Below, piece after piece: positions 1 to 37,552 of a DNA stretch of 37,552 nucleotides. The position numbers were made by a program, and so were the translations under genes. The notes under the pieces are model-generated. The model was not told the origin of the DNA, did no database searches, and worked only from the letters and a program-made list of their open reading frames with translations. Positions within the stretch are counted from its first letter, which is position 1, and the number at the start of each line of letters is the position of its first letter. This stretch comes from Desulfobulbaceae bacterium. Lineage in GTDB: Bacteria; Desulfobacterota; Desulfobulbia; Desulfobulbales; Desulfocapsaceae. The DNA is taken from contig JALSMA010000069.1 of NCBI GenBank assembly GCA_026988015.1, positions 1 to 37,552 on the forward strand, in the 5' to 3' direction.

Positions 1-476
1 CTCAAAAAGACTCTTGGATTTGTACAATTGGCCCTTTTGGTAAAAATATTGGCTAAATTTACGGACTGGCTCATGCCAGTAAAATCCATTCAGCTTGTAG
101 CTGGATGACTTATTGAGGAAGCTCTAGTTAACAGGCATGGAGGCAATATAATCGTTCTGAATGATTTTTTATTGGTACTTTACGCTGGTGGGGAGCTGTG
201 AGTGGAGATTTGTTCCTGTAGAACTACTGCAGTATCATAGAATATACTGGTGTTTGTTGGTGATCGGCCTGACCTCATAGGTCTATGAGGCAGTTTTGTT
301 ATTTTACGTCATTATTTCTGGCTGCCTTGTTTGTGGATACAAACATTCCTATAAATCAGGAAGACTTGATAACATGTTGAAATTATGGAATAAGATTGTG
401 GCTGGTCATGTCTGCGAAAAAAAGGTATCTCCTGTTGGGATACTGGAAAAACCATGATATCAGTACAGAATAAAAA
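1..476. other. Intergenic/edge region without a recognised gene
   Basis: No complete gene is visible. On the minus strand an open frame runs from about 123 to the window edge (about 41 codons, containing WHEPVRK). It has no start codon and is preceded directly by a TAG, so it is at most part of a decayed or truncated gene. A perfect 8-bp inverted repeat (arms CCTCATAG / CTATGAGG) lies at 273-290, followed by a T-rich stretch. The rest is unremarkable AT-rich sequence downstream of the exopolyphosphatase gene. Confidence 0.5.
273..290 (+). repeat. Perfect 8-bp inverted repeat, possible weak terminator
   Basis: The arms CCTCATAG and CTATGAGG are separated by two bases. Downstream on the plus strand lies a T-rich tract (TTTTGTTATTTT). 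It could end a transcript entering from the left edge or be a small operator. The stem is short and only moderately GC-rich, so the role is uncertain. Confidence 0.3.
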
Positions 477-1976
477 TTACGAGAAGTTGAGATTAAAGTC
501 AACATTGAGCAGGTAGCGGGCCTCTTGTTCAAGGCTGGCCAGCTGTAACGGATGGTTGCGTAATTCATCCTTTGCAAAGTGGAGGGTCAGGTTGTTATTG
601 TGAGCCGTGATTTTGTCAAGAACAGCAGTTTCTTCCTTGCGGGATCTGTGCAGGAGAGTGGCAAGGCGAAGCAGAACCACAAGTCTCAGTGCAGTTTCCT
701 GATTTTGATCCAGTAGTGTTCTGAAGAGTTTCAATGATATCTTTTTACGATGACAGCGTACCAGCACACTCATCCAGTCCTGTTCCTCGTAGGAGAACCC
801 GGGGAGGTCGGCATGATCCAGCAGATAGGCTCCATGTTTCTGGTATCCGCTCAAAGATACTGCCAGGCCGATTTCATGGAGACTGCAGGCCCAGTGCAAT
901 CGTTCGGCGTCTTCAATGCTGAACCCCCAGTTTTGCTCACAGGCAGTCAGTAACTGGTGGGCTTTTTTACTCACCCGGCGTGCATGTTTCTGGCTGATCT
1001 GAAAGCGTTGCTGGATACTGGTGACCGTTTTTAAACGGGTATCTTCACTCTGGATCCGGCCAAGACGTTCATAGAGCAGACCTTCCCGCAGTGCTCCGTC
1101 AGAAACCTCCATGGTCTTGATTTTTAAGGCTTCAAAGGTGGCGATGAGAATGGCAAGACCACCGGCAAATACGGGATGTCTGTCATGTTTCAGACCGGGC
1201 AGGTTAAGGTTGGAGAGTTTTCCGGCAGCAATCATCTGCTCGCGGATGGTATAGAGGTTGTCCAGAGTGATATGGTAGGAGTCAAGTCCCAGTTTCTGCA
1301 CAACCCTGCCTATGGCCTTTATGGTTCCAGAGGCTCCGGTGGCAGAGGTCCATTCGACTTTCTGAAAATAGCGTCTTACTGGACGCAGTTCAAGATGAGC
1401 TGCAATTCCCGCTTTTTTCCAGTGTTTCCTTCCCAGCTTGCCATTTTTGAAAAACCTGCGACTCATACTGACACAGCCCATATCCAGACTGCGAAGGAGC
1501 AGGGGGTCAAAGTCTTCGCCGATGATCAGTTCAGTGCTTCCTCCGCCAATATCCATGACAAAGCGTATCCCGTCTTCAGCCACCAGAGAGTGGGAAACAC
1601 CTAAGTAGACCAGTCGAGCCTCTTCTCTACCACCAATGACAGAGATAGGGTGTCCCAAAACTTCACTAGCATTCCTGAGGAAGATACGGGAATTTTTTGC
1701 CTGGCGCAGGGTTTTTGTACCCACGGCAGCGACACTGCCTGTCGGAAAATCGTTGACACGTTCACTGAATCTTTCCAGGCAGGCAAGGGCACGGGTTCGG
1801 GATTCCTGGGAGAGGATGCCGTTGTCGTCCAGGCCTGCTCCGAGGCGTACCATCTCTTTTAAATTGTCAAGGATGTGGACGTGACCATCTTCAATCCTGG
1901 CCACAACCATGTGAAAACTGTTGGAACCAAGGTCTATGGCGGCTAAATGCTGTTGTTTTGGTTGTGGCGTGTTCAC
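477..1976 (-). CDS. ppx: Ppx/GppA-family exopolyphosphatase
   Basis: The 499-aa product belongs to the Ppx/GppA phosphatase family of the ASKHA fold, which releases phosphate from polyphosphate and/or the 5'-phosphate of pppGpp in the cytoplasm. The N-terminus has the family phosphate-binding motif AIDLGSNSFHMVVA (about residues 13-26), and DIGGGSTELIIG (about 143-154) is the second phosphate loop. The C-terminal 180 residues form the HD-like helical domain (LHEIGLAV, then HGAYLLDHADLPGF). Length matches full-length Ppx/GppA rather than the short 300-aa form. The start is GTG, chosen because AGGAAAAG lies at good spacing upstream and the phosphate motif follows within 15 residues. It is divergent from the phosphatase/ABC block, with about 270 bp between. 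Ppx and GppA cannot be separated by eye, so the symbol is tentative. Confidence 0.88.
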   Translation of the reverse strand: MNTPQPKQQHLAAIDLGSNSFHMVVARIEDGHVHILDNLKEMVRLGAGLDDNGILSQESRTRALACLERFSERVNDFPTGSVAAVGTKTLRQAKNSRIFLRNASEVLGHPISVIGGREEARLVYLGVSHSLVAEDGIRFVMDIGGGSTELIIGEDFDPLLLRSLDMGCVSMSRRFFKNGKLGRKHWKKAGIAAHLELRPVRRYFQKVEWTSATGASGTIKAIGRVVQKLGLDSYHITLDNLYTIREQMIAAGKLSNLNLPGLKHDRHPVFAGGLAILIATFEALKIKTMEVSDGALREGLLYERLGRIQSEDTRLKTVTSIQQRFQISQKHARRVSKKAHQLLTACEQNWGFSIEDAERLHWACSLHEIGLAVSLSGYQKHGAYLLDHADLPGFSYEEQDWMSVLVRCHRKKISLKLFRTLLDQNQETALRLVVLLRLATLLHRSRKEETAVLDKITAHNNNLTLHFAKDELRNHPLQLASLEQEARYLLNVDFNLNFS

Positions 1977-2245
1977 AGTTTCTTTTCCTGCTGATGTTGA
2001 TGGACTTGTTAAAAGGTGAAAAATTGGATGGTTGTAATGGTCTAAAAGTAGATAGCAGCTTAAGCGTATAATTTGTGGGCTTGAAAGTCAAACTGGAATA
2101 TTTCAGGCGTAGCAGACTGCCGGGAAAATATATTAATATGTGAAATTTTTTTATAAAAGGCCTACAATCTCAGCATGTCACCCCTCCCAAGAGTCCCAAA
2201 GGCTGCCTTTAAGAGGCTGTTGTTTGATTTCACAGGTTGTCTATT

Positions 2246-4096
2246 ATGAAAATGCCACCTTGGAAAATGGAGATACTTTACCCGAAGAGTCTGCAGCAGC
2301 GAACCATCATCTTCGTGCTGGTTCCCATTTTTATCTTCCTCACCCTTGCCGGAGTATCCGGCTATAGGGCGGTTCGCAATATACTCCTTGATCAGTGGAG
2401 CGAGGCAGCCCTTGCAAAGCTAGGAAAATCGGCCCTTGATATTGACTTACAGTTGCAACGCCCCAAGCAGGTACTTCTCCTGTTGGAAGGAATTACAGAC
2501 AAAGTTTTGTCTGAAGGTCTTGAGGAAATAGTCAAGGAACAGCTTGGTAGAGTCGAGGGTGTGCTCAGCGTGAATATAACCTGGGTCTCCTCCATGGCAC
2601 GGGATGAACTTCGCTTTAAGGGGAGAGGGAGCGGGGGAGGAGGCGGGTGGTTTGGCAGGCGTGCGAATTCCCGATGGTTATTTGATATTACTCCTCCTGT
2701 GTATAATGTTGAAAATAACAGTAAAACCGTTGCCATGGTCACGGACCTGGTCAATAAAAATGGTTTTAAGGTGGGAGATATAGAAGTTATTCTTGATTTT
2801 GAAAAACTAATCTCGCGTACAGCGAAGAAGCCATGGTGGAATATTAACAAAGCCTATATTGTTGATCATAATGGCACTATTTTGATCAGTACAGACCCAG
2901 AACAGCAGGAGGTGGCAGGAGGAACACGAAGAGTCTTTGGTGATAACGGAATTCTGGAACAGAAAACCCTTGAAGCGCTGCGTGAAAATATTTCGGGGAC
3001 TGTGTTCGGGCCTGGGCGGCCTCCAGAGGAGATTAGTGGCTTCTACCATCTTCAGGAGGCTCCCTGGATCATGATTGTTGTTGCACCCGGTAAAAAAGTC
3101 TTGAAGCCGATCATCGAGTTTCGTCTGGTTTTCTTTCTTTCCGCAATGGGCTGCATTGGGATTGTGCTTCTTTTTATCCGGATTATGATCAGCAAGACCA
3201 CTCGGGCCATCAACGAGTTGTCCCGGACCGCAAGTGATCTTGCCCGTGGTGTTTTTGGTGAACCGCTACCTGTGTACACCAGGGATGAGGTTGGTGTCTT
3301 GACAGAAAACTTTAATATAATGACCAGCCAGCTCAGGAAAGGTGTACAGTTACAGAAGGCTATGGATATAGCCAAAGAGGTACAGATGACTCTGTTACCG
3401 AAAACAGATCTTCAGGGCAGGGGAGTGGAGATCAGTGGACTCAGTACATACTGTGATGAAACGGGTGGTGACTACTTTGATTTTATTGATTCTGATCTTC
3501 AGTCTGGCCGGTGTCATGTCATTGTCGGTGATGTTGTAGGTCATGGAATCGGTGCAGCACTACTGATGGCCACCCTTCGTGCTCTGGTGCGCGCCAATAT
3601 TTATGGTGGTGACCGCCCTGAAGCAATTGTTTCCCGGGTGAATCGTCAGCTTTGCCTGGATACAGCCGAACAGGGTAATTTTGCCTCGCTGTTCCACCTC
3701 TTTGTTGATGTGACCGGGCAGCAACTGCAGTGGGTCCGGGCCGGGCATGATCCGGCAATTCTTTTTAATACAGTGACAGGCACTTTTTCAGAGCTTAAAG
3801 GAGAAGGACTTGTACTCGGCTTAAACCCGGAATATGTATTCCAGAGTAATACTATCAGACTTAATGGGGAGAGGGTCTTGCTGTTGCTAGGCAGTGATGG
3901 GGTCTGGGAGGCTGTGAATGAAAAAAATGAACAATATGGGAAAGAACGCCTGAAGGAGTTGATACGGGCGAATAGAGAATGTTCCCCCGGGGAACTCTTG
4001 CAGCTTGTAAACGAGTCCATAACGCGGTTCAGGGGTGGTGTTGCCCTTTGCGATGATATTACCCTAGTGGCCATTGTTATTGATGACACACTCTAG
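2246..4096 (+). CDS. Membrane-bound SpoIIE/RsbU-type PP2C serine phosphatase with HAMP domain
   Basis: This 616-aa protein is a sensor phosphatase. A TM helix at about 20-38 is followed by a ~255-residue extracytoplasmic region, a second TM at about 295-315, a HAMP linker (SRTASDLARGVFGEPLPVY, then DEVGVLTENFN) and a C-terminal SpoIIE PP2C domain from about 370. The metal-binding motifs are visible: GGDYFDF (about 407-413), GDVVGHGIGAALLM (about 428-441), LLLGSDGVWE and CDDITLVAI. The family dephosphorylates STAS anti-anti-sigma factors, and a STAS gene and an RsbW-like kinase gene lie three and two genes downstream. The extracytoplasmic region contains a glycine-rich stretch (GRGSGGGGGWFG). 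The frame also offers TTG at 2237; ATG 2246 is preferred because CAGG lies about nine bases upstream. Confidence 0.88.
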   Translation: MKMPPWKMEILYPKSLQQRTIIFVLVPIFIFLTLAGVSGYRAVRNILLDQWSEAALAKLGKSALDIDLQLQRPKQVLLLLEGITDKVLSEGLEEIVKEQLGRVEGVLSVNITWVSSMARDELRFKGRGSGGGGGWFGRRANSRWLFDITPPVYNVENNSKTVAMVTDLVNKNGFKVGDIEVILDFEKLISRTAKKPWWNINKAYIVDHNGTILISTDPEQQEVAGGTRRVFGDNGILEQKTLEALRENISGTVFGPGRPPEEISGFYHLQEAPWIMIVVAPGKKVLKPIIEFRLVFFLSAMGCIGIVLLFIRIMISKTTRAINELSRTASDLARGVFGEPLPVYTRDEVGVLTENFNIMTSQLRKGVQLQKAMDIAKEVQMTLLPKTDLQGRGVEISGLSTYCDETGGDYFDFIDSDLQSGRCHVIVGDVVGHGIGAALLMATLRALVRANIYGGDRPEAIVSRVNRQLCLDTAEQGNFASLFHLFVDVTGQQLQWVRAGHDPAILFNTVTGTFSELKGEGLVLGLNPEYVFQSNTIRLNGERVLLLLGSDGVWEAVNEKNEQYGKERLKELIRANRECSPGELLQLVNESITRFRGGVALCDDITLVAIVIDDTL

Positions 4097-4176
4097 TGTG
4101 TTCAGTGGTTGACGATACCCTGATTTCGTGGGCGATTGCTGGCGTCCCCGTTTGGTATGCCTGATTAGAAAGAGGT

Positions 4177-6717
4177 GTGATGTCTAAAATATCTACTCCA
4201 AAACCTGTAACCAGGAGAAACCTGTTTTTTTGGGCATTTCAGGGAAATATGAAGATGCAGCTGCTGCTCCTGCTGCTTATCGTAGGGATGGTATTTTTCA
4301 GGGTGGTTCCCCTGGAGATGCAGAAACGGATAGTAAACGATGCTATTTCGCTTGGCAAGTTTGACAGTTTGCTGCTGTATTGTGGAATCTACATTATGGC
4401 TGTTACTACCACTGCAGGGTTGAAGCTCGGGGCCAATTATCTGCAGGCAGTGATCGGTGAGCGGGCCATGCTTTCCATGAGGAAGGATCTTTATGGTCAC
4501 GTCATCCAGCTTCCGCTGCACTTTTTCCGTAAAACTCAGCCTGGAATGGTGGTTGCTGCACTGATGACCGAGCTTAGTACAGCTGGGAACTTTGCCGGGA
4601 TGGCTCTTGCTGTACCCATTTCAAATATTCTCACCCTGCTGGCTTTTGCCGGTTATCTGTTGTGGTTGAATCCGCAGCTGGCCCTGGCAACCCTCGGAAT
4701 CTATCCGGTGGTAGCTTTTCTTATTCCCTATCTTCAAAAAAAAGCCAACCGTCTGAATAAGAAAAGGGTGGATCAGTCCCGACTGCTTTCGAGTCAGATT
4801 GCCGAGTCCATCACAGGGATCACTGAGATAAATGTTCACGGTGCTTATGAGCAGGAAAAGAAAAAGTTTAATATTTTTGCCGAAACACTTCGTACCATCA
4901 GAACCAAGTGGTCACTGCTGCGGTTTGGCATCAAGACGGTAAATAATTATTTTGCCAGTCTCGGGCCTTTTGTGGTTTTTCTTTTTGGAGGATACCTGGT
5001 GATGCATGGAGAGCTTGAGCTTGGTTCACTTGTGGCATTTCTCTCAGCCCAGGAGAAACTCTACGATCCTTGGAAAGAACTTATCGATTATTATCAAGTC
5101 TATCAGGATGCCTCCATTCGTTATTATCGCACCATGGAATATTTTGATGTCTCAGCAGGTCATGAAATGCTTCTGCCATCATCGCCCGCATCACTCGCCG
5201 GCACCGTGGAAATTTCAAATCTCGGATTTACCACCAGCAGTGGCATTACTCTGCTGCGTGGGGTTTCTTTTTCTCTTGATAGTGGAGAGACTATGGCTCT
5301 GATCGGATTTTCCGGAAGTGGCAAGAGTACTCTGATCCATTGTGTTGCCAAGATGTTTGACTATTCCAGTGGTTCAATACGCCTTGGTGGTCATGAGGTA
5401 AAGACCATGGAGAAGGGTGAGATCATACGAAATGTGGGATATATTTCACAACAGCCTTTTATCTTCTCCGGAACCATTCGTGAAAATCTGCTCTACGCGT
5501 ATCGGGCAGCTGCTGAAGAGAGGTGTCAGTCTGAGGAGTACCGGGAGCCTGAGCTTGACTCGCTCATTTTTGCCCTGCAGCAGGCGGGAATATTTGTAGA
5601 TGTTATCCGTTTTGGTCTCAACACAGTTCTTGATCCTGATGATGCTGTAATGATAGATAAAATTGTACGAATTAGAAAGCAGTTTCGGGCTCATTTCGGA
5701 GATTCTCTGGCTGATTGTGTCGAGTTTTACCGGAGTGACAGCTATCTCTATCATAGTAGTGTTGTGGAAAATATTGTTTTTGCCACACCACTTGATCCCG
5801 GGGTGTCTCTGCTGTCCTTTGCAGACAAGGAACGTTTTCAGGATTTTCTGGAAGAGATGCAACTCATTGACCCTTTGCTGGCGCTGGGGCTTGAACTGGC
5901 ATCCCGGATCGTTGAGAAAAACAATGAGTCGGACATGGAAGGCGATTTTCCAGATGACGTTTTGGCAGTTGATCCCGAGCAGTTGGGTCGATATCGGGAG
6001 GCCCTGGTACATGGCAGAAAAAATACCACTGCGTCTCTGACCCGGGGAGACCGTCTACTGTTGCTCCGGCTTGCGCTGCAGTATGTACCCAGAGATAATT
6101 CACTGATCGATGCTGCCGTATTTGAAGAAAAGGTCCTGAAAAGTCGCAGGTTCTGGTGCGGCTGGGCCCAGGAAAATTTTCCCGGGCAGTTCCGTTGCTA
6201 TGAGGAGGATCGTTATATCCATGGGCAGTCCATGCTCGACAACATTCTTTTCGGCAGGTTGAAAACAGAAGAAGAACAGGTTCAGGAGCAGGTTAATCAG
6301 AATATCATCCGACTCCTTATCGAGGAAGATTGCCTGGAATCCATAACTGAGACAGGAATGGAATACCATCTGGGGAGTATGGGGAATCTACTCTCGGGTG
6401 GTCAGAAACAGAAACTCTCCATTGCCAGGGTACTTTTGAAAAACCCCAGGATAGTTCTCATGGACGAAGCCACATCAGCCCTTGACAACAAATCACAGAC
6501 AAGAATACAGAATCTGATTCAACGTCGCTGGAAAAATAATCGTACTGTCATCGCAGTGGTTCATCGTCTGGATGGGATAGAGGGTTTTGACAAAATAGGT
6601 GTGATGAAAGGTGGGCGACTGATAGAGTTTGGGACGCACAATGACCTTATATCTCTCTCTGGATTATATTGTGAACTCGTTTATGGCACGGAGAGGGGCA
6701 ATGGCACGCAGGGGTGA
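4177..6717 (+). CDS. ABC exporter-type transporter (TMD-NBD) with a large insertion in the nucleotide-binding domain
   Basis: 846 aa: a six-TM exporter domain (about 25-320), then one nucleotide-binding domain. Walker A is GFSGSGKST (377-385), the Q-loop YISQQPF (422-428), the signature LSGGQ (739-743), Walker B IVLMDEATSALD (about 759-770), and the switch His lies in VVHR near 796. Walker A and signature are normally about 100-110 residues apart; here they are about 355 apart. The extra ~250 residues contain two further degenerate copies of the Q-loop/ENLLYA block: around 517-536 (ends SSVVENIVFA) and 674-693 (ends QSMLDNILFG), beside the original at 422-441 (ends SGTIRENLLYA). The frame stays open with normal codon use, so this is not a pseudogene. 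Substrate unknown; it probably works as a homodimer. A start at the next codon (ATG 4180) is equally possible. It lies between the phosphatase and the kinase gene that overlaps its 3' end. Confidence 0.88.
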   Translation: MMSKISTPKPVTRRNLFFWAFQGNMKMQLLLLLLIVGMVFFRVVPLEMQKRIVNDAISLGKFDSLLLYCGIYIMAVTTTAGLKLGANYLQAVIGERAMLSMRKDLYGHVIQLPLHFFRKTQPGMVVAALMTELSTAGNFAGMALAVPISNILTLLAFAGYLLWLNPQLALATLGIYPVVAFLIPYLQKKANRLNKKRVDQSRLLSSQIAESITGITEINVHGAYEQEKKKFNIFAETLRTIRTKWSLLRFGIKTVNNYFASLGPFVVFLFGGYLVMHGELELGSLVAFLSAQEKLYDPWKELIDYYQVYQDASIRYYRTMEYFDVSAGHEMLLPSSPASLAGTVEISNLGFTTSSGITLLRGVSFSLDSGETMALIGFSGSGKSTLIHCVAKMFDYSSGSIRLGGHEVKTMEKGEIIRNVGYISQQPFIFSGTIRENLLYAYRAAAEERCQSEEYREPELDSLIFALQQAGIFVDVIRFGLNTVLDPDDAVMIDKIVRIRKQFRAHFGDSLADCVEFYRSDSYLYHSSVVENIVFATPLDPGVSLLSFADKERFQDFLEEMQLIDPLLALGLELASRIVEKNNESDMEGDFPDDVLAVDPEQLGRYREALVHGRKNTTASLTRGDRLLLLRLALQYVPRDNSLIDAAVFEEKVLKSRRFWCGWAQENFPGQFRCYEEDRYIHGQSMLDNILFGRLKTEEEQVQEQVNQNIIRLLIEEDCLESITETGMEYHLGSMGNLLSGGQKQKLSIARVLLKNPRIVLMDEATSALDNKSQTRIQNLIQRRWKNNRTVIAVVHRLDGIEGFDKIGVMKGGRLIEFGTHNDLISLSGLYCELVYGTERGNGTQG

Positions 6718-7114
6718 TGAACTAATGGAGTTTTCGGGGTCAATCAGCACTCTGGAAGAGCTGCATGCTTTGAGCCTGATGGTGCATGAGGTCGCATCGG
6801 ACTGGGGGATCAGCGAGAAAGTGCTGTTTGAGGTTAGTTTGATTGTGGAGGAGTTTTGCAGTAACTCTGTTAAATATGGTGGGATACCCGTTGGAGTAGG
6901 GATAAAACTTGCTGATTCTGTCATAACCATCATGATAACAGACAGTGGTAAACCTTTTGACCCCACTGAGGTGGCTGTACCGGATGTGACCTTACCCCTT
7001 GAGGAGCGTAAGGCTGGAGGGCTTGGTATCCATTTTGTGAATCATTTTGCTGACACGATTGTTTACAGTCGTGAAAACGGCAGGAATATTTTGAAAATCG
7101 AGAAAAAAATATAA
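6701..7114 (+). CDS. RsbW/SpoIIAB-like anti-sigma-type serine kinase (HATPase)
   Basis: A small GHKL ATPase of the kind that phosphorylates STAS proteins or sequesters a target. The N box is EEFCSNSVKYG, G1 is DSGKPFDP and G2 is GGLGIHFV, all in the order expected for RsbW/SpoIIAB. Length is 137 aa from ATG 6701 or 129 aa from ATG 6725 (MEFSGS); both overlap or abut the end of the ABC gene (stop 6715-6717). GGAGAGGGG before 6701 favours the upstream start, but homology starts near MEFSG. The overlap implies translational coupling to the transporter. No sigma factor is seen in the block, so the kinase's regulated target may be something else, perhaps the transporter itself (inference). Confidence 0.85.
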   Translation: MARRGDELMEFSGSISTLEELHALSLMVHEVASDWGISEKVLFEVSLIVEEFCSNSVKYGGIPVGVGIKLADSVITIMITDSGKPFDPTEVAVPDVTLPLEERKAGGLGIHFVNHFADTIVYSRENGRNILKIEKKI

Positions 7115-7156
7115 CCTTGAAGCCGCTACGGATTCAGGATAAATGCGAGTAGAAAT

Positions 7157-7486
7157 ATGCTTATTAATACCTCTCAGAAAGAGAATTTGCAGATTGTCAG
7201 TATCGAAGGCAGGTTGGACTCGTTAACAGCCCCGGAACTTGAACTCTGGATACGTGACAACCTGGCATCTCCAGAGTTTGATGTGGTGATGGACTTTAGT
7301 AATCTGGATTATATCTCCAGTGCTGGGCTGCGGGTGATGCTTAATCTATCAAAGGCCGCTGCGAGGTATTCACGAAAGTTTTCGGTGTGCCAGGCGCAGG
7401 ATCATATCCGGGAGGTTTTTGAGATATCCGGCTTTGATTCCTTTATTCCACTTTGTGACTCACTGGATGATGTCCTCGCGCTGTAA
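7157..7486 (+). CDS. STAS-domain anti-sigma factor antagonist
   Basis: 109 aa, the size of a single STAS domain (SpoIIAA/RsbV family). The phosphorylation loop DYISSAGLRVML is present at about 51-62; by alignment with RsbV (Ser two residues before the Gly of SxGL) Ser55 would be the phosphorylated residue. In the family, the kinase phosphorylates this Ser and the PP2C phosphatase removes the phosphate, which toggles binding to the kinase. It is the last gene of the plus-strand block, 42 bp behind the kinase gene, and its 3' end faces the metal permease gene 25 bp away with no clear terminator between them. Confidence 0.88.
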   Translation: MLINTSQKENLQIVSIEGRLDSLTAPELELWIRDNLASPEFDVVMDFSNLDYISSAGLRVMLNLSKAAARYSRKFSVCQAQDHIREVFEISGFDSFIPLCDSLDDVLAL

Positions 7487-7511
7487 GTCACAGAGAAATC
7501 AGGCCAACTCA

Positions 7512-8765
7512 TCACAGATTTCGATCTTTGTTTAATGAAGCTATTGGAAGAATCTGTACAGGATGAGGTGTGGTGGTGCACCCGCAATTCGCTTCTTGTT
7601 TGTCCTGATAGTTGTGTCCACGGGAATGATGGTGGCCATGGTGGTGGCTGCCATTTGTTGCGCAGGCCTCTGCCGAGCAGCCACATCTGTTTCCCTGGCC
7701 AAACCAGCCAGCAAAGATAGCATAGAGTGGACGGATAGAAAGCGCAAGAAGCAGGAGGGTAGCTGATGTCATAATCCAGGCGGGAAGAACTTCAGCAGCC
7801 TGGCCCACTGCAGCAACTGCTGAAATGCCGAGGGAGATGTAGACAGCATCGACGGCAAGGCCGCAGAGAACACTGATTATGGCAATGGAGAGCAAGTAGA
7901 GGGCAGTTGCTCGTTTGCCAAGTAGTCCGATGAGTACTGACAGTGAGGTGACGTTGGTGGCGGGGCCAACCAGCAAAAAGACAAGGGCTGTGCCTGGGCT
8001 TACTCCCTTCATGATAAAGGCGGCGGCAATGGGGGTGGATGCTGTCGCACAGATGTAGAGCGGGATGCCGAAGGTGAGCATGAGTAGCATGGATGATAGT
8101 CCGCCACCAAGATATTTGGCAATGACAGCGTCAGGAACAAGGACACTGATGAGTCCTGCCAGGAAAATTCCCACAAAAAACCATCCGGCAAGATCAGCCC
8201 AGAGATCGGTTGCTGCGTATTGCGTTCCTATTTTGAGTTTTTCGAGGAGACTGTGGTGATGTTTGTGCTGCTCCGGTGGACAGTCGATGCCATCACAGCA
8301 GTTGTCTATGGGGCAGCTCAGGTCTGGTTTTACCTGTCTGGCAGTGGAAGGCGGGTTGAAGAAGTTTTCTGCAGAACCGGCTGCAAAGGCTGAAAGGAAT
8401 GCTGATATTGGTCTGGCGATGGTCATGATAGGGTCGAGCAAAGCCCAGGTTATGGATATTGAATCTACACCAGACTCAGGGGTGGAGATAAGAAAGGCTG
8501 TGGTTGCACCATTGTTGGCGCCCTGTTTTTTGAGGGCAGTGGCTGCAGGTAATACCCCGCAGGAGCATAGTGGAATAGGGATACCCAGCAGTGCGGCTTT
8601 AAACACGGAGCTGAAGCGTCCGCTGCCAAGGTGAGCTGCAACATAGGCTGGTGAGAGAAACATTTTGAGTAGTCCGCCAACCAGAAGGCCAAAAAGGATG
8701 TAGATCGATGCCTGTTGCAGCATATCCCAGGAAGCGAAGAGAAGGTCATAAAGAAAAGTGAGCAT
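7512..8765 (-). CDS. SO_0444-family metal efflux permease (DUF318/ArsP-like), His/Cys-rich
   Basis: The 417-aa polytopic inner-membrane protein belongs to the permease superfamily that includes ArsP and SO_0444 Cu/Zn efflux proteins. The family signature IPIPLCSCGVLPAA is at about 62-75 (CSCG at 67-70), with a mirrored second half (FGIPLYICATASTPIAAA). Two metal-binding low-complexity stretches are visible: a Cys/His loop at about 151-171 (CPIDNCCDGIDC, then HKHHH) and a C-terminal tail with CGC, HHHGHHHSRGH and CGC. It lies 36 bp downstream of an ArsR repressor gene on the same strand, which supports metal-induced efflux. Which metal is exported cannot be read from the sequence. Confidence 0.85.
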   Translation of the reverse strand: MLTFLYDLLFASWDMLQQASIYILFGLLVGGLLKMFLSPAYVAAHLGSGRFSSVFKAALLGIPIPLCSCGVLPAATALKKQGANNGATTAFLISTPESGVDSISITWALLDPIMTIARPISAFLSAFAAGSAENFFNPPSTARQVKPDLSCPIDNCCDGIDCPPEQHKHHHSLLEKLKIGTQYAATDLWADLAGWFFVGIFLAGLISVLVPDAVIAKYLGGGLSSMLLMLTFGIPLYICATASTPIAAAFIMKGVSPGTALVFLLVGPATNVTSLSVLIGLLGKRATALYLLSIAIISVLCGLAVDAVYISLGISAVAAVGQAAEVLPAWIMTSATLLLLALSIRPLYAIFAGWFGQGNRCGCSAEACATNGSHHHGHHHSRGHNYQDKQEANCGCTTTPHPVQILPIASLNKDRNL

Positions 8766-8801
8766 AGTGATACCAGTATGATAATTGTGGTCGGGAGCTC
8801 C

Positions 8802-9176
8802 TCATGGCTCCTCCCGCAAGTGTTCCAGGGCCATGTGAATAAGGGCGCTCACATGACTGTCATTAAGGCGGTAATAGAGGATGGGGCCTTCACGGCGATT
8901 GGAAACTAGGAATAATTGTCTGAGTTGGCGCAGCTGGTGACTCACTGCGGATTCGGTGATACCTACGAACTGAGCAAGATCACAGACACACATCTCTCCC
9001 TGATCGAGGGCCCATAGAATACGAAGACGATTTGGATCACCCATTGCCTTGAACAGTGCTGCAAGTTGTTCATTTTCTCTACTGGGCAGAGCATGATCCC
9101 TTGCTGCATCAACCCTGTTCTGATGAATGCAGCGGCATTCGCACTGTTCACCTTGATTCTGGATACGTTTTTTCAC
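8802..9176 (-). CDS. ArsR/SmtB-family metal-responsive repressor
   Basis: 124-aa winged-helix repressor. The N-terminal extension carries C12, C14, C16 and H18 (CECRCIH), and the recognition region has MCVCDLA (C63, C65), the ELCVCD-type alpha-3 metal site of ArsR/CadC proteins, then the helix SAVSHQLRQLRQLFLV. In the family, metal binding releases the repressor from DNA. The start is GTG with GAGGCGG upstream. It is the first gene of a two-gene operon with the efflux permease, and an imperfect 22-bp palindrome just upstream is its probable autoregulatory operator. Confidence 0.9.
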   Translation of the reverse strand: MKKRIQNQGEQCECRCIHQNRVDAARDHALPSRENEQLAALFKAMGDPNRLRILWALDQGEMCVCDLAQFVGITESAVSHQLRQLRQLFLVSNRREGPILYYRLNDSHVSALIHMALEHLREEP

Positions 9177-9197
9177 TTGTACCGCCTCGGTTGTTTG

Positions 9198-9219
9198 TAT
9201 CTGATCATGTGTTCATATA
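9198..9219 (-). promoter_or_regulatory. ArsR/SmtB-type operator upstream of the metal-efflux operon
   Basis: The 22-bp element starts TATCTGA and ends TTCATATA; 16 of its 22 positions are symmetric, with the pattern TATnTGAnCA / TGnTCAnATA. This is the usual 12-2-12 operator form of SmtB/ZiaR/CadC regulators. It sits 22 bp before the GTG of the repressor gene, directly upstream of its ribosome binding site, so repressor bound here would block the operon's own transcription. Confidence 0.65.
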
Positions 9220-9300
9220 TATTTATTGTCGGAAGGGTTGTCAAGGGAATAAATGGTGTGACCTGAGAGGATTCTGCTCTGTGAGAACAGGCAGCTTTAC

Positions 9301-9340
9301 AAAAAAAAGGCCTTCGGAGACACCGGAGGCCTTGCAGTTT
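9301..9340 (-). terminator. Intrinsic terminator of the cytochrome c gene
   Basis: Arms AAGGCCTTCGG (9307-9317) and CCGGAGGCCTT (9323-9333) form an 11-bp stem with one wobble and a 5-nt loop. Read on the minus strand the hairpin is followed by a run of T (the A-run at 9301-9308). It lies about 40 bp beyond the cytochrome stop codon, and upstream of the ArsR operator, so it insulates the two transcripts. An A/T tract on the other side suggests possible bidirectional action. Confidence 0.75.
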
Positions 9341-9369
9341 TTATCTCCCGACCGGGAGCTGAAATATCA

Positions 9370-9783
9370 TCAGCCGCAGGAGTCGGCATCATTGGGGTCG
9401 TAGGTGTCATTGGCATTACGATACAGATAGTCGTTCACCAGCAGGAGCTCTTCGGCACTCAGGACGTCCCATGAGCCGTCCCGTTTGCACGGTATCCTGC
9501 GTTCAGCAAAGACACGGTTCCAGCCTTTTGAACCGTATGATTCCATATAGAGGAAAGGTGCGCCTTTGTCGTTATCCCTTGTGTGGCAACTTTTACAGAC
9601 CTCCTTGAACTTCTGAGCTCCTGTTCCCCAATGATCACTTTCCCAGTCCAGTTGACCATCTGCTATCATTCTGCAACTCTGTGTCTTAGCATCAAAGCGT
9701 TTCCCGGGACGGGCCTGTGCTGAATAAATTGTCCAGGTAAGGGCAATGAGACAGCCAATAGCAATTACAAATGTTTTACGCAT
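9370..9783 (-). CDS. Exported single-heme c-type cytochrome
   Basis: 137 aa with a clear N-terminal signal peptide (positive start MRK, hydrophobic core, cut probably after the AQA near residue 24) and one heme site CKSCH, with H the proximal ligand. A second Cys pair (SCR near residue 37 and PC around 99) and the C-terminal SCG may form disulfides. The likely place is the periplasm, as a small electron carrier. GAGGAA precedes the ATG at good spacing. It is divergent from the GlxA-type regulator by 88 bp and has its own terminator. The electron partner is unknown. Confidence 0.8.
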   Translation of the reverse strand: MRKTFVIAIGCLIALTWTIYSAQARPGKRFDAKTQSCRMIADGQLDWESDHWGTGAQKFKEVCKSCHTRDNDKGAPFLYMESYGSKGWNRVFAERRIPCKRDGSWDVLSAEELLLVNDYLYRNANDTYDPNDADSCG

Positions 9784-9871
9784 TTTTATTCCTCATTCAA
9801 GTGAAATTTTCCCTCTGGTATTTTTCTCGCTTCCATTGTGTTATGTTTAATACTATAGATAAAATCATCCG

Positions 9872-10930
9872 ATGAACAGTGTCACTAACGGCACAAAACA
9901 GGCCAATAGCGTCATGCAGACTAAAGTTGTTACTCCCTTGAATATCGCAATTCTGGCCCTGAATGATTCAGTTGCCACCACCATCACCGGGCCTATGGAT
10001 GTCTTTTCCATGACCGGAGTTTTGTATGAGAGTCTTCAGGGAAGGTCCCCGGTTCCCTACTTTAATGTTCAGATAGTGACAACGGACGGGAATCCTGTCC
10101 GTTGTCATAACAGTTTGCTTATTACTCCCCACTGCTCCATCGATGCCTGCAGGCCGGACTTGATTATTATTCCGGGAATTATGAATATTGACGTAACTCT
10201 CAGTTCCAATGATGAGGTCATTACCTGGTTGCGGGAGATGTATGGTGTCGGGTGTCCTGTCATGGCCGTGTGTTCTGGATCAATGCTGCTTGCGGCAACG
10301 GGACTGCTGGATGGAAGGACTGCCACCACCCACTGGGCCATTGAAAATGAATTTCGAAAAAGCTTTCCACAAGTCATGTTAAAACCTGAGCAGTTGATAA
10401 CTGATGAGGATGGTCTTGTCTGTTCCGGGGGGTACGATTCCTTTCTTGATGTATCCATCCACATGATCGGCAAATTTCTCGGTCCAACCGTGGCTCTCGA
10501 ATGTTCCAAGATATTTCTGGGGAGTCCGGGACGTCATTCCCAGGCTCCGTATGCCATTTTCTCAGGTGCTCGCGATCATGGCGATCAGCAGATTCTACAG
10601 ATCCAGGAGCGTCTCGAAAATCAGTTCTCCGAGGCATTTGATTTCAGTGAACTCGCCAGGGAATACGGCATGAGCAGGCGTACCCTTGAACGTCATTTTA
10701 AGAAGGCAACTGGTATTACACCCCTTGCCTACCTGCAGAGAGTACGAGTGGAGAGTGCCAAGGCGCTACTTGAGAGCGGTAACGCAAGCTTTGATGAGAT
10801 CAGCTACAAAGTGGGGTACATGGATAATAGTTTTTTCCGCAAGCTGTTTATCAAGTGTACCAGTCTGCGCCCTAAGGAATACCGGGATATGTTTGCAATG
10901 CATTCACCCCACAGACAGGAGCTGCAGTAG
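9872..10930 (+). CDS. GlxA-family transcriptional regulator (DJ-1/PfpI-like domain plus AraC HTH)
   Basis: 352 aa. Residues about 22-190 form a class-I glutamine-amidotransferase/DJ-1-like sensory domain with the nucleophile-elbow Cys at 134 (AVCSGSMLLA) and the family ATTHW motif at 151-155. Residues 255-340 form the double HTH of AraC proteins (FSELAREYGMSRRTLERHF, then GYMDNSFFRKLF). This layout is that of GlxA/FtrA/CdhR-like regulators, which usually control catabolism of nitrogen compounds; the ligand here is unknown. Downstream genes follow on the same strand (45 bp to the metalloprotease), but none is an obvious catabolic target. An internal Met at residue 15 is an alternative start. 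Confidence 0.88.
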   Translation: MNSVTNGTKQANSVMQTKVVTPLNIAILALNDSVATTITGPMDVFSMTGVLYESLQGRSPVPYFNVQIVTTDGNPVRCHNSLLITPHCSIDACRPDLIIIPGIMNIDVTLSSNDEVITWLREMYGVGCPVMAVCSGSMLLAATGLLDGRTATTHWAIENEFRKSFPQVMLKPEQLITDEDGLVCSGGYDSFLDVSIHMIGKFLGPTVALECSKIFLGSPGRHSQAPYAIFSGARDHGDQQILQIQERLENQFSEAFDFSELAREYGMSRRTLERHFKKATGITPLAYLQRVRVESAKALLESGNASFDEISYKVGYMDNSFFRKLFIKCTSLRPKEYRDMFAMHSPHRQELQ

Positions 10931-10975
10931 CCTGGCAGGTTGTGAGAGTGAAATGGAATTGAAGGAAGTCGTTGT

Positions 10976-11665
10976 GTGAAGAAGGAGCATATTGTGATTG
11001 CGGGTGTTGCAGTCGAGGTGTGGCGCAAATCCGTGAAAAATTTCATTCTGGTAGTGCATGCATCCGATGGTCGGGTCCGCATCTCTGTTCCGTTTTTTGC
11101 ATCAGCTGCCCGTGTCCGTGAGGTGCTTATGTCACGAATGGACTGGATCAGGGCGCGGCAGCGTTCCTGTAAGGCGCAGTCGACAGTGGCAGAACCTGTG
11201 ATGGCAGACGGATCTGAGCATCTTTTTTTCGGTAAATCGTATCCTATACGTATATGTGAAGGCAAAGGACGGCAGGGAGTGTGTTTTGATCAGGGTGTCG
11301 GCATCACACTCAGGGTTCGTCCCGGTGCCACTATTGCTGCCAAGTGGCGCCTCCTTGATCGCTGGTATCGTGAAGAGTTGGGCCAGCGTATCCGGGAACT
11401 TCTTGATAAGTGGCAGCCTATCGTTGGCAGAGAGGCTGCTGAATACAGGATAAAGAGGATGAAAACCCGTTGGGGAACGTGTAATATTCTGGCGCGACGT
11501 CTCTGGCTGAACCTGAAACTTGTTACAATGCCGGAAGAATGTCTGGAGCTGATCGTGGTCCATGAGCTGGTTCACCTGCTGGAAAGAGAGCATAACGAAG
11601 TTTTTTATGGTCACATGGACTGGCTGCTCCCCGATTGGCGAAATAAAAACGAGTTGTTGCAATAA
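10976..11665 (+). CDS. YgjP-type M48-like zinc metallopeptidase (DUF45)
   Basis: 229-aa soluble protein with the zinc motif HELVH (196-200), a further His in LLEREHN (206) and the family motif KTRWGTCN (about 163-170). This is the YgjP/DUF45 family, related to SprT and WSS1 proteases; the cellular substrate is not established. The start is GTG, supported by GAAGGAAG about eight bases upstream. It is 45 bp behind the GlxA-like regulator and 24 bp before the nitroreductase, so it may be in a small housekeeping operon. Confidence 0.85.
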   Translation: MKKEHIVIAGVAVEVWRKSVKNFILVVHASDGRVRISVPFFASAARVREVLMSRMDWIRARQRSCKAQSTVAEPVMADGSEHLFFGKSYPIRICEGKGRQGVCFDQGVGITLRVRPGATIAAKWRLLDRWYREELGQRIRELLDKWQPIVGREAAEYRIKRMKTRWGTCNILARRLWLNLKLVTMPEECLELIVVHELVHLLEREHNEVFYGHMDWLLPDWRNKNELLQ

Positions 11666-11689
11666 CCTGAATCAGGAGAAGAAAAGACA

Positions 11690-12229
11690 ATGTTTATCGA
11701 TCTGTTACGGTCCCGTCGCTCCATTCGCAGTTTTGAGGATAAACCTGTGGAACAGGATAAAATAGATCTGCTGGTGGAGGCCATGCTGCGCTCCCCATCA
11801 TCGCGTGGTCTAAATCCCTGGGAGTTTGTGGTGGTGACCGATAAAGAAATCCTTGCAGCCCTCTCGGAAGCCAAGCCTCATGGTGCATCTTTTGTGAAAA
11901 AAGCCGGCTTTGCCATTGTGGTCTGCGCCCATCCGGAGAAGTGTGATGTCTGGATTGAAGACTGTTCCATTGCCGCTCTTATCCTTCATCTGGCCGCAGC
12001 TGATCTCGGTCTTGGAAGCTGCTGGGCCCAGATACGTCTCAGAGAGTATAACGCGGAAAAGAGTGCCGGGGAGCGAGTTGCTGAAATCCTTGCTCTGAAA
12101 CCGGAAATGGAAGTGGAGGCGATCATTGCTGTGGGATATCCTGCCATTGAACCGAGTGGTCATGACATATCATCGCTGCCTTGGGATCATGTGAGTTATG
12201 AACGTTTTGATAAGAGGACAAGGGAGTAG
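11690..12229 (+). CDS. Nitroreductase-family flavoprotein
   Basis: 179 aa of the FMN-binding nitroreductase superfamily. The start MFIDLLRSRRSIRSFEDKPV is the classical phosphate-contacting N-terminus (RRSIR), followed by SPSSRGLNPWEFVVV; the second FMN/dimer region is GLGSCWAQIR and the C-terminus ends with the AIIAVGYP element. It probably reduces quinones or nitro compounds with NAD(P)H, but the substrate cannot be read. A strong ribosome site (CAGGAGAAG) precedes the ATG. The next gene, pdxH, another FMN enzyme, starts five bases after the stop, implying co-transcription. Confidence 0.85.
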   Translation: MFIDLLRSRRSIRSFEDKPVEQDKIDLLVEAMLRSPSSRGLNPWEFVVVTDKEILAALSEAKPHGASFVKKAGFAIVVCAHPEKCDVWIEDCSIAALILHLAAADLGLGSCWAQIRLREYNAEKSAGERVAEILALKPEMEVEAIIAVGYPAIEPSGHDISSLPWDHVSYERFDKRTRE

Positions 12230-12234
12230 TTGCA

Positions 12235-12870
12235 GTGGATATCAGTAATTTCCGACATGAATATTTAAAAGGTGGCCTTGAGTTTTCCGACCTTGCCTCA
12301 AGCCCTGTGGAGCAGTTCTCTAACTGGTTTGATCAGGCAAAAAAGACCGATATCCCGGATCCCAATGCCATGGTTCTGGCCACGGTGGACAGCTCAGGGC
12401 AGCCCAGCCAGCGGACAGTTCTGTTAAAGTATTATGATGAGGATGGTTTTGTTTTCTTTACCAACAGGGAGAGTCGTAAGGCCCGTGAAATGAAGGATAA
12501 TCCCAGGGTGAACCTGCATTTTGTCTGGCTTGATTTGGAAAGGCAGATAAGTATTTCAGGCAGATCTGAACCTATCTCGGCTGCCGAATCGGCCCGGTAC
12601 TTTATGACTAGGCCCCGGGATTCGCAGATTGCGGCCTGGGTGTCAAATCAGAGTAGCAAAGTTTCATCCCGTCAGATCCTGATGCAGAAATTTCAGGAGA
12701 TGAAAGAAAAATTTTCCAGGGGGGATGTGCCGTTACCATCATTCTGGGGTGGTTACCGGGTGGTTCCTGCATCAGTTGAATTCTGGCAGGGGCGTAAAAA
12801 TCGTCTCCATGACCGCTTTCTCTACACCCCCTCGGTTGATGGCTGGAATGTGGAACGGCTGGCTCCTTAA
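12235..12870 (+). CDS. pdxH: Pyridoxamine/pyridoxine 5'-phosphate oxidase
   Basis: 211 aa, the usual PdxH length. It oxidises PNP/PMP to pyridoxal 5'-phosphate with FMN and O2. Visible family motifs: MVLATVDSSGQPSQRTVLLK (FMN binding), FFTNRESRKAREM, the region SQIAAWVSNQSS, PSFWGGYRVVP and the C-terminal WQGRKNRLHDRFLY. The start is GTG, five bases after the nitroreductase stop. The stop codon is followed two bases later by the convergent PilZ gene end, with no terminator space. An O2-using PdxH in a possibly anaerobic lineage is slightly noteworthy but common. Confidence 0.93.
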   Translation: MDISNFRHEYLKGGLEFSDLASSPVEQFSNWFDQAKKTDIPDPNAMVLATVDSSGQPSQRTVLLKYYDEDGFVFFTNRESRKAREMKDNPRVNLHFVWLDLERQISISGRSEPISAAESARYFMTRPRDSQIAAWVSNQSSKVSSRQILMQKFQEMKEKFSRGDVPLPSFWGGYRVVPASVEFWQGRKNRLHDRFLYTPSVDGWNVERLAP

Positions 12871-12872
12871 AA

Positions 12873-13817
12873 TCAGCGTACCAGCATGATTCCGCTTTCC
12901 TCCGATTTGTCAGCGAGCTCTTTTAAATGTGCACGCTGTACTGCAGCCACAATGGTCTCGATGCTTGCCGCAAGGGAACGGGTGGGGAGGTCAAACTGGA
13001 CACCGCAGCAATATTGGATGCCTCGTTTATTGCGAACTTTGGAGATGTGCCTGACTGTACCGTTAACCAGCAGATGAAGTTCTCCATCAAGAAAAAAACG
13101 GATATTACAGACTTCCTCTTCATGAAAGAGGCCCTGTTCCTCTTTTTGAATCTCAAATGACATTCCATCACTGCTTATATCAATGGGAGTGGTCTGGATA
13201 TCGGAACGCCTTCTTTTTTTTCCTTTGATCAGCAGGGTGAAGTTCATGGTTGCAGGGACTTTTGCTCGAAATGCCCTGGCTCCACGAACCTGTCTTCCAA
13301 TGAGTGGAAAAGAGAGACGCAGCACCGGAATATCCCGAACCAGGCCCAGATCCTGAAAAAATGTCCCCAGCTCAATGGCACTGGTGGAGGTGAAGAATCG
13401 GATCATCACCTTCTGGGAGTTCCGAATGTGGAGGTTCCCCATTCCCGGCTCCAGAGGAAGGGCGATGATGTGGTTCATGAGCTTCAGGTAGTCACCTTTA
13501 ATATATTCCGGTTCCTTCACGACGATCTCACCATTCTCATTTTCCTCTTCTTCGAGGTCGGGAAGGTCATCATTGAGTCTACTGAAGTAGATTCTGGTCA
13601 TCCCATCGAGCTCTACTTCCAGAATCTTGTTATCAAAGAGTGCTGTCTGGACATAGGGGAGTATCTGTGCCGGTTTTGTCATAAACTCACCGGATTCCAT
13701 TCCGTCTTCAATGGCCTGCCGGGTGAAGGAATAGGAGTCTTCAGGGAAGAAAAGCGTCAGCTTTTTTTGTATATTCTGAAGGGTCAGTTCCTTTTTTTCG
13801 TCTTCTTCGTGTGACAT
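12873..13817 (-). CDS. PilZ-domain protein (c-di-GMP effector candidate)
   Basis: 314 aa, cytoplasmic. The C-terminal part holds a PilZ-like domain: the basic motif KKRRRSDIQTTPIDISSDGMSF (about 202-223) carries Arg residues before a D-x-S-x-x-G motif, as in c-di-GMP binders, then FDLPTRS near the C-terminus. Because the basic run is KKRRR and not a clean RxxxR, binding is plausible but not certain. The N-terminal half has a YcgR-N-like beta-rich region (MTRIYFSRL) with an acidic patch (DLEEEENENGE). It lies 35 bp downstream of the potassium channel gene on the same strand. Confidence 0.7.
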   Translation of the reverse strand: MSHEEDEKKELTLQNIQKKLTLFFPEDSYSFTRQAIEDGMESGEFMTKPAQILPYVQTALFDNKILEVELDGMTRIYFSRLNDDLPDLEEEENENGEIVVKEPEYIKGDYLKLMNHIIALPLEPGMGNLHIRNSQKVMIRFFTSTSAIELGTFFQDLGLVRDIPVLRLSFPLIGRQVRGARAFRAKVPATMNFTLLIKGKKRRRSDIQTTPIDISSDGMSFEIQKEEQGLFHEEEVCNIRFFLDGELHLLVNGTVRHISKVRNKRGIQYCCGVQFDLPTRSLAASIETIVAAVQRAHLKELADKSEESGIMLVR

Positions 13818-13852
13818 GATTCCAGCTTACCCGCGTTTGTTGACTCTTTCCA

Positions 13853-15547
13853 CTATTCCATGTATTTTTGACGAAATTTCTCTTCCGCCTTTAATGACCC
13901 GGCAAGGATCAGTTCGTCGTTGTCGCTGAAGGAGGTGTCTGGTCCAGGGTTGGTAACGAATTTGCCACTGTTTTTGATGCCCAGCAGGCTGCAGTCTGTT
14001 TTTTCACGCATTCCGGTATCAGAAAGTGTTTTGTCAATAAAGGACTCGGGAATCTGCACCATAAATACGTTGAGTGCCTCTGAGAAAAAAGAGCTTTCAG
14101 AGGGTTTCAAGATGTCCATAATGGCACTTGCTCCCATCGATGCTGAAGAACCCACAAAATCAGCACCTGCCCTGAAGAGTTTGGAGACTGTCCGCTCTTC
14201 GGTCGCCCGGCTGATAATCTGAATATCTGACCGTAACTGGCGGCAGTAAAATGAGAGGTAGATATTCATGGCATCATTATGAGGGGTGATGATAACGGCA
14301 CTCGCGTTGTCGATACCAGCATCTTTCAGGATGTTGATGTCGGCAGCATCTCCCTGGATATGACGGTCATTGTTTGTACTGATGTTGGGCCGTTTTTCCA
14401 CAACCATATAAGGGATCTTTTTTTCTTTAAAAACCTCTGCAGCAGCTTTGCCCACTCTGCCCCCGCCAAGAATAAGGACAGTGGGGTCAGGAACTGTCTG
14501 CTTGGGAGGACGAAGAAGTGTGTTTCCGGCGTTGTCAATTTCCTTCCGGCTTCCTGCGATGATTAAAATATTTGTTATTTCGAGTTTCCTCTGCGGAGCA
14601 GGGGGCAGAATCTCCCCTTTCTCAAGTATTCCTATGACCGTGATTCCGACTTCGTTTCTGAGCCTGGATTCTGCCAGGCTTTTTCCGGTAAGGTCGGTGT
14701 CCCGAACCGGAATTTCAGCGATGGTCAATTCTTCAAATGTTCCAATAATGTGGGGGGACTGCACTGGAAACGTTTTTTCAGCCATGTTTTTGCCAAGCAT
14801 ACTCATAAACTGAAACACATGTGTGTTGCCGGAGTAGTTTAGAATATCCAGAGAATGTTCCTTGTCTGCACTGCAGGCGATCGGTACCATGCTGCTCACT
14901 TCCCGAATGGTGAAGGAGATATTGGTGTTCATCAGGTCATCTGCGGTGGCAACGATCAGGGCAGCTTGACCGGCACGGATATTCTTGTAGGTCCTGGGGT
15001 CGTCAACTTCACCAAAAACTGTTTTGTAGCCGGCATCCTGGATTTCAGAAGCTGTCTGCTGATCGCCTGCGACAAAACAATATTCATAGTGATGCTTCTT
15101 CAGTTTTTCCACAAGATTTCTGGTTAGAGAATCAAAACTTGTCAGGATGACATGGTTATGGCTGTCCTCTGGAAGTGTCTTCGGAATCCTTGTTTGACTC
15201 TGTGCTTCAAGCCATGGAGCCCAGAAAAACTGGATAAAGGTGAAGGGGAGCATGATCAGGAGGAGGACAACACCTGAGACGAGAACCAGCAGGGTGAAGA
15301 GCAGGCCCAGATCTGTTGAAAAGGTGATATCACCAAAACCTAAGGTGGACATCACCGTAAGGGTCCAGTAAAACCCGGTGATCCAGCTGAAATGTCTCCC
15401 CTCATATACCATGATAAGGTGGAACAGGATGGAGTAAAGGGTGATGGTGAGTATCAGGAAGATAAGAAACCGCACAAGAAGATAGATGTTCTTCTTGGCT
15501 TTCTTGTTATTTACAAAAAAGAGGAGCTGGAGCAAAAACAGTTTCAT
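13853..15547 (-). CDS. Two-TM potassium channel with tandem RCK (TrkA-N/TrkA-C) domains
   Basis: 564 aa. TM1 at about 22-47, a pore loop with the selectivity filter TLGFGD (68-73), TM2 at about 80-108, then two regulatory RCK units. The second TrkA-N domain has an intact nucleotide motif GGGRVGK (361-367) and acidic residues after beta-2 (VVEK). The first (from about 131) has lost the glycine motif (VILTSFDSLT), so it probably does not bind NAD/ATP in the standard way. TrkA-C-like regions lie at about 270-335 and 480-560. One polypeptide thus supplies a two-RCK gating unit, as in some GsuK-type channels. Only two TMs are seen. It precedes the PilZ gene in a likely two-gene operon. Confidence 0.87.
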   Translation of the reverse strand: MKLFLLQLLFFVNNKKAKKNIYLLVRFLIFLILTITLYSILFHLIMVYEGRHFSWITGFYWTLTVMSTLGFGDITFSTDLGLLFTLLVLVSGVVLLLIMLPFTFIQFFWAPWLEAQSQTRIPKTLPEDSHNHVILTSFDSLTRNLVEKLKKHHYEYCFVAGDQQTASEIQDAGYKTVFGEVDDPRTYKNIRAGQAALIVATADDLMNTNISFTIREVSSMVPIACSADKEHSLDILNYSGNTHVFQFMSMLGKNMAEKTFPVQSPHIIGTFEELTIAEIPVRDTDLTGKSLAESRLRNEVGITVIGILEKGEILPPAPQRKLEITNILIIAGSRKEIDNAGNTLLRPPKQTVPDPTVLILGGGRVGKAAAEVFKEKKIPYMVVEKRPNISTNNDRHIQGDAADINILKDAGIDNASAVIITPHNDAMNIYLSFYCRQLRSDIQIISRATEERTVSKLFRAGADFVGSSASMGASAIMDILKPSESSFFSEALNVFMVQIPESFIDKTLSDTGMREKTDCSLLGIKNSGKFVTNPGPDTSFSDNDELILAGSLKAEEKFRQKYME

Positions 15548-15850
15548 GGGATGGAGAGGGCTCCTGAGTAAATAATAATTCCTGCAGTACAGGTCGGGTA
15601 GTTATTCTATTAAAGCATTAATTGGACTTTGCGCCAAGCAGCATTTTTATCAGGTGTAAGTGTGTCCCCTTGCAGCCTTGCTGTTGGCTGGAGTTTTTGC
15701 TATATTTCTGAAGTGAGGTGAGTGGTTTTTTTCAAGCATATCTGATTGTGAATTTTATATTTGTACTTCTGTGTGTTTATTAAAAAAAATCCTGAAATCG
15801 TCACGGATTCTGAAATATCACCTGTATGACAGGTTTACAGGAAACTCTCT
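15548..15850. other. Divergent intergenic region between channel and CDF genes
   Basis: About 300 bp with promoters presumably for both flanking genes; no clear -35/-10 pair stands out. A 5-bp inverted repeat (ACCTG-5 nt-CAGGT, 15820-15834) lies 17 bases before the CDF start codon, just upstream of its AGGAAA ribosome site, and might be a small operator. No ORF or RNA gene was recognised. Confidence 0.45.
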
Positions 15851-16744
15851 ATGGATAGCCAGGAAAATAACAGCCGTTTGCTTCGTCTTGCCACATACGC
15901 TTCTGTGGCTACTGCTCTTATTCTTATAGGGGTGAAGGCAACGGCGTGGTTTATGACAGGATCGCTCAGTATTCTAGGAACCCTTGTGGACTCGTTGATG
16001 GATGTGGCGGCATCACTTATCAACCTTGTGGCGGTACGCTACTCCTTGAAATCAGCCGATGAAAAACACCAGTTCGGGCATGGCAAGGCCGAGTCTCTTG
16101 CAGCTCTGGCTCAGGCGTCTTTTATTACCGGATCGGCATTTTTTTTGATGATGCATGCCATTGAACGTCTTAGTTCGCCCAAAGCAGTTACCTCTATTGA
16201 GGCGGGTGTTGTGGTGATGGTTTTTTCAATGGCCGCCACTGTTCTACTCGTGCTTTTTCAATACTATGTGATACGAAAAACAGGCTCAACGGCCATTCGG
16301 GCCGATGCGTTGCATTATGTCACTGACCTGCTGACCAATGCCAGTACCATTGTAGCGCTTATTTTTATCTCTTTTGGCTGGCAGATAGTTGATCCGCTGT
16401 TTGCCATGGCCATTTCGATGTACATTCTTTACAGTGCCTGGCAGATTGCCGGGGATGCCGTCCAGATGTTGATGGATCGAGAGCTGTCCGATGAAATCAG
16501 AGCGAATATTCGGTCACTGGTTATTGCACATGATGAGGTGATTGGAATCCACGACCTGCGTACCAGGCAATCAGGTCAGATGAAGATCATCCAGCTGCAT
16601 CTTGAACTCGATAATGCCATCACTCTCAGCGAAGCACATAGAATCGCTAAAGACGTGGAAGAAGTCCTTTATCGGGAATATCCCATAGCGGACATACTTA
16701 TTCACCAGGATCCATCTGCTTGTGTGAAGAGAAAAAATCTCTAA
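15851..16744 (+). CDS. Cation diffusion facilitator (FieF-like) efflux protein
   Basis: 297-aa inner-membrane antiporter for divalent cations (Zn, Fe, Cd in characterised FieF). The metal site is visible as DSLMD (47-51) in TM2 and HYVTD (155-159) in TM5: the HD-DD form typical of Zn/Fe-type CDFs. The cytoplasmic domain after about residue 205 carries His residues of the family (IGIHDLRTR, QLHLELD, AHRIAKDVE, ILIHQDP). AGGAAA precedes the ATG. It stands alone on the plus strand and converges on the deacetylase gene. Confidence 0.9.
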   Translation: MDSQENNSRLLRLATYASVATALILIGVKATAWFMTGSLSILGTLVDSLMDVAASLINLVAVRYSLKSADEKHQFGHGKAESLAALAQASFITGSAFFLMMHAIERLSSPKAVTSIEAGVVVMVFSMAATVLLVLFQYYVIRKTGSTAIRADALHYVTDLLTNASTIVALIFISFGWQIVDPLFAMAISMYILYSAWQIAGDAVQMLMDRELSDEIRANIRSLVIAHDEVIGIHDLRTRQSGQMKIIQLHLELDNAITLSEAHRIAKDVEEVLYREYPIADILIHQDPSACVKRKNL

Positions 16745-16801
16745 AATAAAATTAATGGCGGAGCTGTTTTTTGCATCTGATTTTTTTTTAGATGGTGAAA
16801 T

Positions 16802-17662
16802 TTACAAATCCGGCCCACTCTTTATCTGAGCATCCTTGCCTGCTGTCAGAGTCATTACTTCCATACCCGTGAGTTGTTCCAGGGGGACAACCTGTAATTC
16901 TTTTTCACGCAACTTTCTAAAAAAAACCTCAATTTCACCGATCCATATCTGTAAATCTTCTTTCTTGTCAGGTGCAATGTCGTGGAGCAGGACAATGTCG
17001 CCAGGCCTGATCTTACCCATGAGGCGTCCTGCCAGATTATTAATATTCCTGTTGCCACGGTCCCAGGCACGGCAGCTGAATGAGACAGTTTGCAGGTTTT
17101 CATGGTGCAGAATTGATTTGAGTCGCGGGTTACTGATTCCAGCAGGTGGTCTGAAGAGTAGAGGCTTGATTCCGATTTTGGCAATGGCCTCCTGAGTGTC
17201 TCTGATGTCTTTACTGAGCTGTTTTGTACTTTTCAGCATGAGGAAGTTGTCATGCCGGTACGAATGATTGCCGATGCCATGACCGGCCGCAATGATCTCA
17301 CTGGTGAGATCCGGGTGGCATGTAACTTTTTCACCAACAACAAAGAAGGTGGCTTTATAGTCAAACTGGTTAAGCAATGTAAGCAAAAGCGGTGTGGAGA
17401 GAGGAGAGGGACCATCGTCAAAGGTGAGGGCAACGCATCGGTTTGCACTGCTGTTGCGGCTGATAACAGGGAGGAAAAAGCCCCATTGGGGGCAGAAGGG
17501 AGCGATAAGGCAGCAGAGCAGAAAAAAAAACAGAGGCAGCAGGCCCAGCCAAGGAGATATGAAAAAGAGGGCTATGGCAGTGAAAAAAGTGATCAGTGCG
17601 GTTTTATCTGCCTGTGAGAGTGGGGCAGTGTTACGGGTATGATTTTTTTTTCTCATTTTCAT
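16802..17662 (-). CDS. Membrane-anchored polysaccharide deacetylase (CE4/NodB domain)
   Basis: 286 aa. Two hydrophobic N-terminal segments (about 20-36 and 38-56) anchor the protein, with the catalytic domain probably on the outside of the inner membrane. CE4 motifs: TFDDGPS (80-86, catalytic base and metal Asp), the His pair in NHSYRHDN (132-139), RPPAG (171-175) and LLHD (225-228). The family removes N-acetyl groups from peptidoglycan, chitin-like or exopolysaccharide chains; the substrate here is unknown. The start is the first of two close Met codons; no strong ribosome site is seen. Confidence 0.87.
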   Translation of the reverse strand: MKMRKKNHTRNTAPLSQADKTALITFFTAIALFFISPWLGLLPLFFFLLCCLIAPFCPQWGFFLPVISRNSSANRCVALTFDDGPSPLSTPLLLTLLNQFDYKATFFVVGEKVTCHPDLTSEIIAAGHGIGNHSYRHDNFLMLKSTKQLSKDIRDTQEAIAKIGIKPLLFRPPAGISNPRLKSILHHENLQTVSFSCRAWDRGNRNINNLAGRLMGKIRPGDIVLLHDIAPDKKEDLQIWIGEIEVFFRKLREKELQVVPLEQLTGMEVMTLTAGKDAQIKSGPDL

Positions 17663-17939
17663 GGTGGATTTCGGGGCCGAATCTATCGTTGTCTTGCGGA
17701 TGCTACTCTATTGAGAATCGCATGAAAATGGAAAATTTACTTTTCCTGAAGAGCAACGGCATCTCTAGCAGCTTTCTGTAGCCACCACTGTGGCATTGGG
17801 GGGGGCGACGAAAGAGTATTGTCACCATCAACTGCTTGGGTTCAGGTGAATAATAATGAGATGTACCGACGTGACAGTCAATGAGATTCCATGTCTCACA
17901 GTTTTTTTCGTTTCGTTTAAGATTTTATTAAAATGTTGT

Positions 17940-17968
17940 TTGAAATCAAAAATGAAATATGCTATACA
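17940..17968 (+). promoter_or_regulatory. Candidate sigma-70-type promoter for the mini-protein gene
   Basis: TTGAAA (17940-17945), a 17-bp spacer, and TATACA (17963-17968) form a good -35/-10 pair, about 180 bp upstream of the 37-codon ORF. This would give a long leader including the inverted repeat at 18031-18072. Confidence 0.45.
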
Positions 17969-18030
17969 GTCAGTTTTTTATTTAAAACCTGAATCCGTAG
18001 GCGTTCGATGGCTATGCAGATTTTTTTTTA

Positions 18031-18072
18031 AACACACTGAAATAGTGATTTGCGTTAGTGTTTCAGTGTGTT
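18031..18072 (+). repeat. Perfect 12-bp inverted repeat in the mini-gene leader
   Basis: Arms AACACACTGAAA (18031-18042) and TTTCAGTGTGTT (18061-18072) flank an 18-nt loop. Outside, a T-run before and an A-run after extend the stem imperfectly to about 20 bp. No T-run follows on either strand in the terminator sense, so a leader hairpin or an operator is more likely than a terminator. It ends 75 bp before the start codon of the 37-aa ORF. Confidence 0.6.
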
Positions 18073-18146
18073 ATGAAAAAAAACATCCACTGAGTAGTCA
18101 CGGGTTCAAGTATGTATTATGAACACGTTAATAGGAGGAGAATCCA

Positions 18147-18260
18147 ATGCAGGGAGCATCTGAAAGTCTTGGTGTGGTAGTTTTGGTTATGCTTGGTTTT
18201 GTGGCTGTCAGTGTGGTAGGGCAGCTGGTGAAAGTTTTGATTCGTATAGATAAAAAATAA
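18147..18260 (+). CDS. 37-aa single-TM mini-protein, paralogue of the one at 18633
   Basis: The short ORF starts MQGASESLG, has one hydrophobic helix (about 9-27, VVVLVMLGFVAVSVVG) and ends in a basic tail (VKVLIRIDKK), which predicts Nout-Cin insertion. It is called because of a near-consensus ribosome site AGGAGGAG seven bases before the ATG, an intrinsic terminator starting 20 bp after the stop, and a clear paralogue 370 bp downstream (MNGASEYLG, GFVAIS). The family is not recognised. Small single-helix proteins often serve as subunits or regulators of membrane complexes; any such role here is inference. No partner is evident: the downstream ugp genes lie on the other strand. Confidence 0.72.
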   Translation: MQGASESLGVVVLVMLGFVAVSVVGQLVKVLIRIDKK

Positions 18261-18632
18261 CGACTACGACGTATCTCTTCCCCTGTTTGTCAACGACAGC
18301 AGGGGTTTTTTTTTGTTTAAATATATTTCGCAAGGAAATTATGTGTTTACGTCCACTCGTGCCACGGTGTGCCTGATGCATGGTCTGTTGTTTTTCCCCG
18401 GTTTGTCCAATGAATTTCCCTTGAAAGTTCACTTATATCAGAATGTTGTGATGTTTTGGTTGAATTCTGTAAGCATTTTGACTATTTTTGTTCTGTTATT
18501 TGAATTCGTTTTTTTTAAATGATAGAAGAAGACATAACTACTCAAATGGTGAGGTCAGAAACGGTTGTTCTAGTGCAGAAAGTGGCATGAAAGGCAGCCG
18601 TCAGAACAAACAGAACTAGTGAGGAGAATTCT
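18261..18632. other. Intergenic region between the two mini-protein genes
   Basis: It starts with the terminator of the first mini-gene and then about 320 bp without a supported ORF. A weak -35/-10 pair (TTGACT 18478-18483, 17 bp, TGAATT 18501-18506) could drive the second mini-gene. Both mini-genes share the leader word GAGGAGAAT just before their ATG, which suggests a tandem duplication including the ribosome site. Confidence 0.4.
18280..18314 (+). terminator. Intrinsic terminator after the first mini-protein gene
   Basis: Arms CCCCTG (18280-18285) and CAGGGG (18300-18305) with partial pairing inside the loop, followed by nine T (18306-18314). It begins 20 bp after the stop codon of the 37-codon ORF and shows that this region is transcribed on the plus strand and ends here. 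Confidence 0.8.
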
Positions 18633-18761
18633 ATGAATGGTGCAAGTGAATATCTTGGTTGGGTGCTTCTGGGAACCGTGGGTTTTGTTGCAATCAGTAT
18701 CATTTTTGAGATTGGGAAACGCCTCTTTCGAGTAGAGTCAGGCAACTCTCAAGTAGAGTAA
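18633..18761 (+). CDS. 42-aa single-TM mini-protein, paralogue of the one at 18147
   Basis: The product begins MNGASEYLGWVLLG, has a hydrophobic helix (about 8-26) and a charged C-terminus (KRLFRVESGNSQVE). Against the 37-aa protein it conserves the M-x-GASE-x-LG start, a GFVA(I/V)S core and a basic segment after the helix. GAGGAG lies about six bases before the ATG. Its stop lies 22 bp from the convergent ugpC stop, with no terminator between, so transcripts may overlap. Function unknown; the family was not recognised. Confidence 0.7.
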   Translation: MNGASEYLGWVLLGTVGFVAISIIFEIGKRLFRVESGNSQVE

Positions 18762-18783
18762 TGTCTGTTTTCAGCATGGCTGG

Positions 18784-19860
18784 TCAGATTCTTTTACCTG
18801 TTTTCGGGTCAAACAGGTGAATATGCTCCGGGAGTGCTGTCAGCATCAGCACTGTTTTCGGGTTGATGTGGTGAACATGGGGCAGGCGGACAGTGATGAG
18901 CTCATCGTTTCCCTGCAGTCGTCCATATATTATAGTACTTGCTCCATGGAACTCGGCATGATCCACTGTGAGGGGTAAACCGGTCTTTCCCTTATCTGAG
19001 AGGGAAAAATGTTCCGGGCGTATTCCAAAGGTCACTTTCTTTTCTGCTATAATCTGTCTGTTAACTGAATCTACAGAGACTTGAACAGTCTCTGAAAGCT
19101 GCACTGAATTTCCATCCGCACTGATCTGTGCGCTTAAAAAGTTCATTGCGGGAGATCCCAGAAATCCAGCAACAAAGATGCTTGCCGGTTTCTCATAAAG
19201 CTCCAGGGGCGGGCCGATCTGTTCGGTATATCCATCATTGATCACAACCAGCCTGTCACCCAGGGTCATGGCCTCCACTTGGTCATGGGTGACATATATG
19301 CTGGTGACTTTCAGTCTTTTGTGGAGTTTTCGCAGTTCCAGACGCATCTGTACCCGGAGCTTGGCATCAAGGTTGCTGAGTGGTTCATCAAACAAAAAAA
19401 CTTTCGGCTCTCTTACTATGCAGCGGCCCATGGCCACCCGCTGCCGTTGTCCTCCTGATAACTGTCGTGGCTTACGATCAAGGAGTTCTTCCAGTTGCAG
19501 GAGTTTCGCTACCCGGTCCACCCGGACCTTGATCTCCTTTTTACTAAATTTTCTGAGTTTCAGCCCATACGCCATATTCTTAAAGACGGTCATGTGTGGA
19601 TAGAGGGCGTAATTCTGGAAAACCATGGCAATGTCACGATCCTTCGGTTCGAGAGTGTTTACAACCTTCCCGTCAATCGAAATTGTCCCGCTGCTGATGT
19701 CTTCGAGCCCCGCGATCATTCTTAGAAGGGTTGATTTACCACATCCAGATGGGCCGACAATGACAATAAATTCCCCGTCGGCAATATCCGTATTAATCCC
19801 ATGGAGGACTTCAGTTTCTCCATAAGATTTTATTATATCCTCAATAAGCACCTTGGCCAT
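18784..19860 (-). CDS. ugpC: ABC importer ATPase, UgpC-type (sn-glycerol-3-phosphate)
   Basis: 358 aa with Walker A GPSGCGKST (36-44), Q-loop VFQNYALYPHMTV, signature LSGGQRQRVAMGR, Walker B VFLFDEPLSNLDA and switch His in YVTHDQVEA. The C-terminal ~120 residues form the MalK/UgpC-type TOBE regulatory domain (FGIRPEHFSL, then EHIHLFDPKTG). It powers uptake with UgpA, UgpE and UgpB, encoded directly upstream. The start overlaps nothing: one base separates it from ugpE, with GGAG just before. Close MalK-type relatives exist, but the glpK/ugpB context supports glycerol-3-phosphate or a glycerophosphodiester. Confidence 0.9.
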   Translation of the reverse strand: MAKVLIEDIIKSYGETEVLHGINTDIADGEFIVIVGPSGCGKSTLLRMIAGLEDISSGTISIDGKVVNTLEPKDRDIAMVFQNYALYPHMTVFKNMAYGLKLRKFSKKEIKVRVDRVAKLLQLEELLDRKPRQLSGGQRQRVAMGRCIVREPKVFLFDEPLSNLDAKLRVQMRLELRKLHKRLKVTSIYVTHDQVEAMTLGDRLVVINDGYTEQIGPPLELYEKPASIFVAGFLGSPAMNFLSAQISADGNSVQLSETVQVSVDSVNRQIIAEKKVTFGIRPEHFSLSDKGKTGLPLTVDHAEFHGASTIIYGRLQGNDELITVRLPHVHHINPKTVLMLTALPEHIHLFDPKTGKRI

Positions 19861-19861
19861 C

Positions 19862-20710
19862 TTATTTCTCCGTCTCGGTTAATCCTTTGATAAAAAGTTT
19901 CTGCATTCCAATTACCACAAGTACTGGAGGAATCATGGCCAGCAGAGTCGTCATCATAATAAGATGCCATTCGGGAGCCTCTTCCGCTGCTTCAAGCATT
20001 TGTTTGATACCCATGACAATGGTGTACATACTTTTGTCCGTTGTGATAAGGAGCGGCCACAGGTACTGATTCCAGCCATAAATAAAGAGGATCACAAAGA
20101 GGGCCGCAATGTTTGTTCTCGATACTGGAAGCAGGATGTCTTTGAAAAAACGCATGGGGCCTGCCCCATCAATTCTGGCGGCTTCCAGGAGCTCGTCGGG
20201 TACGGTAAGGAATACCTGCCTGAACATGAAAGTGGCTGTGGCCGATGCGATGAGGGGCACGGTGAGCCCCCAGTAATTGTTCAGCATCCCGAAGTTTGCA
20301 ACGACTTCAAAAGTCGGGAGTATTCGTACTTCAACGGGGAGCATCAGGGTGATAAATATCATCCAGAAGAACATCATTCGGAATGGAAACCTGAAATAAA
20401 CAATGGCAAAGGCGGAAAGTAGAGATATGGCAATCTTTCCAACAGCGATCATCAGTGCCATTATCAGACTGTTGAACATCATGATTCCCACAGACTGTTC
20501 TTTTGCATTCCCGACTCCGTCAACAAAGGCAGCTTTGAGATTAATAAAAAACTGATCTCCAGGGAGCAGGGGCAGAGGAACCTGAGTCATGCGGATGGCG
20601 TCGTGGCTTGCACCAACAAAGGTTATCCAGATGGGAAAAGCCACTACTACCACACCGAGAATCAGTACGGTATGACTGAACCAGGCGGCCACAGGACGTT
20701 GTTCAATCAT
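19862..20710 (-). CDS. ugpE: ABC importer permease, UgpE-type
   Basis: 282-aa inner-membrane permease of the MalG/UgpE (CUT1) class with six TM helices. The EAA loop that docks to the ATPase is visible as ELLEAARIDGAGPMRFFKDILLP (about 175-197). The N-terminal cytoplasmic part is short and the first helix starts near residue 12. It pairs with the UgpA-type permease gene 49 bp upstream and is followed by ugpC one base later. The TLPVEVRI-like MLPVEVRILP segment and NQYLWPLLIT are typical of UgpE. Confidence 0.9.
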   Translation of the reverse strand: MIEQRPVAAWFSHTVLILGVVVVAFPIWITFVGASHDAIRMTQVPLPLLPGDQFFINLKAAFVDGVGNAKEQSVGIMMFNSLIMALMIAVGKIAISLLSAFAIVYFRFPFRMMFFWMIFITLMLPVEVRILPTFEVVANFGMLNNYWGLTVPLIASATATFMFRQVFLTVPDELLEAARIDGAGPMRFFKDILLPVSRTNIAALFVILFIYGWNQYLWPLLITTDKSMYTIVMGIKQMLEAAEEAPEWHLIMMTTLLAMIPPVLVVIGMQKLFIKGLTETEK

Positions 20711-20759
20711 GGCGTATCAGGAACCGGTGAAAGTGATGGGGAGTTGGAAGGTTCATTTT

Positions 20760-21641
20760 TCAGTACTCGACTTTTCGTTCTATGTAGCGAAACTGAATAA
20801 CAGTCAGGGTAATGACGATAAGCATCAGGATTACGGACTGGGCAGCAGAACCACCAAGATCAAGACCGATGAAACCATCATTGAAAACCTTATAAACGAG
20901 AATTTCCGTTGCCTTTGCCGGGCCGCCCTTTGTGACCGCATGGACTATCCCAAAGGTCTCAAAAAACGCATAGACGATATTCATTACCATGAGAAAGAAT
21001 GTTGTCGGTGAAATAAGTGGAAAAATAATGGTCCAGAATCTTCTGGCAGGTCCTGCGCCGTCAATTGCTGCAGCCTCTATCAGCGATTTCGGGATGGCCT
21101 GCATTCCTGCAAGAAAGAAGAGAAAGTTATAACTGATCTGTTTCCAGGTCGCTGCTAGAACAATGAGAGCCATGGCCTGGTTGCCGTTTAGGCGGTGATT
21201 CCACTCATAGCCTATACCATGCAGGAAATAGGACACAATACCCAGGGTCGGATCAAATATGAACATCCAGATGGTACCGGCCACCACTGGCGCTACGGCA
21301 TAGGGCCAGATGAGCAGGGTACGATAGGTACGTGTTCCACGTACTACATGGTCCGCCGTTGCGGCGAGGAGCAGGGCAATGGACAACGATAAAAATGCCA
21401 CCAGTGACGAGAATACAACAGTTCTTAAAAAGGTACTGAAGTAGATCTCGTCTGAAAAGAGCAGGGCATAGTTTTCAAACCAGATGAGCTCACTTTTGAG
21501 GCCAAAAGGGTCCTCAAGAAGCATGGACTGGTATACTGCCTGGCTGGCTGGCCAGATAAAAAAAGCCACAGTTATAATTATCTGGGGTGCTACCAGGAGA
21601 TATGGCAGTAGTGATGGTTTGAAGTGGGTTCTTTTGATCAT
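20760..21641 (-). CDS. ugpA: ABC importer permease, UgpA-type
   Basis: 293-aa permease of the MalF/UgpA (CUT1) class with six TM helices and no large periplasmic loop. The EAA loop reads [27 protein letters not shown] (around 186-212). The UgpA-like segments are [20 protein letters not shown] near the N-terminus and [18 protein letters not shown] near the end. It lies between ugpB (72 bp upstream) and ugpE (49 bp downstream) in the same operon and forms the heterodimeric channel with UgpE. Confidence 0.9.
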
Positions 21642-21713
21642 GGAAGCTGTTACAGCAGCGGGCCGAAGATGATCCTCTGCTGTAACGGAGTTGTCAGGTG
21701 TATAATTGTCTGC

Positions 21714-23036
21714 TTATCTGTTCGCTTTTTCAAACTTCCTCAACAATTTGTTGCCACGTCTTACTGCATCGTCCATGGCCTCAGTGGCGGTTTTGCTGCC
21801 ATTCCATATAGCCTCCATTTCTTCATTGATAATGTCGCGAACCTGTACAAAATTACCAAAGCGGACACCTTTGGAATTAGGAGTGGGGGTGTTGAGACTG
21901 AGCTGTTTGATGGCTGTGTCGGTGCCAGGGTTTTTGTCGTAAAAGCCTTCTTTTTTGCTCAGCTCGTAAGCAGCTTTGGTAATGGGGACGTAACCGGTTT
22001 CCTGGTGCCACCATGCTTGCACATCAGGAGAGGAGAGGTAGCTCATAAACTGGGATACACCTCTGTAGTCACCTTTGGCATGACCTTTGAGGACCCATAA
22101 TGTCGCACCTCCAATGATGGAGTTCTGCGGTTTGTCGATTACATCTGGTGAGTAAGGCAGCATGGTCTGACCGAACGCAAATTTTGCCTGTTTTTTGATA
22201 CCACCGTAATAGGCGGAGGAGTTGATCCACATTCCAACTTCCTGATTGATAAACATGGGCAGGCTGTCACCTCTACGGCCGCCATAGAGAAATAGATTTT
22301 CCTGCTGGCCTTTGGCGATACTAGCAAGGATATTGGTTACATCCTTGTTGTTAAAGGTGAAGCTGGTATCCAGCCCTGCAAACCCGTTTTCTTTGGTGCC
22401 CATAGGAATATTATGCCAGGCACTGTAATTTTCAATCATTACCCATGATTGCCAGCCAAAGGAGAAACCACCCTTGTATCCGGCTGCAACCAGTTTCTTC
22501 GATGCCGCAGTAACCTCAGGCCATGTCTTGGGTATTTCTGTTATTCCCGCTTTTGCAAAGGCGTCTTTGTTATACCAGAGAACTGGGGTAGAACTGTTGA
22601 ATGGCATGGAGAGAAGTTCACCGTCTGCTGTCTGATAGTAGCTGATAACCGCAGGAAGAAAGGCTGATTTGTCAAGTTTTATTCCTGAGTCGGCCATCAT
22701 CTTTTCAACGGGATATACTGCCCCTTTTGCCGCCATCATGGTAGCTGTTCCAACCTCGAAAACCTGAACAATATGGGGATGTTTTCCGGCGCGGAATGAG
22801 GCGATGGCCGCTGTCATGGTTTCAGTGTAATTTCCCTTGTACACAGGGACTATCTTGAATTCTTCCTGTGAGGCATTAAAAGATTCTGCTATCTTGTTAA
22901 CCCGTTCACCGTTTACACCGCCCATGGCGTGCCACCATTGGATGTCGGTGGTGGCCCAGCTGTTTGCAGCAAGTCCTGCTGAAAAAACTGCAACTGCACT
23001 GATGGAGAGAATGGTTTTCTTCAGGTCTCTTCTCAT
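21714..23036 (-). CDS. ugpB: Periplasmic sn-glycerol-3-phosphate-binding protein
   Basis: 440 aa with a signal peptide (MRRDLKK, hydrophobic core, cut after NSWA near residue 28) and a family-1 extracellular solute-binding fold. The mature start IQWWHAMGGVNGERVNKIAESFN is the classical UgpB signature, with W and H contacting the phosphate ligand; SSTPVLWYNKDAF and SYLSSPDVQAWWHQETGYVPIT also fit UgpB. It delivers glycerol-3-phosphate or glycerophosphodiesters to UgpAE. It is the first gene of the importer operon; GAGGAG precedes the ATG, and a small hairpin sits just upstream of that site. Confidence 0.93.
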   Translation of the reverse strand: MRRDLKKTILSISAVAVFSAGLAANSWATTDIQWWHAMGGVNGERVNKIAESFNASQEEFKIVPVYKGNYTETMTAAIASFRAGKHPHIVQVFEVGTATMMAAKGAVYPVEKMMADSGIKLDKSAFLPAVISYYQTADGELLSMPFNSSTPVLWYNKDAFAKAGITEIPKTWPEVTAASKKLVAAGYKGGFSFGWQSWVMIENYSAWHNIPMGTKENGFAGLDTSFTFNNKDVTNILASIAKGQQENLFLYGGRRGDSLPMFINQEVGMWINSSAYYGGIKKQAKFAFGQTMLPYSPDVIDKPQNSIIGGATLWVLKGHAKGDYRGVSQFMSYLSSPDVQAWWHQETGYVPITKAAYELSKKEGFYDKNPGTDTAIKQLSLNTPTPNSKGVRFGNFVQVRDIINEEMEAIWNGSKTATEAMDDAVRRGNKLLRKFEKANR

Positions 23037-23059
23037 GATTTACTCCTCTGGTTATAGTT

Positions 23060-23077
23060 ACTGTAAGTAATTACAGT
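23060..23077 (-). promoter_or_regulatory. Perfect 7-bp inverted repeat in the ugpB leader
   Basis: ACTGTAA and TTACAGT are separated by four bases, 24 bp before the ugpB start and about ten bases from the GAGGAG ribosome site. It may be an operator or a small leader hairpin limiting translation. Confidence 0.4.
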
Positions 23078-23205
23078 TCCGATGTTGCGTTGCATATGTC
23101 TGGTTAATTGATTTCTCAAACTATGATGGATTCGCCAAAAATCTTCTTCGTTATGCGCCCCATTAGGAAGTGCCTTTGGGGCAGAAAATTTTAATCATTA
23201 CGACA

Positions 23206-23218
23206 TACCGTATCGGTA
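23206..23218. promoter_or_regulatory. Short palindrome upstream of ugpB
   Basis: TACCG-TAT-CGGTA is a perfect 5-3-5 inverted repeat located about 170 bp before ugpB. The position and symmetry would suit a regulator of glycerol-phosphate uptake, but no matching family site is known to me. Confidence 0.3.
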
Positions 23219-23444
23219 CGCAGAAATAATAAAAAATTCACGCCTCGCATCCAGATGAAGTCTGCTTGACCATCTTAACTTCAACCTTCTTACGAGTCTA
23301 TCAAACTATAGTTTCTGTGGATCATAATCAACAAGAAAGTGCTTCTTAATAGAAAACTAATAACCGGAACCCGTGGTCGTTCGATGGTACTGCAGCCTGT
23401 TTTTTTTTCGACCCCGTTGGTTATGATGTGCTATGTTAAGGGGT

Positions 23445-24950
23445 TCATGGAGGACATGAGCTGCTCAGGGTGCGTCGGACTGCATCCTGCCAGCCATTGT
23501 ACTTGCTGGCACGTGTTTCCGGGTCAAGGGATGGGCTGAAGCGTGTATCCCTGTTCCAGGAGCTGGCAAAATCAACCGGGCTTGGGCATATCCCGGCCTG
23601 AAGGCCTGCAAGATAGGCTGCTCCAACGGCCGTGGTTTCCAAAACTACGGGCCTGTCAACCGGCGCATCGAGAATGTCGGCAAGAAACTGCATGGTCCAG
23701 TCAGAGGTGACCATACCACCATCTACCCGAAGCACAGTCTTTTTGTCAGCCATCATATCCCAGTCACCCTGCATAGCTTCAAGGAGATCACGGGTCTGGT
23801 AGCAGACAGATTCAAGGGCCGCTTTTGCAAATTCGGAAGGGCCTGAGCTCCGGGTCAGACCAAACATTGCTCCCCGTGATTCTGCGTCCCAGTATGGCGC
23901 ACCAAGACCGGTAAAGGCAGGAACAAGGTATACATGCTGTTCTATGTCAGATCCTGCTGCGAGTTTTTCAGCATCTGATGCTTTCTGAATGATTCCCAAG
24001 GAATCCCGCAGCCACTGAACGGCAGCACCAGCAATGAAAATTGACCCTTCAAGGGCGTAATGTCTTTGCCCCTGCAGCTGGTAGGCAACCGTTGTGATGA
24101 GGCGGTTTTTCGAGAGAACCGGGGTCGCTCCGGTGTTCAGCATGGCAAAACATCCGGTGCCGTATGTGGATTTCAGCATTCCCGGCTTAAAGCACGCCTG
24201 GCCGATAAGGGCTGCCTGCTGATCTCCGGCGATACCAGAGATCGGGATCTCTCTGTCAAACAGGTTCGCCTTGGTCATTCCAAAATCTGAGGCACAGTCA
24301 TGGATTCGGGGCAGCATGGATTCGGGGATGTTGAAGAGGTCGAGTAAATCCTGATCCCAGCAACCGGAATGAATATTAAAGAGCAGAGTGCGTGAGGCAT
24401 TGGTCGCATCTGTCGCATGGACATGACCTCCCGTCAGTTGCCAGAGAAGATAAGAATCCACCGTGCCAAAAGCCAGACGGCCGACCTCTGCCAGATGGCG
24501 TGCTCCGTTGACATGGTCAAGGATCCAGGATATTTTTGTGGCTGAGAAATAGGGATCCAGAAAAAGACCGGTTCTGCTGGTGACTAGTTCTTCATGGCCA
24601 GCCGCCTTCATGGCAATACAGGTATCACTGGTTCTGCGATCCTGCCATACAATAGCTGGATGGATGGCTTTTCCGTTTTTTCTGTCCCAGATAATGGTAG
24701 TTTCACGCTGGTTGGTTATACCGATTGCGGTAATGTCTGCAGCGTTCAGTCCGGATTTTGCAAGGACTTCATGGCAGGTGTTAAGACTGCTCTGCCAGAT
24801 ATCTGCGGGGTTGTGCTCAACCCACCCGGATCTGGGGAAATGTTGTTTGAATTCCTGCTGAGCCACGGCAAGGGGCTTAAGCGTATCGGTGAAAATGATT
24901 GCGCGGCTGGAGGTGGTACCCTGATCAATGGCAAGAATATGAGACGTCAT
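23445..24950 (-). CDS. glpK: Glycerol kinase
   Basis: 501 aa, the normal GlpK length. It phosphorylates glycerol to sn-glycerol-3-phosphate with ATP in the cytoplasm (FGGY family). The N-terminus [16 protein letters not shown] is the phosphate-1 motif; [38 protein letters not shown] and TYGTGCF are GlpK-specific. The open frame extends 44 codons further upstream to 25082, but the start at 24950 is chosen because it has GGGAGAG before it and gives the family N-terminus. It lies about 400 bp upstream of the ugp operon on the same strand, giving kinase plus uptake for the same metabolite. Confidence 0.95.
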
Positions 24951-25229
24951 AAAGAGCTCTCCCAACTGAAGTGAATCCTTTATACAAACAATTTGTGTCT
25001 TACCCCATGAAAACTGTAATACAAAACAAGAACCCGTGAAATCGTTTTTGAAGACAGGAATTTGGAACTGGCACCAAGGCATTTATCCAGCGACTCTAAA
25101 CTGAAGTTCCTTTTACGGGTCGGCATTGTTGTTTTGTCGGACGAAGCCGCTATGCGGGAATACCATTCGATGAGTTTTCATATTTTCAATCAACGCAGTG
25201 TAACCTCAAGCTTTTCTTGTAATATACCA

Positions 25230-25467
25230 ATGGCGGCAATGCAAGTGCATTTGCAATATCTGAAACTGGCTGGTCTGAGACCTGAAACCATTGACACCCA
25301 TTCACGCACAACTCAGAAGAGTTGGTAGCTATTTCGATTGCCGGATCGACAGCCTTTCAACCGACTAGCTCCTTGGCTACTTCAATGCCCTGCTGAAAAG
25401 TCGTTTCTTTGAGTACTGTCAATCTCGATTTGTATGGGCTTAAATTATTCTACTCCAGATTACTGCA
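25230..25467 (+). pseudogene. Remnant of a tyrosine recombinase/integrase N-terminal domain
   Basis: Reading across frames gives a recognisable SAM-like N-terminal domain of phage-integrase recombinases: HLQYLKLAGLRPETIDTHSR, then (next frame) RVGSYFDCRIDSLSTD, an in-frame TAG, LLGYFNALLK, and after another shift LSTVNLDLYGLKLFYSRL. Family proteins read similarly (one stretch near STVKLDLYGLKFFY). At least two frameshifts and one stop break it, and the catalytic domain is absent or unrecognisable in the next 300 bp. It is a decayed copy of a mobile-element recombinase and explains part of the 800-bp gap between glpK and the TonB receptor gene. Confidence 0.65.
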
Positions 25468-25767
25468 TTTCTGATAATGCCTATTTCGGTAGGAGTTATA
25501 ACTGTTTCTTATAGTGGCACAATTGTTACAGACGTCACTATGGCCTCCAAGCTGAGAAGTCCTGCAGGACATAATTGCTGCCACTACTTTTCGCTGATTT
25601 TTGATGACAGGATAACTGCCTTAAACTTTTCCCGTACCTGCGAAAAGATGTTGTGATAAAACTCTAGGCCGAGGTGTGTTCAACAAAACTGTTAAAATCG
25701 CTTTGCCCAACCTACACCTGGATCAACAGTTGATATTAATTGTTGTTGCCTTTTAATGGAAATGTAG
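25468..25767. other. Non-coding stretch after the recombinase remnant
   Basis: No ORF or family match is seen. It probably includes further decayed mobile-element sequence and, at its right end, the upstream part of the TonB receptor promoter. Confidence 0.4.
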
Positions 25768-25770
25768 ATG

Positions 25771-25783
25771 TGCTATAATAGCA
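25771..25783 (+). promoter_or_regulatory. Extended -10 promoter within a palindrome, upstream of the TonB receptor operon
   Basis: A perfect TATAAT (25774-25779) preceded by TG at extended -10 distance lies inside the near-perfect palindrome TGCTATAATAGCA. No good -35 is present at 17 bp (TTTTAA). The symmetric arms over the -10 would suit a repressor. Transcription from here would start near 25786, which supports ATG 25870 rather than 25768 as translation start. Confidence 0.5.
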
Positions 25784-25869
25784 TGAAGTTACGTAATAAT
25801 ATGAGCATCAAAGATGCCTCTTTGGCACTGTCGTTTGCTATTCATGTAATTACATTAATAAAACAAGAG

Positions 25870-27912
25870 ATGAAAATGAGGATTATCTGTAGAAAATCAA
25901 TTTTGTCGCTGGTAGCTGTGTGTCTTAGCAGCCATTGCTCACCCGAATTGCTGGATGCCGCAACCGGCCCAGCTAATGAATATCTTGATCTGGATATCAG
26001 CCAGTTGATGCAGCTTACAATCACTTCAGTGGCTAAAACACCGCAACAATTTTCCGATGCTGCTGCTGCTGTCTTTGTGATTACTCAGGATGATATCCAT
26101 CGATCAGGAGTGACTTCAATCCCCGAGGCTTTACGTATGGCGCCGGGACTACAGGTAGCACGAGTTGACTCTAACAAATGGGCTATTACTTCCCGTGGTT
26201 TCGCCAGCACTTTTGCCAATAAATTACTGGTGATGATTGATGGCCGTACTGTCTATTCACCTGCGTTTTCCGGGGTGTATTGGGATGTTCAGGATACACT
26301 GCTTGATGATATAGACCGAATTGAGGTGATTCGAGGACCTGGGGCAACAGTATGGGGTGCCAATGCGGTCAACGGTGTTGTTAATATAATAACAAAAAAA
26401 GCAAGTGATACCCAGGGCGGACTTATCAGCCTCGGTGGCGGCAGTCATGATCAGCTTATGACCGGACTCCGCTATGGCGCTGCAATTGGGGAAGCTATCC
26501 ATGGACGTGCATATCTTAGCTATCATAAACGAGATTCCTTTGAGCTTCATGGTACAGGAGAAGATGCCAATGATAACTGGGACAGCCTGCGTGGCGGATT
26601 TCGTCTGGACAGCCAGGATACAGGGGAACACTCCTGGACGTTGCAGGGCGACCTTTATTCCAACAATGAAAACCAGACTGTATCTCCATTCTGGGTATCT
26701 GACCCTCCCTATTTGTTGGAAAAAAAGGATGAATTTGAGGCATCTGGCTGGAATGTACTGGGGCGCTGGCAGAAAGAGCTTTCTCAGACAAGTTCCTGGA
26801 CTGTTCAAGCCTACTACGATTATACAAATCGTGACGAGGCAATCATGGAGCAAACTCACGCCACTTTTGACCTTGACCTGCAGTATCAAAGGCAATTTGG
26901 TATGCGAAACAGTCTGGTTATGGGGCTTGGATATCGCTTTGTAGATACCAGTTTCAACAATACTTCCCAGGTATCGGTGAATCCAGGTGAACAGTTTGAG
27001 AACCTCTATAGCGGCTTTGTTCAGGATGAGATCATGTTGGTATCTGATCGTCTCTGGGTGACTCTGGGGGCCAAATGGGAGCACAATGATTTTACCGGAC
27101 ATGAGTTCCAGCCCAGTGGGCGTCTACTCTTTAAGGCCACAGATAAGCAGACACTCTGGGCGGCAGTTTCCCACGCTGTGCGGACACCTTCGCAGTTTGA
27201 GAAGAGTGGAAAAATTACCATGGCAGTTGTTCCAGTCGCTCCAAACGATACCATGGAATTTACATTAAACGGCAGCGAACAGTATTCTTCTGAGGAATTA
27301 ACCGCTTACGAGGGGGGGTACCGCTGGCTGGCTCTTTCTAGCCTGTCACTGGACCTTGCTATTTTTTATAATAATTACGATAAGCTGCAAGTAGTCGACC
27401 CGGAATCTCCCCAGTCTTTCAATAATCTGTATTTTTCTAATAATATGGAGGGTTCAACCTATGGTGTGGAGCTGGCATCTGACTGGAAACCTGTCAACTG
27501 GCTTAAACTCGGGCTTGGTTATACCTATATTGGTTTTGATTTGGAAGTAGGTGTTGATAGCAGTTCAGATTTGGGTGAAATCACTGAAAAAAGCAGCCCC
27601 ATGCACCAGTTCTCTTTCCAATCATCCATTAACATCAATGAAGAGTTGCTGTTTAACCTCTGGGTTCGTTATGTTGATAAATTGGAATCCTCTAAGGAGC
27701 TTCTTGTTCAAGGCAGTCAGGTTAACGAATATTTGACACTCGATGCCAATATATCCTGGTGGCTGCAGAAAAATATGGAGCTGATACTTGTTGGGAGAAA
27801 TTTGGTTAATTCCAGCCACTTGGAGTATATTTCAGAATTTTTCACACCACCGACAGAAGTCGGACGCAGTGTATATGGAAAGCTTACCTACCATTTTTAT
27901 ATTTCTCAGTAG
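25870..27912 (+). CDS. TonB-dependent outer-membrane receptor
   Basis: 680 aa from ATG 25870. A signal peptide (MKMRIICRKSILSLVAVCLSSH) is followed by a plug domain at about residues 45-165: VFVITQDDIHRSGVTSIPEALRMAPGLQVARV, then GRTVYSPAFSGVYWD, the conserved IDRIEVIRGPGATVWGANAVNGVVNIITKKA, and a 22-strand-type barrel. TonB-box-like residues (LDLDISQLMQLTITSVA) precede the plug. The upstream in-frame ATG at 25768 was rejected because it overlaps the -10 element and gives no signal peptide at the N-terminus. It leads an operon with a YfiR-like protein (8 bp gap) and a hybrid kinase. The ligand is unknown; relatives lie next to YfiR genes more often than next to iron genes. Confidence 0.9.
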   Translation: MKMRIICRKSILSLVAVCLSSHCSPELLDAATGPANEYLDLDISQLMQLTITSVAKTPQQFSDAAAAVFVITQDDIHRSGVTSIPEALRMAPGLQVARVDSNKWAITSRGFASTFANKLLVMIDGRTVYSPAFSGVYWDVQDTLLDDIDRIEVIRGPGATVWGANAVNGVVNIITKKASDTQGGLISLGGGSHDQLMTGLRYGAAIGEAIHGRAYLSYHKRDSFELHGTGEDANDNWDSLRGGFRLDSQDTGEHSWTLQGDLYSNNENQTVSPFWVSDPPYLLEKKDEFEASGWNVLGRWQKELSQTSSWTVQAYYDYTNRDEAIMEQTHATFDLDLQYQRQFGMRNSLVMGLGYRFVDTSFNNTSQVSVNPGEQFENLYSGFVQDEIMLVSDRLWVTLGAKWEHNDFTGHEFQPSGRLLFKATDKQTLWAAVSHAVRTPSQFEKSGKITMAVVPVAPNDTMEFTLNGSEQYSSEELTAYEGGYRWLALSSLSLDLAIFYNNYDKLQVVDPESPQSFNNLYFSNNMEGSTYGVELASDWKPVNWLKLGLGYTYIGFDLEVGVDSSSDLGEITEKSSPMHQFSFQSSININEELLFNLWVRYVDKLESSKELLVQGSQVNEYLTLDANISWWLQKNMELILVGRNLVNSSHLEYISEFFTPPTEVGRSVYGKLTYHFYISQ

Positions 27913-27920
27913 TTTTCAAG

Positions 27921-28475
27921 ATGACACGAAAATCTCTCCCCATATTTCTTCTTATTTTGTCCATATGGATAGGTGTGCTTCCTATATCTACTGTCGATGC
28001 CCGAGCAGTTAATGGTGAGGTGGAATATAAAATCAAGGCCGCCTTTCTCTTGAATTTTGCCAAGTTTATCAATTGGCCAGAGGGGTCATTCGGCGACGAG
28101 GAACAATTATTCACAGTTTGTGTAATAGGCGAGAACCCTTTTGGTTCCGCTCTGTCGGCTATCGAATCACGAACCGTCGGTAACAAAAAAATTATTCTAC
28201 GGTATGTTGATGATATGACGCAGGTGGCAGGTTGTCGTCTGCTCTTTATCAGCGAATCTGAAAAAAACAATCTTTCAAGCCTTCATGAGGCTCTTGCTGG
28301 TCAAACTATTATCACGGTGAGTGATATAAACGGGTTTGTCGGGTTCGGGGGTATAATTGAGTTTGTCACCAAAGACAGCAGGCTTACTTTTAAGATTAAT
28401 CTGAGCGAGGCCCGGGAGCAAGGGTTGGGTATTGATTCTGCTCTTTTAAACCTGGCGCTGGAAGTTAAACGCTGA
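27921..28475 (+). CDS. YfiR-family periplasmic protein (DUF4154)
   Basis: 184 aa with a signal peptide ([24 protein letters not shown], cut near DARA). The mature start [23 protein letters not shown] is diagnostic for YfiR/DUF4154, followed by [12 protein letters not shown], a single central Cys (AGCRLLFIS) and the C-terminal [24 protein letters not shown]. In Pseudomonas, YfiR represses the CHASE8 cyclase YfiN in the periplasm. Here the downstream gene, four bases after its stop, encodes a histidine kinase with a CHASE8-like sensor region, so the same gating is plausible (inference). Confidence 0.88.
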
Positions 28476-28479
28476 AATA

Positions 28480-30828
28480 ATGAAAACCTGGTTTAAGCAA
28501 CTGCCCGTCAGGCATAAGCTAAATACAATTATCCTGTTGTCCTGCAGCATGGCGTTATTGCTTACCACTGTAGTTTTTTTCGTCAGCCAGATTTATCTTG
28601 ATCGTCGACAGTTGCGTGGGGAGCTACAGACTCTTTCCAGTGTGATCGCTGAAAATAGTCGTGCCGGTGTGGCTTTCCAGGATAGAACCACCCTGAAAAC
28701 CATTCTGGCATCTCTTGCAGCCAAGCCGTCGATCGTTCAAGCAGCAATCTACTCCATGGACTTGGAAGTATTGGCTGAATACAATAATGCAGTCTTTAAG
28801 GGGCAGGTGCATATGGGTCTTTCTCCGAAGGATCAGCGCTTACGTCGTTTTCTGGTGCACCAGGATCATGTCTATGTCAGTGAACCCATTGTTTTGGACG
28901 GTGAACAGATCGGAACTCTGCTTATTCAAGTGAGTCTTGTAGAGGCACGTAATAACCTGCTGATACTCGGGGTCAGTATGGCCGGTATCATGATGTTTAG
29001 CCTGTTGGCAGCTATGCTGCTCTCCACTCGCTTTCTCAGGGTGATTATAACCCCGATTAATGCTCTTTCCGCGGCAATGAAACGCATTTCAAAGAAAAAA
29101 CAGTATGATCTTCGCATTTCGGTAACAGGTAATGATGAGCTGGGACACCTGGCTACGGGGTTCAATGACATGTTGGACCAGATTCAGGAGCGTGATGCAC
29201 ATCTTGAAGAAAAAGTCGTCATGCGAACTAAGGATCTTGTGGAGGCAAAGGAGGCTGCCGAGGCGGTCAGTCGTGCCAAAAGTGAGTTTCTGGCCAATAT
29301 GAGCCATGAGATCAGAACTCCCATGAATGGTGTTCTTGGTGTTGCCGATCTGTTGCTGCGGGCCAGTCTGTCTGAGGAATCCAGGAAATTTGTTCGCACT
29401 ATCCGTGCTTCCGGGAAAGATTTACTCTATATAATTAATGATATCCTTGATTTCTCAAAGATTGAAGCCGGTCGACTCGAGCTTGAAAAGATCAACTTTG
29501 ATCTGCGCGAACTGACTGATTCCATATATAACTTCTTTTCTCACAAGGTCAGTGAGAAGGGATTGAGCATGACCAGCCGGGTTGAGGATAAAATTCCGCA
29601 GATCGTCTATGGTGATCCGGCACGATTGCGCCAGATTCTTGTTAATCTCATAGGCAATGCAATAAAATTTACCGATTATGGCAGTGTGCATTTGCATGCC
29701 GGGCTTGTTGAATTAAAAGACCGAACATGTCTGTTATCGTTTGAAGTGCGCGACACCGGAATCGGCTTAAATGAAAACCAGGCGAAGGTAATTTTTGACA
29801 CTTTTGCCCAGGCAGACTCCAGTACAACTAGAAAGTATGGAGGAACCGGTCTGGGTCTGACAATCTCACGGCAACTTGTTGAGATAATGGAGGGAGAGCT
29901 GGAAGTGGCAAGTGAGCTGAATGTAGGGAGTAGTTTTCAGTTTACAATTCGGCTGGAGGTTCCGGCAGATCAACAAATAGCTCTGGCAGAATATCGACAG
30001 GAACAGGACGAGCCGGAAACAGACATCTGCATGTATGATTGTCGGGTTTTACTTGCGGAGGACAACCCCACTAATCAGATTGTCGCCGAAGGGATGTTGG
30101 AACTGTTCGGTTGTGAGGTTTACCTTGTTGAAAATGGCAGGCAGGCAGTGGAGGCGGTTAAAAAAGATAGCTACGACATAATCTTCATGGATTGCCAGAT
30201 GCCCGAACTCGATGGCTATAGTGCGACCGGTGAAATCAGAGAATTTGAGCAGTTGGCTGGAGTTGTCCGTACTCCGATAATAGCACTTACCGCCCATGCA
30301 ATGAGTGGTGATCGGGAACGTTGCTTCACTGCTGGAATGGATGGCTACCTGAGTAAGCCTTTGTTTCAATATCAACTCCAGGTAATGATGAGTAAATGGG
30401 TATCAAAATTTGAACGGGATGTTGTGTCTGTTAAAGGGGCTGTGGAACCAGACAGGCCGACGGTTGATGGCATACACTTTGATGCTAGTTCATTACAAAA
30501 TTATCAGGATATACAAACAAAAGATGGACCTGACATTGTTACCAAGATTGGTGAAAGTTATCTCGAAAATGCTCCAGTTCAGCTGCAGTCCATTAAGGAC
30601 GCTGTTCATAGGCAGGACCCTGATGCACTATGGCAGGCTGCTCATACCATGAAATCAATGAACGCTTCCGTGGGAGCGATAAGAATGGCAGATATTTGCC
30701 ATAACCTTGAGGTGAATGGCAGAGCAGGAAGTCTTGAGAACAGCGACCAGCTGTTTGCAGACCTTGAAGAGGCATTCCTGTACGTCAAAGATCAGGTGCA
30801 TGCTATCCTGGCCAGGAATAGCAATTGA
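28480..30828 (+). CDS. Hybrid sensor histidine kinase (CHASE8-like sensor, HAMP, HisKA, HATPase, REC, HPt)
   Basis: 782 aa. TM1 at about 16-38; a periplasmic region at 39-160 resembling CHASE8 ([22 protein letters not shown], then AIYSMD); TM2 at about 160-182; HAMP at 183-236; HisKA with the phospho-His H276 ([14 protein letters not shown]); HATPase with N box around 378-401 ([11 protein letters not shown]), DTGIGL and [10 protein letters not shown]; a receiver with phospho-Asp D571 ([15 protein letters not shown]) and SKPL; an HPt with H722 ([11 protein letters not shown]). It is a full phosphorelay in one protein, lacking an output domain, so a separate response regulator must exist elsewhere. 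It is the last gene of the TonB/YfiR operon; a four-base gap suggests coupling. Confidence 0.92.
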
Positions 30829-30926
30829 CAGGAAAGAAATCTTTCACACTACCGGTAACTGCTGAATGTGCCATGTCGTTGTTTGAAAATGGTATTTATC
30901 AGAGCTAGTAGTCGCCTCCTTTGCTG

Positions 30927-31216
30927 CTATTCCCAGTCTGTTATGGAGGTCAGATCGGATAGGTTGCTTTGAGGCCGAGCGAGAAAATAGGTTTTATAGC
31001 CACTTGCTGCGACCAGACTGGCAAAAGGCATACTGAAACCCTGCTGTATAATAGCCGTACTGGCCACCTTGCTGCTCTCTGGTTGTGTCAGGTAAGAAGG
31101 ATGCTGCATTGTTATCGAAGTGAGGAATAAAAATGCCCTCCTGTTCCAGAAGTTTTTGCGACGCCAGCAATATTGGCTTGGGACAGAGGGGAACGGGGGG
31201 GGAAGTAAAGCGGATT
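30927..31216 (-). pseudogene. Frameshifted ORF remnant downstream of the MMPL-methyltransferase gene
   Basis: Two minus-strand frames join into one continuous reading if one T is removed from CCTTTTGCC (about 31020): ...KLLEQEGIFIPHFDNNAASFLPDTTRE..., GQYGYYTAGFQYAF, then ASLVAASGYKTYFLARPQ to a TAG at 30927-30929. There is no proper start codon near the beginning, and the reading would begin right after the MMPL stop. The family is not recognised. It could be a decayed last gene of the exporter operon, or a sequencing-type indel in a real short gene. Confidence 0.35.
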
Positions 31217-34200
31217 TTATTTTTTGCTGGCACAGCCCATGAGCCAGACAAGTTCCTGATTTGAGCGACTGACACTGTTGACTTTAACCTGAAATCCTGC
31301 CTCTTTCAATAGCACTGCCATGGTATCGGCATCTCTGTAATATGTTTTTTTACCAGCCAGTTTGATCCGATACTCCTCGAGTTTCCAGGATAATGATGGA
31401 ACACCGTCTGGGCGGGTGACAAATCTGGCAAGTACAATACCCCTGTGGGCCATTCCCTGAAAACAGTTTGTGAAGAGTGTCTGTACGCTGAGGTCGTCGA
31501 GGTAGTGGAGCATATCCAGCAGCAGAACCAGGTCAGGAGCATGTGGGAGGACTGGGAGTTCCGGAGCGGCATTCTCCACAATCTGTCCTCTGTCTCCCAT
31601 GGCCAGGGCTGCCACCCGGACTCGCTCATTGTCAGGATCAACGCCGTATATTTTCGCATTTGGGAAATATTCCAGGCACCAGCAGCCGGGAATTCCGTAT
31701 CCGCAGCCAATGTCAAGGATGGTTGTGATTCGATCCTGTGCTCCATGCAACAATTCCGGCAGATCCGTGAACATCGGGTCGTACTGAAGTTTGAACCGGG
31801 CAAACATGCGGGGGTATGCCTCCATCAGGCGAAACCTGTCCCGTGTGTTATGGATGATATCCTGCTGAACTATTCGATTAGGAGATTCTTTTTTGAAATA
31901 TATTTCAAGCAGGGGTGGTAGCAACAGAAAAGCACCCAGCAGTGAATAGCCTATTCCCAGCAGTGAGGTGATGCCGATTGAGCGCAGCAGGGAGTGGTCA
32001 GCCAGGCAGAGTACACCAAATCCGATGATGGTTGAGGAACCGGCCATAAAAACAGCCATGCGAACACGGCTGAAGGCGGGATGGGCAGAATCGCGGTAGC
32101 GCTGATGTGCCCTGACAAAGAAGATGGAGTAATCTATGCCCATGCCGAGGATGACAATGGAGAGCATGAGGCCGGGGATGTCCAGGGGATGACTAATGAG
32201 TTTCATGGTTCCAAGGGTACATACATAGGAGAAAAGGGGGGGGGTGAGGGTGATAAGGGCAAGCTGCCAACTGGCAAAAAAGAGCAGCAGCAGGGCAACG
32301 ATACTCGTAGCAATGATCGCAAGCATGGTGAGGAAACTATTAAAGAGGATTTTCGCGAGCTTACTGGAAAAATAAGGACTGTCAAATATCTTTCCCTGAG
32401 CGCCATAGCTCTTATAAAAATCTTCACTGTTGTACTTTTTGCCGGGACTTATGTTTATAAACTGTATAAGCCTTCCTTCCTTCTCTGATATACCTAGGGG
32501 TTTGAAAAACTTTTCGGGAATATCTGTAGCCTTCGGGGTGAACCCGGGATCAAGGATTGTCAGGAAGTGATTAAATGCATCATTTCTGAATCCGTTCCTG
32601 CTGCTGCTCTTCATGAGATTCAGGCGAAGGTCATTTATCCTGTCATCGGTCCAGAATGCCTTCCAGTCGTCCAGGTTCTGCGCCGCTTGTTCCTCACCTG
32701 GGAAAACCATGGAAGCAGAAAATGCGGCATCGATTTTCCCGGCTGTCATATCTTTACTGAGTCTTCTAAGAATTCGATCGTTCTGCTGTTGAAGGGCAGC
32801 AATGGAGTTACCTTCAAGCATAAGGATAACCTTGTTTCCCATCTCTCCCCACACCTCAGTGAAGAGTTTGTCTGCTGCCATGGTCTCTTCACTCACCGTA
32901 TTCATACTTTCAAGGCTGACGTTAATCTCAGGCCGGGCAAAAAAGAGCAGGACGCAGGCAAGGATAAAAGATGCTACTGCACCTGTTTTCCCTGTGGAGT
33001 AGAGTGCGTTCACCAGGCCCTGTAGGGGGAGTCTTCGGGTTCTGGAGGGTGGCGGCATGGAAGGGGTGAGGTAGGGGAAAATAAAATGGACAAAGAGGAA
33101 GGAAAAGAACACTCCCATGGCAGTAAACTGCCCCAGTTGTACAAAAATTGGAAATCCGCTGAAGGAGAGAGTGAGAAAGGCTCCACAGGTGGTGAGAACT
33201 GCAAGGATTCCAATGGCTCTGATCTCCCGTGAAGCATCTTTTCCCCTGGTTGTTTTGCTGCGGTCAAGGAAGAGCAGGTAGGCAATGCCATGGTCTACGG
33301 TTATGGAGATTATGGCACCGCCAAAGCCGAGTACCATGATGGAGATTGAGGAATGAAAGAGTGAGAAAAGCAGTAGGGAAACAGCGGTGCCGGCAAGGGC
33401 AGGAAGCAGCGAGAACAGTCCCAGCAGAGGACGGGGAAAGGCAATAAAAAGTAAGATTCCTATTCCTGCGGTGGAAAGCAGGAGTGCCAGATTGACGTCG
33501 TGGCGAATAATACGTTCGTTATCCAGTGCCGCCCGGTAGGCTCCCACGGGGGTGAGGGTGATTTCTGTGTTTGTGGCGCTGTTGTTGTATTGCTCTGCAA
33601 GACTTGCAGCAACATCGTTGAGAAGTTCAGATATCTGTCTGGCTGTCGCTGTGTTGGTCCCTGTGGTATCAGGTCTTGCCGTAACCAGCATGTGGCGTTT
33701 ATCTGCTGAAAAAACAAAACCGTTGTGAATACTGGTGCCACTCACTGGGGCCAGCATTGCCATTCTGGCCATAACCGGTTCCATGAACCCAAGGGGATCA
33801 TTTATAATAAATTTGCTTTGACCGATCCCTTCAAGGCTGCTCAGCTTCTGGTGGATGGATTTGAACCGCTTTTCAATAAACTGTTTATTCAGGCGAGGAG
33901 CGATGTCTTGTTTAAGCTGATTGGAGGAAAAGAGGAGAGGCAGGCTGGAGGTGACCTGGAGGGCTAGTTCCGGTATAAGGCTTGATATCTCGCTGGTACC
34001 CACATCTGTGAACAGGCCACTGTTTCTGAGCGCCTCTTCCAGCTCCTTGCCACAGGCCACCAGCAGGCGAGGATTTTTGGTGCCGGCTGATATATCAATC
34101 GCAATCTGATCCTGAATAGGATGGCTGCGGAAAATATCAAGGGCGTCTTTTATGATCTTTTCTTCAACTGGGAGAGAGCGTACAATGTCTGTATCGATGG

Positions 34201-34276
34201 AGAGACGAAAGATACCAGCTGCCGCGGTGCAGAAAATCAGGACAAAAACAGTGATGAGAAGGCGAATGTTAAACAC
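31217..34276 (-). CDS. MMPL/RND-type lipid exporter fused to a C-terminal SAM methyltransferase
   Basis: 1019 aa. Residues 1-795 are an RND-superfamily MMPL exporter: TM1 at about 5-23, a large periplasmic loop, a TM cluster (about 262-402), a second periplasmic part (about 450-640), a second TM cluster (about 642-795), with GFGGAIISITVDHGIAYLL and GMGIDYSIFFVRAHQRY as the family's TM4/TM10 motifs. Residues 800-1019 form a class-I methyltransferase: DIGCGYGIPG (855-864), VDPD after beta-2, LLLDMLHYLDD. The exporters of this type move lipids or polyene lipids; the C-terminus would lie in the cytoplasm. The start is GTG with a weak ribosome site. The fusion may couple methylation and export of one lipid; separate but adjacent genes of these types occur in aryl-polyene-like clusters. 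No other such gene is here. Confidence 0.85.
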   Translation of the reverse strand: MFNIRLLITVFVLIFCTAAAGIFRLSIDTDIVRSLPVEEKIIKDALDIFRSHPIQDQIAIDISAGTKNPRLLVACGKELEEALRNSGLFTDVGTSEISSLIPELALQVTSSLPLLFSSNQLKQDIAPRLNKQFIEKRFKSIHQKLSSLEGIGQSKFIINDPLGFMEPVMARMAMLAPVSGTSIHNGFVFSADKRHMLVTARPDTTGTNTATARQISELLNDVAASLAEQYNNSATNTEITLTPVGAYRAALDNERIIRHDVNLALLLSTAGIGILLFIAFPRPLLGLFSLLPALAGTAVSLLLFSLFHSSISIMVLGFGGAIISITVDHGIAYLLFLDRSKTTRGKDASREIRAIGILAVLTTCGAFLTLSFSGFPIFVQLGQFTAMGVFFSFLFVHFIFPYLTPSMPPPSRTRRLPLQGLVNALYSTGKTGAVASFILACVLLFFARPEINVSLESMNTVSEETMAADKLFTEVWGEMGNKVILMLEGNSIAALQQQNDRILRRLSKDMTAGKIDAAFSASMVFPGEEQAAQNLDDWKAFWTDDRINDLRLNLMKSSSRNGFRNDAFNHFLTILDPGFTPKATDIPEKFFKPLGISEKEGRLIQFINISPGKKYNSEDFYKSYGAQGKIFDSPYFSSKLAKILFNSFLTMLAIIATSIVALLLLFFASWQLALITLTPPLFSYVCTLGTMKLISHPLDIPGLMLSIVILGMGIDYSIFFVRAHQRYRDSAHPAFSRVRMAVFMAGSSTIIGFGVLCLADHSLLRSIGITSLLGIGYSLLGAFLLLPPLLEIYFKKESPNRIVQQDIIHNTRDRFRLMEAYPRMFARFKLQYDPMFTDLPELLHGAQDRITTILDIGCGYGIPGCWCLEYFPNAKIYGVDPDNERVRVAALAMGDRGQIVENAAPELPVLPHAPDLVLLLDMLHYLDDLSVQTLFTNCFQGMAHRGIVLARFVTRPDGVPSLSWKLEEYRIKLAGKKTYYRDADTMAVLLKEAGFQVKVNSVSRSNQELVWLMGCASKK

Positions 34277-34394
34277 GGTTGGATGTCGGCTCCGGGATTC
34301 AGGGATATGATGAGAAAAATATGCTGCCAGTTCAGCTGCTCAGTCTAACATGATAGGGACAGAAAAGAAAAGAGGTCGGTTTTATGAACTTACC

Positions 34395-35114
34395 CTATTT
34401 TAGTACGGCGGAGAGCGCAATAAGGATGAAAGTTACAAGATGCAGCAGGAGAATAATGATCTTATGTCTTTGAAAAAATTCATTTGCTCTCTGAATAAAA
34501 GGCAGTCCGCCGCAGAATCTTCTGATCCGGTCCAGTAAAATAGTCTTGTTGTCAGTGGCTGCACTGGATTGAAATGCAATCATGGGAGAGAGGGCAAAAC
34601 CTTTTTTACACTGCTGCTGCAGCAGGTTGTCAAAAGGGATGCCGCTCCAGAGTTGATTACTGATATGGCGAGCAAAATCGTGATGAAGGCAGTAGGCGTG
34701 GGCGAGGCAGCGATAGTGAATGGCTACTACATTTTTATTTGTGGTTTTTGTTGATTTACTGCTGATAGCTCCAAGGAAAAAGGCTTCCCAGCGGAGGGTT
34801 CCTCCGAGGAACTGCAGAGCGTTGCTGAGTGGTTCCGGGTGAAAATTTTTTATGAGTATGTCATCCTCAAAGACAAGGATGTGTCTGGCTCCAGCTTCGA
34901 GTCCCTTTTTCAGGCAAAGGATGTGAGATTGGAAGATCCCCTGTTCTTGATTTGCGGGATGTTTCTGGACAATGACAAACTCTACCCTGTCCTCCAGGCC
35001 GCAGGCGGAAAACTGCTTTTTGGCTTCAGTTCTGCGGTCAATCCGAGTATCTATTGAAATACAGTAGATTTTGTCAAAAAATGACCAGGGACTGGAAGTG
35101 GGATTCGTTGGCAT
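34395..35114 (-). CDS. Family-25 glycosyltransferase (LOS/LPS type) with C-terminal TM anchor
   Basis: 239 aa. The N-terminus DKIYCISIDTRIDRR and the acidic motif LVFEDDILI (FEDD at 82-85) match the GT25 family of lipo-oligosaccharide glycosyltransferases. A later GIPFDNLLQQQCKKG and IAFQSS also fit. The last about 25 residues are a hydrophobic helix (ILLLHLVTFILIALSAVLK), not typical of GT25 enzymes, which are usually only peripherally bound, so it may be tail-anchored to the inner membrane. It starts 21 bp from the divergent membrane-protein gene and its promoter must therefore overlap that gene's start. Substrate unknown. Confidence 0.78.
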   Translation of the reverse strand: MPTNPTSSPWSFFDKIYCISIDTRIDRRTEAKKQFSACGLEDRVEFVIVQKHPANQEQGIFQSHILCLKKGLEAGARHILVFEDDILIKNFHPEPLSNALQFLGGTLRWEAFFLGAISSKSTKTTNKNVVAIHYRCLAHAYCLHHDFARHISNQLWSGIPFDNLLQQQCKKGFALSPMIAFQSSAATDNKTILLDRIRRFCGGLPFIQRANEFFQRHKIIILLLHLVTFILIALSAVLK

Positions 35115-35141
35115 TATATTGAATTTCCGGGAGAAGTGCAG

Positions 35142-35516
35142 GTGCTGGTACAGGTTAAAAAAATAATCATAAAAATTGCATCCATTGACTTTGTCCGTAC
35201 AGCTATAGAGGAAGAGGCGGATCTCTCTGCTTTTAAGGAAAAGCCCTCTCTGGAGGTCATTGCCGGTGTTTTCCTGATCGTTCTGAGCTCACTGCTCGGC
35301 TGGCCTACAGTTGCAGTTTCGGGAGTTTTGGCTGTAAAACTGGACGAACCACTTATTGCAGTAATTGGTGGTCCTCTTGTCTACGGTTTCTCTTATCTGG
35401 TCTTTTGGTTGGGCATGTATTTTTCCGGTGCCAGATATTCACTTATTTTCTTCCGCTGGCTCACCCGCGTCACAGTGGAAAAAATGCTGAGGTGGGCTGG
35501 TTATCAGGAGGTCTGA
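35142..35516 (+). CDS. Small two- or three-TM membrane protein, unknown
   Basis: 124 aa from GTG 35142 (another GTG at 35136 gives 126). GGGAGA at 35129-35134 has proper spacing only for 35142. The N-terminal third is soluble (IVRTAIEEEADLSAFKEKPSLEV-like region, acidic), followed by two hydrophobic segments (about 40-56 VIAGVFLIVLSSLLGWPTV and 74-95 VIGGPLVYGFSYLVFWLGMYF) and a basic tail (RWLTRVTVEKMLRW). No domain was recognised. It is divergent from the GT25 gene and alone on its strand, and a hairpin follows about 100 bp beyond the stop. Confidence 0.65.
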   Translation: MLVQVKKIIIKIASIDFVRTAIEEEADLSAFKEKPSLEVIAGVFLIVLSSLLGWPTVAVSGVLAVKLDEPLIAVIGGPLVYGFSYLVFWLGMYFSGARYSLIFFRWLTRVTVEKMLRWAGYQEV

Positions 35517-35612
35517 TCATATTTGTGCCCATATTCCGCATTTTCGGGAGGCTGGATAACGTAATTACTATCAACTCTAACACACTAAAAAGGGCCAGGG
35601 AATAATACCCGC

Positions 35613-35645
35613 AAATGCCAACGGCCTTGGCGTTGGCATTTTCCT
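35613..35645 (+). terminator. Hairpin downstream of the small membrane protein gene
   Basis: Arms AAATGCCAACG (35613-35623) and CGTTGGCATTT (35631-35641) form a perfect 11-bp stem with a 7-nt loop. Only a short T-run (TTTT at the arm's end) follows, so termination is likely but weaker than canonical. It also could serve transcription arriving from the decayed transposase on the minus strand. Confidence 0.5.
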
Positions 35646-35762
35646 GCCATCAGCAGAAGGTGCCGACCTGCCTCATCCAGGCCCCCACCAGCTGTTTAAA
35701 AACGAACGAGAGCGGTTTTGATATCTATTCTGAAGTTTAGAGTTTCACGCACCAGTCCATCA

Positions 35763-36770
35763 TCATGATGGAGGCGGATGATTTTCCGCTAAATTGTTCT
35801 CTGACTTAAAACCATAACGGTTTTCCATCGTGTTTTTATCTTTTGGCTGTGGCTTTTGCTCAACTGGTGGTCTGAATATTCGACACTTCGGCTTCCACCA
35901 TGTCCTGATCCGAACATTGCTTGAAATCATTTGCAGGCCGAGACGTACATGACCTGCGGTAATCAGGTTTTCTTTTCTCCAGGGTGTCAGCTGCATTAAA
36001 TCCTGCATCTGATCACTGCAATATGTTGCAAGTATCTGCAGTAACGCATAAGCGACTGACAATATCTGCGTCCAACGATGCAGAACCTGTCTGGATTGTT
36101 ACCATGAGTTTTTTCAACCCTATCTGTTTTTCATCTGATTGAAGAGGTTCTCTGTGGACCATCTCTTTGCGTAGTAGATGAATATTTGCTGGGGCATTAA
36201 GCAGCACAGCGTTGACAGGATCAAACGTTGCTTTTAAATTGCCATTTTTATCATCGAACCGCAAACAAAACGACTCTAACCTTGCGCCCTTTTATGAATC
36301 TGGCAAGGCAAATTGCACTTCGATAACGAACCCATAGCCATTTGCTATAGATAAAGACATGTTCATGAGTTTCAAGTAATGCCGCAACAACTTCGGGAGT
36401 GAACTTATTACCATATTTTCGTGGTCGTCTTCTCTCACCTGTTACAATGGGAATTTCATATAGCGCCGTGTCGTATCGCACCTAACCAATAGCATGAAAG
36501 TCGAGACTTAGTATATTCTCAATATACGGCTATATCATGAACCAGTTGTCTACAAGGAAAATAACCCTTTGTCCGGCAAAGACTGGTGCGATAACACGAA
36601 GTAACAAGTTTGCAGCATCGAGTTTTGGTTTGTTCCGGTGTTGATGATGAATTGTACTTCCGGGTGCTTTCTTTGAACACCGGTAGATGAAAGTGTCATC
36701 AAACAGAAAAAACCAGGTCGGTTGTGGAAAAACAGCAATCATTAATCTGGCCAGATGACCTCCCAACGCA
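35763..36770 (-). pseudogene. Degenerate DDE transposase (IS4/IS701-like)
   Basis: The pieces in order on the minus strand: WFFLFDDTFIYRCSKKAPGS, IHHQHRNKPKLDAANLLLRV, VIFLVDNWFMI (36530-36766); RYDTALYEIPI, GERRRPRKYG, VRYRSAICLARFIKGRKVRVV (36251-36481); then LQILATYCSDQMQDLMQLTPWRK and VRLGLQMISSNVRI (35763-36062). The DDT motif and the LVDNWFM element are typical for this transposase group, and the end matches the C-terminal TPWRK-TAG-RLGLQ region. Multiple frameshifts separate the pieces and no intact start exists, so it is a relic. No terminal inverted repeats were found. Confidence 0.7.
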
Positions 36771-37440
36771 ATGCACGATCATTTATCATGCTGCAGCTAC
36801 GGACAGGGTTGATGGCAAACCAGGCTTCTGTAACGAAACTAACCTGAGTGGTTACCTTAGCACCTTTTTGGCTGAGAAAGCGCGCCTACCGCTATTGTGT
36901 TGTTGCGTTAATATGTTGTTAATGTTCTGTTGATTTTTAGATTTGTTTTAGTTGATGTGGTCTGATTCCAGATCGCAGGCTATGTCAATGTGAAACTCCA
37001 GAATCCAAATTCCCGTAAGATACTAATGTACACAAAAAACACCAGAATAATCGCTGTCTAATAATTTTTTTGGTTGGATGAAAAATGCTGAGGCCTGGAA
37101 AAGGCTGAGTGGCTTCTTGCACAATATCCCTGGAAAAACCGATTGACAAGGAACTGTATAAAATATCTGAGATGAAGAATATGGTGTTCCAGAATCAATG
37201 GATAATGTTTATCTTGCATTATACATACGACGTATATGGACATTCTCTGAAATATCCTCATGTCAGAAAGAATTCATCTACTCATCAAACAATAATTTTA
37301 ACATACTAAAGTTTCTTGATTCTTTATTGTTTTGTCGGTAGGTTAGTTATATGGGTGATTGGTAAAACCTGCATCTCGGTAAGCATCAATGATTTAAGTA
37401 TCCCTAGTGCAATAGATAATTATTCATAAATGGGTACTAC
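36771..37440. other. AT-rich non-coding stretch
   Basis: About 670 bp with no supported ORF; short frames lack family features. It contains the probable decayed upstream end of the transposase (to about 36930) and then low-GC sequence, which changes abruptly into the GC-rich hairpin block at 37453. Confidence 0.5.
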
Positions 37441-37452
37441 AGAGATAAACAA

Positions 37453-37552
37453 GATGGCGTCGCGCTGCGCGCGACGCCATCGGCCCGAGCTGAGCGGAAA
37501 CCGCTCCAACGCCATGATGGCTGACTTCTTTTAATGAACAATGGTGGGCAAA
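37453..37552 (+). ncRNA. GC-rich hairpin series at the window edge, possible structured RNA (HEARO/omega-RNA-like)
   Basis: Seen: a perfect 12-bp stem with a 5-nt loop (arms GATGGCGTCGCG 37453-37464 and CGCGACGCCATC 37470-37481), then GAGCGG-AAA-CCGCTC (37492-37506), then GCCAT-G-ATGGC (37511-37521). GCCC (37483-37486) can pair with GGGC (37546-37549), which would close the later hairpins into a multi-stem or pseudoknot fold. ACGCCAT occurs twice (37474, 37509), so the first arm ATGGCGT has two possible partners. The layout recalls HEARO (IscB omega) RNAs, which stand directly upstream of an iscB/isrB gene; such an ORF would begin at or beyond the window edge. Alternatives are a repeat element or IS end. 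Confidence 0.35.

Follow-up and report, generated by a model that had tools for sequence, protein, structure and literature searches.

The window, a stretch of 37,552 nt from a Desulfobulbaceae bacterium (contig JALSMA010000069.1), encodes a membrane phosphatase, an ABC exporter, a kinase and a STAS protein in one block (Table 1). Pfam domains and motif inspection of the translations indicate that all four genes are intact, and they bear out the first-pass annotation, which had described these genes as one set. The PP2C and ABC genes are separated by 83 nt, the kinase and STAS genes by 42 nt. The longest kinase frame begins at TTG 6629. The start is most likely ATG 6701 (137 aa), and with this start the kinase gene overlaps the end of the ABC gene (stop 6715-6717) by 17 nt, in agreement with the overlap claimed earlier. 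For the exporter, a GTG start at 4177 is also possible, and exporter residue numbers are counted from there. The block is flanked by a divergent and a convergent neighbor. Promoter and terminator scans gave counts of 13 (7.8 ± 3.2 in shuffled sequences) and 12 (5.8 ± 3.0), respectively, and were given no weight. A search of a plasmid collection gave no match.

Table 1 Features of the block and its direct surroundings
Feature	Position	Strand	Evidence
Ppx/GppA gene, divergent neighbor	477-1976	-	Pfam
HAMP-PP2C phosphatase, membrane	2246-4096	+	Pfam SpoIIE 2.3e-40, HAMP 1.7e-10; hydropathy
ABC exporter, ABCB-like fold, 845 aa	4180-6717	+	Pfam ABC_membrane 3.2e-33, ABC_tran 5.4e-28
NBD repeat unit 1, canonical Q-loop/helical segment, residues 407-486	5395-5634	+	alignment, hhalign
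NBD repeat unit 2, degenerate extra Q-loop/helical segment, residues 490-580	5644-5916	+	hhalign
'Bridge' of the insertion, residues 581-644	5917-6108	+	strongest rate increase in the clade without CNB
NBD repeat unit 3, residues 645-743, runs into the LSGGQ signature	6109-6405	+	hhalign, alignment
RsbW/SpoIIAB-like kinase	6701-7114	+	Pfam HATPase_c_2 1.7e-20; DSGKPFDP and GGLG motifs
STAS-only protein	7157-7486	+	Pfam STAS 2.1e-16; TIGR00377; YISSAGLR phospho-site motif
ArsP-like permease gene, convergent neighbor	7512-8765	-	Pfam

The phosphatase is composed of a hydrophobic stretch (residues ~24-34), an outer region of ~260 aa, a second hydrophobic stretch (~297-310), a HAMP domain (315-364) and the PP2C domain (420-610). 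Its SpoIIE domain, as found in RsbU/W/V-type modules, scores 139.1 bits (Pfam cut-off 25), and by the SiaA model NF038263 it is not SiaA (60.1 bits, cut-off 700). The kinase matches HATPase_c_2 with 73.7 bits (cut-off 27.4), has both ATP-site motifs and scores below the NCBIfam equivalog cut-offs for RsbW and SpoIIAB. Similarly, the STAS protein matches the antagonist model TIGR00377 with 70.6 bits (cut-off 53.45) and reaches 19.6 bits with the MlaB model NF033618 (cut-off 90). A second partner-switch set, consisting of STAS-PilZ, kinase and response-regulator-PP2C, is encoded on contig C57 of the same genome.

The exporter, a half transporter in which TMD and NBD are fused and which has the Walker A, Q-loop, signature and Walker B motifs, is thus ABCB-like. 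Its AlphaFold2 model (mean pLDDT 84.0) aligns with Sav1866 (2hyd) at Z 31.4, with 444 residues aligned at 3.3 Å. The best NCBIfam model is MsbA_lipidA, and the score for the MsbA equivalog model TIGR02203 is 298.8 bits at a cut-off of 602. No peptidase domain was found by Pfam, and the ABC_tran match is split into two stretches. The NBD carries an insertion of ~250 residues, which the first-pass annotation had mentioned without recognizing its nature: according to hhalign, it is built from two additional, degenerate repeats of the Q-loop/helical segment. Unit 2 matches unit 3 with Prob 98.2 and unit 1 with Prob 91.5, and unit 3 matches unit 1 with Prob 79.4, whereas seven other regions compared with the three units as a control gave Prob ≤12.3 in all 21 comparisons. 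That the insertion is a known separate domain was rejected, as phmmer against PDB sequences gave a single match with E 0.16. Foldseek with unit 2 and the bridge modelled alone returned nothing significant (best E 0.96). VIA-align re-ranking of 627 Foldseek candidates for the same part placed ABC proteins at ranks 1-46; these matches lie in NBD helical regions and are weak on their own (Z ≤6.1, a few rows at 6-10 Å rmsd), so the assignment as repeats is based on the hhalign profiles. A multiplied Q-loop/helical segment is an unusual route to a bigger ABC motor domain.

To characterize the neighborhood in relatives, contigs were scanned with a single peptide pattern and the best 80 of 117 relatives were kept; clade B and distant forms are therefore under-sampled. 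Neighboring genes were called by HMMs grown from the window proteins and from one seed for a cyclic-nucleotide-binding (CNB) protein at E 1e-3, which strongly divergent genes may have escaped. The main counts refer to loci with at least 2.5 kb of downstream sequence, namely 79 from clade A (window included) and 13 from clade B. Of the 79 clade A loci, STAS is near the exporter in 71, the kinase in 65 and the two together in 64. Seven loci have STAS without a nearby kinase, five of them from one clade, and a kinase without STAS is found only in L088, whose sequence is masked. In L079, L091, L099, L123 and L136 the kinase/STAS pair is located on the opposite side of the ABC gene, and the linkage thus outlasts rearrangement. 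Only a few lineages have the full set in its exact order, in which the PP2C gene immediately precedes the exporter gene: it is present in nine of 87 clade A loci, a count that includes truncated contigs, one of the nine (L114) being a weak partial match. A lack of conservation in relatives had been named in the first-pass annotation as refuting its proposal, which withstands this check because kinase and STAS are retained beside the exporter, though the position of PP2C is not. As the neighborhood is conserved across genera, the arrangement is not due to chance.

Neither kinase nor STAS is nearby in 7 of the 79 clade A loci, three of which contain runs of N, and in none of the 13 clade B loci, though the exporters of clade B have the NBD insertion. 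Both groups count against the view that the switch acts on the exporter. The insertion was accordingly rejected as a kinase/STAS-specific feature, and its origin does not lie in the switch. At the STAS phospho-site, serine is found in 64 of 66 proteins with a kinase nearby. Threonine occupies the site in 5 of 7 proteins without a nearby kinase and in 2 of 66 with one, an anecdote and not a test, since all five belong to one clade.

A stand-alone CNB gene, overlooked in the first-pass annotation, is found directly after the exporter gene in nearly all relatives (73/79 loci in clade A, 13/13 in clade B) and is the neighbor most tightly linked to the exporter family. True absence of the gene is restricted, within the surveyed loci, to the clade of the window itself; L081 appears to lack it, as the sequence after its ABC gene is a stretch of N. 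Desulfosediminicola flagellatus (L070) is among the CNB-bearing relatives. The window genome has three class III nucleotide cyclase matches (PF00211), and a ligand for CNB-type proteins may therefore be made.

In the clade without CNB, evolution of the insertion is far more rapid than that of the exporter core, and this rate shift, together with the CNB loss, represents one evolutionary event. The relative rate of the bridge is 7.5 in this clade versus 1.7-3.6 in the other classes, with overlapping ranges (5.0-11.0 in the window clade; median 2.2 and maximum 6.4 for 78 other end branches). STAS is accelerated as well (1.98 versus 1.11), which could be relaxation, while the kinase rate is practically the same (2.28 versus 2.20). 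Exporters without nearby kinase and STAS show no acceleration of the insertion. Outside the CNB-less clade, the insertion rate correlates with the rates of CNB (rho 0.36, p 0.002) and kinase (rho 0.35, p 0.015) and is uncorrelated with that of STAS (rho 0.18, p 0.19), all of these rates having a common denominator that by itself favors positive values. A search for positions at which the conserved residue of one group is switched in the other gave five between clades A and B, all outside unit 2 and the bridge. The comparison of exporters with and without CNB gave 0 to 1. For this reason, no contact residues are named.

The first-pass annotation had seen no sigma factor near the block. There is none inside it, and of the eight Sigma70_r2 proteins of the genome, the class covered by the search, none reaches the SigB/SigF/SigG cut-offs. 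They comprise three RpoD-like proteins, one RpoH, one FliA/WhiG, two of ECF type and one that matched no NCBIfam model at the set limit of 1e-20; the best score for TIGR02980 (SigBFG) is 132.5 (cut-off 234.35). A sigma factor as target was rejected as the simple reading on these grounds, and control might still run via ECF or other sigma factors, sigma-54 or other targets.

In the SiaABCD system of Pseudomonas aeruginosa, a PP2C phosphatase (SiaA) and a kinase (SiaB) act in one pathway with a partner and an effector. HetC-type ABC exporters have a cyclic-nucleotide-binding domain. According to the excerpted text of PMC8457831, SiaC activates the effector SiaD and complexes with it; SiaD is a diguanylate cyclase, unlike the window's exporter. 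The HetC type is treated in PMC10986499. In the present family, the CNB of the relatives is a separate gene, which is absent from the window block. With RsbU/RsbW/RsbV and SpoIIE/SpoIIAB/SpoIIAA, the block shares a PP2C, an HATPase_c_2 kinase and a STAS protein with a conserved phospho-site. The target of those sets is a sigma factor (excerpt of PMC8256260), whereas here the block contains an ABC exporter and no factor of SigB/F/G type was found in the genome. The exporter has the fold and motifs of MsbA and other ABCB-like exporters, and differs from MsbA by the two extra Q-loop/helical repeats.

No such system is described in the titles and abstract beginnings among the listed matches from the open-licence PMC literature, where MlaFB comes nearest. 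In the excerpt of PMC7367683, a solved structure has the STAS protein MlaB bound to the helical subdomain of the ABC ATPase MlaF. Exchange of the equivalent STAS site weakened binding in MlaB T52E, while T52A still bound and was non-functional, which its authors found difficult to reconcile with simple phospho-regulation; how MlaB is regulated is given there as an open question, with phosphorylation as one possibility. Both systems encode a STAS-only protein with an ABC transporter and have a conserved Ser/Thr at the STAS site. MlaF, however, is a separate ATPase of a lipid-trafficking complex, in contrast to the fused ABCB-like exporter with its multiplied segment, and the excerpt names no kinase for MlaB, whereas the window block encodes both kinase and PP2C. 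Since dozens of genomes have genes for STAS, an RsbW-like kinase and an ABC transporter next to each other, joined by PP2C in some lineages, the question of MlaB-type regulation becomes directly testable.

The enlarged motor domain and the co-encoded switch suggest that the switch turns this pump of a sulfate reducer on and off. We give even odds to the reading that the block is a transporter-dedicated partner switch with STAS as its transporter-side element and, in most relatives, CNB as a second regulator. The binding steps, the phosphorylation and the sign of control we infer as follows. Unphosphorylated STAS would dock on the enlarged NBD, most likely at the helical-segment repeats, and thereby set the activity or assembly of the exporter. 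The RsbW-like kinase would remove STAS from the NBD by phosphorylating its serine, and the membrane PP2C, gated by its periplasmic domain through HAMP, would restore it by dephosphorylation. In most relatives, CNB would dock on the same enlarged NBD; in the window lineage, which lost CNB, the phospho-switch would be the sole adjacent regulator left. By analogy with MlaB and SiaC, activation is the preferred sign. Docking of STAS on the NBD is favored because of the linkage, the loci with STAS only, the rate pattern, the repeat insertion and the helical-subdomain precedent of MlaB/MlaF. Against it stand the single event behind the rate shift with its overlapping bridge ranges, the absent correlation of STAS and insertion rates outside the CNB-less clade and the T52A result for MlaB. 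Control of the transporter by the kinase/STAS switch had been the central proposal of the earlier reading. Linkage, the lack of a SigB/F/G-type factor and the MlaB/MlaF precedent speak for it, while the presumed docking insertion proved not to be specific to the switch. With somewhat less than even confidence, we propose a new kind of ABC exporter, in which two extra helical segments would dock CNB and STAS and in which a complete dual-input switch of RsbU/W/V type, with a kinase of its own and a phosphatase that senses the periplasm, would control pumping instead of transcription.

In the classical wiring of RsbW/RsbV and SpoIIAB/SpoIIAA, the kinase binds and inhibits the target, and unphosphorylated STAS sets the target free. 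By such wiring, the kinase would bind and inhibit the exporter (or CNB), and STAS would pull the kinase off without ever touching the transporter. The overlap of the kinase and ABC genes in the window and the kinase-insertion rate correlation outside the window clade are consistent with this, yet it appears rather unlikely in view of the seven loci that have STAS without a nearby kinase (five representing one clade) and of the kinase rate, which stays unchanged where insertion and STAS accelerate. Alternatively, CNB alone might touch the exporter, with kinase, STAS and PP2C co-located and directed at a remote target such as a cyclase, an ECF sigma factor or exporter expression. No other neighbor is as constant as CNB in both clades, the accelerated insertion coincides with its loss, acceleration is absent from exporters without kinase/STAS nearby, and the cyclase matches allow for a ligand. 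Nevertheless, we regard this as unlikely, since kinase and STAS are kept beside most clade A exporters despite rearrangements, the window clade retained the switch after the CNB loss and a SigB/F/G-type sigma factor was not found in the genome. Plain co-transcription, in which a general partner switch sits in the exporter operon by coincidence and the two are mechanistically unrelated, is very improbable given the deep conservation and the linkage retained in rearranged loci, even though partner-switch sets exist elsewhere, e.g. on contig C57.

If the exporter is indeed the target of the STAS switch, partner switching would extend beyond transcription and cyclases to membrane transport. A spread of the exporter family outside the phylum, as implied by L125 (titled Candidatus Aminicenantes), was rejected: the branch length between this locus and L127, which comes from a Desulfobacteraceae MAG, is 0, and L125 was therefore treated as mis-binned. 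The carriers include strains with DSM numbers, namely Desulfopila aestuarii (L066) and Desulfatibacillum alkenivorans (L072), both with CNB, and Desulfogranum mediterraneum (L084), which belongs to the window's CNB-less clade.

The first-pass annotation placed the genes for a PP2C phosphatase, an ABC exporter, an RsbW-like kinase and a STAS protein in one block, with the kinase gene overlapping the ABC gene. Both statements are upheld by Pfam and reading of the DNA (overlap by DNA reading), the kinase start and the ABC gene end sharing 17 nt. The block is flanked by a divergent Ppx/GppA gene on one side and a convergent ArsP-like permease gene on the other, beyond which an ArsR-type regulator gene is found. 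The phosphatase consists of a ~260-residue outer region between two hydrophobic stretches, followed by HAMP and PP2C. No Pfam domain was found in the outer region; the PP2C protein adjoining a related exporter (locus L075) has a dCache_1 match below the cut-off. The three regulatory proteins carry the expected motifs: those of a PP2C in the phosphatase, those of an ATP site in the kinase, and a phospho-site motif in the STAS protein.

Coordinates of the block and of further features (L-numbers, loci outside the window; all other positions refer to the window)
Feature	Position	Strand	Remarks
PP2C phosphatase	2246-4096	+	Pfam and DNA reading
ABC exporter	4180-6717	+	Pfam and DNA reading
RsbW-like kinase	6701-7114	+	Pfam and DNA reading
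STAS protein	7157-7486	+	Pfam and DNA reading
1019-aa frame	31217-34276	-	
Clade B paralogue with the same NBD insertion, and CNB	L054:2393-5471		own genome, contig C86; kinase/STAS: none found nearby
PqqD-like, ~309-aa and ~213-aa genes beside the clade B copy	L054:5546-7544		own genome
Recurrent neighbour genes	L072-L133, e.g. L073:9653-13834, L105:9969-14145		
ABC gene over three reading frames	L062:1771-4308 / L163:1771-4308		block closely related to that in the window
Second partner-switch set	L059:9585-12090		own genome, contig C57

The exporter is predicted to be ABCB-like by an AlphaFold2 model built from 71 sequences (mean pLDDT 84.0, with low values at 163-178 and 282-292) that matches Sav1866 (2hyd; Z 31.4, 444 residues at 3.3 A) and the TAP1 NBD (2ixe; Z 31.7, 247 residues at 1.8 A). 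Its NBD insertion of ~250 residues is located between Q-loop and signature and comprises unit 2 (490-580), a bridge (581-644) and unit 3 (645-743); unit 1 (407-486) is the canonical Q-loop/helical segment. In profile comparisons within the family, unit 2 matches unit 3 with Prob 98.2 (E 4.6e-14), and unit 1 matches units 2 and 3 with Prob 91.5 and 79.4, respectively; 21 control comparisons gave Prob ≤12.3. Unit 2 plus bridge, modelled alone (mean pLDDT 87.9), yielded no significant Foldseek match. In a second look with VIA-align, ABC proteins occupied ranks 1-46, mostly over the Q-loop-to-signature stretch, the best being CFTR NBD1 (6gkd; Z 6.1, 71 residues at 2.5 A). The insertion is therefore read as a pair of additional Q-loop/helical segments, both degenerate.

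The ABC insertion alone served as survey query, so that the sample is biased neither by ordinary ABC exporters nor by neighbour genes. Of 297 genomes sampled from the phylum, 20 contain it, the own genome among them. For a second sample, 84,980 species genomes were scanned with one peptide pattern, which gave 117 relatives; the best 80 were retained. After removal of four duplicates between the samples, 101 loci were classified. A tree of 93 loci, the remainder being too short, was based on columns outside the insertion and resolves two clades, A (79 rows, the window being one) and B (14 rows). A contig titled Candidatus Aminicenantes (L125) is probably mis-binned, as no branch length (0) separates its exporter from that of L127, a Desulfobacteraceae MAG.

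Clade A comprises 87 loci, 79 of which have at least 2.5 kb downstream; these differ from the 79 tree rows. In 73 of the 79, the exporter gene is immediately followed, on its own strand, by a stand-alone cyclic-nucleotide-binding gene (CNB; Pfam cNMP_binding in three examples tested: 8.6e-17, 6.8e-16, 1.6e-15). Kinase and STAS genes are downstream under the script's rule in 57, and both are close in another arrangement in seven: divergent (L079, L091, L099), upstream (L123, L136), split (L115) or downstream but wrongly scored by the rule (L108). STAS occurs without a nearby kinase in seven loci, five of which form one clade, and kinase without STAS in a single locus with masked sequence. Neither is found in seven (L040, L042, L081, L092, L093, L120, L137), with runs of N in L081, L092 and L093. 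In total, STAS is linked in 71/79 and kinase in 65/79. Clade B has CNB in 13/13 loci (the 14th ends too early) and a nearby kinase or STAS gene in 0/13. The four-gene order proposed for such a survey is conserved in part: kinase/STAS linkage holds in 64/79 clade A loci, but a co-oriented PP2C gene immediately precedes the exporter gene in only 9/87, one of them (L114) a weak partial match. Within 3.5 kb on either side, PP2C is found in 22 of the 53 loci having that much sequence on both sides.

CNB is missing among the 79 from the window, L062, L063, L064 and L084, which belong to one clade (the window clade), and from L081, where a run of N follows the ABC gene. L062 is too broken for the tree (insertion 79% identical), and L061, also of the window clade and without CNB, is outside the count owing to its short flank. 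The window clade has lost CNB and kept the other block genes. The insertion was matched in 15 of 17 genomes of the window's genus (own counted). PP2C-ABC-kinase-STAS without CNB occurs in the window, G300, G303, G304 and G306; the ABC gene of G306 is spread over three frames. The last three genomes apparently equal L063, L061 and L062, leaving G300 (L161) as the sole new example. The frame-split ABC gene (L062/L163) is either an assembly error or decay. G298 has an exporter with CNB, kinase and STAS being absent from the 10 kb examined; the remaining members, known from match scores only, mostly resemble the own genome's second exporter, which belongs to clade B and is followed by CNB. A genome of the same order (G319) has ABC-CNB-kinase-STAS-PP2C.

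The first-pass annotation saw no sigma factor near the block. Genome-wide (3.15 Mb, 91 contigs, the window being C69), no SigB/SigF/SigG-type sigma factor was found among the Sigma70_r2 proteins. None of these eight reaches those cut-offs: three are RpoD-like, two ECF-type, one is RpoH, one FliA/WhiG, and one has no NCBIfam match at 1e-20. The classical target of a partner switch was thus not found in this set. The target may be an ECF sigma factor, sigma-54 or something else. Three nucleotide cyclase matches are present in the genome. A second partner-switch set on contig C57 encodes a STAS-PilZ fusion, a HATPase_c_2 kinase and a response-regulator-PP2C, which suggests a link to c-di-GMP.

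Docking of the unphosphorylated STAS protein on the NBD is the favoured reading, based on three precedents combined. The nearest is MlaB, a STAS protein that docks on the NBD of MlaF at its helical subdomain, more weakly with a phosphomimetic at the STAS site (PMC7367683). The same paper calls control of MlaB open, with phosphorylation as one possibility, and its authors find the T52A result difficult to reconcile with simple phospho-regulation. SiaABCD provides a pathway whose partner protein activates the effector within a complex (PMC8457831), and unphosphorylated STAS proteins such as SypA are the output in other systems (PMC8256260). The STAS protein would accordingly dock on the enlarged NBD, the kinase would take it off and the membrane phosphatase would restore it, with CNB as a putative second input in most relatives. 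The slightly more frequent linkage of STAS than of kinase, and the retention of STAS without kinase in seven loci (five of them one clade), modestly favour STAS as the transporter-side element.

Evolutionary rates were taken from branch lengths on a fixed 92-row topology, relative to the exporter core (TMD + NBD core). The insertion rate is 3.13 inside the window clade vs 1.74 elsewhere on the tree, with the largest rise in the bridge (6.67 vs 2.34). Among 29 clades of similar depth, some of them nested, ranks 1-3 go to the window clade and the two subclades within it. On end branches >0.03 (83/92 rows), the five window-clade rows have bridge ratios of 5.0-11.0, against a median of 2.2 in 78 others (90th percentile 4.5, maximum 6.4; Mann-Whitney p 1.4e-6, at branch level for one evolutionary event). 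No bridge rise was found where kinase and/or STAS are missing nearby (1.8 in 7 rows with neither, 2.7 in 5 with STAS only, 3.6 in 13 of clade B); with both nearby it is 2.3 (48 rows). L161, outside the tree, has the same pattern (identity to the window 0.77 in the TMD, 0.29 in the bridge). In the window clade STAS is accelerated too (1.98 vs 1.11, p 3e-4), but not the kinase (2.28 vs 2.20, p 0.38). All these shifts amount to a single evolutionary event, a limit that p-values computed per branch do not remove. Outside the window clade, the insertion rate correlates with those of CNB (rho 0.36, p 0.002) and kinase (rho 0.35, p 0.015), not significantly with STAS (rho 0.18, p 0.19), and the bridge alone gives rho 0.22, 0.27 and 0.04, none significant at the 0.05 level; the denominator shared by the rates in itself pushes all these correlations upward. 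These correlations count against STAS as the sole contact. In our reading, CNB is the main constraint on the insertion, and STAS sits with it on one side of the putative complex.

Both partner switching and ABC exporters have been described before; among the open-licence PMC papers listed, none was found to describe the two combined, together with CNB and a multiplied helical segment. Several genes recur close to the exporter: one for a PqqD-like protein in 23 loci (PF05402 in the one Pfam-tested), those for uncharacterised proteins of ~309 aa and ~213 aa in 27 and 24, and one for a 658-aa protein, membrane by eye, in 14. These neighbours may form a common pathway, possibly for the substrate. 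In three clade B loci (L049, L050, L058), an HD-domain protein gene and a peptidase S58 gene follow the ABC-CNB pair (Pfam on the L058 pair only). Elsewhere in the window, the 1019-aa frame resembles by eye an RND/MMPL-type exporter with a C-terminal methyltransferase-like domain.
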